Source: Anagrus nilaparvatae (Eukaryota > Arthropoda > Insecta > Hymenoptera > Mymaridae). Taken from it: a stretch of DNA of 64,000 nucleotides. The DNA lies in the NCBI GenBank assembly GCA_022575985.1, contig JAKSXM010000007.1:12154501-12218500 (forward strand), given 5' to 3'. Positions 1 to 64,000 of this stretch are shown here, in pieces; position 1 is the stretch's first letter; every line of letters begins with the position of its first letter. The position numbers and the translations under genes were made by a program. The notes below the pieces were generated by a model. The model was not told where the DNA came from. It saw nothing but the letters and a program-made list of their open reading frames with translations, and made no database searches.

Positions 1-741
1 ATGATCTCTAATAAAAATATAACAATTAAAACATTGAAAGAAATAATTTTTCTATAATAATTGATAAAAAAAAAGTTATGTAAAAAATTACATAATTAAA
101 CATATCAAAAAATTGCAATTACTTTGAAAAAATTGAATTTTTTTTTTTTATATTTCTTATACATAAAATTAATTGTGATTTTTCTTTTATTTTATATAAT
201 TTTTCATACTTACTGTACTACAAATTTAAATAAATATTTTTTTACTCTGTCAATTTATGCATAGAATTTTATTATATTCATATAAGCTAAAAATATTATT
301 TATGATTTTTTTTTTTTTTAATTTTTGTAATAAATAAAAAGTTTGAGTATATGCATAAGTATGTCTGAATATTTCTAAATATTTTTTTTATATTATAATT
401 TTTTTTATTAATATGTATAAAAAACAAAAAATTAAATAAAAATAACATAAAAAAAAAAGTTGTCCGGATAATTAAACAGCATTTTTGTAATTTTCTTTAC
501 TGAGGGTGTCCGTAACTAAAATATTTTAATTCTTAAAATACTGCAATCTTAAATTAAAAATGTATTTTTAAAACCCATTAGTAATTTTAGTTAATTTTCT
601 GTAAGGATTTGAAAAAGTTGATTTCTTTAGAGAATTAATTTATTTCATGAATAAAATTTTTTAATTTTACTTTAGACTTTTGGTATAAAAAAACATAAAG
701 GTATACTTTGAAAATAAAAGAAATAGTATATTGTCTATTAT
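1..741. other. AT-rich intergenic DNA, nothing recognised
   Basis: Homopolymer-rich A/T sequence with stops in all frames. No gene, RNA or repeat is supported here. Confidence 0.6.
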
Positions 742-1000
742 AATAGTATATGGTCCTAGGCCAGAAAAATAAAAAATGGCCCAAATTGCACGTAAACTGC
801 GATTTGGGTCATTCTTTGTTTATGGCCGAGGATTGTACAAAATTTTTCTGCGACTGTGGCGAGATAAGACGTCTTTGCCGAGGTCTTTGCCGGACGCGCA
901 GCATCCGGGAAATACGTACTTTCGGGCCGCAGTACAGAGAAAAGGTTTTGAAGCGATCTTGCTATGGTGGAGCTTTCAAGCTCCTTAGCCGCCAAAGTTG
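742..1000. repeat. Palindromic MITE-like repeat, family A, copy 1
   Basis: The sequence begins with AGTATATGGTCC, then carries a GGCCCAAATTGC block, its approximate reverse complement (GCGATTTGGGTCATTC), a GGCCGAGGATTGTACAA block, and a CAGTGGCGAGA-like tail. The same modules in the same order recur near 3.5, 4.0, 11.4, 37.1, 40.1 and 48.0-48.8 kb, which shows it is a dispersed repeat. The open frames across it (about 83 codons on + and 106 on -) fall within the repeat and have no conserved protein features, so I do not call a gene. The inverted internal symmetry and absence of coding capacity suggest a non-autonomous DNA element; the superfamily is unknown. Confidence 0.6.
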
Positions 1001-2158
1001 AGACTTTTGAGCTTTGTGCCCATTGAGACTTTTGTTCAGAATGATAAAATCTACAACATATCCAAAATTCGGCCAATTCGACCGAAAGGCAAAATCCTAT
1101 ACTTTTGTGCGGGATCCTTTAAAATAATGTAACTATAATTAACCCGCCTATCTGTTATTACCTATTTTTTTTCCTGATTTATTTAGGTCTTTTCCAGCAA
1201 ATTTCCCTGCTACAGTAAGTTCGTGGTTATGGGGTAGTTTTTTGAAAACTAGTGAAAAAAATTCTATATTTGATTTTTAGGTCACTTTATTAAGAATTTC
1301 ATAGTTTCACAAATGGAAATTTTTGCGAGAAACATTTTTTGGGCTTTTTTGCAGTATATTCACAAACCTTAACGAGATTTAATTACAAATTTTATTTTAT
1401 TGTCTCGAAAGGAATTCTTCTTGCGACAAGAGGATTTTTCCCTCTTGTGCCAAGCGGATTCCGCTTGACGCAAACGGAAAAAATTTTCAATGTAGAAATT
1501 TTCAATAAAATGCTGCAACCTCGCAACTTAACTTGCGGAAGCAAGCTGTAGCTTACGGAATTTTTTGATCTCGTCAATAGATTGTAAATGACTTGAAACG
1601 TAAAAAAAAATTAAAACAAAATGTTTTTTCAGCTTGATCAGACTTGAGAAACTTTTTTTTAAAAAAAAAGATAAAATTTTTTTTCTCCCCCCCTCTACAA
1701 ATCGATAAAATTTTTACCCAAAATTGTTAATTAAAATGAAGTATACAATAAGTTTTGGGTAGGAAAAATGCAAAAAAAATAAAAAATATGTGATTATTTT
1801 TTATAAAATTTTTCGAATTTAAAATATTTTTTTTAATTAAACGTGTTTTTCCTTCCCTAAAACATTTTTTTTTAACAACTTTAGTCGTTTGCAATAATTT
1901 CCTAATGAAAAAAACCTGTTTGGTAGGGTGAAGGGGCGAAAAAGTATAAGTAATTTGCAATCGTTTGAGAAGAAACAAAAATTCCGCTTGCCACAAGCGA
2001 AAAATTTTTTTTCAGTGTAAAATACTTTTGGTTTCTAATATTAAATAAAAATATTTAATTTCAGAGCTAACAATTATTTTCTTTATTTTTTCAATAATTT
2101 TTTGGTGTAAGTATTACGACTTATAAAATAACTAATTTTTATATAGTATTTTGTAAAC
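1001..2158. repeat. Intergenic DNA with scraps of repeat family F
   Basis: Contains CCGCTTG and CGGAAAA-type motifs (about 1405-1560 and 1860-2020), including TTGCAATCGTTTGAG and an end TTTTTTTCAGTGTA. Related blocks occur near 26.52-26.77, 32.27-32.36 and 50.69-50.82 kb. No gene is seen. Confidence 0.4.
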
Positions 2159-3524
2159 CTAAAGCTCGTGGAAAATTTTTAAGACCCATTTTCATCAAAA
2201 ATTACAACTTTGGCAGAAATTTACAAATTGATAATTTTGGGCCAAAAATGGGCATTCGGTCTATTGATTACAGGGATGAGAGAATTTGTGATAAGAAAAT
2301 ACGGTTTCCGTAGCTTGCAAGATACTTTCACCAAAAAATGAGACCAACCAGAAGTGCTTTAGTTAACTTGCAAGGTTCCAGAGTTATATTGAAAATTACC
2401 AAAATATACCCCATTTGATAATATTGACTCCTGTGTTCCTAAGCCCAGAAGGCCTGTTGGAATTTATTCAATTGATCCACCTGCCATTTAGGCAGGTATT
2501 GGGGGTATTTTTTCAAAATCCCGATTGAAATAGAATGGTGGTATGCCATCTTTTGTCATTCCGAAGCCGGGCCGCGTGACATGAAGGTGGCAAGCCACCT
2601 ACTGTATCGTTCAGGATGTCAAAGCCATCAATAACTATTGGTTATAATTTGGTTTTACAAAGGTTATTTGCCTTAGTAGTACTTGGTCTTATATAAACTC
2701 AAGTTTCTTGCATTATAGTTATATTCTAATAGGTCAAGTAAAATTATATAAATATAGAAAATTTATTTTATGATTCTAAAAATAAATATTTATATAATTA
2801 TGTTGACTTATAATTTTTATAATATCAAGTAAACATTATATGTTAGAATATTTTTTTCTAGCATGTTTACAATCAATTAAATTTTCACCCTTTTATTTTT
2901 TTCTTTATAACTTCCGGAATTTGATATAATCAACTTATTTCATTAGAATAATGATAAAAGTTTTTATTGAATTAGTATATCTTCTATCTATATTTTTTAA
3001 AATATTTGTGATAGATTGTATAAACATATAAAAATGATAAATAAAAAATAAGCTTTTTGCAAGCGTGCGTAAAACTCGATAAAAATGGAAAAAATATCGA
3101 GCACTATATAGGCGAAAAATTTTAGAAATTCGCGTAATCACATATTACTCGTGTTCAGTTTCGCCAAGTACCAGATTGTGCTATAGAGATTCCGCTAATG
3201 CCAAAAGTTTTCGCACCCTGTATGTGGAACTATATAGGGTTGGACGATAAAATAAATTTTAAGTATGAGCAAGATGAGTTTATCGCACTTTTTAATAAAA
3301 TTGTATGTATACTGATTCAATCCTGAATGTTAAACCCTTCATCAGATTAAAAGTCGATATTAAATCTAGTAATTTTTGAAATTTATACAGGGTAGTTGGG
3401 GATTTTTGATGATTAATCGTGAATAACTTCCAACTACACTATATAAATTTTAAACATGACCAGCACTGAATGCGATTAAGCCTCAAATAACTTCATATAA
3501 TTTTGCAAGCTCTCGAGTTTTCTA
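2159..3524. other. Intergenic, probable degraded repeats
   Basis: The section 2160-2640 is less AT-rich than its surroundings and shares short phrases with about 6880-7215 and 11080-11250 (for example AAAAAATGAGACCAAC at 2336 and near 11090), so it is probably old repeat sequence. The section 2641-3524 is AT-rich and has no supported gene. Confidence 0.4.
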
Positions 3525-3712
3525 CAATAGTATATTACGAGCCCGTGTCCAGAAATGTAAAGAATGCCATTCTTTACTTATGGACAAGGGTCCTACCTAT
3601 ACGATTTTTCTTCGTCAGTGGCGAGAAAATGCGTCTTTTACTGAATCTTTACTGAAACTTTTAATGAAACTTTACTAAATACGTGATTTCTGGCTGCTGA
3701 CAAGAAATAGTA
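3525..3712. repeat. Palindromic MITE-like repeat, family A, copy 2
   Basis: Starts AATAGTATATTACGAGCCCG, followed by GTCCAGAAATG and, after a short turn, the inverted block TTATGGACAAGGGTCC. It then continues with the family's TTTTTCTTCGTCAGTGGCGA tail. The two arms form a clear inverted repeat. Confidence 0.65.
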
Positions 3713-3969
3713 ATTTTAGTTTGGTTTATTAATATATCTTTAATTTATTATCCCTGAGACCTCGCAATTTGTAATTAGTCGCAAAAAACCGTACATTAAC
3801 TAAAAATTCGTTATTTTTTCTGAATATCATGAAAACACCCCTAAAAACTAGTGTTTCTAAAAACGCTGGGAACTTAAAAATTTATGAACAGTGAACAGAA
3901 TCGTGAAGTCTACATAGTAGTAAGAATTCTCTTAAATTTTGAGTATATTAATCATTCTAAAATTTTAAG

Positions 3970-4446
3970 CAATAGTATATTACGAGCCCGTGTCCAGTGA
4001 AGACAAGCCCAAATCGTACGTAAATTACATTAAAAAAATATGTTTTTCTTGTCAGTGGCCAGAAAGCACGTATTTCCTGGCTGCAGCGCGATTCGAAAAT
4101 ACGTGATTTCTAGCCACTGACGAAGAAATAGTACATTTTTAACCAAGGGAGCAAAAAAAAAGAATGGCCCAGACCGCACGTTAATTAGCATCCGAGGCGA
4201 AGCCGAGGATGGTAAACTAGGATCTGGGGTATTTTTTTTTGTTCCCATGGACAAAACGAAATTTTTCTTTCTCAGTGGGGTGAAAACGCGTTTTTTTCGA
4301 TTTCGTTACGGGGCGAAAAATGTGTTTTCGGCCCGCTAGGAAGAAAAATTATGTTTTGGCCTAAGCCGTAAAAAAAGAATGTCCTAGATCGCAGTTTGCC
4401 ATCCTCGACTTATTATTGCTTAATTTTGCGGCCTATAGAATAAAAA
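3970..4446. repeat. Family A repeats, compound or nested copy
   Basis: Opens AATAGTATATTACGAGCCCG at about 3971 and closes near 4443 with a block running in the opposite sense. In between are several GGCCCAGA / GTCAGTGGC / CTGGCCACTGA modules in both orientations. It looks like two or more family A copies fused or inserted into each other. A 74-codon frame on the minus strand (4030-4254) is a by-product. Confidence 0.55.
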
Positions 4447-7004
4447 TATACTATTAATTTTTTATGCAGTTGTATAGACTTTTCAGACAGCATGAAAAGC
4501 TTGTTGAAACCAATAACAGCTATTTTACATTACGTTTTTTGTATTAAAATATTCATGCCTGGTTAGACTTCATTTTCGGACCCCATCAACAGGTATAAAA
4601 AGGTAATCACATTATTACATTTATCTATATCTATATACACCTAAATAAATAAATTTTAAAATTCTTTTAATATGTAAATTACAAAAAAATATATATTTTT
4701 TATAAAACCTTGAAAATTTTGAAAAATTTTATTATAATAAAAAAAAAAATTTTTTTTTGAATATGTAATTACAGTATATCAATTTTTTTATTTTTTGACG
4801 TCATATGTTTTATACAATTACGTAATATATTTAAATTACATGTATGTTAATTATAGGAAATACAAAGTGTTAGAGTTTAAAAAGAAAAAAAAAAGTGTTC
4901 TTTTATTTTTTGATAAATAATCAGAATTTTATATTTATTCAGTTATATCAGATCTTATGTTTTGTTTTGGTCTTTATTTTTGTGTTGTACTGTAATAATT
5001 GAAGTAATTTGTGAAATTTAAACAGTTGCATTTAATTTGTTTATGTGTGTGTGAATATAAATAAGACTGTGTTTTTTAATTAATAAAAAAATAGTGAAAA
5101 TTTAAAATAAAAAGCATATGTGATTATAAAATTTTTTTTTATTTATAAACGTTTATCAGAAAAATAATATGGAAATAGGTAAATATATTTTTTAGTGTAG
5201 TAAATTTCATTCCTTTTTTTAAATGAAAAATAAATTAGTTAATTACAATTTACACTAAACTTTAAAGAAAAATAATTATTTTTAAAAATAAAGTAACTTT
5301 GTAATCTGCAGGTTTTCAAATATTTTAGAATTTTTTAGAGATTATCGTTAATTTTTATTAAAAATGGTAATTATTAACTTACTTGTGGAAAATTTTGTAT
5401 TTCTCTTGCTATTTTCATTTGTTGTTTAAAAAATATTAAATATGAATTTAAATCACTAAATAAAAAACTCATTAACTATCTGAAGTTATTTATCTTCATG
5501 CGTAAAATTTAGAAATTTAACATAAAATTTTAAATAAAATTATTTTTTAAACAATTTTAAGTGATAGTATTTCACCGAATGCTATAATATATAAGCAACT
5601 CGGGCTTGTAAACCTTCGTATTCGGTGAAATACAACTTTATATCTTCAAAAAATACTATTTTTTTTGAAAATTTAGAGTAAAAATACTTCCTTATTTATA
5701 AATACATTATTTGATTAAAAATAATTGACTTTTTAGGATTAAAATTAGTATTTTACGATTAGAAATTAGAAAGATATCGAGTCCCAAATTTTATTCGAAA
5801 GCTTTAATTTTAATTTAATAAAAAAACTCTTCTTGTAATTAACATTTATCACAGGATACAAGACTTTAATTTAACTCAAAATACTAATTACAGGAATCAA
5901 AATATTTCACTAAAAGAACATGATACGTTGTAAAAAGTAGATATATACTTTATCAACTTTTTTAGAGACAAAATTAACATATATATTTTTATTGGAATGT
6001 AGTCACTGCACTTTGGTCGCAAACTTTTGATAAAAATTAAAAATAATTTTTTTTATATTGAAATTTTACGATTAATAAACACGTTTGATTTGCAGATTTT
6101 TATAAAAATTTAGATTTATTTAAATCTATGTTATATGGGTATTTTCATGTCATTTAAACATGACTTTTTTTCTATACCTATTTTACTAATTTATTGGTTT
6201 TTTACTATTTCTAAAAAGTAAAACTATAAGTCTGTGCTATAAGTGTACTTACGCACGTACTTTTTCATACTTTATTTAAATTTGATTCCTTGAATATTTT
6301 AAGTATAATTATAATTGGCATATATTTTGACGTCATGAAATAGTTCAATTCACAGCAGTGTAAGAAAAGCTTATTATTATATTCCAAGAAAATTTAGAGT
6401 TCTTAAGTATATTGGAACAAAATTTTATTAATATTTCAACAATTTTACTAATTTCAAAAATTTTTGTAAGAATTTCAAGAAAATTAAGTAATATTACAAA
6501 ATTTTGTTAACTTTGTATAAGTCGTGTTATTACAAATCTCAAACTTATTAGTTTTATTTTGAAAATAAACTATAGAATTGTAATTAAAAATCTTCAAATT
6601 AATACTATTTTTTTGCTTTATAACAAGAGGAGACCACCACATTTGAAACACCAAATTATAATCTATAGTTGTGAATGAATTTATTATGTTGACAAAACAT
6701 CACTGTTGACTGTTTTCCGGTTATTTCAATAAGCCATTTGGGCTTTGAAGTAAAGGGCTCCAATTGAAAAGATAGGAATTCTTGAATATATTCCAAATAA
6801 TGCTGTCACATTCCTAATCAGACAAAATATTTTATGTTGATTAAGTTTTTTGTCTGCAAGTATCATTGCCAAGCCCCACGGATTGTAACTTTTTATCACG
6901 AATTCTCTCGCCGTCGTAGTTAATAAACCAAGTTCACATTTTTGGCCAAAAATTTTGACACCAACCGCACCCCAATCGGATGGTTCAGTCCGGAGATATT
7001 AAAT
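4447..7004. other. AT-rich intergenic DNA; two perfect CRE octamers
   Basis: No gene is recognised. Two exact TGACGTCA octamers occur at 4796-4803 and 6328-6335; whether they are bound is unknown. The section 6610-7004 has moderately higher GC and resembles repeat B material. Confidence 0.45.
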
Positions 7005-7215
7005 ATTAATTTTTAAAAGGGCTAAAATCGCTTGTTTTTTAAGTTTCCTTGTACACATTTTCTGAGATTCTGTTGGTAAAAAATGATTCAAAAATTGAAT
7101 TCCTCATGAGTTTCTAATCTTAAAACATTTTTTAAATTTAATTTTTAATGCAAATCTAAGCCGGTATTAATCAAGTGGTACATTTTGGCTGCCTGAGAAG
7201 TAATGGGTTAAAAAA
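7005..7215 (+). repeat. Dispersed repeat B, copy 1
   Basis: The stretch from TTAAAAGGGCTAAAATCG through CTCATGAGTTTCTAATCTT to GCCGGTATTAATCA and AAGTAATGGGTTA recurs in reverse orientation at about 12500-12720. A more diverged relative (ACCTATTAGAGCCTGGGTGG) lies near 45945. No coding capacity is seen. Confidence 0.6.
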
Positions 7216-8361
7216 TCTTGCAGTTTGGTGAAGATATTTAGACAAATTCAGATTTTTGACTTTATAAATCTATAAAAATTGTAAATAATGTACTTTTCCA
7301 GCAGAAGCGTATATATAGAAGTGGTGCGGCAATGATGGCAATCGCAAGCTCTATATAATTATTATAAGATTTTGGATATTTCAAAAATTTTGGCTTTTTA
7401 CCACTCATGAAATGTTTGAATCGTCATTTAATAAGAAAATTTAAATTATGCGTATAAATCAGTTTTTATCAATCTTTTGCAAGAAATCAAAAAGGAACCA
7501 AGTATAACTATGATATGAAAGCTTATAAACAGAATTTAAACTTTCTATATGAATATCTTAAAATTAAAATATAGCATAAAGTTTCGTATCACGCATTATA
7601 AAATTTGCTAAACTTTTGAAAATCATTAATTTTTAGTAATAGTTTTCCTGTACAACGTTCAGATAGCCAGTATTCCCAGCTACTGAATTTTTGGAAGTAA
7701 TATGTTATCTTTCCATTATTAAAGAGATATAAAATGACACTAAAACTACATTTTTCACTATTTTTAAATTTTAAGCAAAATTTTAGGTAAAGAACGAATT
7801 TCGAGCATCGGACAATTAGACGAAACTCATATTTCAGCCAGTGATATTATAATTATTACGATCCATGACCCGAAAAATAAAAAATGGGTTGAATTTCGCG
7901 TAAAATATTATCTGAGGCAAAGCTAAGGCCTATTAGTAAATTTTGATTTGAGGGATTGTTAATAATAGACATTATTTAGTATATGATTTGGGACTATCCA
8001 TATTTACGTAAGGCAAAAAAGGGGTAGGGGGGTTCTGATTTTCTTATTTTTTCTTACTCAGGAGGGAATGAGATTTGAAAATATCTAAAGATAAGATTTA
8101 CTTATTATATTAATTTTAATTTCATTTAAAATTTAATCTTTTGGTTTTTTTCAAAAATATGCCAGTCACCGATTGCGTTATAATGGCCTTTAAAATATTC
8201 GGAAAAGTTATTTAAAAATAATTTTAATAATAGGTCTTAGTTTAAAATAGACAAGGTTGGTTCAAAATTAGGATTTAAAATAATATTCTATTGTCTAAAG
8301 ATATAAGCTTATAAAGTTTTAAAATTACCTTTCAGATTATAAAAATAAAACGAATGTTATA
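7216..8361. repeat. Intergenic; degraded family A scrap at about 7851-7990
   Basis: The section 7851-7990 carries ATTACGATCCATGACC and a GAGGCAAAGCTAAGGCC block like the family A repeats, and ends with TTTAGTATATG. The rest is AT-rich with no gene seen. Confidence 0.35.
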
Positions 8362-8365
8362 TTAA

Positions 8366-9550
8366 CACATTAACGCCGGGGCGGAGAGTTTTGGAAATGA
8401 GTAAAAATAAGTATATTCCCTTATAGATAAGTGGCTAAATTGTGTAAACACAACCTAAATGCATGGAACATGTTTACTTCCAGCTGAGGACTAGGTATAA
8501 TACAAATGTTACGCAACATTACAATACAATTTTCTATTTTTATAATTTGTAATTATCACCTCACTAGCTGTTAAGATTCCAAACCTAAACTATTTTGATT
8601 CCCTAAACCTGAATTATTCCAAATCCCTGAAACTGAATTATTCAAAGTCCCTAAATCGATATTATTCTTAGTCCATAAACCTGTGTTATCCTAAGTCCTT
8701 AAGCCCAGATTTTTCAAAGTCTTTTAAAAGTATTTTATTTATTTATATGTACTTACCTAATAATTCTAAGTCTCATTTAACCCCCCCTTAAAAAGGACAA
8801 ATTTGACCCCCCCCCCCCCTTAATTTTCAAGTTCTTGATTAGCGGCTCAAAAAACGTATAAGAACGTACTTTGGACGCTCAAAGTTCAAAAATAGCAAAA
8901 ATATCCCTTTTAGGGGTAGTTCTAGCTATTTTAAGGGTGAAATATTAAATATTTATGAAAAAGAAGTCGAAATGATTGATCAGCGACCCAAAAAACCCGT
9001 ATGGTGCAAATCTGAGTGCTGAAAGTACAAATATGTAAAAAAAAACCCTTTTTGTGGGAAGTTTTTGCAAATTTAAGGGTGATGCCCCAATTTCTCTGCC
9101 AAATGACTTTGATTTTCGTGTACAGCGAGACAAAAAACCTATAGTAGAACAAAACTGGTGTTCGTCAGTGATAATACAACCAAACCCGTATTTTGACTGG
9201 AGTTCCACCCCTATTCACCTTTTTAGGGTTGTAAATAGGGCCAAAATGTATGCAACCTCAATGTATACGAAGTTTACTCAAATTTACATAAAAAATATTA
9301 TTTTCAAACATTTTTCAATAAAATTGGATCCTTTTTTCATTGATTTTTCCAAAAATTTCCTAATAATGCCTGAACTATCCCTTTCACCCCCATTTTTAGG
9401 GTATTTTTAAGGATTGTAGGTGAAAACTAATGTCAAATTCTGAAAGGGCATGAAATTTTACTATTAGGAGGAACTTTTTAGCCACTTATCTATAAGGAAG
9501 TATACTTATTTTTATTCATTTCCAAAACTCTCCGCCCCGGCGTTAATGAG
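8366..9550. mobile_element. Non-autonomous element with about 75-bp inverted ends and TTAA flanks
   Basis: The left end CACATTAACGCCGGGGCGGA and the right end (reverse complement CTCATTAACGCCGGGGCGGA) begin a terminal inverted repeat of about 75 bp with only a few mismatches. Each end abuts TTAA (8362-8365 and 9551-9554), the target duplication typical of piggyBac-like transposons. The interior has no transposase. It contains a poly-C tract near 8806, repeated phrases of the type CCCTTTTnGGGG...TTAAGGGTGAAAT, and frames of at most 118 codons that look incidental. I infer a piggyBac-type MITE: the TTAA flanks are seen, the superfamily is inferred. Confidence 0.75.
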
Positions 9551-9578
9551 TTAATATGAAATACGTATTTAGATCTGA

Positions 9579-10374
9579 TGGCCACACTTTTCCCAATCTT
9601 TTTTTCTCAACGGTATTTTTTCCTAAACCCTTTTTTTCCAACGTATTATTTTTCCCCAAAAAAATAAGTTCCAAAGTAAAAATTCCCAAAATAATAAGTT
9701 CCTAAAAAAATTAAAATTTTTCAAAAAAAAAAAAAAAAATTCCTAAAAAAAATGTTTTCAAAAATTTCCATATTTTGAACCACCAGAAATGATAGTGACG
9801 GATTTTGAGGTAACTATTATAAATTCTGCATGCAACATTATGAATACTCAAGTAAAAGTCTGTTTTTTCTACTTTTGGCAAAATGAGTTTAGAAAAATCC
9901 AAAGCGAAGGGTAGAATGTGGCATTTAATAACGAAAATGACAAGACTAAAAAAATTTCCGCTCAAAATCTGTGCTTGTTATGAGGTTCGTTAGCATTTGT
10001 TCTAGAAGAAGATGTAATTCAAACTTTTGAGTTATTATTAGATGAAATTCCAGAGGATTTTTTATCAGTAGAAAGTGGAAAAGTCCTTGAATATTTAGAA
10101 TTCATAGGTTATCATATAAAATTTTAAATTATATTAAAATGACTAATTTAACATTAAATTAATTATATAATTGTATTTGATAAGCAGAAGGTGTAAATAT
10201 AATAAATCTTGTAACGTTTTATTAAAATTTATTTGAAGAAAAAAAATTATTTTTGGAAATTAATGGTTCATTGGGAATTTTTTTTTTTGGGAAAAAAGTT
10301 TTTGAAAAAAAATATTTTGGGAAAAATCCTTGGAAAAAAGTCATTGGGAAAAAAGATTGGGAAAAATGTCGCCA
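9579..10374. mobile_element. Inverted-repeat element, probably MULE-derived
   Basis: The left end TGGCCACACTTTTCCCAATC and the right end (reverse complement TGGCGACATTTTTCCCAATC) match at 18 of 20 positions. Both subterminal zones are full of TTTTTCCC / GGGAAAAA phrases. A short coding scrap inside (9993-10127) resembles part of a MULE transposase. I see no clear 8-9-bp target duplication (the flanks are AGATCTGA and GGCGAAGT), so the exact ends are uncertain. Confidence 0.55.
9993..10127 (+). pseudogene. Transposase scrap, MULE-like
   Basis: A 44-codon open stretch without an ATG, bounded by stops. It reads AFVLEEDVIQTFELLLDEIP and then VLEYLEFIGYHIKF. The pattern of a LAFVP.EDVI..F.LL...IPE helix followed by L.YFE..YIG is what I recall from the region after the DDE core of insect MULE/FLYWCH-type transposases. 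Resemblance is from memory, and the fragment is too short to be functional. Its position in the middle of the inverted-repeat element supports the assignment. Confidence 0.4.
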
Positions 10375-11315
10375 GGCGAAGTATTTAAATTCCTATTATG
10401 AGTATGTATTGAAAAGTTTTAAAAAGGAAAAATTCTTTTATAATAAAGGTAAATAAATATATAAAATTTTATGACTTATTGAATTTTATTTGAAATTTTC
10501 TATAAGTTTATATGTATTTAAAATTTCCTATTGATTTTGAAACCGGATCAGAGATTATAATTAGAGACTAAATTTTTAAAGTTTTTCAAGTACATGAAAA
10601 TCAGTTAATATTTAAATTTAATTTTGATGGGGGTTTTATTATATAAACAACATTTTTTTGTTTATTTCCATGCATCACTCTTTTCTTATGCAGCGTCGAG
10701 TAAGCATCTTAGAAAATTCATAATAAAATTTTACTATTTAAAAAAAAATTATGATAAAAGGGTAAGATCTTACGAAGGGGGACGGGGGTTAGGCGAAATT
10801 CTTATTTTTTCTTACAACAGGGGGAGGGAGGGTCGAAAAACCCAAAAAATTGTCTTACGTAATATCTATGGATAGCCCCTTTTCATAAAACTTATATGAT
10901 GAGTTTTCCAAGGATCAGGGACGGCGGATGTCGTCTGGAGCATATGGAAAATTCCACGCGCCATTTGAAAGTCGGTATGGATATCCATATGGGAAATTCT
11001 ATGCCAATTTTAATGGAAAAAAAAAGAAAAGAGAATTTCTGATAAAAAAATGGGGTTCACGGGGATTAAAGGCCAACATTTACACAAAAAATGAGACCAA
11101 CTGAAAGGTATGTAATTGAGTTACAATGCAGCAGCGTCAAATAGCAGATAGCCTAAAATCCCCTATCTTATAACATAGATATGCCAGGGAGTCAGGTCTA
11201 ATTGTTAGGCCTATTCAGGTAAACAAATGATATGGGGGATATTTTTTACACTACCACAACCTGTTTCCAAGCAGTTGATACTTCCACTGTAAGTATATAT
11301 ATACTTTGTAATTAA
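10375..11315. other. Intergenic, no gene seen
   Basis: AT-rich up to about 10620, then mixed repeat-like sequence (short frames at 10624-10875 without features). The section 10920-11250 contains phrases shared with 2160-2640 (AAAAAATGAGACCAAC). No gene is supported. Confidence 0.4.
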
Positions 11316-11475
11316 CGTCACGAAAGTACGATATCCTGGCCGTTGTCACCACTGACGCAGAAAATTCGCCTACGACCCTTGGCCATAAAAAAAATGACCT
11401 AAATCGCAGTTTAGGTGAATAAGTTACGTGCAATTTGAGCCATATTTTTTCTGTTCATGGGTCGTAACATACTAT
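11316..11475. repeat. Palindromic MITE-like repeat, family A, copy
   Basis: Contains CCACTGACGCAGAAAATTCG, then a TACGACCCTTGGCCATAAA arm, a turn around TAAATCGCAGTTTAGGTGAA, and the opposite arm CTGTTCATGGGTCGTAACAT, ending ACTATT. The arms are inverted relative to each other. Confidence 0.6.
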
Positions 11476-11669
11476 TTTTGAAAAGTATACTTCCTTCGTC
11501 AGCGACAATGATATCAAATAGCTGCTGGTTAATGAGTGCGCGTGTTCAACACATAGTTATTCATTAAAAGCGAAAAAAAGATCACCCAAAAGTAGATCTT
11601 TATTGTAGCGTAAGAAAAAAATGATTCCCTAAACAATCACGCTGCTCAGTGGAGGCCCACCTATTTTTC

Positions 11670-11852
11670 CCTGGCAATTCATTTCTTTATGAAAAAAATC
11701 ATTTTTATGTACCAAATTTCAATTTTTAGGTCAAAAGCCTTTGAAAACTGTAAGTAGCAAAACTTACTTAACACAGTTTTTGACCTAAAAATTGAAATTT
11801 GGTCAATAAAAATGATTTCTTTCTTAAAGAAATGAATACTCAGGGACAAATT
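11670..11852. repeat. Long hairpin (inverted repeat)
   Basis: The arm at about 11670-11740 (TTCATTTCTTTATG ... ACCAAATTTCAATTTTTAGG) is repeated inverted at about 11778-11851 (CCTAAAAATTGAAATTTGGT ... AAAGAAATGAA). The loop is about 40 bp. A folded transcript would give a nearly continuous stem of roughly 70 bp. No coding capacity is seen. Confidence 0.65.
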
Positions 11853-12499
11853 AATTGATTAAAAAAAAAATTTATTATTTTATGATGAAAATCAAGCGAA
11901 TAATGCATATTATTACTGAAATTTGTCTCAAAAATGATTGAAATTCTATTGAAATATTCCTGTTTCTGAAGTTAAAATACTTCACTATTTTTGATAAGAA
12001 TAGATTTTATTGGCATTAATAATTTTTTGCAAGCTCCAATTTTCCAAATATTCTTTCTTTGTACCTTCTTTTTTAAACTTTATTAGACATAGTGCTACGA
12101 AGATAATGATAAAAATGGACTTTTTTTATTCCGTTCTAACCCAATTTACATTGAGTAGCATTATATTTTTTAATATTTCTCGAATTCTAATAAAATAACT
12201 TTTAAATCTCAAATTTCTCTAGCTACTAGATGGTGCAATTTATTTTATCCTTTTGAGATATCTGTAAAAATGCAAAAAAATAAAAAAATTTTTTTTCATT
12301 TTTATTTTTAAGCATGTGATTGCATATATTTTTGCAAAAAAAAAAAAAACAATTTTTGGGATCATTTCGAGCAAATAAAAAAATTCAGGGTTAAAAAAAA
12401 CCTTAAAAAGAACGGGTAACAAATTTTTGAAAATTTAAAACTTTCAGAAAATTTTTCAAACCAATATTTTTTATTATATTTTCTTATATAATTGCTTAT
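11853..12499. other. AT-rich intergenic DNA
   Basis: Short frames only, all low-complexity F/K/I-rich. No gene is seen. Confidence 0.5.
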
Positions 12500-12720
12500 A
12501 TAACCCATTACCGCTCTGCCGCCCAGGCAGCCAAAACGTGCCACTTATGATTAATACCGGCTTAGATTTTCATTAAAAATAAAATAAAATTGTTTTAAGA
12601 TTAGAAACTCATGAGGAATTCAATTTTAGAATCATTTTTTACCAACAAACCCTCAGAAAATGTCTACAAGGGGTGGAAAGTTAAAAAACAAGCAATTTTA
12701 GCCCTGTTTTGCGGCCAAAG
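12500..12720 (-). repeat. Dispersed repeat B, copy 2 (inverted)
   Basis: Reverse-orientation copy of 7005-7215. It contains TAACCCATTACC, AATACCGGCTTAGATTTT and GATTAGAAACTCATGAGGAA in order, and ends in TTTTAGCCC. The two copies are inverted with respect to each other and 5.3 kb apart, with two other elements between them. Confidence 0.6.
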
Positions 12721-14580
12721 CGTGTGCCACTTTGACGTAAATCTTTACTATTCGTAAAATATTGTGTTTTTTTCCTGCTAATTAGTACCCGGAGGTTTTT
12801 GAGGTTGCTAATTTCAAATATGAACTCAAAAAAATCATAAAGTTTGATATAGAGGTGGAAAATTGGGGTGGAAAGGGGTGAAAAATCGGTTTTTATAAAA
12901 AGCTATATTTTTACTTGAAAAACTATATCGGGGGTTTTTCGAGGTTGCTGATCTCAAATCAGCATTATTTAGTTTTCCGACCATGGATTGTAATATAATG
13001 ATGATTATAATTATATCAAAAATGTATACCCTCTCTTTTTTCTGGATTACCTTTTAAATTTGTGTATAGAATCACCCATATACAATTATTTGGAATAAAA
13101 TGTATACCTGCATTAACCTCGGTATATATATTAATCCCGCGTGCGCGTCTTGCCGACGAAGTGTATAGCGTCATTGTATGACGTCAGCAAATCCCTACCT
13201 CTTTTATTTTGTATTTTTTTTTATTCTTTTTTAAAAAAAATACAACCCGCTTAAAATTCTTAATAGTCATACTTGATTTTTCAAATAATAAATATTTTCA
13301 AAATATTTTTTAATTTTACCTAATAAAAAATTATTAAAAAAAATTTTTCTTTAATTTCACACTTTTTTTTAAATTCTTGATTTAATTTTTTATGTAAGAT
13401 TATATTATATATATTGTTAAATATGTTAATTCATTTTTTATTACAATAGTATTACTCAGCAATTATCAATTAAAAATAAAAAAAATTTTCTGTATTTTTT
13501 TTCTTTTTGAAAATAAATCTTAAAAAAAGTATATATACCGCATTTAAAAAGGCTATAAAACAATAATTTATTTTTGCACTTGTTGCATATATTTTCTGTT
13601 TATATTATACAGCACGGTGTTTTAATGTAAATATTTATAATTTTACCTATGTCTATAACATTAATTACAATATCTAAAAATAGGCAAAAATCGAGACCTA
13701 CAATGCGATCTAAATAAAATAAATTAAATTACACGCTTAAATATTCTTATAAAACCATTACATAAAAAGCATTATATTTCTTTTTTATCAATAAAATATA
13801 ATGTCACTTTGCTTTAAAAAAAAAAAGCATAAATTTTACATAAAAAAAAATTTAATAATCCTAAACATTTTCAATACAAAAAAAAGTAACATTTGTGCTT
13901 TTATTTATTGATTTTTTTAGCTTTGTAAAAATTTTCGTTTAGATTACAAAAGATTATAAATAAAAGCTATAGTGTAAATTCTATATTTTATTTATGCGAT
14001 AACATTTATTTTTATTATATATATTTTTTTTTTTGTAAAAAACAGTTTTAAGAGGTCGTTAAAATATCTTGATCTTTCGCACAATATTTTATTAAATATT
14101 TATAATATAATAGTTTTCTTATCTTTAAGATATAAAAAATAATAAATTTTGCATATTTTTTACGTCTGCTATATTATAAAAATTTTCGAGTCATTTTAAA
14201 AAGCCCATAAATTTAAATAAATGTTATAATTAAAAATACAATTATTAAATACTCATCCAATATAATTGAGCGAAATTTCGAATATTTTATATTTTTTTCT
14301 CGGCGAAAAATGTGGAGCATTGGAAAAATCGGCGAGATGAATTCTTTTTGGATCTAAAATTAGACTCAAAAATGTATAAGTATCTAAAAAAAATTTTTTT
14401 AAAGTAATCTTCCTCGAAAGTAATAGAATCTAATTGTTTATAGACGCAAAAGTATCTTATTTAGTCCTTGGTTGAAAAAAGAAAAGAAGAAAAATTTATT
14501 GAATTGTTTTTTGCAAAAGAATAAGGCAAAAGATAACTAAAATGTTTATTAGTTATTTAAGTATAGTGGGGGGTGTTTAA
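12721..14580. other. Intergenic, upstream of CREB
   Basis: 12721-13140 is repeat-like (GGTGGAAAGGGGTG, GGGTTTTTCGAGGTTGC). The rest is AT-rich. A perfect CRE (TGACGTCA) lies at 13179-13186 in a locally GC-richer patch (13130-13200). No gene is seen. Confidence 0.45.
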
Positions 14581-14968
14581 TGGTAGGGGAAAAATATTGT
14601 TTTCTCTCTCGCACTCATTAATTCAAAGCACATGAAAATTCCGCCATTTTAACGATGACGCGTTTTAGAGCCAACAATATTGTAGTGTGAGTGGAAGCAC
14701 GAAAATTTTGGTGGGTTCCTCCACTAGTGACGAATCTACTGGATATAGTTTTGACGTGGCTGCTACGTAGCTGCCCCGTTTTTCTTCTCTTTTAACTTGA
14801 ACTTTATATTTTCAATATATTATTGTGTATCACATACACACATACATATATATATATATACATAAATATACAGCAAGTAATAATAGCGATCGCAGCGAAA
14901 ACCGCTGTTGACGACGAGAAATACGTAACATCTCACACTACCTCGTTTTTCTCTCGCTCTTGACTGCG
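14581..14968 (+). promoter_or_regulatory. Putative CREB promoter and non-coding first exon
   Basis: A GC-richer stretch between AT-rich flanks with CRE-like half sites, TGACG at 14656-14660 and TGACGTGG at 14752-14759. It ends in a strong splice donor (TGACTGCG/GTAAGTAT, exon end 14968) in the right orientation for CREB. The transcription start is not identifiable. CRE sites upstream of a CREB gene would fit autoregulation, but that is inference. Confidence 0.45.
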
Positions 14969-15331
14969 GTAAGTATATTGACTACAAAAAAAAATAATAA
15001 TTACAACGTCACTTCAAAACATCTTTAACATTCAGAAATAAATCATTTATTTCGACAAAAATTTTCAATGTTTACTATCAGCTAAAAGGATTTTCATTTT
15101 GACATGTGCACTTTGCTGAACTCTATCAGCAATTGTTTTTTACATTTTTTACATAATATAATACTATAAAGGATAATAATATTGATAATAAATATACAGC
15201 TGTGCCTTAATCGTTTAAATACCTGCATGAGGAATCAATAATTAAAGTGTTATTATTTTTCGTTTTTACAAATTGTAAATAAAAACTTTTCCGCGCTAGA
15301 CTTCTTTTTTTTTTCTTTTTTTTTTAATAAT

Positions 15332-15362
15332 ATGGCGTCTGATCACCGACGAAGACGAAAAA
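15332..15362 (+). other. Possible alternative 5' exon of CREB with an upstream ATG
   Basis: An ATG at 15332 opens a ten-codon frame (MASDHRRRRK) that runs into a good donor (AAAAA/GTAAGT, exon end 15362). If spliced to the acceptor at 15804, the frame continues for 18 codons past the CREB ATG in another frame and stops at a TAG. It would therefore act as an upstream ORF overlapping the CREB start rather than an N-terminal extension. The exon's 5' end is unknown. Confidence 0.35.
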
Positions 15363-15823
15363 GTAAGTTTATCATTATCCTCTTTTAAAGAACCTAATTA
15401 TTTACAAAATACGAATTTGGTGATTTATACAATTTTGATATTAAAAAATAAAAATAATTTTACTTTCTAACAAAAAGAAACAAATATTCGAGAAAAATAA
15501 AAATAATAACATTGGCACGAGGTTTTTTGGAGTCATAATAAAAAAGAAGGGGGAAAATTAATAATAATTGTTTTTTTTAAAGTAAATTTTAATATTAAAT
15601 TTTTTTTACTTAGTATATAGTGATTGTATTTTTTTTTTAATACTTGGGTAAATATAAGAAATAATTTAAAAGATAAAACAATATGATACATTTTTATGTT
15701 GATGTAAATACTTTGTGGATTACTCCAATATTAAATTGGCGGGAGAATTCAATACTTGCTCTAGTTATTTTATTATTTTAAATAAATGAATTTTTTAATT
15801 GCAGGACCTGAGGCCTGTGGGCT

Positions 15824-18799
15824 ATGGAAAGTATGGTTGAGGAGAATGGATCAGCTATAGACCCATTATCAACAGGAACAGATGGTGATAGTGTACCAGC
15901 TATTACATCCGTACAAACTATAAATAGAAATCAACAACCAACTCATCAACTAGTTGCATCTACCAGCATTGTACAACTAACTTTACCAACATTGACTCAG
16001 GTATACAGGAGTTGTTTTTTTCTCCAGTGCATCTAATTTGTTTTTGTTTATGTGTTTTGTTTCTATTGGAAAGCATGAAATTGATTTTATTTTTTTTGTG
16101 TGAATAATGCTGGTTTATGTGTGTTAAATTATTATTGTGAATGTCAACTTGTTGGTCTGCTTAAAATAAATGATAATTTAATTTTTAAATAGCTGCATAA
16201 TTCTTTTTGTCAAGACTATGGCTAAAATTTGTGCTGTTTTATTTGCCTTATTTTTTTAATTTAATATTTTATTTAAATACATAAATTTTTAGGTGCAGTC
16301 AGTTATACAACCAAATCAGCAATCTGTTATTCAAACAGCGACAAACATTCAACCAGTTGCTATATCAAAAGCCAATGTTATTCTTGTCAGCAAACCAAAC
16401 TCAGTAATTCAAACTGCTCAAGGTAGTTTACAAACGCTTCAGGTAAATTTTTGAATTATTTTATTAATTAATTGTATAATTAATATTTACCATATGAAAT
16501 TAGGTTGTTGAAACTGGAAGCGATGACAGTTATTCAGATGAAGAATCGCCAAAAAAAAGACGCGATATTTTATCAAGAAGACCATCATACAGAAAAATTT
16601 TGAATGATCTTGGTGGAGGTGAAATTGCTGGTAAGTTATTATTTTAAACATCTATAAAATAAGGTTCACATTTTTTTTTCTATTATATTCTAATCTATCT
16701 TCCAAAAATGTATGTCAGTTCATACTTCAAAAAAAATATTTAAAATATTCTATTTGGTTTTGAAAAAAATATATTTTAAATGCAGATAAAATGTCATACC
16801 AAGCAAAAATAAAATATTCTATACAATCAAGCCTATACTTAATAAAAATTTACCTTATTCTGTTAAGTTATTTTGAAGATTATTTGAAATTAAATAAGCA
16901 AAATCAAAAAAATTTAGTGAGCCAAATAAATAAAAATATTAATAAAAAAGACTCAAATAATTTATCAGAGAATAAAAATCTAGATATAACTTTCCATATT
17001 ATAATTAATTTAATGAATTCCTAACAAAAGCAAATTATTAAGAAATATTAGAAAAAAATTTTAATACACAAATATCAAAATTCGTAACAACAAATAATCA
17101 GTTATAATAAAACTTATAATATTTTCATCATTATACTTGTGAATAGATCATTTTATACCTAATTTTTCTTGAACAAATAATCAGTTAGAGAATTATTTAG
17201 CAATAAATATCAAGACATTAAAACATATTAGAAGCTTTCTATTGATTTATTTTTAGTACTTAATCAATTTTTTTTAACGTTCATTTTAGTATGATCTGAC
17301 TGCATGAATTAAATTATAATTTAGCATGCAAATTTACAGCATTATATAAAACAATTTTTAACAATTATTTGTTTTTACTATATAAAATAAACCACAAAAT
17401 CATTCAGAAATAAATTGTTTTTTTTTTTTTTTTGTTTTTTTAACATGCAAGCCTGAAAACTCTCTTTGAGAATAACTCATAAGCCTTTCGGAGAAAAAAT
17501 ATCTTATTTACTCTTTTTAAAGGCTTCTTGCGTTAGCTATTAAAATTTACAAAAACTTTTAAAACGTAAATAGTCAGTTTTTAAACTATGTGGCAAAATT
17601 TGTTGATAGTCTTTTTACAATAAAAAAAATTTGAAATAAGTAAGATATCAAGATTCTTATTAGTAGGAAAACAAAAATTTTTTAGCAAGTAAATGCAATA
17701 AAAATTAAAATAATTTACAAGAAAGTAATAGGGACATTGATTGGTTAGGTGTTCCAGAGGGTTGTATGAAACTTGAATCCTCTTCTGAATGTGACTCTAA
17801 TGTGGACAGTGAAGTATCTTCCCATTCGCTCCATTACCAATCAGGTTGGTTATTTTTACTTTTCAATCTTTTCCTAAGCAGTCCTTCTTGAATTCAAAAA
17901 ATTTCTAATTTTTCCAACCTATTTTAGTTATTCCAAATATGCATTTAGTCACTTAAATTTTTACTAATTAAACAAAAAAATTTTGAGCAAGATCTAAATT
18001 TTTATTCTATATTTTAACTGTAATAAATTTTGCTTGGTGTGGCATCTTTGCTTGTGGGTTCTTAAATATATTTACTTTTTTAACTTATTTTGCTATTACC
18101 AAATTTGATTATCAGAATAATCAAATATTACTTTCTTTATAAAAATTGCATTAAATATTTGAGAAATTAATTTCTTTTAAAAATTTAGTTTTTTCTAATT
18201 ATTCAAAAACCAAAAAGCATCGCTTTATTTCACAGTCACATGTACTTCTATGTAAATGATTATGGATAACTTTAAAAATATTAAAATTAAATTGTCTCTT
18301 TTATTCTAGTGATTCCAGCCGGTACAATTCAAATATCAAATCAAGGTGAAACGGTGCCAGGATTACATACTTTAACAATGAGTAATTCTACAAATACAGC
18401 AAATATTGTTCAATATGCACAGGGTCAAGAAGCACAATTTTATGTACCTGGTTGGTTAAAATATATATATTTGTATTTTTTTATATTTTCTAAAATTATA
18501 ATTAATTAATTTTGTTTTTTAGCAAGTACAGGACATAACGTTGTCGAAGATGCAGCAAGAAAAAGAGAAATGAGGCTTTTAAAAAATAGGTAATAATTTA
18601 TTTTATATGAATTTTTTGACAATAAAAAATAACAAAATTATTTTTAATATTTAGAGAGGCAGCTCGTGAATGTAGAAGAAAAAAGAAAGAATACATAAAA
18701 TGTTTAGAAAATCGTGTAGCAGTTTTAGAAAATAGAAATCAAACATTAATTGATGAATTGAAATCTTTAAAAGAGTTATACCAACAAAAAACCGACTGA
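15824..18799 (+). CDS. CrebB: CREB-family bZIP transcription factor (CREB/CREM/ATF1 type)
   Basis: Seven coding exons join in frame: 15824-16000, 16293-16442, 16504-16630, 17749-17844, 18310-18450, 18523-18589 and 18655-18799 (903 nt, 300 residues). The first coding exon starts at the acceptor at 15804. Residues about 60-109 are a Gln/Val-rich activation segment (VIQPNQQSVIQT). Residues about 128-142 are the kinase-inducible domain with the PKA/CBP motif RRPSYRKIL (phospho-acceptor Ser about 137). A second activation segment spans about 184-230. The C-terminus is the basic region (RLLKNREAARECRRKKKEY) and leucine zipper (CLENRVAVLENRNQTL), ending KTD as in vertebrate CREB. It binds CRE sites (TGACGTCA) as a dimer in the nucleus. 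Exon 17749-17844 (96 nt, phase-neutral) is probably alternative, since a 268-residue form stays in frame without it. The orthology is very likely; the exact paralog name less so. Confidence 0.93.
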
Positions 18800-21000
18800 A
18801 AATCGGTAATTGAAAAACTGAACATTGTTAATGTGAAAATGAAAATCATTATTGTATAAATAATGAGATTGTTGGTGTCGGTGATTATAATAAACTGAAA
18901 AAAATTAAATCGCTTATACATTTTTAAGTGAATATATATTGTAAAATATTTTATGTAATTTATACTATCTTATTAAGGCTTGTGAAACTTGCTATGACTA
19001 AAGCGAGAAGCCAAAGTTTAAAATGGAGTGAAATACGCAGAAAAACAAATTACAAAAATTATTTTTTTTATGAAAAATCTATTATTATTATCAAAAACTC
19101 AATAGAATCTTAAAAAATCAGTTTTTCTTTGTTCTTTTGAAATAGCATTTTTATTAACAAAATTTTTAACTATCAAAAACTAAGTAATTATTGATTTTAC
19201 GTATACGTGGAAAAAAAAGAAAAAATGTTGGCTTAATTAAATAAGCAGTTATAATTAAAAGTCATTTTCAGTTTAGAAAAATAAAATGGTCACTTATTGT
19301 TAATTTAATAAGGATTGCTGGTAAATCGCTAAAAATATAATCTACCAGAAATTGATGATTGCTGGTAAATCAATAGTAAATAACTAAAATATATATAATG
19401 AATAGTTGAAAATTTATGATATTAAAGAAAATGTTGTCTGTTTATTAATTTTTAAGATATATATACAGTTTTATTGTATAAATTTTCTTATTGGAGTGCC
19501 TTGAAAATTATATACACTATTTGATTATTATAGTCTACAAAAGCATTTTAAATTTCTATTATGTCTGAAAATCACTAATTTTGTGTAATATCACAAAGGA
19601 ATCTTTTAATAATAAGTTCTAAGTGAAATATTTAACTCAAAATAATTGAACAAATACATATAATTAAGAAACAAATGCAAATTAATTGTAGTATTATAAA
19701 CGCAAACATTTTCGTATAGAAAATGCGTTATTCAATCTCAAAGTTGTTGATTGCACTTATATTAACTGTTCTTTTTACAAAAGATAACTTTACTACTCTC
19801 ACTTATTTATTATGAGGTAATAAATATTTCACACAGAATTTACGAAAGATCGTTCCTTTGCATACAGAAAAAGCAATTATTTTATGTAAAATTTTTAAAT
19901 TATCCAAACATCCTTAAATACATGCATAATATTTATAACTCAATTATTATTTTTTTTATAATTATCTCAAATAGAATTGTTTGTTACTATAATTTCATTC
20001 AAAAAAAAAAAAAAAATAGTGATAAATGAATCGTTCTTAAAGTCTTAAAAAATGAAAAAATAATTATTTTTTAAGAAAATTGTAAATGTATGTTATATAT
20101 AAAATAGGTCACCAATATGAATGAGATTTTTAATCTATTTGTGTCAATGGAAAACAAAAAAATAAAATGTTTGATATTTTTTCGTTAAAATAAAGTAAAA
20201 TTATGTAATAATATTCATCGATGCATCTTTTAACTGAATTATAGATTTCAATCATAAAATATAAATTTTTTCTAATGTTTTTAAATGTATGATAAAAAAA
20301 TAATCATATGATTTCATTTTATGTGCAAAAATATAGTATAAGATTTTAAATTTAAGTTTCATTTTTATGTAATTATTTGTATAATTTTTTGTGTATATTT
20401 TTTTGGTTACTACTATTACTACTACTATTGCGCTTATATATATTTATAGTAAATAATGTACATAAATATTAAATAATTGTATTTTTACATATCATTGGCC
20501 TTCTTACAAAAGAAAAAAAAAAAATACAAAAATGTCTATGTAAAATAATTAATTGTTGTTCATGCATTATTCCTAAATAGAATAAAAAGACCAAAATAGT
20601 ACTCTTATTTAGAGAATTTACAGAATAAATAATAAAGACATGTCTAAAAGTGATAAATTTAAAATAAATTATGTTCAGCATTAACTTTTTTTTAGTATTT
20701 TTTCATTATAAAAGAAATCTGGTAGTTGAATTGTTGATTTTAGTTTAAAAAAGTTTTACGTAACTCGTATGATTGTTAACTAAAATGAAAAATTTAATCG
20801 CAATTTTCAACTAATTATCACTTACATATTTTATAATTTTGTTTATGCAATTTATATACAGCTCTATTTATTAATTGTAAGCTTACGTGGCTATAAAATT
20901 TTAATTTTATTTTTTACTTGTAGTAATAATAAATGTAAATATATTTACTGTTTATTAAAAATTGATTTTTTTTTTAAATTTATACATACAGCTAGATTGC
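18800..21000 (+). other. CREB 3' UTR and downstream DNA
   Basis: After the TGA at 18797 the sequence is AT-rich with several AATAAA signals, so the transcript end cannot be fixed. Short frames here (for example 18928-19113 and 20469-20681) are incidental. Confidence 0.4.
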
Positions 21001-22822
21001 TTTGTTTAAATATTCAACCAACTGGTTCTTATTAACTAATTTTTTAATTTTTAAGCTTGTAATATATTAGCAATATGCATGACTGTAAATTTTTTTATTA
21101 CTTATTTTGCTCACCCAGGGGGTGTGTATTATTACTTATTGTTATAGTTTTATTTAAAATTTAATATTTTAGCACTTTTGAATATTGATCAAACCTCATA
21201 GCATAATTTTGCAATCCTGAAAAATTTATAATGAAAGAAAAAAATTTCATCGGAAATTCAGGAAAAGAATTTTTTTAACTATAAATAATAGTAAAACAAA
21301 AATTACCGATGCTGTGAAAAAAAATAAAAAATCTTTATGGTCGTGAATAAATTAAAAAATTTTTTGACTAGTGATAGAATCAGTGAAATTAAGATGTATT
21401 TTTTTAAACATTTTTTTTGCTAGTGCTTCTAAAAAAAATCTTGAACTTTGCACACTAAACAGTATAAAAGTTTGGAAAGTTTAATATAAAAACAATAAAT
21501 TATGTATATTTTCAAAATTTTATTCATCAAATTATTCATAATTGTCATATTATTCACAATTAATTATTTTTTTTTATACAAATATTAAAAGCAAAAATTC
21601 TCTATTAACTATTTTCGAGAATTTTCAATGCAACGCTATGTAAAACTTATTTATAATTAATTAATAAAAAGTTCATTTATTTTATAATATTTTCAAAAAT
21701 TTACAAAAAAGTGTAAAAATTCACACATTTTCATTCCATTTTTTAATTATATAACGATACTAAACTTCACTGCGCATACTTAATTTTATTTAAGTCAGTT
21801 TAATATACACATCCTCAAAGAGAGAAATAAACTCTCTCTAAAAGGAACTTTATTTATTGCGGAACAAAAATTTAGGTAATAATGTCAAAAACTAATTAAT
21901 AACTAATTTTTTTTAACATTTTCATTTAATAATTAAATTAAATTGAAAATAAGTGACATAATAATATATATATAATATATATATATATTTATAGAAATCG
22001 GTATATAAGTCCTAAAATTTATAAAATATTTTTATACACAAAATGATTTACTTAATATTTTATATTCACACCATTAAGATTTAAGGAAAAATGCAACGAA
22101 AATATATTTTTTATTTAAAAACTTTTTAAATAATAAATAAGAATTGAATAGATCTTTTTTTGAAAACAATATTTTTTTCTAAGGTGTTTATTTTTTATTC
22201 ATAATTAATTATTTTAATAAATTTTGAAAAATGTGCCGATAAAGTTAATGAATAATAAACACATTAAGATAAAAATATTATATTTAAAAATGAGTCATTT
22301 CAATTTTTATTTTACAAAACTGCACCAGAGTATTATTTATAATTTTTTAATCTTTTAAATGAGAATGATAATATGTACATCTAATATGCAGTAAAAATTG
22401 AAATTTTATTTAAATGCATAATAGTTTCTTAATGAATTAACAGTGATTTGATAATTTCAAATAAAACGAAATCAGTAAACTACTCGTGATATTTTTAAAA
22501 TCAATATTTAAATAATAAATAACAAAAAAATTATATTAGCTGATTAAACTGTATTTTTTTAATATTTTTTTCCTCAAACTATAATGGTATCAATCAAAAA
22601 ATGTCTATTACGAGTATTTTATTTCAATTTGAAAATCGCTCTATAAATCTTAAGATTACAACAACTTTTAATTACATTATGCTTTATTTTATACATTCGT
22701 CATTTTAATTAAATACCTTGATATATATATATATATATTAAATAAAAATTTGAGTCTGAAGTTTTTATTCCTAGAATTATAGTTCTTTTCTTGAATTTTT
22801 ATACAGACAACATAAATAATAA
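21001..22822. other. AT-rich DNA between convergent CREB and Fl(2)d genes
   Basis: Contains AT dinucleotide runs (21960-22000, 22720-22740). It probably includes the Fl(2)d 3' UTR on the minus side. No further gene is seen. Confidence 0.45.
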
Positions 22823-25349
22823 TCACTCTGCATCACTTTGTAACGTTTCTCCGTTAGTTACAATGCTATTGTCTACATCTTCATTACGATCTGTACTGCT
22901 AGAAACATGTGTTTCTCTACGTTTTTTCTTTTGCATTATCTTTTCATCATCACCACTACTTGCTACACTACTTTTTTCCCTTTTTGATCTGTCCCTTCCC
23001 CTTGTCGTTCTCGTTAACACTTCTTCACCATTTGTTTTTCCACTGTTGTTTTTATTGTTACTATTTGTTTTAGTTCTTAATGTTCTTTTATTATTACGAT
23101 TTATTTCTTCTTCTTCATCAATACGTTCATTTTCAACTTTTATCATTAAATCTGATGTCGAATCATTTGAACTTTCATCATTATTATGTTCAGTTTGTTT
23201 TATTTCTGTCCTATTTTCTATTACTTTTTCAACACTTAAATTACAATCAACACTTTCCAGTTGAATAGAATTTTCTAAAGGTAACGGAGGAGTCCGAGCT
23301 CCTTTAAACCGATCACTATCTTCAGTTTTTACTTTAACTTCTGTAGAAATTTCAGAAGTTGTCAAAGTTTCATTATTTTCTTCTTTTTTAATTATCGGAG
23401 GAGTATGAGGTGATAAACCATTTGTCAGATTATTTTCCCCTGCATTTGCTTTTAATGTTAGATTTTCCTGTTGCAACAGAGTAACTGATTCATGAGCTTT
23501 GCGCAATTCTTGTTGCAAAAAATATATTGTACTTTGCATTCCTTCAACATCTTCATCTAAATCTTGCAAAAATTCATCTAACTCTAAAAAATTATAACAT
23601 AATATCATTAAATACGAAATTTTTGCTTAACATTTGCTTGTTATATATAAATTGTTATATACCTGACTGTGATTTCTTTACTTCTTCACTAAAACTTTTT
23701 TGAAGAGCTAATTCTCCTTCTAATTTTGCCATGCGACCACTAGAAATCATTCTACCTAACTCTTCATTTTCTTGATATAATAATCTACACTTTGCCATTA
23801 ATCTTTTGCCAGTATTACTAAAATTACAAAAAAAAATTTTTTAATATTTTTATTACAATTTGTAAATACATAGAAAAGGAAATTAATATTTTATTACCTA
23901 TCTGGAGTAAATTTCCATGCACTTAATTCATTTTGTGTATCTTCAAGTTTAGCTTTTGTTGATATTAATTCTTGACGTAATTTTTGAATTAATATATTAA
24001 CAGCAGGATCAAGTAATGTCGATCTTAATGATGCTGCAGTAGGAGCTTGAGCTGCTTTCATTTCGGATATTTGATTCTGAAAAAAAGTGTATTAATTTCC
24101 ATTAACCATGTTTTAAATTGTATAGTAAGTACTAACCATATATTCTTGTAGCTCTTGCTCTTTAGATGCCAATCTTCTAACTAAAACTTTTTCTCTGTGA
24201 GATGCTTCTAAAAATTGTTGACGATATTTTCCTTCTGATTCTTTTAAAGATGTGATTTCTCCTAAAATTAAATTTATTTTATAAAAACATGAACAAATTT
24301 ATTAGTTCTGGATTAAATATTTCAAGTTTTTTTTTTAAAGATTTTGCTGCTTTATATATTGTTTGAAATTCTAGCCTCAAAAAGAAATTTAAGAAAGTAA
24401 ATACTGATTTGAATTCGTAATGTTTAACATTTAAAATCATTTATTAAACGCAAACTTCTATTATTTATAATGATGGGAGTTCAGCAAAATTTAGTTGAAA
24501 CATGATGTAGTGTGGATTATTGAAAATAATTTTGAAGATCCTTAAATAAAAATTTTCTCCTTTAAAAAATAAAACAGCTTAATTAATCTGGAATTCAAGA
24601 TTTTTTGCCACATTTTTTGAAAATTTTGCTGCCGATTTAATAACACATCAAATAAAATTTTAAAAATAAAGCTGTTTTTCAATTTTTGTGCAAAAAAAAT
24701 CAAACGCTTTAGTATAAATTCAAAAAACCATTGATAAAAAAAAACACAAGTATATAAAATTTCTTTAAAAATAATTTAAATAAATATAAAATCATACACT
24801 AACTCATCATACACTGCTTAAAAACCCTTAAGTATTAGATTTGCACTTTAAATTTTCACAGAAATTTGATCCACCATTATTATTTTATCAACACTACTTA
24901 TTTTTATGCACACGTTTCCTCACATCACTTCACCATTAAAATAATGAAAAATATTTTTTACAAACCCAGAAATCAATTAACCCATTGTAACAATAAAAAT
25001 TAGAAAAATTATCATGTAAATTTCACATAATTTTTTTTCAAATCGATATCTTTAACAATTATAATATTTGGGGTTACGAACTATAATTGGGTATTCACTG
25101 TCAAATGAAATCAGTACCTTCATGTGTAACAGCTTGTGACTCCAAATAATCCAAATACTGTTCTTGTTCACGCCATTTGATTAATAAATCTTCTTTACTT
25201 AAATTTTCCAACTGTAATTCAGACAGCTTTACTCTACGATTTGGTTTTTTTGGTGATTGAGGACTGCTTATTTTAACTCCACTGCTATTTGGTGGACTTC
25301 TTGGAGATGATGGTCCTGCCGATTTAACTTCACAACTTTCTTCTGCCAT
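22823..25349 (-). CDS. fl(2)d: Fl(2)d / WTAP, m6A methyltransferase complex and splicing regulator
   Basis: Five exons on the minus strand join in frame: 25349-25118, 24261-24137, 24076-23898, 23817-23663 and 23583-22823 (1452 nt, 483 residues). Family matches run in order: VKLSELQLENLSKEDLLIKW, then LRRL.SKEQELQEYM-type coiled coil, LRSTLLDPAVNILIQKLRQE, NELSAWKFTPD, GKRLMAKCRLLYQENEELGR, and FLQDLDEDVEGMQSTIYFLQ. These are the hallmark blocks of WTAP. The protein is a long coiled coil (about 60-250) followed by a disordered, Glu/Lys/Ser-rich tail with basic clusters (RGRDRSKREK). WTAP/Fl(2)d holds the METTL3-METTL14 writer in nuclear speckles and in flies acts in Sex-lethal-dependent splicing. 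The start is the first ATG before a Ser/Pro-rich leader (SPRSPPNSS). The longest intron (24262-25117) shows nothing special. Confidence 0.93.
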
Positions 25350-25640
25350 TTCAGGTTTAATCTTTAAGTTTTTTTACTCTTTTTATTTAATCTTTAATTA
25401 TCAATTACTCATTATTCATGAGGATTAACTGATGATGCTTCTGAAACATTAAAAAATTTACACATATTTAAATTATAAATTAAAAGTTTGTATATTTTGA
25501 TATAAAAAGAAATTTATGTTCTAAAATCTTAAAAAACATATTGAATTAATTTTTTTCATAAAAAAATTTTTGCCTACATAAGCTTCATAAGCATGTCACG
25601 TACCTTGCGTCTGTTACGACGACATATTATTATAAAAGTA
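25350..25640 (-). other. Fl(2)d 5' UTR exons
   Basis: On the minus strand an acceptor (TGTTTCAG/AAGCATC) starts an exon at 25440 that runs into the coding exon. A donor (GACGCAAG/GTACGTGA) ends a non-coding exon at 25604. The transcription start is unknown. Confidence 0.45.
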
Positions 25641-26510
25641 CAATAATTCACTGTATTTTTTATCTTTGTATACTTTTACCCATTGAGATCATAAACTATT
25701 GACCCTCTTTCATGCGTAAGAATATATTTTTTTAATCTATAAAAATGCATATAAATCTTTTAATTAAAATGTTATACATAAATAGTCCCCGCGAATGATG
25801 ATCCACGGATACATAAACTGGCTCCACGTCTACTATACCTTTATGTATTTATCTTCTTTCTTTTTTTTCTATCTTCCGTTTATTTCGCTCATAATTATTA
25901 TTATGCTTTTTGTAATATCACTTTTCTGGTTGTAGAATGTGGTGAGTATATAAAGCTAATATAAGTATTTATGGTACGTAATAAGAGATGTGTACTTTTT
26001 ACACTAAAAACTACCTAATATCTAATGTACACGTAATAATGCAAATGCATTTCTTATTTGCAAACACTTTGATTATGGCTTATGATTTGATTAATAAATT
26101 TATTTATTTTTTTTCTAAAACTTAATAAATATTTAGTTCTTAATTTATTAATTTAAATTTCAATCAAAATACAACAATAAAAGAGCAATAAACAGTACTC
26201 ATTGGAATCATCTTATGCGCGAGTAAGATCGACGCCATTACGTAAACATGTCTACCAATACGTGTGCACACACATTTATGCATTACAATTTACAAGCATA
26301 GCATTTTGGAGTTTATGGTAACAAAAATTTTGGAGTCTGACACCTGACTCCAAAATTAAATAAATCATTTTTAAATCGCGTTTATTAAGTTTATTTATAA
26401 ATTAAAAAAAATAATTGAATATGCATCCTGCAGTAATGTGACCCGGCTTGTTGTTAGCCGGTTTTGCTATATCAAGATTATTGCAAATAAAGCGTTATAC
26501 TGAAAAAAGG
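25641..26510. other. Intergenic DNA upstream of Fl(2)d
   Basis: AT-rich with some GC-richer patches (25795-25845, 26205-26280), which are plausible promoter DNA for the minus-strand gene. No gene is seen. Confidence 0.4.
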
Positions 26511-26514
26511 AAAC

Positions 26515-26766
26515 CTTAAAAAAAATCCGCTTGCAGCAAGTAAAATTCCGCTTGTGGCAAATAAAATTTTTATTTGCTCAAACGATTGCAAAATAGTAAA
26601 AAAAAACCGGAAACGTAAAGAAAATTTGAAAAAATTTTTTATTTTGCTCAATTTTAGGATATGCGCGCAGCGCGGTCGCGGCGAAAAAAAATTTTCTTAC
26701 GTTTGAAGTCTTTTGGAAATATTTTCGGAATATTTTCGCTTGCAGCAAACGGAAATTTTTTACAGT
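26515..26766. repeat. Repeat family F copy
   Basis: Contains AATCCGCTTGCAGCAAG, AAATTCCGCTTGTGGCAAAT, TGCTCAAACGATTGCAAA (inverse of the phrase near 1955) and the end AATTTTTTACAGTG. Related blocks lie at about 1.86-2.02, 32.27-32.36 and 50.69-50.82 kb. Confidence 0.5.
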
Positions 26767-27268
26767 GAATTTTTATAACTGTGCCTACAAAATTATTTTA
26801 AAGTTGTAGGTATTTTGAAGCACCCTCGAGGGGTTGCACGTGAAAACCGAGGTGAAAACGGACTTCGGAAAGAGCAGTCAAAAATTCTTACTATAGACCT
26901 TTTTTAGACCAAAAATCATAATTTCGTTTATTATAAGTTCACCCCTCTAAAGGGTATTTAGATACGAATTTTATTTTTTGAAATTTTTTAGTTTTTATCA
27001 TTATATTTTCTAAAGAGAAACTATTTTTGCAACTGTTGAATCGTTTAAAATCTTTAAAAGTATATTTACAATTTACCCCATTTTAGGGGTTGATATTGCA
27101 CCCCTGAGGGGTGGTAGGTAAAAACGGACTTCAGATTCAGAATATACCTATTATGTACCTCAGAAATACCTATTATGTACCATTTTCGCCAAAAATTTCA
27201 ATTTTTTCATATAAAAAATATGCGAGTGTCCAGGGACTGTCGTTTGGGTGTTAATGGGTTAACGCATC
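26767..27268. other. Intergenic, repeat-like, no gene seen
   Basis: Has repeated short phrases such as GGGGTTG-CAC, GTGAAAACGGACTTC / AAAACGGACTTCAG and GACCTTTTTTAGACC, but no coding frame. Confidence 0.4.
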
Positions 27269-27810
27269 ATGTAAAAAAACGCTGCCAAGTAATTGGCACT
27301 ATGGTTCTTCATTAATAAAAACAAAATGTTCTTAATGGTCTATTTTACCTAATAAAAACGATAATTCTAGATATTAGTACTTTCATAGAATAAAATTAAG
27401 TACTAAAATTAAATACGCCCCAAAAGAAAATATTTTATTTTTTTATGCAAAAAAATGTTAAAAAATTTAGTATAAAATCCAAAAAAATTGACTATCAAGG
27501 ATATTTCTAAAACTAGTACTCCCACAGAAAAAAATTTGGTACTGTATCCAAAAAGAAAAAAAATATTGCAAAAAATGTTGGGAAAAAAATTTTCAAGAAA
27601 TTAAGTATCCGATTCGAGATATCGAGTAAAAACGATATAGTACTTCTAGATATTAGTACTTTCATGGAAATAAATGAGGTATTACATCTAAATTTAAAAA
27701 AAAGTACCTTTTTACACTTTTTTGAAAAACCGGTTTTTTAGCTTCCTATAGGATCTGAAAACGTGCTTATATGCCAAAAAATCAAAATTTCACCTAAAAC
27801 AATAATAGTA
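27269..27810 (+). repeat. Dispersed repeat C, copy 1
   Basis: Starts near CCAAGTAATTGGCACTATGG and ends after ACGTGCTTATATGCCAAAAA. Between these it carries two or three iterations of a module containing CTAGATATTAGTACTTTCAT and a GG(A/T)ATTACATC-like phrase, with AAAAA-rich spacers. The same start, modules and end occur at about 31190-32190. Confidence 0.65.
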
Positions 27811-28252
27811 CCAATATTTTCTACCTAGATGAAGTAGCTCTTTTTCATCAACTATTACATAAGAAAAACCATAAATGTAAAATTTTCAAACTATAATATT
27901 ATTTAGAGCATGCACTAATGCATTTACTTCAAAAATTGATTATGGATTTATTGATTGATATTCTATATTACAAAGAGTTATTTTAAATAATTAGGTATGT
28001 TTATATTAAAAGTTTGCATGTATAGAAATTATGTTTATAGATATTTACTCACATAAAAAATTGTATATTTATTTATTATTCATGTTTTAGACTTTTATAA
28101 TTTCTTTTTATTTTTATAATGTAGAAAAAAAAATGTATAAAAAATTCAATAAATTAATTAAAAATAATTGCATGTAAAAAATAATTAAAAAATAGTATTA
28201 TAATAATTTAGAAATATACAAATAAATATAATAAATAAAAAATAATAAAAAA
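27811..28252. other. AT-rich DNA, 3' side of the unidentified minus-strand gene
   Basis: Probably 3' UTR (several AATAAA/AATTAAA on the minus strand) plus intergenic DNA. Confidence 0.4.
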
Positions 28253-29904
28253 TTATTTTTTAACAGGTTGAAACCCAAATTTATTAACAACAGATGGACT
28301 ATTTATTGATTTATTATTAAGAGTACCTGGTGTTTTTAATAATGTATTAACATTTCCTTTACTTTGATAATTAAATTTTTTAACATCACCAACACCACCA
28401 ATACTATAACTTCTATTACTATTTATTAATTTATTATTATTAATTGATGCATTTAATGAACTTGATGGATTTGATGTACCAGCGCTACTAACAGTTCTAC
28501 GTCTATTGGTTATTGTATTTATATTTTGCGATGGTGTTTTAATTTTTTGTACAACTGGTGGTGATTTTAATGATTTTATACTTGTTGCTAAACTTTGACG
28601 TATTATTGGTCTTTTTAATGCTGCTGTTGTCGCTGTTGTTGCTGTTGTACTACGTGAAGATATTGAATTTTGACGTGATGATCCTGATATTCCAGAAACG
28701 TTGCTGATGTTACTACGATTAAATAAATTACTATTTCTATCACGTGGACTTACTATAAAACTTGTATTTAAAGGATTTTCTCCTGATGGTTTTATCATTT
28801 CATTTTTCATGTTACCTGTAAAATTTTTTATTGATTTTTTAGTATAATACATAAAAAAATTTATAAAAAAAAACTTACCAATTTGATGCAATGCTATGCT
28901 ACTTGAACTTGGTGGTAATTTTTTTATAATAACTTTAATAGCTTTTTCTAAAATACTGTGAGCTTTAATAACATAATCAGAAATTCCAGTAAATTCGTTA
29001 TCGCTATCATCTGATGATGTATTTATCAATGACGATGTATTTAAAAAATTATAATAATTTGATGGATTTGGTAGTTTTGATGGTGAGTATGTACGTGGTT
29101 CAAGATTACTTAAATTTTTATTATCATCTACTAAATTATTATCATTTTTTAATAAATTATTCGATGTTGATGGTGATGATGGTAATGATTCATTATTTAA
29201 ATCAATTTTATCAAATGTATTGTATCTTATTAATTTAACATTTTTGTTATCATCGGATTTTTTATCTAAATCTTTTAATTTTAATTTCATAAAACTGCGA
29301 TTTGATGAACTATCTTTTTTGTTATTACTAACGAACAAATCAGTGTAACTTTTTTTTAACGATGATTTTTTGTTATCTGTTTTTTTAAAATTTTCTGAAT
29401 TTTTGAGATTTTTGTTATTTGATGAGTCTAAATCTGTTGGTAATTTTTCTATTATTTTAAATACACGGTAAATTATATCACGTACTGCCAAATTAGTTTC
29501 TTTTGATATTTCTGGTAATAAGTTACTTCCAGTTTCATCTATTTTATTTATTGACTCCTGTAATTAATAGTTTAAGATTAATTAATATTAATTTAAAATT
29601 TTTGATGACAGATAGCTGGTATACTCACATTGCTTTTTAGAGGTTCAGTACCAACGATACTCCAAAATGAACCATCTTTTTCATCAGTATTAGCATAACT
29701 GAAACATTGACATTTAACAGAATCCATTTCTAAAATTGCAGACATATTTGATGAACCACATTGTAATGTTATTTTAATATTTTCTGGATCTACTGAATCA
29801 TTTTCATTTTGTTCATTTTCTTGGTATTTATCAAATTTACGAAGTTTAAATCCAATTGCTTGTAACAGGCATATTAAAGTTGGTAAATCTGGTCTTATTC
29901 CAGT
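28253..29904 (-). CDS. Unidentified protein, Ser/Asn-rich, 3' exons
   Basis: Three exons on the minus strand join in frame: 29904-29629 (starts in phase 0 after TTTCTAG), 29557-28879 and 28815-28253 with the stop, about 505 residues. The first 130 residues look like a folded region (PDLPTLICLLQAIGFKLRKF, then TLQCGSSNMSAILEMDSVKC, then DGSFWSIVG). The second exon continues with a predicted helix (AVRDIIYRVFKIIEKLPTDL), then a long low-complexity Ser/Asn/Lys linker. A further helix (DYVIKAHSILEKAIKVIIKK) precedes the last intron, and the tail is basic and Ser/Thr-rich with SP/TP sites (SPP, TPS, SPR). The last intron is only 63 bp and open in frame, so a single long frame runs through it. I do not recognise the family. 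The 5' end is not fixed; see 32759-32857. Confidence 0.7.
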
Positions 29905-30002
29905 CTAGAAAATTAATTTTTATTTTGTAAATTTTTTTTTTTTTAGTTATATAATTCTTTAATCTAAATTTATATAAAATAAAGTGGACTGGATAATTTA
30001 TA

Positions 30003-30372
30003 CACTGTAAAAAGTAACTTCCATGGATTAACAAAAAAAAATATAATGATTTCGAAAAATTAGTAAATTTTCAAAAAAATTTGTAAATATTCGATAAAAA
30101 TCGTAAATTTACTAAATTTAGTATATTATCAAAAAATTCAAGAATTCTCGATTTTTTTTTGTGAATTTACGAAAAAAATTGTGAATTCATAACTATTTGT
30201 TGTAAATTTTTATCACTGTTTCTTATGCGAATTCGCAAAAAAAAATCGAAAATACTCGAATTTTTTGATAATCCTACTAAATTTAGTAAATATACAATTT
30301 TTTTCGAATATTTACAAATTTTTTCGATAATTTACTAACTAATGTTCTAATTTTTTTTGTTAATGTAAGGAA
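30003..30372. repeat. Repeat D copy, missing its right end
   Basis: Begins CACTGTAAAAAGTAACTT and continues with alternating AATTTACnAAATTTAGTAT / TTTTTCGAATATTTACAAAT blocks that make it internally palindromic. The same design is at 37995-38400. The right terminal repeat is not found here (the end at about 30372 is TTGTTAATGTAAGGAAG). It lies inside the presumed long first intron of the minus-strand gene. Confidence 0.6.
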
Positions 30373-30747
30373 GAGCGTAGTTAAAAAAGGAAGAAAAAAT
30401 ATGAAAATTAAAATAAAACAGTTAATTTAAATACATTTTCTAAAAGAATCCCAGTTAAAATTCTAAATTTTCACAATTAAAAAAAAATGTACTTCAAAAA
30501 TGTCTTTTAAAAATCTCTTGAAAAAAAAATCTTTTTGTTTGAAGGGAACCCTTTTTTGTGTATATGAATCAACCCTTATGATAAATGAATTATGTATCAG
30601 ACCTTAAAAAGTCTAATAATTTTTAATCCTTTTTTAAATCTGAAAAATATGTACTGGTTATAGGTGTAGGCAACCCTATATTGATGCTATACTATAATAA
30701 TATGTATATATCATTAAAAAAATAATTTTGCTTGTGGTGAATATATT

Positions 30748-31111
30748 GGGTGTTTAGTTACGGGTCGTTAGCAGATTATTTGGTCTATATAGTTTTTTTT
30801 GAGTTGCTAGTTACAAATTTAGGGGTATTTTATATAAAGAATGGGAACTTCGCCCTTAAATCAGCAAAAACTATCCCTAAAAAGGGATTATTTTATTTAT
30901 TTGCATTTAAAGTGCTCAGATTTAGTCTGTTTATATTTTTTGGGTCACTGATCACGAATTTCGGGTTCCTGTATATGAAAAATGGCTCTTCGCTCTTGAA
31001 TTAGCAATAAAAAAAAAATTATCATAAAAAAAAACCCGAAATATTAAATAAGTGACCCAAAAAACTTATTATAGTAATCAAATCTGTTGAAAGCCAGTAA
31101 CTAAACACTCT
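30748..31111. repeat. Foldback element with about 15-bp inverted ends
   Basis: The left end GGGTGTTTAGTTACGGG and the right end (reverse complement GAGTGTTTAGTTACTGG) are inverted repeats. The interior has GGTCACTGATCACGAATTT and CCCTTAAATC...AAAAAGGGATT phrases similar to those inside the 8366-9550 element (GCTATTTTAAGGGTGAAAT), so the two are probably related in part. Confidence 0.5.
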
Positions 31112-31189
31112 AAACCGTAAATTGACAAAGAGGATTTTTCGTTCAAATAATGTCTAATTTCACGAAAATATAAAAAAAAATACCCTGCC

Positions 31190-32009
31190 AACTAGCTGGC
31201 ACTAAGGTTCCTCAAACAATGAGCTAAATACTTCAATATGCCACAGATATCACCGATTACAACCATGCAATCATACATTCATTTTTATTAACTTTTAAAA
31301 GTTCAAAGAAAATTTATGTATTGAATTCAACTAAATCTATTTTTTTCAAAATAAAATCTAACGTAATTCATTGGATAATAATTATTCAAGATAGTACTTT
31401 CATGGAATTAAATGAAATATTACACACACAAAAAAATATTGCAAAATTATGGTATTTTTTTAATTATTTTATGTAAAAAATTTAGAAAAAAAAATTTAGA
31501 AAAATTACGTATCAGATGGAGAAATCCTTTACAAACGATAATTCTAGATATTCGTACCTTCATAGGAAAAAATTAAGTATTACGTCCTAAAATAAAAAAA
31601 ATTTTGGCGTTTTTTGTATTTTTTGGCGACAAAAATTTTGAGAAAAAAATTAAAAAAAAATTAATTATTAGGTCCAAAAAATTACTATAAACGATATTTC
31701 TAAAACTAGTACTTCCATGGAAATAAATTAGGTACTACGTCCAAAAAGAAAAAAAAATTGGTATTTTTTGTATTTTTTTGTGAAAAAAATTTTAGGAAAA
31801 AAATTTTCAGAAAATTAAGTATCCGATTCGAGATATCATTTGAAAACCATACTTTCAAATATAAGTACTTTCATGGAAATAAATGAGGTATTACATCCAA
31901 ATTAAAAAAAAAAAAAAGTACCTCGAGCTTTTTTGGTGAAAAAATTTTTGAAAAAAAAATTAGGTCTTAATTCCATAATGTTTGTGAAATATCAGCGATT
32001 ACATACATA

Positions 32010-32073
<64 letters not shown>

Positions 32074-32190
32074 GACTTTTTTTAAAAACCGATTTTTTAG
32101 CTTCCTGGGGTCCCAAAACGTGCTTATATGCCAAAAAATCAGAAAACAAAATTTGACCTAACACAATGGTTCCTCTATGAGGAACCAAAA
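31190..32190 (+). repeat. Dispersed repeat C, copy 2
   Basis: Starts near CCAACTAGCTGGCACTAAGG and ends with TGCTTATATGCCAAAAAATC and a GGTTCCTCTATGAGGAACC hairpin. Inside are four or five iterations of a module of roughly 120-150 bp with TTAGGTACTACGTCC / GAGGTATTACATCC and CTAGATATTCGTAC / AAACTAGTACTTCCATGG phrases. An (AC)n microsatellite has grown inside it. Confidence 0.65.
32013..32068. repeat. (AC)28 microsatellite
   Basis: An uninterrupted AC dinucleotide run of 56 bp between CATACATACGT and ATACAGAC, inside repeat C copy 2. Confidence 0.95.
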
Positions 32191-32264
32191 ATTATTATTG
32201 TAATCTCATGAAGCCTTGCTCGCATTTAAAGTGAAAAAAAAATTATTAAAAAAAAATTTTAATG

Positions 32265-32360
32265 TATATGTAATTTGCAATTGTTTGAATTTGAAAATAA
32301 AAAATATGCTTGACACGCGCGGAATTCTGCTGACTCTGAGGAGATTTTTTAGTGTAGGGA
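32265..32360. repeat. Repeat family F scrap
   Basis: TTTGCAATTGTTTGAA followed by GCGCGGAATTCTGC and ATTTTTTAGTGTAGGG. Resembles the end portion of the copies at about 2.0 and 26.6 kb. Confidence 0.35.
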
Positions 32361-32397
32361 ATTTTAGCATATAGTTTTAGCTATCCGTTTTATTAAT

Positions 32398-32545
32398 AAT
32401 ACCTTGCCCGAGAACAAGCTTAGCTTGTTCAATTTTACCTGAAAATTTCTGGAAATCATTTTTGTCTATATTTTCTGGAATAAGTTATTTTCGCATTTGT
32501 TCAAAATTTAAATTACTGATTACTTTTATAACCTCTTCTGGAATT
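32398..32545 (-). pseudogene. Possible broken exon of the unidentified minus-strand gene
   Basis: On the minus strand, after an acceptor-like TTAAATTCCAG, the frame EEVIKVISNLNFEQMRK is closed by an in-frame TAA at about 32484. It then resumes in the same frame as LIPENIDKNDFQKFSGKIEQ, ending near a donor (TTTTCAG/GTAAAA or GGGCAAG/GTATTA). Composition is less AT-rich than the intron around it. Its phase fits neither the candidate first exon nor the 29904 exon, so it may be a dead or skipped exon, or chance. Confidence 0.25.
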
Positions 32546-32758
32546 TAAGAATTCGTAAATAATAACAAATACATTAAGGAAACATTATATTAAAATTTTC
32601 AAAAATAATTTTCAAAAATATTTACAGATATCTCGTCAAAAGTATCTAATATTTGGTCAATAATTGCAGTTAAAAATGTTATTCATTTTTTTTCAATAAT
32701 AGATCAAATTTAGGTGGAATGCTTCATATATACGTATTTATTGCACAAATATACTTAC

Positions 32759-32857
32759 ATTTTCAGGTATATTCGAATAAAACCATTTTACTGCCCATTT
32801 ATAAAATTCTTCTTTTGTTGTTTTATTTTTTGGGATAGATTTATTCTTCGAATCCAT
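32759..32857 (-). CDS. Candidate first coding exon of the unidentified minus-strand gene
   Basis: An ATG at 32857 opens 33 codons (MDSKNKSIPKNKTTKEEFYK, then WAVKWFYSNIPEN) ending exactly at a strong donor (GAAAAT/GTAAGTAT) in phase 0. That phase is compatible with direct splicing to the exon starting at 29904, giving a protein of about 540 residues with a 2.9-kb intron full of repeats. The mix of a basic leader and an aromatic helix looks like real coding sequence. The link to the downstream exons is inferred only from phase and strand. Confidence 0.45.
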
Positions 32858-33395
32858 TACAATTTTAATAATCACTTTTATTATAAATCAGAGATAATTA
32901 TCAATACGCACAATTACTTAATCTTGAATAAAATAAACTTTTAATTTAAATTTTAAAAAACGGTAATATTTATGTAATTTTTCAATAAAACGTGTAACTA
33001 ATATTTTTATTTTAAATTAAAAATTAGTAATATCATTTAACATAAAATTTTTTTTTAACTTTTTCAATTTTCTATAATTTTTCAAATTTTTTGAATTCCT
33101 AAAATATTTAACACGTTTTTACAGCAAGTATAACACTAACAAGGTAACCGACCCAAGTATTCAAGATAATAATAAAATATCTCTTTGTTTTGATTATTAT
33201 TATTTAATAAATTAACGTAAATAAAATATTTATAATTTAAAAATAGGAGGAGAAACACCGCTTATCAACTAGCGCTCTCTACAACACCTATATTTTGCAG
33301 AACTAAAATTCTCTCAAGTCTGAAAAATTTTGTATTTTGTGTATTTTGTACCGGCATATTTTCATAATTTTAATAAACATTTATTTAGTTTAAAA
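32858..33395. promoter_or_regulatory. Divergent intergenic region between the minus-strand gene and Mn-SOD
   Basis: 538 bp between the two candidate start codons. It is AT-rich with a GC-richer patch at 33245-33310 (GGAGGAGAAACACCGC, TAGCGCTCTC) that is plausibly core promoter or 5' UTR. No motif is certain. Confidence 0.35.
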
Positions 33396-34264
33396 ATGTT
33401 TGCTGCCAGAAAAGCTTTGGCTAATGGAGTTCGGTAAGTTAAATAAAAATTAAGGTTATTTATTTATAATCATAAATTATTTATTGCGTTGTAACATGTA
33501 ACCTAAATTGGTTAACCTGCAGTTTGGTAAATATATGCTTTATTATGTATCATTTTTATTATTTCTAGACGTTGTCAAGAGTCAATTATTAGAAAAAAAC
33601 ACACTTTACCTGATTTGCCTTATGATTATAAAGCTTTAGAACCAATAATATGTGCTGAAATTATGCAACTTCATCATACAAAACATCATGCAACTTATGT
33701 TAACAATTTAAATGTTGCTGAAGAGAAGTTAAAAGAAGCTGTAGCTAAAGGAGATGTTAGCACACAGATAGCCTTAGCTCCAGCTATTAAATTCAATGGG
33801 GGCGGTCACTTAAATCATTCCATATTTTGGAATAACTTAACTCCATGCAGTACATGCCCTGACAGTAAGTACTTTATTTGAATTAAATCCATAAAACTAT
33901 GCATAAATTTTGTAAAATAAACATTTTTAATTTAGGTAATCTTATGAGTCAGATTGAAAAAGATTTTACGAGCTTAGATGAGATGAAAAAGAGATTAAGT
34001 GAAGCAACCGTGGCTGTACAAGGTTCCGGCTGGGGTTGGCTCGGTTATAATCAAAAAGAAAAAAAATTACAAATTGCTACTTGTGCTAATCAAGATCCAT
34101 TACAAGGAACAACTGGTTTGATTCCTTTATTCGGAATTGACGTATGGGAACATGCTTATTATTTACAATATAAAAATGTTCGACCTGATTACGTCAAAGC
34201 TATATTTGATCTTGCAAATTGGCAAGATATTGGAGCACGTTTTAAGAAAGCTGCAGGTAATTAA
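33396..34264 (+). CDS. Sod2: Mitochondrial manganese superoxide dismutase
   Basis: Three exons, 33396-33433, 33569-33864 and 33936-34264, join in frame (663 nt, 220 residues). This is the usual length for animal Mn-SOD. Residues 1-23 form a basic, acid-free-start presequence ([16 protein letters not shown]...RKK) typical of mitochondrial import; the mature part begins [10 protein letters not shown]. Metal ligands are all present: His48 (LHHTKHH), His96 ([11 protein letters not shown]), Asp180 and His184 ([10 protein letters not shown]). Second-shell residues His52, Tyr56 and Gln164 ([10 protein letters not shown]) are also kept; this Gln favours Mn over Fe enzymes of other types. It converts matrix superoxide to hydrogen peroxide and oxygen. 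Nothing is broken. The start is the only ATG before the presequence. Confidence 0.97.
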
Positions 34265-35543
34265 ACAGCTGTTTAAATCAGCCTAACTTATCACTTCAAA
34301 ATTTTATTTTAAGATATTATCATTATAATTACAAAGTGATTATAAGCTAATTCACAAACTTAATCTTAGCATTTGTTAAGTTAATTAAATTTTAGAGATT
34401 TTATATATTCACATAAAAATACACAATATATTATTCTGATATTATAGAAAATAAGTTTTAATATTTTTAAAACAAATTAGTATAAGTAATGTACTTTAAA
34501 TAAAAGAAAAGCTTTTTTAGATTTAAAACAAAAAAAATTTATTTGCTTGTAACCCCTAATTAAAATCTAAATCATTTAGAACTTTTTTGATAAATATTCT
34601 TAATCAACTATTGATTAAATTTTTTTTTTTTAAACAAATTTTTTCTAATTTAAATTAAACATGATTTTTTGTATTTTAAATTTGTAAAAAAATAAAAAAC
34701 AAAATTGTTAAAAAAAAAATAAAAAATTTAAAATTTTCCCACAAAAAATCATAAATATTGGAAACATTCGTATTGAATTTATTAAACTAGAGGAACATTG
34801 GTATTTGAACTGCAGTATGGCAGTAAACACAGAAGTCTCAGCTGTTTTTTAACCATTACTCGCCTGTATCTGGTAAGTTTTTTTAAGTTTTATGAATAAT
34901 TTTTACAAAATTTTTAATTGAAATTAATAAATCAGTGATTGTGTTTTAATTAATAACTAAATTATTATATTTACAAGAAGTGACAATAAGGAATAATTGA
35001 ATTTATTGCAAAATTTCCACCTCGATATTATTGATATGTAAACAAAATATATGTAAACATAAATTTATTTTAGGACTCCTTTTTTAAATTACAAGATATT
35101 TATGAGTATAACAAACTTTGTACTCCAAAAATTTGTTATATTCAAGTAAAATTCTACAATATTGACAATTTTTACTATATTACAATTAACAAAGAAATTT
35201 TTTTCTTTCATCAATCAATGAATTACAACTTTATACATATACATACATACTCGATTAGTATACATGAATATGACTCATATTTTCGCACATATATTCACAT
35301 GACAGTAGCATAAAAAGAGTGATAATTTAAATATATATAATTATTTAATATAAATTATTTTTTTATAAAAAATAAAATTATTTATGAAATATTTTATAAA
35401 TTATTATTGATTTTGTAATATTATAAGCTGTGACTATGTTTTGTATTATGTGTTGCATGTGAATATGCTATTAATTTTTTATTTTATTTATTTATTAGTC
35501 AATTAAAAAAATATAACTTTTTTTTTTGTACTATTGATGTTTT
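34265..35543. other. Mn-SOD 3' UTR and intergenic DNA
   Basis: AT-rich. A donor-like site (CTGTATCTG/GTAAGTTTT at about 34873) follows a slightly GC-richer patch (34795-34872) and might be a non-coding first exon on +, but no downstream exon is found. A TACATACAT-type short run is near 35235. Confidence 0.35.
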
Positions 35544-36258
35544 AGTCCAGAAGCCACATATGTTAGATGTATGCACTTTTTTTCTAAATTTTTCTAAAGT
35601 CTATTTACATGAGGTAGGTAAGTTTTTCGATACGCTGATTTCAAATATTTAGGCACCAACCCTGATTAATTAGCCCTAATACCGAAAAATTGTATTTTTT
35701 GGTCGATTTTGAAGGTTATTTTGACATATTTCAAAAGAAACTTTTTTAATTTTCATCAAAATAGGCAATAAGTTTTTGAGGTCGCCGAATAAGAATAATT
35801 ACCTAGGTCCCTACTCCGGAAACTTTCTTCTATTTACATTTACGGGAATCTATTGGTTCGTTTTTGCATTTTTCTGCATATTACATAAGATACTTCTTAA
35901 AAATTACTGAAATAAGGTTTTTTGCCATATTTTATAATAAACATTTCTAAGCGTCCTCAAAATAATAGTTAATATTATGTTTTCGGGGTAGGGACATAAA
36001 TATTCTCATTCAGCAACCTAAAAAACATATTGCCTATCATTTTGAGGACAATGAAGCAAGTTTCCTATATGAAATATGTCAAAATAACCTTTAAAATAGA
36101 TCGAAAAATACAGTTTTTCGGTATTAGGGCTAATTTGGGGTCGGGGCCTAAAAATTTGGAAACAGCTTATCAAAAAACTTATCTATTTATTATAAGTAGC
36201 CTTGTAGAAACTTAAGGAAAAAAGTGCATATACATCTAACATTTACGGCTTCTGGACT
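35544..36258. repeat. Large imperfect palindrome (foldback element)
   Basis: The left end AGTCCAGAAGCCACATATGT and the right end (reverse complement AGTCCAGAAGCCGTAAATGT) are inverted. The symmetry continues inward for about 330 bp: GTTAGATGTAT, AAGTTTTT(C/T)GATA, AGCCCTAATACCGAAAAA, GTTATTTTGACATATTTCA, and GGTCCCTACTCCG against CGGGGTAGGGAC. The centre is about 35900. Arms are diverged by roughly one base in five. It has no coding capacity; the 61-codon frame at 36030 lies in the right arm. It looks like an old foldback transposon. Confidence 0.8.
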
Positions 36259-37034
36259 GTTTTGGTTAAATTAAAAAAAAAATTTATGTATTTTATTATG
36301 ATTTTTATCATTTTAATTGAATTTCGATGAGTGAAAGATAATTATTAAATAATTATTTAATAAAAATATGTAATTTTTATATTGATTATTGAACATTTGT
36401 AATTCACATTTTTTTTTCAAATAAAATAAATTTTATATGTTTATTAATTAAATTAATTATTGGTAAAAATTTAGGATTAAAAAAAAATTAATTCAAACCA
36501 CGATTATAAAAAAGTTGAAATATTTATATTTTATTTTATTTATAGAATTAAAATATAACTATTTTTAAAAAGTCGAGCCGGCATTTTTGATTTATTTTTA
36601 AATTCTTGTACAGTATGAAGTTAAAAATTTTCTCGAAAATATTAATCAAAATTTATTTTTCCCCGCATATAAAATATAAACCTCGCTGAGGAAAAAATTG
36701 GTTAGAATTCAAATCCTTGGTTACAATTTAATCCTGCTATTCCAATGTGGTTCAAAGCTTACTGCCAGTAAGACTTTCCAGTCTTGAAAATTAGAACGTA
36801 ACAGTTGACATAATTATTCAAAATTTTTTTACTAAATTTTCTTCTTTAAAAAAATTATTTTTATTTTGGCATGATTTTAGAGTCCTCTGAGATGAAAATA
36901 TTAATTATACACAGACGTACAGCAAGAAGCGTTTATGAAATGTTTAATTTACCAAAATTTTTTCAACGTTTTTTGCAAATTAATTTCATAAAAAATGTAA
37001 AAAATGAAACTATAGCACATTAGCATTTAAAAGT
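36259..37034. other. AT-rich intergenic DNA
   Basis: No gene or distinct repeat is recognised. Confidence 0.5.
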
Positions 37035-37205
37035 TTTTCTTCTCAGCGTCCGAATTCGTGGTTTCTTGCCACTGGAGCGAAAAAATAATATATGACCCTT
37101 CACAACATTAAAAGAATGCTCCAAATCTCAGTTTGCTATCCTGGTCGGGAAATAAGTGTTTTTGGGCCACTCACCAAAAAATTGCATTTTTTTTATAGGA
37201 CCGAA
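37035..37205. repeat. Family A repeat, degraded copy
   Basis: Has TTCTTGCCACTGGAGCGAAA, TATATGACCCTTCACAAC, AATCTCAGTTTGCTATCCTG and GGGCCACTCACCAAAAAAT in the order seen in the other copies. Confidence 0.45.
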
Positions 37206-37994
37206 AATTTCATAATAACCCATGTATTTATTAGCAAGACATTATTGCACTACAAAGTTTTCCCTGTATAAATAACCTTGAAAAAATTATTTATATTTTC
37301 TTTGGAAAATCTAAAATGAGTAACTATTAATCATAAATCAGTATTGTATGAGAATAAACTTTCATTTTCAATAAACAGTGACCTAATTTACTTTCTGAAT
37401 AAAAGTATAAAATTGATACTTGATCTTGAAAAAACTTGTAATAGAATCATTATTATAATTTTCAATAAATACATATTTTGATTTAATACATGAACTGCAT
37501 TAAACTAATTAAATTTTTAATTTAAAATTGTTTATCATAAATAATTACACTATACAGGCTACCTGACCAAAACATTATTAATTTAAATCTTTTGTATGAA
37601 TTTAAATGTTTTACAGAAAATAAAGAAAAATAAGCTTTTTGTTATATTTTTATTTATAAAAATTAAGATTAATGCTATTGACCTGAAAATAAAATATTCT
37701 ATTTATCCTAATTTTTTTTTCTTTTTTTATAATAATCCTTGACGTTTAATCTACTGCCCCTGACTCAAGACTGTCTTCTACATCAAAACAAAGTTCCTTG
37801 TCCTCTTTTTTATTCAATTTTTTTAATGATATAAATAAATTTTAATTTATTTTTTAAATTAAAATAAATAAAATATTTTTAAAAAGAAAATTTTTTTGTT
37901 TAACTAAAATAAATGAAATAAAATAATTTAATTGAAATTGTTTTGTTTGGGATTTCAATAATTTGCTTAAAATTTTATTGAAATTAAGCCTATA
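37206..37994. other. AT-rich intergenic DNA
   Basis: No gene is recognised. A GC-richer scrap lies at 37740-37800. Confidence 0.45.
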
Positions 37995-38400
37995 CACTGT
38001 AAAAAGTAACTTTCTTAGATTTACAAAAAAAATAGAATTTTTTCAAAAAAATAGTAAATTTTCAAAAAATTTTGTAAATATTCAATAAAAATCGTAAATT
38101 TACTAAATTTAGTATATTATCGAAAAATTCGAAAATTTTCGATTTTTTTTTTGTGAATTTACAAAAAAACTTGTAAATTAGCAAATATTTTTTGTAAATT
38201 TTCGAAAAAAAATTGTAAATTATCAATTTTTCTTGTGAATTCACAAAAAAAATCGTGAATACTTGAATTTTTTGTTAATATACTACATTTAGTAAATATA
38301 CGATTTTTTTCGAATATTTACAAATTTTTTCAAAAATTTACTAATTTTCCGAAAATGTCCTAATTTTTTTGTTAACATAAGAAACTTACTTTTTACAGTG
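37995..38400. mobile_element. Repeat D, complete copy with CACTGTAAAAAGTA ends
   Basis: The left end CACTGTAAAAAGTAACTTTC and the right end (reverse complement CACTGTAAAAAGTAAGTTTC) differ at one of 20 positions. The 406-bp interior is a larger palindrome of AAATTTAC / GTAAATTT phrases. A right-truncated relative is at 30003-30372. The CAGTG-type ends also occur on the family F scraps. Non-autonomous DNA element; the superfamily cannot be decided, and no clear target duplication is seen. Confidence 0.75.
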
Positions 38401-39339
38401 CACTGCTAAAAAAATTGAAATTAAGGATGGTAAAAAGTGCGCCTAAAGCATTTTTCTTTTGTCTTAGCTATGCCTTCTTCATCAGTATGACAAAAAAAGT
38501 AATAGACTGGTTAAATAAAGATTTTAAAATAATTAATTTTTCAGTATATGAATTACTGAATTTTTTGTTTCTTCGAAATAAATGATCTTCTAAGTGATTT
38601 TAGAGTGTAAAAACGATCTTTGATTTTAAAAATATATTCTGGGAATCCATTTATCTTAATTAATCTTAAAATTTTATAAAGAAAGGTAAAAGTAATCATA
38701 ATACTGGTTAGTAGCCACTAGCCAGGTAAGTTACTGTTAATACCAAAAAATCGAACATAATCTATTAGCTAGAATATTTTTCACTCAAGTAGCTTTACAG
38801 TGTATTACTAGCCATTTAAACAAAATACTCGTAATATATGAAATGTAACAATCATCACAAATTTCTGAAAAAAATAATAACAATAATAAAAATAATACTA
38901 TTACTTACTAACTAATAATCAATTGTAATTTTTTATATTATTGATTACTTGTCCTTTTATGTACCTATTATTATTGTATTTAGAGCAAGTCAAATGAATA
39001 TTACCCAGCATATATAGGATAGATAATAAATAAGTAATTGGAAATTATATACTGTGCAAACATGCAAATATGAATTAAATGATATTTCATGAGAATATAA
39101 AATAATAATGACAAATTTTTTAAGCATTTTCGTTAAGTCACCTAGTTTAAATTTATCATACCTAAATTTTCTATATAAAATCAAAATATATATAGGTAAA
39201 CCTTGTAATACATTATTAAATGGTTTGATAGAAAATTTTTTTGTGTGCATAAAATAATTTATTAATTTAAAGAATAGTTTTTAAAATTTTACTTTCCTTA
39301 GGATAAAGACGAAATGCCTAATAATTTTTGCACAAAATT
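38401..39339. other. AT-rich intergenic DNA
   Basis: No gene is seen; the 86-codon minus frame at 38990-39250 is AT-rich and featureless. Confidence 0.45.
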
Positions 39340-39560
39340 TCGTGCACTTGTCCTAGGTTTATAGGTAATAGCTATTTATTAAACAAGGGATAAAATATTG
39401 GTTTTGGCTTTGCATGCAGTTGTATAGATAGCATGCAAAAGTCGAATCCCATATTTTGTCCCGTATTCTAAACAATAGTTTTACATATAATGGGCAAAAA
39501 AGCCGCCTCCCTAGGGCAGAAAATAGGCTTTTTTTGCCCTAGATATGTAAAAAATATTGT
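39340..39560 (+). repeat. Dispersed repeat E, copy 1
   Basis: Carries GTAATAGCTATTTATTAAAC, AAGGGATAAAATATTG, CATGCAAAAGTCGAA, ATTTTGTCCC and AATGGGCAAAAAAGCCGCCT, and ends TTTTTGCCCTAGATATGTAA. The same blocks occur in reverse order and orientation at 48135-48312. Confidence 0.6.
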
Positions 39561-39959
39561 TAACGCAGGTGAAATACTTTTGTTAGGAGCGTGAACGCAT
39601 ATCATACACTCCTTGCACAGTGTACTCGTGCTATTGATCACGATAGTATCAAAAATTTTGCGCCCTTGATGATATTATATACTATTTCAACTTGAATAAA
39701 AGAGTTTTTTGGATATACTAGTACTGTTTCGTACTGGACAGTCTTTAAAGTTTTTTTATACCATTTTTTATAACAATCACTTAATTTATTAACAACATCG
39801 AAAATGTCAAATTTATCTTTTATATAAAAAGAAAATTAGCTTCAATAAATCATTTTTTTTTCTCAAACTGTCACTTTTTTTTTCGCTTTTATTTAAGTAA
39901 ATTTGCTGACTTAATCTATTCCGTATATAAAAAATATATATGTGTGGCCACCTGGATTT
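39561..39959. other. Intergenic, no gene seen
   Basis: AT-rich, with one GC-richer scrap (39580-39670). Confidence 0.4.
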
Positions 39960-40350
39960 TCGACTTGGTTCTGATATTGATTTTTCTTGTCAGTGGCCTA
40001 AAAGCACATATTTTCCGGCCGCGGCGCTATTCAAAAATACAAAAAAATAGTATATTACGATCCCGTGTCCAGAAAAGTAATGAATGGCCCAAATTGCAGG
40101 TAAATTGGTTGAGGTTGTTAAACTGCGATTTAGGTCATTCTTTATTTATGGACAAGGGTCGTATACGATTTTTCTTCGTCAGTGGCGAGAAAACTTGTCT
40201 TTTCCGGTCGCGCAGCAGCCCAGAAATACGTTTTTTCTGGCCACTGACAAAAAAAATGTGTTTTCTCTTGGCTGAAAAAAAAGAGTGCCATATCGCAGTT
40301 TGGCAGTTTGCCACCCCTGGTCGACCAAAAATTATTCCTTAATCTTTTTT
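39960..40350. repeat. Family A repeat, longest clear copy
   Basis: TCTTGTCAGTGGCC block, then AGTATATTACGATCCCGTGT, GAATGGCCCAAATTGCAGGT, a turn, GCGATTTAGGTCATTC, GGACAAGGGTCGTA, TTTTTCTTCGTCAGTGGCGA and CGCGCAGCAGCCCAGAAATA, closing with another TGGCCACTGACAAAAA arm. The 132-codon + frame across it is not conserved between copies and is not called. Confidence 0.7.
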
Positions 40351-42562
40351 TCAAAATTTTCTACTTCTTACTCAAAATTCAAAATACCTAACATGCATTT
40401 AGATAACCCGTAAATTCGATAGCCCGCGCATCCTTATGGTAAATAATCATAAAATTTATGAGGCTAATTTTGATCTTTATTTGAAATCATTACATCTTTA
40501 TTTTGTTTATTGATAAACTTAAAATAAAATGGATAAAAAATAGTCCTAAAAAATTTAAATATACCTATTTATCAATAAATTTTGAACATAATGTCGAGAC
40601 TAACATATGTTGATATCTTTATTAGAACTCATAAAAAAATAATAATGTTTTTGTTGTTTTGCTTTATCAGTACCATAAAGTAATTTTATATGAAAATATT
40701 TAAATTGGGAAATTTATCAGATTTTATTAAAATTTTAGCAAAAAAAACAAAAGTATAGTAAATTCCTAACTGGCTCGTAGAAATGTTTATTTTTCCAAAT
40801 GAAAATGATTATTTATTTTTGTCAACCAAAAAAGTATAAAATCTTTAAATACCCAAAAGCTTTAGTTTATCTTCTTTCACTTAAGAAACGTAAAATACAA
40901 AAACTCCAATTTATAGGGTGCACAATTTAAAACTTTTTACAAAACAGGCTTCTTATCAACTAAAAAAAATATATAAAAATATTTTTCCTATTCGCTTTTA
41001 AACCCATCACCCATCAAATAAAGTAGTAATTGACATTTACATTGAAAAATAATTTTGTATCTTACAATTTGTAAATAATTTAAAATTATATTTTTTTGGT
41101 TTTTATATTTGTTTTGCATAGATATCCATTTTTAGAAATTTATTTTCATTCTGTAACTTTACCTGTAATAATCAATAAATATTAGGTCAAAGGTCTTTAC
41201 ACTTTTGTTGAGAGAGAGATATTGATCGTTAAATAAAAATAAGACGTTTTTTTTGAATTTATGAATTAAAATGGTTTTTTGAAATTATTGTTTATAGAAG
41301 CTCAAGTAAATTAAGATTTTAATTAATTTCGTAAACTCATTAATTACTTTTTTAAATAAATGTCAATTTCAATATCAACTTTAAATTGAAATTAAATTGC
41401 TGAATTAAAGTTCTCAAAAATTAATTTTTTTTACAATTTATTTTAGAATTTTCTATTTATTCTTTTAGTTCTGAAACTTGTATCGTTATAGTGTAAACAA
41501 CGTTATATTCCTGGCGCAATTCGCGATCAATAAAGTAAAAAAATTACGTTTTTGTTACGTTGCTGGATAAATGTATTAGAAAAATTAATTAAGTTCTAAG
41601 TGCTGTTCTTAAATTAGTACTCTTGCAAATTTTTTAAGTAATTAAAAGCTTTTTTATAATTAATCAGAATTTAAAATTACTGTATTTAATTCAATTATTA
41701 AATACATTTGAAAATTGGCAAGATGTACTTTTGTTGGATTGAAAAAAAATTTTAGGATTTTTTTTAAAATTGTTCTACTAGGATTTCTTGAAAAATAGAT
41801 TTAATATATTCTTATATATAACGCCATTTCTTGTAAAATCACTTAATTCTATATTCTAAGAAAATATAAGAACCAATATTTTTCAAAGAAATCCTCCAGT
41901 CCTTCTTGGAATATGTCAAAAGATAACACACTGAACAGTTTTATTGTGAGAAATTTATTTTAATTCAAAGAAATCAGATTTTATTTAAGTTGTTCATTAT
42001 TATTTTGACTTCTACTGACTGCGAAAGCTCACTTTTGTTAAGAAAGTCGGTCACTCGATTTTTTTTTTATTTTAGGTTTCATATAATATGAAGCAACAAA
42101 GATCTATTGATAAGATTTCTCATAGAAAAATTTGGTATATTGTTTTATGTCTGAAATTTTACAATTTGTATTAATGTATTGTATTTTTTTTTTATCCTGA
42201 ATCAAGAACTCTAAAGCCAAATAGCTCTGTATTTAGTAATTTTGTTCACAATTACATATATATTCTTAAGAATATCAATTTTATTTAAATTATTATTACT
42301 CCAGTCAAATCACAATTTTGCGGTTGTTTTTGGCAGTCAAGATGAGAAAAGTATCTGTTTGGAATAGAACGGTGGTGCATGGCCGTTCTTAGTTGTTGGA
42401 GCGATTTGTCTGGTTTATTTCTACAGCTAATTTTTTCATAATTTTTTCAGTTTAAAGTTCTTTTTTTTTTTGTATTGAAATTTGATGAACTATTTTTTAA
42501 CATGGAACATGCATTGATGTTTTTAGAGGGGAGGGGGGGAATTTAAAGAATACTTTCGATTT
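40351..42562. other. AT-rich intergenic DNA
   Basis: No gene is seen. A G-rich run (GAGGGGAGGGGGGGAA) at about 42527-42542 sits just before the minisatellite. Confidence 0.5.
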
Positions 42563-44055
42563 AGGGACCTTTGGTGCAGAAGTACCTAGGGATTTTGGTG
42601 TAGAATTCCCTAAAGACCTTTGGTGTACAAGTACCTAGGGATTTTGGTGTGGAATTCCCTAAAGACCTTTGGTGCAGAAGTACCTAGGGATTTTGGTGCA
42701 GAAGTATTTAGAGACCTTTGGTGCAGAAGTACCTAGAGACCTTTGGTGTAGAAATCCCTCGGGACCTTTGGTGCAGAAGTACCTAGGGGCCTTTGGTGCA
42801 GAAGGACCTAGGGATTTTGGTGTAGAAGTCCCTAAAGACCTTTGGTGTAGAAGTCTCTAGGGACCATTGGTGCAGAAGTACCTAGAGACCTTTGGTGCAG
42901 AAATACCTAGGGATTTTGGTGTAGAAGTACCTAGAGACCTTTGGTGCAGAAGTCCCTTGGGACCTTTGTTGCAGTGGTACTTAGGGACCATTGGTGCAGA
43001 AGTACCTAGAGACCTTTGGTGTAAAAATCCCTCGGGAACTTCGGTGCAGATGTACTTAGGGACCATTGGTGCAGAAGTACCTAGAGACCTTTATTGTAGA
43101 AATCCCTCGGGACCTTTGGTGCAGAAGTACCTAGGGATTTTGGTGTAGAAATACCTAGAGACCTTTAGTGCAGAAGTCTCACGGGACCTTTGGTGCAGAA
43201 GTCCCTCGGGACCTTTGGTGCAGTGGTACCTAGGGACCATTGGTGCAGAAGTACCTAGAGACCTTTGGTGTAAAAATCCCTCGGGAACTTCGGTGCAGAT
43301 GTACTTAGGGACCATTGGTGCAGAAGTACCTAGAGACCTTTGGTGTAGAAATTCCTCGGGACCTTCGGTGCAGATGTACTTAGGGACCATTGGTGCAGAA
43401 GTACTTAGAGACCTTTGGTGTAGAAATCCCTCGGGACCTTTAGTGCAGAAGTACCTAGAGACCTTTGGTGTAGAAATCCCTCGGGACCATTGGTGCAGAA
43501 GTATCTAAGGACCTTTGGTGCAAAAGTTCCTAGGGATTTTGGTGTAGAAGTCTCTAGGGACCATTGGTGCAGAAGTACCTAGAGACCTTTGGTGCAGAAG
43601 TCCCTTGGGACCTTTGGTGCAGAAGTACCTAAGGACCTTTGGTGCAGAAGTTCCTAGGGATTTTGGTGTAGAAGTCTCTAGGGACCATTGGTGTAGAAGT
43701 ACCTAGAGACCTTTGGTGCAGAAGTCCCTCGGGACCTTTGGTGCAGAAGTATCTAGAGACCTTTGGTGTAGAAATCCCTCGGGACCTTCGGTGCAGATGT
43801 ACTTAGGGACCATTGGTGCAGAAGTACCTAAAGACCTTTGGTGTAGAAATCCCTCGGGACCTTTGGTGCAGAAGTACCTAGGGACCTTTGGTGCAGATGT
43901 ACCTAGGGACCATTGGTGCAGAAGTACCTAGAGACCTTTGGTGCAGAAGTCCCTCGGGACCTTTGGTGCAGAAGTTTCTAGGGATTTTGGTGTAGAAGTC
44001 TCTAGGGACCATTGGTGCAGAAGTACCTAGAGACCTTTGGTGCAGAAGTACCTAG
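42563..44055. repeat. Minisatellite, 25-bp unit, about 60 units
   Basis: Tandem array of GACCTTTGGTGCAGAAGTAC + CTAGA variants. Most units are 25 bp; GATTTTGGTGTAGAAGT variants are 24 bp. Several recurring unit types (CCTTTGGTGCAG, CCATTGGTGCAG, CCTTTGGTGTAGAAATCCC, ATTTTGGTGTAG) are arranged in recurring triplets of about 75 bp, for example around 43020-43110 and 43258-43330. Since 75 is divisible by three, long open frames with 25-residue repeats (LGTIGAEVPRDLWC) appear on both strands. They shift at 24-bp units and have no start context, so I treat them as by-products, not genes. Confidence 0.93.
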
Positions 44056-44680
44056 ATTTCTGTAATAAAAATTTAAATATAAATATTTGGATATAAATAT
44101 TGATATTATGAACGCAATAGATACTTTATTATTATCAGGGTTATAAGTGAACAATTTCCATGCTCGTTGGTTGTGTAATTACACAAAATTTATAAATTTG
44201 TTTCAATTTGTTTGGGAATTCTTCTAGAATTAGAAACGTGATTTATACTTAATTTTTTACAATTTTTCAAACAAAATCATAGAAAAGAATGCAGTAAATT
44301 TTCATTATTTTAATAATTATTTGAAGCTAACCTTACACCCTTATTTCACTATAAATATGTATTATTATTCTTATTATTATTCTTTATTTGTCAAACAAAA
44401 CAAAATTTGGTACACACACTCTTTATATACAATTTTTGACTCTTTAAATACATAAAACAAATAAATAGAGTTCGTACAGTAGTGAAAATAAAATAAAATA
44501 AGATGAAAACGAATATAATACAGATTTGTAAAATTAAATAACAGTGAACTCTATTAAAAGTAAACTCTAAAATACATAAAATATAATAAGCTCTAAAATA
44601 AATGAAATAAAATATAATACAACTTATACAACAGCAATCTTGCTGTAACTCAGTTACTGAAAAGAGTAAATTAAAAAATA
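44056..44680. other. AT-rich intergenic DNA
   Basis: No gene is seen; runs of AAAATAAAATA near 44480-44620 may be the tail side of the retroelement remnant, which is read on the minus strand. Confidence 0.4.
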
Positions 44681-45109
44681 CTTATAAGTTATCCGACCCA
44701 TATAAATACTGACATATTCGTTTTTTAAATAATGAATATGAATAGATGTCATGAATGCATGATGGGATATTGTTCCGAAAATGGGCGTATTTGACCTGAA
44801 ATGAGTTAAGACCCCAGACAGTCGTTATAGACGAAGGGATCTTTAGATCTTTACGGGGGCCGCGAGAGGGTTTGTCCAATGTATAGGCTTGAAAGAGAGA
44901 TCCTTCATGCGAATCAATCTGTAGATGGTCAGGGCTGCAAAATAATTAGTGCGAGTTGTATTGCGCATCCAATTTAACTTTCTTCTGAATCGTGTTATGT
45001 GTTCTTGCCTTCTTAAGCTAAATATGTAACGTATGCCTGAGTTTGAAAGCCTCTGCAGCTGCGCACTTAGTTTACTAGATAAATCTGAATTATCTTCAAA
45101 ATCAGTCAA
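44681..45109 (-). pseudogene. Non-LTR retrotransposon remnant (C-terminal end of the ORF2 type)
   Basis: Two overlapping minus-strand frames form one decayed protein end. The first reads QLQRLSNSGIRYIFSLRRQE, then HITRFRRKLNWMRNTTRTNY and FAALTIYRLIRM. The second reads LNSFQVKYAHFRNNIPSCIH and YSLFKKRICQYL. These are the usual phrases after the reverse transcriptase in insect jockey/CR1-like elements (RLQN..IRYIFGLRR.EHITP...L.WL; FRVKYVHLWN.IP..I). The frames change near 44870, so at least one frameshift is present, and the reverse transcriptase core is absent. It is dead and 5'-truncated. Confidence 0.65.
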
Positions 45110-45944
45110 ACATTAAATTTAGATATATGCTCCAACATAAACTAACCTAATCCCAAATAAACAACTTATCCAATCAGAAATTTTTTTGGCTCAGGATCAC
45201 CTACAACAAAAAATAAACCCCAAAAAATAGAAAAAAATCTGAAGAAAAAAAACATTTGTATTTATAGATACACAGAAAAAAAAACCAAATAATATAAATA
45301 AATTATTAAGATTAATCATGTTTTATTCTATAAAAGATCTATACACATTGGATAAAAGTTAATGCACTATATAGGTATATATAATATATATATAGATAAT
45401 ATCAGTACATATATTTCAAGCACGATTCGTTTTATGGTATATGTTAAAAAAAAGAAAAAAACAGAAAAACAGAAAAACATAGAAAAAATAAAAAAATCCC
45501 ATGCGATCAATATTATTCTATTGGGAAATACGATATAAAAAAATTTATTCTTTTTTATATACAAATTTAAAAATAAATTTATCTTCCAATCGTATTATAA
45601 TAAAGGGTTAATAAAATGAATTTTTTTGTAAGTAGTTTTGTGATGGGCGCCTGATGTGTTTTTTAATAATTTGTAAAAGACAATTTTATTATGACGAGAT
45701 GTCATCATCTACCTAGTCTTGTTATTAGAGTCACAAATTATAGGAAAAAAACAGTTCTTATCTCACGCGATATAATATTTTCTATACAATAAGGGAAAGT
45801 TAGATAAAATCGAGTACCTTCAGAATATCGCTGTATCAGCTCTACTACTAACCTATATATAACCTCTAAACTTGTTGCGCATTTGCAAATTATTATACTT
45901 CAAACCAATATGTCTCAGTTTATAAGCAAAGTCTTTTTTTAACC
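45110..45944. other. AT-rich intergenic DNA
   Basis: No gene is seen. Confidence 0.45.
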
Positions 45945-46320
45945 TATTAGAGCCTGGGTGGACAAAACGTACCACTTGATACCTAGCAACTTTAATTTTT
46001 GGCAGAATTTTCGATCCAACATTCGTCTGAGGGCTGTAAGTTTATTAGTTTTTCATTTTTATAGTCAAATTTAACCTAAGAATCTTCAGGAAATATATAT
46101 TAAGTGCTGAAGAACCAAAAATAATCGATTTTAGGCCTATTTCCCGATTCTTAATTTTGATCAACAGACGTGACTAAACTTGCTTCTTCTAGTTTGAAAA
46201 TTTCATCGCTCGAAAGAATCTTTTTGGAAATTTTTCCCTTTTTCTTTCAAAAGCTTATTTATTTAAAAATCCGTTTTTCCCTTCGAAGGTAATTTCTGAG
46301 CCCATGCAGCGGCGGATCTA
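45945..46320 (-). repeat. Dispersed repeat B, diverged relative
   Basis: ACCTATTAGAGCCTGGGTGG, ACAAAACGTACCACTTGAT, CCTAAGAATCTTCAGG and TCGATTTTAGGCC parallel the order of phrases in 12500-12720, with many differences. Confidence 0.35.
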
Positions 46321-48034
46321 GCGGGGGGCCATCGTCGACTCTAGAGAACCAAAAATTTACATGTTTTTTAATAAAATTTTTTGGAATTTTAAAAAGTTTT
46401 GTAAAAACTCGCAAATTTTTACTTAATTGCCCCTCCCTGAAAAAGTTTCTGAACCAATCGCTGAGCCCACTACTTTATTTCGTCAAAAAAATGTTAATAT
46501 TCGGTTTTACCTAACTTTCCTTTAACTGTAAATAATTTTATAAAATAAAAAAAATAATGTTATTGAAGTACTGTAAAATTTTTCAATAATATTACGTATT
46601 TGCGTGTTCAAAAGAAATTAAATATATGAATATTTTGAAAATACGGAAATTAAGGGAATTTTCTATACTTCTTTCATTATATAGAAAATATGTTTATGAA
46701 ATATATGGTTTTAGTTTTTTACATGTTTTTTTATTTTATGCAAGTGTCGTATTATTATTGTTTGTTTTCACAGTTATTTGGTTATTATTTATTATTTTTT
46801 TGAAGTACGTATTACGTAAGTGAACTAAATTACATTGTAATTATTTATTTTTTATTCTGTTTAAAAATTATTCCCAGTTACAATAAAATTTGATATTTAC
46901 GTATTTTATTTAAATTAAATAAACTAGAAATTGAACGAAAATGTATAATTTAATATAAATTTTGAAATAATTAAATTAGGATTAGTTTTTTGCGGGAATT
47001 CAGTTTTCATTTGCATGTTTTCCTTATAGTTTTCTCAAGCTTGATTTTAACAAATTAATTTTTAAATTAATAGTAACATAGACTCATAACTACAATTTTA
47101 TGAAATATAGGGGTCAAGGGAGAATAAAGATCAACAATATTTTTTATAGCTATTTCACTTAGAAATGAATTCGCCGTTCTCAAAAACTCAGAAAAAAAAA
47201 ACAAATTTAAAAAATTTTAATTAAAAGAAACTTAAAAAATAGGTCTATGTTTTTAGGCTAAATTTCCACTTGTTAGATATAAAAATTCACAATATTTTAA
47301 CAATGCGGCCTCAAATATAATACAGCAACTTGATTGAAGTAAAAATACTTTCACTCTATTTATAAAAAATGTGTACCTAAATAAATAAATTTTAAGATTG
47401 ATTTTTTGTTAAGAAAAAAGGCATTTGCATGTAAAATATTTACATTTAAAATTAATTTAAGTCTATATTTGCAGTAGTTTATGTCAAGCGATAGTAAAGC
47501 GCGCAAAAATAGAATTATTGGTTTATCGGGTTTTTATGTAACTTTATTTACGATGTAACGAGTTTCCTTTTAACGGTATAAAATAAATTTTATTGGTAAT
47601 AATTTTTTAATAATATCAGAACTTTAGAATATTGTTTTATCATGATTATAGGTTATTCGAATGAAATTTAAAAATATTTTAAAGGTGCCGCGAATTTGGA
47701 AAGAAAAAAAAATTATTAATGAAAGTTCAGAAAAAAAATTAAAAAAAAAAAATCAGGAATAAGGAAACCGCGAATATGGAGGGACGAATGTATAATTGAT
47801 TTTTTGTACTAAGGATCCATATTTAATTAGTATTGGCAAAAAATTTCAAAAATCTGGCCCCAAAAAAAAAAATTTTTTTATACCTATTTTTTAAACCAAA
47901 ATTCAGTTGACTATTAATTGGCCATATTAGTAATAAATATAATTTAAGAGTGAATTTGGTTCCGCTACTCCGTTAATATACCTAATAAACTATTTTAAAC
48001 AAGTTTTTTCAAGGATATATCTCGGGATATATGG
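46321..48034. other. AT-rich intergenic DNA
   Basis: No gene is supported. The 65-codon hydrophobic frame at 46626-46823 is F/L/Y-rich, as expected of AT-rich sequence. Confidence 0.45.
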
Positions 48035-48134
48035 AATATTATAATCTCGTGTTCAGAAACGTAAGAAATGGTTTCACCTTTGATGGTAATTTAGTTCAAT
48101 TTTAGGAGCACTTTTTTATGAATAAGGGTCATAT
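48035..48134. repeat. Family A repeat scrap
   Basis: GAATATTATAATCTCGTGTT, CAGAAACGTAAGAAATGG and ATGAATAAGGGTCATATATG match the first palindrome of other family A copies. Confidence 0.4.
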
Positions 48135-48312
48135 ATGATTTTACATATCTAGGGCAAAAAAAAATTTTCTACCCAAGGGAGACGGCTTTTTTGCCCATTA
48201 TATAAAGCATCTCTTTAATCTCGGGAAAAAATGTGAGGTTCGACTTTTGCATAAAACTGCGTGCAAAGTCAAAAACAATATTTTGTCCCTTGTTTAAAAA
48301 ATAGCAATTTCG
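48135..48312 (-). repeat. Dispersed repeat E, copy 2 (inverted)
   Basis: TTACATATCTAGGGCAAAAA, GGGAGACGGCTTTTTTGCCC, TTCGACTTTTGCAT and ATTTTGTCCCTTGTTTAAA are the reverse complement of blocks in 39340-39560. It sits between family A scraps, so the E and A families are nested here. Confidence 0.55.
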
Positions 48313-48785
48313 TTTGTCAGGGGCGTAAAAACACGTTTTTTCTAGGAAATTTAATTTTCATGTCAAAATCCAGAATTTTGCCACTGCCGAAGAAAAATCG
48401 TATAAAAAAATAATACTCCAAATCGCAGTTTATTTTTCTGTTTGCGGGCTCGTAACATACTATTATGGCCGCTGACAAGAAAATTAAATTTTAAAAATCT
48501 GTAAAGTTTAGAGTTTTTTTATTTGTTTATTTCGCCAAATGAATTTTTCTAATCAGTGGCTCGAAAACACGTATTTCCCGGCTGCTGCACGTCAGACAAA
48601 GGCGTGTTTTCTCGCCACTGACACAGAATATAGTATATTTACGGCTCGAGATATGTCCATAAACAAAAATTACCCCAAACGCAAATTAACATCCTCGGTT
48701 TCGCCTCGGAAGACAGAAGGTAATTTACGCCCGATTTTGGCCATTCTTTACTTTTCTGGACAAGGGCCATAAATATATAATATTT
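48313..48785. repeat. Family A repeats, two partial copies
   Basis: 48313-48490 ends GGGCTCGTAACATACTATT. 48540-48785 has CAGTGGCTCGAAAACACGTA, a TATAGTATATTTACGGCTCG arm, the GTCCATAAACAAAAATTACC turn, and the opposite arm CTTTTCTGGACAAGGGCC. Confidence 0.55.
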
Positions 48786-50689
48786 TGCTAATAAAAATGT
48801 GTGTTCTTAAAATTGCCATAAAATTCAAAAATACTTTCGATCAATTCTATACAACGTGACTTTTCCTTCAAAAGTAAATTTTTTATTTTATTTTATTTCA
48901 ACTCACGTAAAAATTTAAGTCATAAAATTTTTTCATTTTTTTTTATATGTCGTACACTTTTTTTCATTTATCTTATGAAATACTACTAAAAAATACTTAT
49001 ATTTCTATTTATTTAAAAAATTTTGTTGAAAAACACGATAAAAATTTTGAAAGTCAAGTTAAAATACAAAACAAAAATTTGTAATAACAAAAATTCATTT
49101 AGTTTATTTTTTAAATTTTCAAAGATTTTACCAAAATTTTTTTCCAACAAAAATTGAAAAAGTTTTTTAGCATTCTTTGCCCTAATATTGAAACAATATG
49201 TCTAAAAATTAAATGTTTACTTTTTTAAAAATAAAACTTCAGTTTTTCAGTAAAAATTAAATTAATTTTTCTAAAATAAAGTTTGAAATAATAATTTTAT
49301 TAAAATTGTTATTACTTGCGGAGACTAAAATTTAAAATTAAAAAAGTTTTTTATTTTTTATAAAAAGATCAAGCTGTTGTTGATAAAAATTTTATTCGTT
49401 ATATAGCTTCTGATGCATTTAATAAGGTGTCAAGTGATTGTTCAAGTAAATTATTAAGTCTTTTTAAAAAATTTTCTGGTATAAAATTATTTTTTTAAAT
49501 TCAATAATCTGGGATTCAATTACTTTAATGCATCATTCATTTTTAATGTAAAAATAATTAACTTAAAAATTAAATTCTTTATTCTTTATAATAAAATTAA
49601 GTAACAAATAAAATTTTATAATTATGTTTATTTTAAATATACTGAAAGAGACCGTAGTGTTGGTAAGGGACTGGATTAATGTAAAATAATTAATTATTTA
49701 AATAATTTATAAAATTTTTAACTTTAAAATCTTAGTAAAAAATTTTTTGTTTAAAAATTAAACTATAAAAGTGCAATTTTTATTTTTTAAAAATATTTTA
49801 AAAATTTTTTGTATACTTTTTTTAATAACGTAATGGGAAGATAAAATAATCTATTTACTAAAATAGCTTCATAATGTACCATAATATTGAAGATTTTAAT
49901 TTCGTTTTTAAAAAATTTCATACATGCAATAAATAATCGCAGATAATTTTATACGAAAAAAAAAGAATAGTGCAATTAACGATATTAGTAAACAAAGATT
50001 AAAAAACATTGGTAAATATAACCTAAAAATAAGTAAATTTAACTAAAAAAATTGAACTTACAGTATCATAAATAAATTTTATTATTAAATTTTACTGAAA
50101 ACTTGACATTTAACCAAACTTAATTTAATTAACAAAATCGATATTTTTTTATATTTACAAATTTTTCGTATTAATTTTTTAATCTATAATTTAAAAAATT
50201 TTAATTTTTATATGCTTTGCCGCTATTATCCCATATGACGGTAACTTTATAGTCATTTGTTACATGCGATGTACGCAGTACGGTGGATATAGGCAAAAGA
50301 AAGAGACGGACTATATGTATATACGTGCATATGTCAGTATGTATATGTATGCGTGTAAGAAAAGGTTATAACGATAAAATGAATAAGTTCATGGAATGTT
50401 TTTATTATTACTAAAATATTATATTGCAGATTTTTATTTATTATTAACTATTAAATAATAAATTTCAGATATTTTCAGCTGTTTTAATTATTAAGCAATC
50501 ATCATAAAGGCAATAGAATTTTTTTCCTTTGAAGCAAGATTTTCTATTGTTTACATAAAAAAATAATGTTATTATATAAAAATAAAACAAAAGTACGACA
50601 CAAAACACACAGAAATTTTCTTTTCAGTTTTTTTTTATTTTTTATTTTAGGAATTTATCATACATTTAATACATGATATTTGTTGCTAA
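48786..50689. other. AT-rich intergenic DNA
   Basis: No gene is seen. A short TATATGTATA/GTATGCGTGT patch is at about 50310-50360. Confidence 0.45.
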
Positions 50690-50815
50690 AAAAAACATTC
50701 CGTTTGCCACAACCGGAATTCCGGTCAATTAGCCTTTTTCTGGGTGTCATAATATAAATTCCGGTAGTACAACCGGAATTTTCCGTTTGGGGCAGCCGGA
50801 ATTTTTTTTACAGTG
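50690..50815. repeat. Repeat family F copy
   Basis: AACATTCCGTTTGCCACAAC, GGAATTCCGG, ACAACCGGAATTTTCCGTTT and the end ATTTTTTTTACAGTG. Confidence 0.5.
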
Positions 50816-51039
50816 TAATAATTGTTATTTTTTCTATACATACCTTCTAAATTCATAGAAATTAAATAAAAACGAAAGAAAATTTCTTCGAAAAAATTTT
50901 TTCGACAATTTTCTTCGGAAAATTTTTTTCTTTTTAATTTTGACAACTGCCAATATTAATCTTTCTCTTTTATACACATATAACGTTTATGTGCATTTTG
51001 AATCTCGCGCCTTAGTGTATACATGAAATATTGTTTCTA

Positions 51040-51132
51040 TCGCTTCGGTAGGTGTCGCAACGCTTTAAAAATAAACTCGCAAATAAAAATTCGTTTTAAC
51101 ATAATATAAGGAGTGAAAAAAATTGCAAAGGC
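51040..51132 (+). promoter_or_regulatory. Likely U2 snRNA upstream promoter region
   Basis: The 90 bp before the U2 5' end is where a Pol II snRNA promoter (proximal sequence element about 45-65 bp upstream, no TATA) would lie. GTGTCGCAACGC and AACTCGCAAATAAAAATTCG stand out from the AT-rich surroundings, but I cannot prove a PSE. Confidence 0.3.
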
Positions 51133-51180
51133 ATCGCTTCTCGGCCTTTTGGCTAAGATCAAAGTGTAGTATCTGTTCTT
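51133..51180 (+). ncRNA. U2 snRNA 5' segment, first (outer) copy
   Basis: 48 bp identical to the inner copy at 51198-51245. It begins ATCGCTTCTCGGCCTTTTGG and includes the branch-point-pairing GTAGTA at 51166-51171, then TCTGTTCTT. It breaks off into 17 bp of unrelated sequence (AATTTCGACTATATGCG) before the second copy starts. No downstream U2 sequence belongs to it directly. Confidence 0.9.
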
Positions 51181-51197
51181 AATTTCGACTATATGCG

Positions 51198-51247
51198 ATC
51201 GCTTCTCGGCCTTTTGGCTAAGATCAAAGTGTAGTATCTGTTCTTAT
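51198..51247 (+). ncRNA. U2 snRNA 5' segment, inner copy, joined to the retrotransposon
   Basis: Nucleotides 1-50 of U2, including stem I, the GTAGTA branch-point-pairing sequence (51231-51236) and the TATCTGTTCTTAT target (51235-51247). The sequence then leaves U2 (ATTATTC instead of CAGC) and enters the 5' UTR of element 1. The remainder of the gene is at 55967-56119. Together they would make a U2 of about 190 nt, the normal size. Confidence 0.93.
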
Positions 51248-51311
51248 ATTATTCATTAATTTTATAAATTTAATTATAAATTTCATTTATTTTATATTAT
51301 TCATTAATTTT
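51244..51311 (+). repeat. 20-bp direct repeat in the 5' UTR of element 1
   Basis: TTATATTATTCATTAATTTT occurs at 51244-51263 and again at 51292-51311, 48 bp apart. The first copy overlaps the last bases of the U2 target. It looks like a duplication made during 5'-end joining. Confidence 0.85.
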
Positions 51312-51328
51312 TTTTAATACTTACTAAC

Positions 51329-54300
51329 ATGACACATGTGCCAAGAGAACCAGAATTGATAGATGGAACACTGGTGATCTACCACCCTACTCCCTCACCA
51401 GCTCTGTGTTCCATCTGTCACTCACAGGGAAAAAACATGGGTTCATGCAAATCAGTACCGAATATCAGGAGACATTATGTGACAGTGCATAAAATTGAAA
51501 AAACGCGTTATGTTTGTGGCGTGTGTGGGTTTTTTGATGAAACAAGCGGATACCCACTAAATAAAGTTAGAAAACACGCAGAGGCTGCACACCCTGAACT
51601 CACTACTCCTGCTGACCCCAATGTTTCTTCCCAAAATGTAGAGGTGCTGAATAGACGTCAACCTGCTCATGGCTCACGCGCGGTACCCGAAAATATTACT
51701 AACACTACAGCTAACAATGAAAATCAGCAAGCGTCCATCGGGCGGCCGTGCTCCTCACAAGAAAATCAACATCCTTCTAATGGCAATCGATCATCGCAAC
51801 AGAGCAATCCAATTAATGATACAGCATCCATAGAGGATTTTCTTCAAGAATGTCAAGAGCAACAAGAGCCTAGCCATATACAGGGCCAACCTGAAACATC
51901 AGACTTGATAGCTCCTGCAAACCAGTATACAGGACAAACTAGGCGTAGGCGCGTTTTAAGACGCATTAGCAGTAGCAGCGAGTCGTCGGATGACTCACCA
52001 TCAAATTCAGCGGCAAATATGTCAACAGCTAGAGTCCCTTTACAACATACATCCAGCAGCGAACTAACAGTAGCTGCACAAGGAAGTACGGGATACCAAG
52101 AAACGCTGAATGATCTTAATTTTGATTCTGATATCAACCCAGATGAAGGTCCGACGACTTTTAATGAAATACAGCCCCTAGAGGCTCCTAACATCACGGC
52201 TAATGACACTCTTGACAGCAGTACCAGCAATGCTCTAAATACTTCACGGATGTCAATATCAGCAATTTGGAGAGCTCTTGTCTCGCAGATTTCCTGGCCA
52301 CAACCAAACTCAACTTCAGATGATGATCGTGTTTCTCATGACAGCAGCGCAAGCGTTGATCAAATCCATTCACCACTGTCGGCATCATCAGTTGGAAGAG
52401 CGCTTATTACGCCATCATTCCCGACAGATTCCAGCTCAGCACTAGAGGACACGACCGTGCCAGACGTACCAGTAAGTACATCAACGCAGAACACGCGACG
52501 CGAAATCGATATCCGAGCCATGCAGGTGACGCATACTGAATATGACCCGAGTCTCGGCATAGATGTTTCTACAACATCCCCCAGTACTGATGTCACAAAC
52601 GAAGGTAGTTACATGACAATAAGTGACCTGACGAACGAACAGACCCGGGAAAATACTATTCTCAATCCTTCTGCAAACAGAAATCTTCACAACCAGCCAG
52701 TGCCTGAAGCGCCTCCAAGAGCGACTGTTGGTCGGGGTAGTCGCAATATACCACGACAACAACAGCCGACTGTTGAGCAGGCTGAGCTAATGACGATACT
52801 GGATGGTGTAGTGAACCCGCAGCAACTTGAGGAAATTGCGCCTCAAGTTGCTAGTTTTCTAGGTAGATTTTCTAATGTAGAGGATGAGAATCGACATCAA
52901 ACTGTTCGACGTAGACATAATAACAATCGACCTCCAAGAGCAGTCCCGAGAGACGCGGAGGTTGATCGAATCGCTGCGGCGACTCGACTACAGAGCCTCT
53001 ACCGTAATAATAGAAAGAAGGCGATTCAAAAGGTTTTAAATGGCCCTATGCCAGTATGCGATATTGACAAACATAGGGTCCAAGAATATTTTACAAATGT
53101 ACACGCCATACGAGACTCTGCAGGCGAGTTGCCTGCTGTTTTCGATCAGCCACCGCCAAGTAGGGAAAGCTGTGATCGCCTGACTGCGCCAATTTCAAGG
53201 GTAGAAGTCGTAAAGAGACTCTGGAAAATGAGTAATTCGTCCCCTGGACCGGACAGGGTAACATACAAAGACTTGAAAAAGGCGGACCCAGGCTGTCATG
53301 TGCTCACTGCCTACTTTAACAAGGTGATGCAACTCGAGACTGTTCCTTCAAGTTGGACAACTTCCAACACCGTCCTTTTATATAAAAAGGGCGAAACACA
53401 GGATTTACGAAACTGGAGACCGATTGCCATGGGAGACACCACCCCAAAGCTTTACGCTGCTATTATGGCTGACCGGATTACAACCTGGGCAGTCGCTAAT
53501 AGTCGGCTGAGCGCATCTCAGAAGGGCTTCCTGAATTACGAAGGTTGCTACGAGCACAACTTCGTGATGCAGGAGGCCATTCTCGATGCACGAAATAGCA
53601 AGAAGGAGGTCGTCATAGCATGGTTAGACTTAACCAATGCTTTCCCATCCGTTCCCCATGATTCAATACATAAGGCCCTCGAGGCACATGGGCTTCCTGA
53701 AAAAACAAGACGGATCATAAAGTCACTTTACAGTAACTTGACCACTCAAGTACGAACTACCGCAGGATACACTGATCCAATTCGCATTCTTTCGGGAGTC
53801 AGACAGGGATGTCCATTGAGTCCCATAATATTTAATCTCACACTTGAACCTGTTCTAAGGTCTGTCCAAAGAACAGGTCAAGGTTACCAATTATCTAATC
53901 AAAAAATCAACAATTTAACGTATGCGGATGATATGGCATTCCTGGCGGATTCAGTTGAGGGAATGCGCACGCTTCTAAGAACAGCTGAGGAAGCGTCTAC
54001 CTTGGTGGGACTCACATTTAATCCCCAAAAATGCGCATCACTACACCTTAAAGGTCGTGGGGATGGTGCAGTCTTACCAACGGTCTTTACTATCGAAGGA
54101 CAGTGTATCCAGACACTACGATCCGGTGACCCTTACCAACATTTAGGCATCCCTACTGGGTACGAGGTGCGTCAAACTCCTGTGTCATCTATCGAGGATG
54201 TCAGGCAGGACCTTGCTAAGATCAATGACTCCTTGTTGGCCCCTTGGCAGAAGCTCGACGCTATGTCGACCTTTATATTACCAAGGCTAGATTTTTTACT

Positions 54301-55573
54301 CCAAGGTGCCAACGTGGAGAAAAAACCTCTTAAAGAGGCCGATAAAGTAATTAAAAAAATGGCAAAAAATTGGATGAGCCTTCCTCAGAGAGCTAGTGCG
54401 GAGGTTGTCTTTCTCCCCCCGAACAGGGGTGGGGGAGGCCTACTTCCTCTAGCCGATATGGTCGATTTGCTGACCGTCGCACATGCATTCAAGATTTTAA
54501 CCTGCAAAGATGCGACTGTGAGTGAATTGGCCATGTCGTCACTCAGAGAGGCCACCTCTATTAGGATGAAAAAAGAGGCTTCTGAGGTTGATTGCGCAAG
54601 GTTTCTGTCGGGCAGCCTTGATGATGACATGATGGTGGGAACACAGACAGATTCCTTCTGGTCCAGGTCGAGAAATGCTGCCCGTAGGCAAATTACCCGA
54701 CTTGGATTGAAATGGCACTGGAGTGTAGACCGCCACGAATACTCACTAGAGTGCAACACGACAGGAGACAGGACAGTAGTTGTGCTTCCACAGTCCAGAT
54801 CACAGATAATACGCAGGATGCGAGCAGCTCTTACTGGTCATTACTTAAAATCACTGCTCGCTAAAAAAGACCAGGGTAAGGTTTTTGAAATAACAAGCAA
54901 GTGCAAGTTTTCAAATCACTATTTGCGATCTGGAAGCTTCACTCGCTTTTGTGACTGGCGCTTTGTTCATCGAGCTAGACTCAATTGTCTACCACTAAAT
55001 GCGGCTAGACATTGGGAAAGGCAAGGTGACAAACGCTGTCGTAAATGCGGCCACCCGCAAGAAACCTTGCCCCATGTTATCGGGCACTGTGGAGTGCACG
55101 CAGACGCGATCCAAAGACGACACAATAATATACAGGACCGTCTCGTTAAAGCACTAAAGACCCGTGGGACAGTGACTACAAACCGGACTATACCAGGAGA
55201 AGTCGGCGATTTGGCCATACTGCGTCCTGACATTGTCATACGTGACGATGTCAAGCGTCATATAATTATTATCGATGTAACCGTTCCCTTTGAGAACCGT
55301 ATGGTCGCATTTGACGAGGCTAGACAACGTAAAGTTGATCATTACCATCTCCTAGCCGAGAGTCTCAGAGGAAAGGGTTACACGGTTGAAGTAGATGCCT
55401 TTGTCGTTGGCTCTCTTGGTGGATGGGACTGGCGAAACGAGCGGATCATCAGACTCCTTAACATCAACCAGCGTTATGCGCAGATGATGAGGAGCCTGAT
55501 GATAAGCGATACGATTCGCTGGTCAAGAGACATATATGTCGAACACGTTTCTGGAGTACGGCAATATAATTAA
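51329..55573 (+). CDS. Utopia-like retrotransposon polyprotein (reverse transcriptase and restriction-like endonuclease), element 1
   Basis: 1414 residues in a single uninterrupted frame from the first ATG. Two N-terminal C2H2 fingers (Cys27, Cys30, His49, His54; Cys63, Cys66, His83, His88) probably bind target DNA. Residues about 95-500 are a Ser/Thr/Gln/Pro-rich disordered linker. A conserved helical block (ATRLQSLYRNNRKKA) precedes the reverse transcriptase, about 600-960: WRPIAMGDTTPKLYA, WLDLTNAFPSVPHD (catalytic Asp767), GVRQGCPLSP (823-832) and YADD (865-868). Beyond lies the thumb and linker, a CCHC knuckle (Cys1237, Cys1240, His1249, Cys1254), and a PD-(D/E)XK endonuclease (Pro1300-Asp1301, Asp1316). 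The protein should nick U2 DNA and prime reverse transcription on the nick. All catalytic residues are present; the frame ends SGVRQYN. Confidence 0.95.
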   Translation: MTHVPREPELIDGTLVIYHPTPSPALCSICHSQGKNMGSCKSVPNIRRHYVTVHKIEKTRYVCGVCGFFDETSGYPLNKVRKHAEAAHPELTTPADPNVSSQNVEVLNRRQPAHGSRAVPENITNTTANNENQQASIGRPCSSQENQHPSNGNRSSQQSNPINDTASIEDFLQECQEQQEPSHIQGQPETSDLIAPANQYTGQTRRRRVLRRISSSSESSDDSPSNSAANMSTARVPLQHTSSSELTVAAQGSTGYQETLNDLNFDSDINPDEGPTTFNEIQPLEAPNITANDTLDSSTSNALNTSRMSISAIWRALVSQISWPQPNSTSDDDRVSHDSSASVDQIHSPLSASSVGRALITPSFPTDSSSALEDTTVPDVPVSTSTQNTRREIDIRAMQVTHTEYDPSLGIDVSTTSPSTDVTNEGSYMTISDLTNEQTRENTILNPSANRNLHNQPVPEAPPRATVGRGSRNIPRQQQPTVEQAELMTILDGVVNPQQLEEIAPQVASFLGRFSNVEDENRHQTVRRRHNNNRPPRAVPRDAEVDRIAAATRLQSLYRNNRKKAIQKVLNGPMPVCDIDKHRVQEYFTNVHAIRDSAGELPAVFDQPPPSRESCDRLTAPISRVEVVKRLWKMSNSSPGPDRVTYKDLKKADPGCHVLTAYFNKVMQLETVPSSWTTSNTVLLYKKGETQDLRNWRPIAMGDTTPKLYAAIMADRITTWAVANSRLSASQKGFLNYEGCYEHNFVMQEAILDARNSKKEVVIAWLDLTNAFPSVPHDSIHKALEAHGLPEKTRRIIKSLYSNLTTQVRTTAGYTDPIRILSGVRQGCPLSPIIFNLTLEPVLRSVQRTGQGYQLSNQKINNLTYADDMAFLADSVEGMRTLLRTAEEASTLVGLTFNPQKCASLHLKGRGDGAVLPTVFTIEGQCIQTLRSGDPYQHLGIPTGYEVRQTPVSSIEDVRQDLAKINDSLLAPWQKLDAMSTFILPRLDFLLQGANVEKKPLKEADKVIKKMAKNWMSLPQRASAEVVFLPPNRGGGGLLPLADMVDLLTVAHAFKILTCKDATVSELAMSSLREATSIRMKKEASEVDCARFLSGSLDDDMMVGTQTDSFWSRSRNAARRQITRLGLKWHWSVDRHEYSLECNTTGDRTVVVLPQSRSQIIRRMRAALTGHYLKSLLAKKDQGKVFEITSKCKFSNHYLRSGSFTRFCDWRFVHRARLNCLPLNAARHWERQGDKRCRKCGHPQETLPHVIGHCGVHADAIQRRHNNIQDRLVKALKTRGTVTTNRTIPGEVGDLAILRPDIVIRDDVKRHIIIIDVTVPFENRMVAFDEARQRKVDHYHLLAESLRGKGYTVEVDAFVVGSLGGWDWRNERIIRLLNINQRYAQMMRSLMISDTIRWSRDIYVEHVSGVRQYN

Positions 55574-55966
55574 TTAATATTAAAATATACTTATTCATAC
55601 ATTTCTTTTTTTTCTATTTTTAAATTTATTTCTGTTCTTTTATTACTTTCATTCTGCTGTAATGCCTACCCAGTCACGTTTCAAGGGTCATATTCAATTA
55701 TTTATTTATTTATTAAGCAAGTAATTATAGATTTTTTTTTATAATCAAAATTTTATATTGTTTGTTATACAAATAATTTTTTTTATCTTTATTTAATTAT
55801 AAGCAGATTTATATTTATATTTATGTAAATTTACATTATATGCTATGTTAATCTAAGCAAAAATGAATTTAATAGAGGGGACTGGAGGCCCCGCAATTCC
55901 TCCAATAAAATGTAAATTTTTACCCTCCCCTTGTGGGGGGGCAGTTCTTTTTGAATAAATATTGTT
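55574..55966 (+). promoter_or_regulatory. 3' UTR of element 1 with a conserved hairpin pair
   Basis: 55874-55946 can form GGAGG/CCTCC around CCCCGCAATT, then CCCTCC/GGGGGG around a short loop, ending GCAGTT about 20 nt before the target. Element 2 has the same arrangement with a different stem sequence. In R2-type elements such 3' structures are what the reverse transcriptase recognises; that role here is inference. Confidence 0.6.
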
Positions 55967-56119
55967 TATCTGTTCTTATCAGCTTGATATCTGGTACGCC
56001 TCTCATAGAGAGGCCAGAATATCGAACTGATTTTTGGAAACAGGCGAAAAGTCCGGGGCTTGCTCCGTTTTCGCCACGGGTCGACCTTGCCTTGCAGTAC
56101 CGCGAGGAACGGCCCAATA
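55967..56119 (+). ncRNA. U2 snRNA 3' segment, copy 1 (interrupted gene)
   Basis: Starts at TATCTGTTCTTATCAGC and continues through stem II (GCCTCTCATAGAGAGGC), the Sm site ATTTTTGG (56030-56037), stem III (GGCGAAAA 56043-56050 with TTTTCGCC 56068-56075, loop GCTTGCTCC) and stem-loop IV (TTGCAGTACC loop), ending CGGCCCAATA. All U2 landmarks are intact, except that the U2B''-binding loop starts with C (56091) where U2 usually has A. Without its first 37 nt it cannot make a normal snRNA. Confidence 0.93.
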
Positions 56120-57968
56120 ATTAATTTAAAGATTAATTTTTCTAATAAAGGGTTTCCAAAGATCACTTCGATGTTCTAAGTGCGCGTGTGTTTGCTCGGG
56201 GCTTCGTTCGTGCGGTGGTTGCGGTGCCCGGACCAGGGAGCGCCAGCGGTAAGTCTGCATCTACCTAACACCTATATGCTTTCCTCTTTCCTCTCTCTAC
56301 TCCTCTCTCAATAGTTTCCAGGATACATGCGTGCGTGCCGTTCTTCTGTATATGCAAATATATAGCAGAACGCGCCAAATGCTTCCGCCCCCACTCGCAA
56401 ACCGCATGGCGAAATAATTATATATTTTTTTTAACACAGCTATTGTTTAAATAACCATCTATTTTTTTTCTAATTACAATAACTCCTTTTTTATTAAATA
56501 TGGTTTATTTACTTATTCCCTCTAATTTTCTCCCAAAATTTATTTCAGCTAATTATAAAAAGTGATAGTTATATTCGCGTGTGTTTCTTGTGATAATAGC
56601 AGTAAGAAGTGTAGTTCGCGGGTGTTTTCGTGTGAGCCAAATACATGTGTATTCCAGTTATTAAAACACTCGCAAAATAATTTTAATCTTACCTAAAAAG
56701 TGTAAAATACCATGTACATGTATGTATATATGGGTATATATGCATATTTATATGCATATATATGTATATATATAAGTATATATGTATATGGTTATGCCCG
56801 CATATATATATATATATATATATTTATCATCTCAAAAAATTACATGTATTGGTACGAGCACCGGCGGGCTCTCTTCGTATTTTAAATTAACGTTAATTTC
56901 ACGAACATTGTTTCTGCAACAATGTACGTATATTATTTATTAAGAAAAAATTAATTTATAGTTAAAACGTGCATAAACTTTTACTTTTTTTTTATTTTCT
57001 TACTTAAAAAAGGCTCTTTCTCTTTCCTTTGCACGAGCGAAGAAGAAGAACGAAAGGAGGCCCCGTAAATTCAAAAATAGTGCGTACGATAAGGCTGTCT
57101 GTAACGTGCAAATAGCTCTTTTATCTTAGCACACGATCGTTCTTCTTGACTCATTTTTTTTTTTTTCTTTATTTTTAGAGAATGAAACTGAGAAATATGA
57201 ATGATCGTTTAATTATTTACTCAACTTTTATCGTTTTTATAGCAATAGATATAGTATAACAATAACAATTAAATATTTTTATTATAAAAAATCGGTTTTT
57301 TCTCTCTTTTTTTTTCTCATGTACAAGTTCGCGAGAAACACAAATAGCTAAAAGCGAGTAGCATATCACTTCGGCATGCGGGGAACGAACGAAAGCGGCA
57401 AGCTTCGCGGTGATTTATTTAACAGCTTTTTTATTATAATTTTCTATTTTTATATTTCTTTGTTGCGCCGACACAGTATGTATCCACAGTTCTCGAGCCT
57501 AGCTATACAAATAGCAAGGAAGCATACCTCCTAAGGGCCCCGAGTACGCGCTCTCTGATTTACTCCTCCGGAGTGAAACCGAGAGCGATGCACGGGGTCT
57601 CCGGCACGTTAGTCACTAGATACTCGAGCGGCTCGGTGACCTGTACAAGTTTACGGGGTACGGTTGCAAGGGGATTCTAGTGCATAAGCCCATGCTCGCT
57701 TTTTGTCGGTCTATCGGGGCTACACGCACGGCTGTGTGATGCATACGTATTTTATCCTGCACCATACGGTACAACTCGCGTGTGGCTTCCGGTGGACCGG
57801 CAGAGAGATAGCATTCTTTAAAAATGAAAATTTTGCTTTTTTTTTCCGCTTTCTTCTTTCTTTTTTTCTTATCAGCATATAGGTGGTATTTGCGGACGAC
57901 GCAGGGGCTCCCGGGGCCGGGCGCCGCGGCTAGCGGTCGCGTGTGGCTCCGAGCTCTCGCACTGTAGT
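56120..57968. other. Region between the two U2 elements: mixed GC, no ORF
   Basis: Contains GC-richer patches (56185-56260, 57340-57420, 57480-57800, 57895-57960) separated by T-rich and TATA-repeat tracts (56715-56825). A donor-like site (GCCAGCG/GTAAGTCT, exon end 56248) is followed 66 bp later by a pyrimidine-rich acceptor (CTCTCAATAG/TTTCC), so a spliced non-coding transcript is possible. No protein frame is seen. It may be old U2-repeat spacer, the promoter region of another gene, or a UTR. Confidence 0.4.
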
Positions 57969-57992
57969 ATCAAGTGTAGTAATCTACTTATT
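57969..57992 (+). pseudogene. Possible degenerate U2 5' scrap before element 2
   Basis: ATCAAGTGTAGTA (57969-57981) followed by ATCTACTTATT lines up with U2 positions about 26-50 (ATCAAAGTGTAGTATCTGTTCT) with small gaps. It is the only U2-like sequence on + that I find upstream of element 2. The sequence before it does not match U2, so this may be chance. Confidence 0.3.
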
Positions 57993-58520
57993 TTATCCTA
58001 TCTATTTATACTGTATATTTTAATACATATTATTTATTTTTTAATATAAATCAATTTTATTATTATAACTTTATATATATAAACATAGTCATATATATTT
58101 TTTAGCATTTTTACCAAATATTTAAGTATACATCCAACAAATAACCTTTGATCTCAGCCCTGATTTTCTCTAATCTAGTCAAAGTTATATTATTCGTTTT
58201 TTAACATATATATTGTTTAAATTATATTTCATTTTTTTTTATTATAAAGCTTTTTTTAAACATAAAAACCCCGCGTAGAAAATTAAGAGCGAGAAGCGAC
58301 CCACAGCCAACACATTCGCATTATCTCTTGGTGCTAATTTTTCAAATAATTAATCAACTCATATTCTTTTTTTTTTCAAAAATTACAATTGTCCTATTAT
58401 TATTATTGCTATTATTTTTAATTTTATGTAAAAGTTTTTTCAAACATTTAGATTACTGATCCTTTTTGCAAAATTTTTAATTTTTTTTTTTTCTGTTCAC
58501 TTTTTTTATTCTTTTTTTTT
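57993..58520 (+). other. Probable 5' UTR of element 2
   Basis: AT-rich, with T-tracts just before the start codon as in element 1. TCGCTTCTCG occurs on the minus strand at about 58288-58297, a ten-base match to the U2 5' end in the wrong orientation and probably chance. Confidence 0.4.
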
Positions 58521-61500
58521 ATGATGTCACAAGCACTAAGAGACCCCGAAGTGGTAGACGGGATACTGGTTATTTACTTACCAATACCAACACCAGTAAA
58601 GTGTCCCGCCTGCTACACGGGGAGGAAAGCGGGGACGTACAGTGGAATACAAAACATCAGGAGGCACTACAAACTGTATCATAAAATAGAGAGCGCAAAA
58701 GCAGTTTGTAATATTTGTGGTCTGGTCAATGAGACCAGATACGGAGTTAAAATAATTAATGCGCATATAGTCGAAAAACATCCTACAGCCGCCCCTCCTG
58801 ATGTTCCCTGTCCCTCGCAGAATGCGGAGGTGTCGGTAAGACGCTCACTCGTAGATGGCTCCGACGCGTCGCCCGATCCAATTAATTCTAGGCGCAGCAC
58901 CAGCACCAGCAGCACCAGTCAACCAACAGCAGGGCGGTCATCATTTTACATCGAGCAACAGCGCCAATTTCAACTACGCCGCTCAGGAAACCAACAGCAA
59001 CTGCCTGCAGCGAGGCGCTCAGGACCAGGCCAAGCAGCTCCACCAGCTCAGCCAAAAAGACCTGCAGCCCCACGGCCGTCCACCAGTAGCCGTCCAAGGG
59101 CAGCCCAAGCAAATCAACAGCTAGCTAAGGGCAAAGGTACTAGCGCTACACGTCAGCACCACCAGCAGCCGGTACCAGAAAGAAACTCTCCATCCAGCAG
59201 CATAGTCGTAGTGGAGGACTCGCCCCGGGGACAAATAGAAGCTAGCCAAACTTCTCAGAGCCAGCCTCAACCACCATCTTTTAATGAAACACCCCCGGTG
59301 GCATTACCTACAAACTTAAGGCGCATCCGGAATAGACTTGACAGCAATAGCAGCGATTCGGCGGGCGAGTCACCTGACAGATCGATATTAGATCTTCTAC
59401 CACCATTAACATACCCCGGTCAACTGCCAGCAACAAGTGACTCTGAAATCACGACGCAGGTACCACGGGAAGATCAGGTGATGCTCTTAAGAGCAAACGA
59501 CATCAATGAAGCAGCGGGCCCGTCGACACCAGCTAGGTCGGTGCCTATTGAAGCCCGGCCTACCCAAGATGCTGCCAATTTAAACATCGATAACGACATT
59601 GGCGGGAGTCCTCCCCCAACAACACCACCACCATCACCGCAGGAATGGAGAGCTCTATTCTCGCAGGAGGTCCTGCCAGCAACTCCACCAGCTGAAGAAG
59701 AAATGGCCGCCCCAGAAATGCCAACTACACCAGGTACTTCTATTACGCGACGCGATCACGATAACAGAGCCACGCGAGCGTCGTCTTTTGACCAGGGCCC
59801 AAGAATCCACGTAGATGCCCCCGAAATATCCTCAAATAGTCCTTCATACACACTCACACCTACTGACGAACTGACACAAGCCCAGAGCACGGAGGAAACC
59901 CCCCTTTCTACTTTCTCACGAGAAACCCTCACCGCCCCGCTAGCATCTGAGACACTGCCAGTAACGACTGCTGGGCGTGGTAACCGCAATGTACCACGTG
60001 ACCGGCAGCCGTCTGCTGAGCAGCTTCAGTTAATGACGATGCTAGAGGAAGTGGAGAGCTTACAGCAACTTGAGGCTATTGCACCGCAAGTTGCTGGTTT
60101 TTTAGGAAGATTTTCTCGAGTAGAGGAGGGGGGGCAACAGCAACCACGAAACAGAAACAGGCCCCGACAAGCGGCTTCAGGGAACGCGGAGGCAGATCGA
60201 ATCGCTGAGGCGACTCGACTACAGAGTCTCTATAGAAACAATCGAAAAAAGGCCATGCAAAAGGTTTTAAACGGACCTACCCAGAATTGTGAAATAGCAA
60301 AAGATGAAATTGAAAGATATTATGAAGGGGTGCATGCCATAAGAGACTCTGGAGGCGAGTTGCCCCCAGTTTTCGATCAGCAACCGCCAAGTAGAACGAG
60401 TTGTGACAGCCTGGTTGCGCCAATTTCCCGCCAGGAGATTTCGCGTAGACTTTGTAAGATGACAAATTCATCTCCTGGACCCGACGGTGTAACTTACAAA
60501 GATTTGAAAAAGGCGGACCCAGGCTGCCATGTACTCGCTTCTTACTTTAACAAGGTTATGGACCTTGAAGCCGTACCCCAATCATGGAAAACATCAAATA
60601 CTGTACTGCTCTATAAAAAGGGCGATAAAAATGACATTAGGAATTGGAGGCCAATAGCCATGGGTGACACGACTCCTAAGCTCTATGCTGCCATTATGGC
60701 TGACAGGATAACCTCCTGGTCGGTTGTTAATGGAAGACTGAGTGCGTCGCAGAAGGGCTTCCTGCACTACGAAGGATGCTACGAGCACAACTTCGTGCTA
60801 CAGGAGGCCATTCACGATGCGCGGACGGTCAAAGGAGAAATTGTCATCGCTTGGCTCGACTTAACTAACGCATTTCCTTCCGTTCCACATGACTCCATAA
60901 ACAAATCCTTAGAAGCACACGGACTACCTACGAAGACTAGACAAATTATAAAATCATTGTACGACGGACTGACGACAAGAATTAGAACCACAACAGGCTA
61001 TACAGACCCAATACGCATTCTTTCAGGGGTCAGGCAGGGGTGCCCGTTGAGCCCCATAGTGTTCAACCTTACCCTTGAATCGGTTCTGAGGTCCATCCAA
61101 AGAACAGATCAAGGATATAGGCTAGGTAACTCTAAGATCTCTAACCTAACCTATGCGGACGATATGGCGCTCATGTCTGACTCGATAGAAGGAATGAAAT
61201 CCCTGCTAAGAGCAGCGGAGGATGCGGCTACTGTTGTTGGTCTAGCGTTTAACCCTGGCAAATGTGCTACTCTTCACCTTAAAGGTCGCAGGGAAAACGC
61301 TGTGCAGACAACAGTTTTCGCCATACAGGGTCAGAATATTAAAGCTCTAGCCAAACATGAACCATACGGACATCTAGGGATTCCAACGGGATACGAAGTG
61401 CGGCAGACCCCCGTATCGTCTATCGAGGACGTTCGACAGGACTTAACTAAAATTGATGCATCTTTCCTGGCCCCGTGGCAGAAGTTCGACGCGGTAGCAA

Positions 61501-62804
61501 CCTTTGTTCTTCCACGACTCGACTTCTTGTTGCAGGGTGCAGACGTAGAAAAAACGCCACTGAAACACACGGATAAGCTGATTAAAAAGCTCTCCAAAAA
61601 ATGGCTTTTTCTTCCTCAGAGAGCCAGTGCGGAAGTGGTCTTTCTTCCCTCAAGTAGAGGTGGGGGAGGACTGCTCCCGCTGGCCGATATGGTCGACTTG
61701 CTGACGGTCGCACACGCATTTAAAATTTTAACCTGCAAGGATGCGACAGTCAGTGAGTTGGCCATGTCGTCACTCAAAAAAGCAACTGTGCAGAGGATGA
61801 AAAAGCCAGCAACGGAAGCTGATTGCGCGCGTTTCCTGTCGGGCAGCCTCGATGCCGATATGATGGTGGGTACACAAACAGCCTCGTTCTGGTCCAGGGC
61901 GAGGAACGCGGCTCGTAGACAAGTTACTCGTCTTGGGCTGAAATGGAGATGGAGTGAAAATCGCATGGAGTATTCCCTGGAATGCAATAGTACTAACGAC
62001 AGGACTGTAGTAGTGCTTCCCCAGTCAAGATCACAAATAATAAGTAGAATGCGTACAGCATTGACTGAGCATTATGCGAAGTCATTACTCGCCAAGAAAG
62101 ATCAAGGTAAGGTCTTCGAGGTCACAGAAAAGTGTAAATTTTCAAATCATTTTTTACGGTCGGGTAGCTTTACACGATTCTGTGACTGGCGTTTTGTGCA
62201 CCGAGCCAGACTCAACTGCGTCCCGCTTAACGCGGCGAGACACTGGGAAAGGCAAGGAGACAAACGCTGCCGACAATGCGGCCACCCGCAAGAGACCTTG
62301 CCGCATGTGATTGGCCACTGCGGGGTGCACTCTGAAGCCATTCAAAAGCGACACAATAACGTACAGGACAGACTTGTAAAAGCTATGAAGGTACAAGGGA
62401 CTGTTGACACTAACAAAACAGTTCCGGGAGAAGAAGGCGAATTGGCGGCATTGCGTCCTGACATCGTTATTCGTGACGAGGTCAGGCGCAAAATCTGTAT
62501 CATTGATATCACTATCCCATTTGAAAACCGGAAGGTTGCGATCGATGAAGCAAGACAGCGAAAAATTGATAAATACACACCGCTTGCTGAGAGCCTTCGG
62601 GGAAAGGGATATCAAGTTACAGTGGAGGCCTTCGTCGTCGGCTCCTTAGGCGGATGGGACTGGCAAAACGAGCGGATCATCAGACTTCTCAACATCCATG
62701 AGCGATATGCACGGATGATGAGGAGCCTGATGATTAGCGATACGATTCGCTGGTCCAGGGACATCTACGTGGAACACGTATCAGGTATTAGACAATATAA
62801 TTAA
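58521..62804 (+). CDS. Utopia-like retrotransposon polyprotein, element 2
   Basis: 1427 residues, one uninterrupted frame. The order is as in element 1. C2H2 finger 1 has Cys28, Cys31, His49, His54, and finger 2 has Cys63, Cys66, His82, His87. The Pro/Gln/Ser-rich linker at about 95-510 is the most diverged part, although TRRDHDNRATR and TAGRGNRNVPR match short blocks of element 1. Then come TRLQSLYRNNRKKA, a reverse transcriptase with WLDLTNAFPSVPHD, GVRQGCPLSP (836-845) and YADD (878-881), a CCHC knuckle (Cys1250, Cys1253, His1262, Cys1267), and an endonuclease with RPD (1312-1314) and IIDIT. It ends SGIRQYN, as element 1 ends SGVRQYN. Two ATGs occur at the start (MM); the first is used here. 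All catalytic residues are present, so it may be active. Confidence 0.95.
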   Translation: MMSQALRDPEVVDGILVIYLPIPTPVKCPACYTGRKAGTYSGIQNIRRHYKLYHKIESAKAVCNICGLVNETRYGVKIINAHIVEKHPTAAPPDVPCPSQNAEVSVRRSLVDGSDASPDPINSRRSTSTSSTSQPTAGRSSFYIEQQRQFQLRRSGNQQQLPAARRSGPGQAAPPAQPKRPAAPRPSTSSRPRAAQANQQLAKGKGTSATRQHHQQPVPERNSPSSSIVVVEDSPRGQIEASQTSQSQPQPPSFNETPPVALPTNLRRIRNRLDSNSSDSAGESPDRSILDLLPPLTYPGQLPATSDSEITTQVPREDQVMLLRANDINEAAGPSTPARSVPIEARPTQDAANLNIDNDIGGSPPPTTPPPSPQEWRALFSQEVLPATPPAEEEMAAPEMPTTPGTSITRRDHDNRATRASSFDQGPRIHVDAPEISSNSPSYTLTPTDELTQAQSTEETPLSTFSRETLTAPLASETLPVTTAGRGNRNVPRDRQPSAEQLQLMTMLEEVESLQQLEAIAPQVAGFLGRFSRVEEGGQQQPRNRNRPRQAASGNAEADRIAEATRLQSLYRNNRKKAMQKVLNGPTQNCEIAKDEIERYYEGVHAIRDSGGELPPVFDQQPPSRTSCDSLVAPISRQEISRRLCKMTNSSPGPDGVTYKDLKKADPGCHVLASYFNKVMDLEAVPQSWKTSNTVLLYKKGDKNDIRNWRPIAMGDTTPKLYAAIMADRITSWSVVNGRLSASQKGFLHYEGCYEHNFVLQEAIHDARTVKGEIVIAWLDLTNAFPSVPHDSINKSLEAHGLPTKTRQIIKSLYDGLTTRIRTTTGYTDPIRILSGVRQGCPLSPIVFNLTLESVLRSIQRTDQGYRLGNSKISNLTYADDMALMSDSIEGMKSLLRAAEDAATVVGLAFNPGKCATLHLKGRRENAVQTTVFAIQGQNIKALAKHEPYGHLGIPTGYEVRQTPVSSIEDVRQDLTKIDASFLAPWQKFDAVATFVLPRLDFLLQGADVEKTPLKHTDKLIKKLSKKWLFLPQRASAEVVFLPSSRGGGGLLPLADMVDLLTVAHAFKILTCKDATVSELAMSSLKKATVQRMKKPATEADCARFLSGSLDADMMVGTQTASFWSRARNAARRQVTRLGLKWRWSENRMEYSLECNSTNDRTVVVLPQSRSQIISRMRTALTEHYAKSLLAKKDQGKVFEVTEKCKFSNHFLRSGSFTRFCDWRFVHRARLNCVPLNAARHWERQGDKRCRQCGHPQETLPHVIGHCGVHSEAIQKRHNNVQDRLVKAMKVQGTVDTNKTVPGEEGELAALRPDIVIRDEVRRKICIIDITIPFENRKVAIDEARQRKIDKYTPLAESLRGKGYQVTVEAFVVGSLGGWDWQNERIIRLLNIHERYARMMRSLMISDTIRWSRDIYVEHVSGIRQYN

Positions 62805-63281
62805 AATTTATTCTCTTAAATTCTGTAAATAAATTATTGTAAATAAATTCTTTTTCTTTCCTTTTTTTTATGTCTGAACTGATGCGTAACTAGGGCTCTT
62901 TAAAACATAAGACTAAAGCACACAAAGGTGTATTATATTTTAATTAAATGTCAATTTTTTTAAAATTTTTTTATATTTTGTAAAAAATTATATTATTTTT
63001 GAAAAGACGTACCTGACAAATCCTTCTAAAAGGATTTATAAATATGTTTATATACTAGCAATCTATTACCAATAAGACTGATTAATACTATATTATATGT
63101 ATATATTATTGTAAATTTTATTTATTTATTTATACAAATTTTATAGTTATAATAAATCTATTAATTGTTAATTTTTAAGTAAAAATGAAGTAATAGAGGG
63201 GACGGTGGGGCCTCGCAATTTCCCCACCAAATGTAATTTACCCTCCTTCGGGGGGGCAGTTATTTGAAAAAATAAACGTCT
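62805..63281 (+). promoter_or_regulatory. 3' UTR of element 2 with a conserved hairpin pair
   Basis: 63194-63260 forms GGTGGGG/CCCCACC around CCTCGCAATTT, then CCCTCC/GGGGGG closed by TTCG, then GCAGTT. This matches element 1's layout with changed but still paired stem bases. Confidence 0.65.
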
Positions 63282-63434
63282 TATCTGTTCTTATCAGCTT
63301 GATATCTGGTACGCCTCTCATAGAGAGGCCAGAATATCGAACTGATTTTTGAAAACAGACGGAATGTCCGGGGCTTGCTCCGATTCCGTCACGGGTCGAC
63401 CTTGCATTGCAGTACCGCGAGGAACGGCCCAATA
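63282..63434 (+). ncRNA. U2 snRNA 3' segment, copy 2 (interrupted gene)
   Basis: Same extent as copy 1. Stem III is GACGGAAT (63358-63365) with ATTCCGTC (63383-63390), paired throughout but differing from copy 1 at three base pairs. The Sm site is ATTTTTGA (63345-63352), and the U2B'' loop has the usual ATTGCAGTACC. The 5' part of this gene is missing or unrecognisable in the window. Confidence 0.92.
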
Positions 63435-63935
63435 AACTAATTCAAAAATAAACCGCTTTAAATAACCGTAATACGGCCGTTTTACGGTGACGACAAATTC
63501 GTCGGTAACGGGATGAAAAAAGGTACCTTTAGGGCTATAATACTGGTCCTATAAACTCAGTTATAATTTACGGTTTCCTTATGTAATGTAATTAAAAAAA
63601 ATAATTTTTTATGCCCTTAATCCCCTTAATCCTATTTTTTTATGCCCTTAATCCCCTTTAATCCCCCTTAATCCTATAATTACTCTCTTTATCCCCATTA
63701 CTGCCATATTAAGGTGATAGCGAATTTTTCTTGGTTATTATACATACTTATTAAATTATTTAATAATATTTATTTATAGGTTATTGTCAATTTTGAAATC
63801 TATATTAAAATTGAATATTTCTTTAGGATATTATTGATCAATAATGGAACCAAATTTTTGTTATTAATAAAAAACAATTTTTATTGTATCAACGTTTCAA
63901 TTACATTAAGTAATCCTTATCAAGATTCTACAAAA
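63435..63935. other. Spacer after the second U2 segment
   Basis: GC-richer start (ACGGCCGTTTTACGG, GACGACAAATTCGTCGG), then short tandem TTATGCCCTTAATCCCC / CCCTTAATCCT repeats at about 63608-63680, then AT-rich DNA. No gene is seen. Confidence 0.5.
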
Positions 63936-64000
63936 AATTAATGCGCATATAGTCGAAAAACATCCTACAGCCGCCCCTCCTGATGTTCCCTGTCCCTCGC
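63936..64000 (+). mobile_element. Start of a third Utopia-like copy (5'-truncated), running off the window
   Basis: 65 bp identical to 58754-58818, which codes for the end of the second zinc finger and the start of the linker of element 2. The preceding bases match neither element 2 nor U2. It is either a 5'-truncated insertion or a segmental copy; only its first 65 bp is visible. Confidence 0.85.

Follow-up and report, generated by a model that had tools for sequence, protein, structure and literature searches.

Layout of the locus

This stretch of the Anagrus nilaparvatae genome raises the question of which of its U2 snRNA pieces belong to a host gene and which came with a retrotransposon. 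The window, that is, the whole 64,000-nucleotide stretch analysed, holds two intact Utopia-lineage elements arranged head to tail, A (ORF 51329-55573) and B (ORF 58521-62804), and the start of a third, B3, at 63932. Using the Rfam U2 model, Infernal matches 55943-56122 (117.6 bits) and 51198-51403 (63.5 bits; gathering score 46), and a second U2 3' half at 63260-63437 (115.5 bits) adjoins the 3' side of element B. U2 nucleotides 1-49 are present twice, at 51133-51181 and 51198-51246, with a 16-nt filler separating the copies. A 36-nt U2 5' stretch occurs twice against 0 expected, and TATCTGTTCTTA has four exact occurrences, with five matches at up to one mismatch against 0.85 expected.

A previous sequence-only reading described one U2 gene interrupted by one complete element, A. 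Its components are all present: U2 nucleotides 1-50 at 51198-51247, the 1414-codon ORF at 51329-55573, U2 from nucleotide 38 to its end at 55967-56119, and TATCTGTTCTTAT on both sides of A; both U2 pieces exceed the gathering score in the Infernal check that it proposed. Our results also bear out a U2-targeting element with a reverse transcriptase (RT), a restriction-like endonuclease (RLE) and an open ORF, located at the Utopia site in the manner expected of target-primed insertion. The interval it gave covered the first copy of nucleotides 1-49 (51133-51181), but its text did not mention the duplication, and it missed the second intact element, B, of 1427 aa, as well as the start of B3. We reject the scheme of one gene with one insertion, which accounts neither for the duplication of the 5' half nor for a second 3' half and two types of U2 sequence.

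Judged from sequence, the U2 pieces fall into two sets. One makes up a single host gene, with a promoter and nucleotides 1-49 followed, further on, by nucleotides 38-190 and a host 3' flank; the other appears to be element-borne, having no promoter, beginning at +1, ending in a Utopia 5'UTR and being split by A. We therefore favor, with a probability of about 0.72, a reading in which the host U2 gene (51133-51181 and 63282-63434) was entered by B, which bears a U2-type leader (51198-51247 and 55967-56119) and a 2.4-kb 5'UTR; a 5'-truncated A is nested in this leader, and Utopia RNA starts at the U2 start site. Thus, it would be B that interrupts the host gene, and A, previously thought to do so, would interrupt the leader U2 of B. 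The features, on this reading, are:

51000-51132, + strand: host U2 upstream (promoter) region; -70 to -1 identical at 69 of 70 nt to contiguous host U2 genes L039, L042 and L043; 132-nt BLAST match of 97-98%
51133-51181, + strand: host U2 nucleotides 1-49, probable 5' half of the gene entered by B (sequence)
51182-51197, + strand: 16-nt filler at the 5' junction of B; its nucleotides 2-16 are the reverse complement of B 58762-58776
51198-51247, + strand: probable leader U2 nucleotides 1-50 of element B; exact +1 start without promoter, 17/70 identity to the host upstream region
51248-55966, + strand: element A, Utopia lineage, 5'-truncated within its 5'UTR, nested in the U2 leader of B
51329-55573, + strand: ORF A, 1414 aa; two N-terminal zinc fingers, RT (YADD), CCHC and RLE motifs
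55574-55966, + strand: 3'UTR of A; terminal hairpins resembling those of B
55967-56119, + strand: leader U2 nucleotides 38-190, of "leader type"; contains the target duplication of A (55967-55979)
56120-58520, + strand: 5'UTR of element B, 2.4 kb, common to other Utopia copies
56152-56177, - strand: inverted copy of U2 nucleotides 87-112 (around the Sm site), directly behind the leader U2
56249-56254, + strand: putative splice-donor-like GTAAGT in the B 5'UTR, from sequence; also at 32.37 Mb
57478-57943, + strand: conserved structured RNA (covariation) in the 5'UTR of the A and B families
58521-62804, + strand: ORF B, 1427 aa; domain layout as in ORF A
62805-63281, + strand: 3'UTR of B
63282-63434, + strand: host U2 nucleotides 38-190, host main type, probable 3' half of the gene entered by B; 3' flank similar to the one behind contiguous host U2 L043
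63932-64000, + strand: start of B3, 5'-truncated near codon 78 and continuing past the window end; identical to B over 4362 nt

The filler at the 5' junction of B matches B and not A, so the junction fits the insertion of B. Only 37 of 200000 shuffled fillers match the window equally well, but the match is short, and a second 15-mer copy likewise exists for 475 of the 7732 real 16-mers of similar GC content in the window. We considered the U2 duplication as a cotranscript made by A and dropped this idea, since the genome loci assign the long 5'UTR to B and the filler matches B. A putative decayed U2 5' half near 57968, just upstream of B, lacked significance, with 46 of 300 shuffles reaching its score.

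An assembly join at the U2/element junction is unlikely because the window lies inside a 74.1-Mb contig and the same junction types recur at other loci. More broadly, an assembly artefact or a segmental duplication might have given rise to the doubled U2 5' half and to the block of two elements: repeats in the vicinity of U2 genes pose difficulties for assembly, and B and B3 are identical over 4362 nt. We regard this as highly improbable, given the different 3' flanks of B and B3, the length of the contig and promoterless +1 starts at four separate sites.

U2 sequences across the genome

A genome census allowing up to three mismatches recovers 11 U2 5' ends, all exact (reversed-pattern control, 0). 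The host upstream region precedes seven of the 11, namely the window copy, which served as reference, and six that agree with it at 48-69 of 70 nt; the other four have no promoter (17-24 of 70 nt), and all start exactly at +1. These four promoterless starts have four different upstream sequences, and Utopia sequence follows each of them. Two, at 32.36 Mb and on contig C95, lie outside host U2 genes and comprise just ~32-35 nt of U2, followed by truncated Utopia coding sequence.

Such short pieces abutting 5'-truncated Utopia sequence fit template jumping, in which the RT, once it has copied a (truncated) Utopia RNA to its end, jumps to free U2 snRNA and copies it to the 5' end, so that the promoterless U2 copies are chimeras; the +1 start is accounted for equally well. 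LINE-1 RT is known to jump to U6 snRNA, and U6 pseudogenes and LINE-1 chimeras are one-off template switches. Published examples include LINE-1 fused to other RNAs and U6 pseudogenes that show template switching; they resemble the present case in joining another RNA to retrotransposon sequence (PMC4476161, PMC13174262). In contrast to one-off chimeras, the leader adjoins a common 5'UTR at several loci: leader-type U2 has a 3' flank of its own and runs straight into the Utopia 5'UTR at four of four complete 3' ends (the window's included), whereas this 5'UTR stands behind none of the seven host main-type and none of the six divergent contiguous U2 3' ends. Template jumping leaves these four joins unexplained, as it does the sequence type of the window leader, which is absent from all contiguous U2 genes found, and we consider it unlikely.

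Leader and host U2 show seven differences in 153 nt, six of which form three compensated pairs (115-145, 118-142 and 121-139), and leader-type U2 retains a U2 fold as well as a 3' flank. Both properties speak for the view that leader-type U2 represents ordinary host genes in an array, with A entering an upstream gene and B the next gene downstream, whose 5' half it deleted. This scheme is much as Kojima and Jurka proposed for Phytophthora, and published arrays have intact U2 genes upstream of Utopia (PMC4640811). It is nevertheless quite improbable here, for the same U2/5'UTR junction occurs at four loci despite 5'UTRs that have diverged to 74-84% identity to the window (pieces >40 nt), the leader at 51198 has no promoter, and the two halves of the host gene in the window can be explained without it. 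Furthermore, the junction at 32.37 Mb, where leader-type U2 and the 5'UTR lie upstream of an A element, precedes an element located outside U2; the 3' flank of this A is non-U2, and the leader is thus not tied to a host U2 locus. Over the leader U2, the window and 32.37 Mb are identical at 153 of 153 nt, and the adjoining stretch is 81% identical (234/289 nt).

A comparable arrangement is found at 7.5 Mb in another host gene, where the order is host promoter, U2 1-50, a 5'-truncated B, U2 38-50, TTG, leader, 5'UTR, B and host U2 38-190; the 7.51-Mb leader starts at U2 +1 and is internally deleted. We found no contiguous leader U2, as three of the four complete 3' ends lie behind a Utopia 3' end and one behind a rearranged piece, nor any locus at which the host promoter passes without a seam into a leader. 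The leader copies at 13.607 and 13.620 Mb have no U2 5' half in the upstream stretch examined, and two leader-type pieces (L046 and L047) stop at nucleotide 123, followed by non-Utopia flank. B elements precede four of the seven main-type host U2 3' halves. This U2 inventory is a lower bound because 40 of 46 candidates were scored.

Properties of elements A and B

Element A in the window is not a complete element, as had been thought, because most of its 5'UTR is missing: only 81 nt separate the leader U2 from the ORF, versus ~2.2 kb in the A copy at 32.37 Mb. Its 3' end, ...GTTTA, is common to the non-U2 insertions L066 and L090, which places the bottom-strand junction between nucleotides 39 and 40 (human 38/39) and makes the strict duplication of A 11 bp; the 13-bp duplication described earlier is present but partly ambiguous. 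Target duplications measure 11-13 bp for A in the window and the truncated B at 7.50 Mb, and 10-12 bp for B in the window; B at 13.65 Mb has none.

The families differ in where they insert. All five readable B copies in the genome lie in U2, compared with two of 21 readable A 3' ends, both in leader-type U2, in addition to L046 and L047, which were found via U2 itself. Among the 5' regions of 10 A copies compared, five contain 5'UTR sequence; U2 accompanies three of these five (32.373; C95:18.61; and 32.366, by way of the nested copy upstream), and the copies on C342 and C196 lack the 5'UTR start and show no U2 association. B and B3, which occupy different U2 loci, are identical at 4362 of 4362 nt, so B appears to be a better candidate than A for recent activity. 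The 3'UTR hairpins of A and B are alike, and the folding energies of these 3'UTRs are no better than those of shuffles (z -0.89 for A and -0.66 for B).

Lineage

The insertions in U2 have a 3' flank from human nucleotide 39, and both A and B encode a single ORF with N-terminal zinc fingers, RT and a C-terminal CCHC and RLE, as in Utopia; the C-terminal part has RLE motifs and aligns with that of R2 (residues 1215-1387). A quick RT tree with SH-aLRT support only (121 rows; best 120 of 195 matches to A, four short ones dropped; R2 as outgroup; none labelled Utopia, NeSL, R4, R5 or Keno) places A and B together (96), and an eight-row clade (98) unites them with a Nasonia vitripennis protein. That clade lies within one of 41 rows (100), most of whose named members are Hymenoptera and which is separate from the three R2 outgroup rows. 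A and B group there with proteins, none labelled Utopia, whose source species include recorded Utopia hosts, for example N. vitripennis, which Kojima and Jurka (2015) include among Utopia hosts, and Camponotus floridanus (PMC4640811). A scan of IMG/VR yielded no relative of the protein. The IMG/VR pattern scan gave 33 matches.

The likeness to Nasonia Utopia (Utopia-1_NVit) comprises RT and RLE, N-terminal zinc fingers, a 3' junction at human nucleotide 38/39 and a wasp host, and extends to tandem insertions and to disrupted U2 genes outnumbering intact ones, here four versus three of the main type (PMC4640811). Unlike Utopia as described there, the elements here have a U2 leader with a promoterless +1 start at the 5' end, and one genome holds both B, strict for U2, and A, mostly outside U2; Utopia does include families only partly in U2 (PMC4640811). 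The lack of a target site duplication reported for arthropod Utopia, a trait that is not strictly defining, does not extend to A and B, which have a short one (PMC4640811). A term search for "promoter" in the main text of that paper returned nothing.

Other known systems share only part of this picture. Keno has identical 3' flanking U2 sequence (PMC4640811) but uses an APE endonuclease, as opposed to the RLE here; a Pfam scan (E<=0.01) detected no APE family. It also detected no protease family at that threshold, which, together with the U2 target of B, differs from the Ulp1-like protease and spliced-leader exon target of NeSL. R2 is likewise an RLE element, and some of its RNAs keep 9-36 nt of upstream 28S, with some insertions showing 28S duplications and added 5'-junction nucleotides (PMC3774820), all points of resemblance to the present case. 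The target here is U2 rather than 28S rDNA, and the R2 rows, set as outgroup, are separate from all others in the tree. R2 sets its 5' end by an HDV-like ribozyme. Here, by contrast, the leader reaches the first nucleotide of the gene, and Rfam gives no HDV-type match in 51060-51500 (E<=10) or 56100-58560 (E<=5).

Proposed mechanism

We propose that the element carries a U2 copy at its front end because it is probably transcribed from the U2 start site; U2 +1, the known U2 5' end, is taken here to be the transcription start. A full-length Utopia RNA would begin at this site and run in the order U2, 5'UTR, ORF and 3'UTR, and full-length copies would thus recapture U2. The endonuclease would nick the bottom strand of host U2 between nucleotides 39 and 40 (human 38/39), reverse transcription would be primed from the nicked end, and full-length cDNA would terminate at U2 +1. 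A top-strand cut near nucleotides 49/50 and joining of the ends via a short filler would complete the insertion, and the U2 leader brought by the new copy would be a fresh target for the next Utopia, leading to nested arrays.

The 5'UTR behind the leader has two features of its own. The inverted copy of U2 nucleotides 87-112 (88% over 26 nt, E 0.03) pairs with the leader U2 in the predicted fold, and related sequence is found in the 7.51-Mb copy and at L035, L036 and L044. The large structure at 57478-57943 covaries, is kept in both families and has no fitting match in Rfam.

A more tentative extension, which we find doubtful, is that the leader is part of a working U2 gene. Annealing of the cDNA 5' end to the 5' half of host U2 would leave promoter, complete U2, 5'UTR and ORF, such that insertion rebuilds the broken gene. 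Transcription from the U2 promoter would then yield U2 and, when it continues past the 3' box, the element RNA as well. The inverted Sm-site copy could prevent such read-through RNA from entering snRNP assembly, and the large 5'UTR RNA could allow cap-independent initiation of translation. If true, this would be a new life style, that of a retrotransposon carrying and mending its own target gene.

Implications

We infer that a U2-leader Utopia is a feature beyond the published description of this lineage. In its light, the Phytophthora arrays with intact U2 genes upstream of Utopia deserve to be re-examined, and the covarying 5'UTR RNA is a candidate translation or protein-binding element. Kojima and Jurka discuss how a retrotransposon with the low-copy target U2 persists (PMC4640811). 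If its RNA starts at U2 and carries U2, the element would need no ribozyme to exploit the host promoter and would itself multiply the sites at which it can land, and later insertions could land on element-borne U2 rather than on host genes, as A may have done here.

Structure of the interrupted U2 locus

The sequence-only reading described element A as a retrotransposon between two pieces of U2 snRNA sequence, which agrees with the sequence itself, and the window holds further content. One host U2 gene covers both the promoter with nt 1-49 and, far downstream, nt 38-190 with host flank. Inserted within it is a second element, B, with, in order, a U2-type leader, a 2.4-kb 5′UTR, an ORF and a 3′UTR, and A splits this leader at the usual site. 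The window belongs to a 74.1-Mb contig of the 488.7-Mb assembly and also contains an fl(2)d/WTAP exon (first match 97% identical; best named relative Leptopilina boulardi at 63%, followed by bees and ants), by which the host would most probably belong to the apocritan Hymenoptera.

Features of the locus (window coordinates)
51133-51181: host U2, nt 1-49, behind the promoter
51182-51197: 16-nt filler
51198-51247: leader U2, first part
51329-55573: ORF of A, open
55967-56119: leader U2, second part
56120-58520: 5′UTR of B
58521-62804: ORF of B, open
63282-63434: host U2, nt 38-190, followed by host flank
63932-64000: B3, a third copy, cut off by the window end

A and B share two N-terminal zinc-finger patterns, an RT with YADD, a CCHC motif and RLE motifs. 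They are 64.6% identical over 1357 aligned codons and 80.9% in the RT-to-RLE part, where a dN of 0.13 with saturated dS points to purifying selection. The filler matches the antisense of the B coding region at 15 of its 16 nt, as well as which only 37 of 200000 shuffles match. This fits a B junction but is taken as supportive only, because many real 16-mers of the window recur too (475 of 7732 of like GC, 1197 of 20000 of any GC).

At 7.5 Mb, a locus laid out like that of the window carries a related B subfamily whose three copies are 99.9-100% identical to one another and 90.7-91.8% identical to B of the window. Three B copies are truncated: one at 13.65 Mb, in the 5′UTR, whose junction with host U2 1-38 overlaps by AGT; one at 7.504 Mb, in the ORF, preceded by the host promoter and U2 1-50; and B3, in the ORF, lacking the U2 5′ half. 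The U2 leader is present in both B copies with a full 5′UTR (window and 7.51 Mb) and in none of these three. Pieces of the 5′UTR also recur in A copies located on other contigs; among the 10 A copies with a retrieved 5′ region, 5 contain them. Three of the five are U2-associated, and those on C342 and C196 show neither the 5′UTR start nor U2. B3 (also C62:12222963) shows no difference from B across 4362 nt, the adjoining 5′ half and promoter of its target U2 are missing, and its truncation point falls within ~27 nt of the B stretch that the filler matches.

Origin and type of the U2 leader

A pattern search of the whole genome allowing up to 3 mismatches found 11 U2 5′ ends, every one exact, against 0 for the reversed pattern. 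The host upstream region is present at 7 of them; the other 4 start exactly at +1.

Promoterless +1 starts
Window 51198: preceded by host U2 1-49 and the filler
7.507 Mb: preceded by U2 38-50 and TTG
32.359 Mb and C95:18.609 Mb: neither lies in a host U2 gene

In several R2s, according to PMC3774820, 5′-junction duplications agree in length with the position at which the ribozyme cleaves in 28S, a precedent for taking such duplications as a mark of where the RNA begins. Here the mark lies at the first nucleotide of the U2 gene and so points, by analogy, to the transcription start as that RNA end; template jumping could also have produced the +1 starts at the two dispersed sites, 32.359 Mb and C95:18.609 Mb. 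To the observed structure of the locus, with its two elements, the +1 starts, the shared 5′UTR and the leader sequence type, we would add inferred transcription from the U2 start site, a putative top-strand cut near nt 49/50 and a possible function of the leader.

The leader differs from host-type U2 at 7 of 153 positions, and since six of these form three compensated pairs (the seventh is in a loop), it has evidently evolved as a fold-keeping RNA. The window and 32.37-Mb leaders are identical over 153 nt, whereas the adjoining downstream stretch is only 81% identical (234/289). L036 differs from the window leader at 7 positions, and the L044 leader has deletions. No intact leader occurs among the leader-type U2 loci of the genome inventory, and no locus with a seamless host promoter-leader junction was found. 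Behind the leader, 56152-56177 is an inverted copy of U2 nt 87-112, predicted to pair across the U2 Sm-site region; related sequence occurs at four other loci.

The inventory, searched with the U2 3′ part, scored 40 matches of 46 candidates, a lower bound; 30 were cut out as loci.

U2 loci cut out of the genome
Host main type, contiguous genes: L039, L042, L043
Host main type, directly behind B 3′ ends: L037, L038, L040, L041 (seven main-type loci in all)
Divergent contiguous genes (six): L045, L048-L052
Leader type with complete 3′ end (four): L034 (the window), L035, L036, L044
Leader-type pieces ending at nt 123: L046, L047
U2-derived dispersed repeat: the other 11

The Utopia 5′UTR directly continues U2 at 4/4 complete leader-type 3′ ends, versus 0/13 host main-type and divergent loci; L052 has a 24-nt stray 5′UTR match upstream of its U2. 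The five genes L048-L052 (79-84%) are possible U2 variants; in L048-L051 the first stem region contains GGCCTCTGGC. L046 (C95) and L047 (C11) each join an A-type 3′ end to leader-type U2 nt 39-123 and to one and the same non-U2 flank, an arrangement that is apparently a chimeric unit copied whole. The dispersed repeat (L053-L063 and further matches), spread across many contigs, contains a segment 79-82% identical to U2 nt ~48-142, with flanks common to most copies, and is a separate U2-derived repeat.

A structured region in the 5′UTR

Within the 5′UTR, 57478-57943 can be aligned across six A- and B-family copies at 72-98% identity, two pairs being 98% identical, which leaves ~4 distinct lineages. 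Its consensus fold, large and covarying, reaches -175.6 kcal/mol versus -74.1 (sd 5.1) in 30 column shuffles that do not keep dinucleotides, with both-side changes in 25 of 140 pairs and 45 of 824 cells broken. Folded singly, 57535-57943 gives z -6.1 versus dinucleotide shuffles (0/100 as good). Rfam holds no fitting family for the 57478-57943 block, the sole weak match being ASdes (15.9 bits; gathering score 40). Given that a U2 leader precedes the start codon by 2.4 kb, cap-independent translation or Utopia protein binding would be the likeliest roles.

Affiliation and target use

In a quick RT tree (121 rows, SH-aLRT only; the 120 best of 195 matches minus 4 short, with three R2 sequences as outgroup), A and B are sisters (96), joined next by P0001 (99). 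Together with N. vitripennis they fall in a clade of 8 rows (98), nested in a 41-row, mainly Hymenoptera clade (100); at the root long branches meet (Ladona fulva with R2), as the tool warned. As no row is labelled Utopia, NeSL or R4, the name Utopia is based on the insertion target, the arrangement of the domains and the overlap in host species. The wasp Utopia clade also includes two lepidopteran proteins, P0004 and P0007 (Parnassius, Arctia), which would reflect either parasitoid contamination or horizontal transfer. In Phytophthora, according to PMC4640811, intact U2 genes rather than U2 5′ fragments lie upstream of Utopia, from which the authors infer deletion on insertion; carried U2 would be an alternative reading. 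Among open-licence PubMed Central papers we found no later one on Utopia-carried U2.

From 73 Utopia matches 30 loci were cut out; the 3′-end motif was present in 25, was not seen at L069, L089, L091 and L093, and L086 was additionally read via L035. A copies at L072, L083 and L084 occupy TATCTG- or TATCTA-like sites, and L081 and L087 have one flank in common. All five B 3′ ends that could be read lie in U2, versus 2 of 21 such A 3′ ends, so that a strict family (B) and a loose family (A) coexist. Both of these A ends are in leader-type U2, as are the two further A-type 3′ ends found via U2 (L046, L047); among the copies read, the loose family thus enters U2 solely in leader-type copies.
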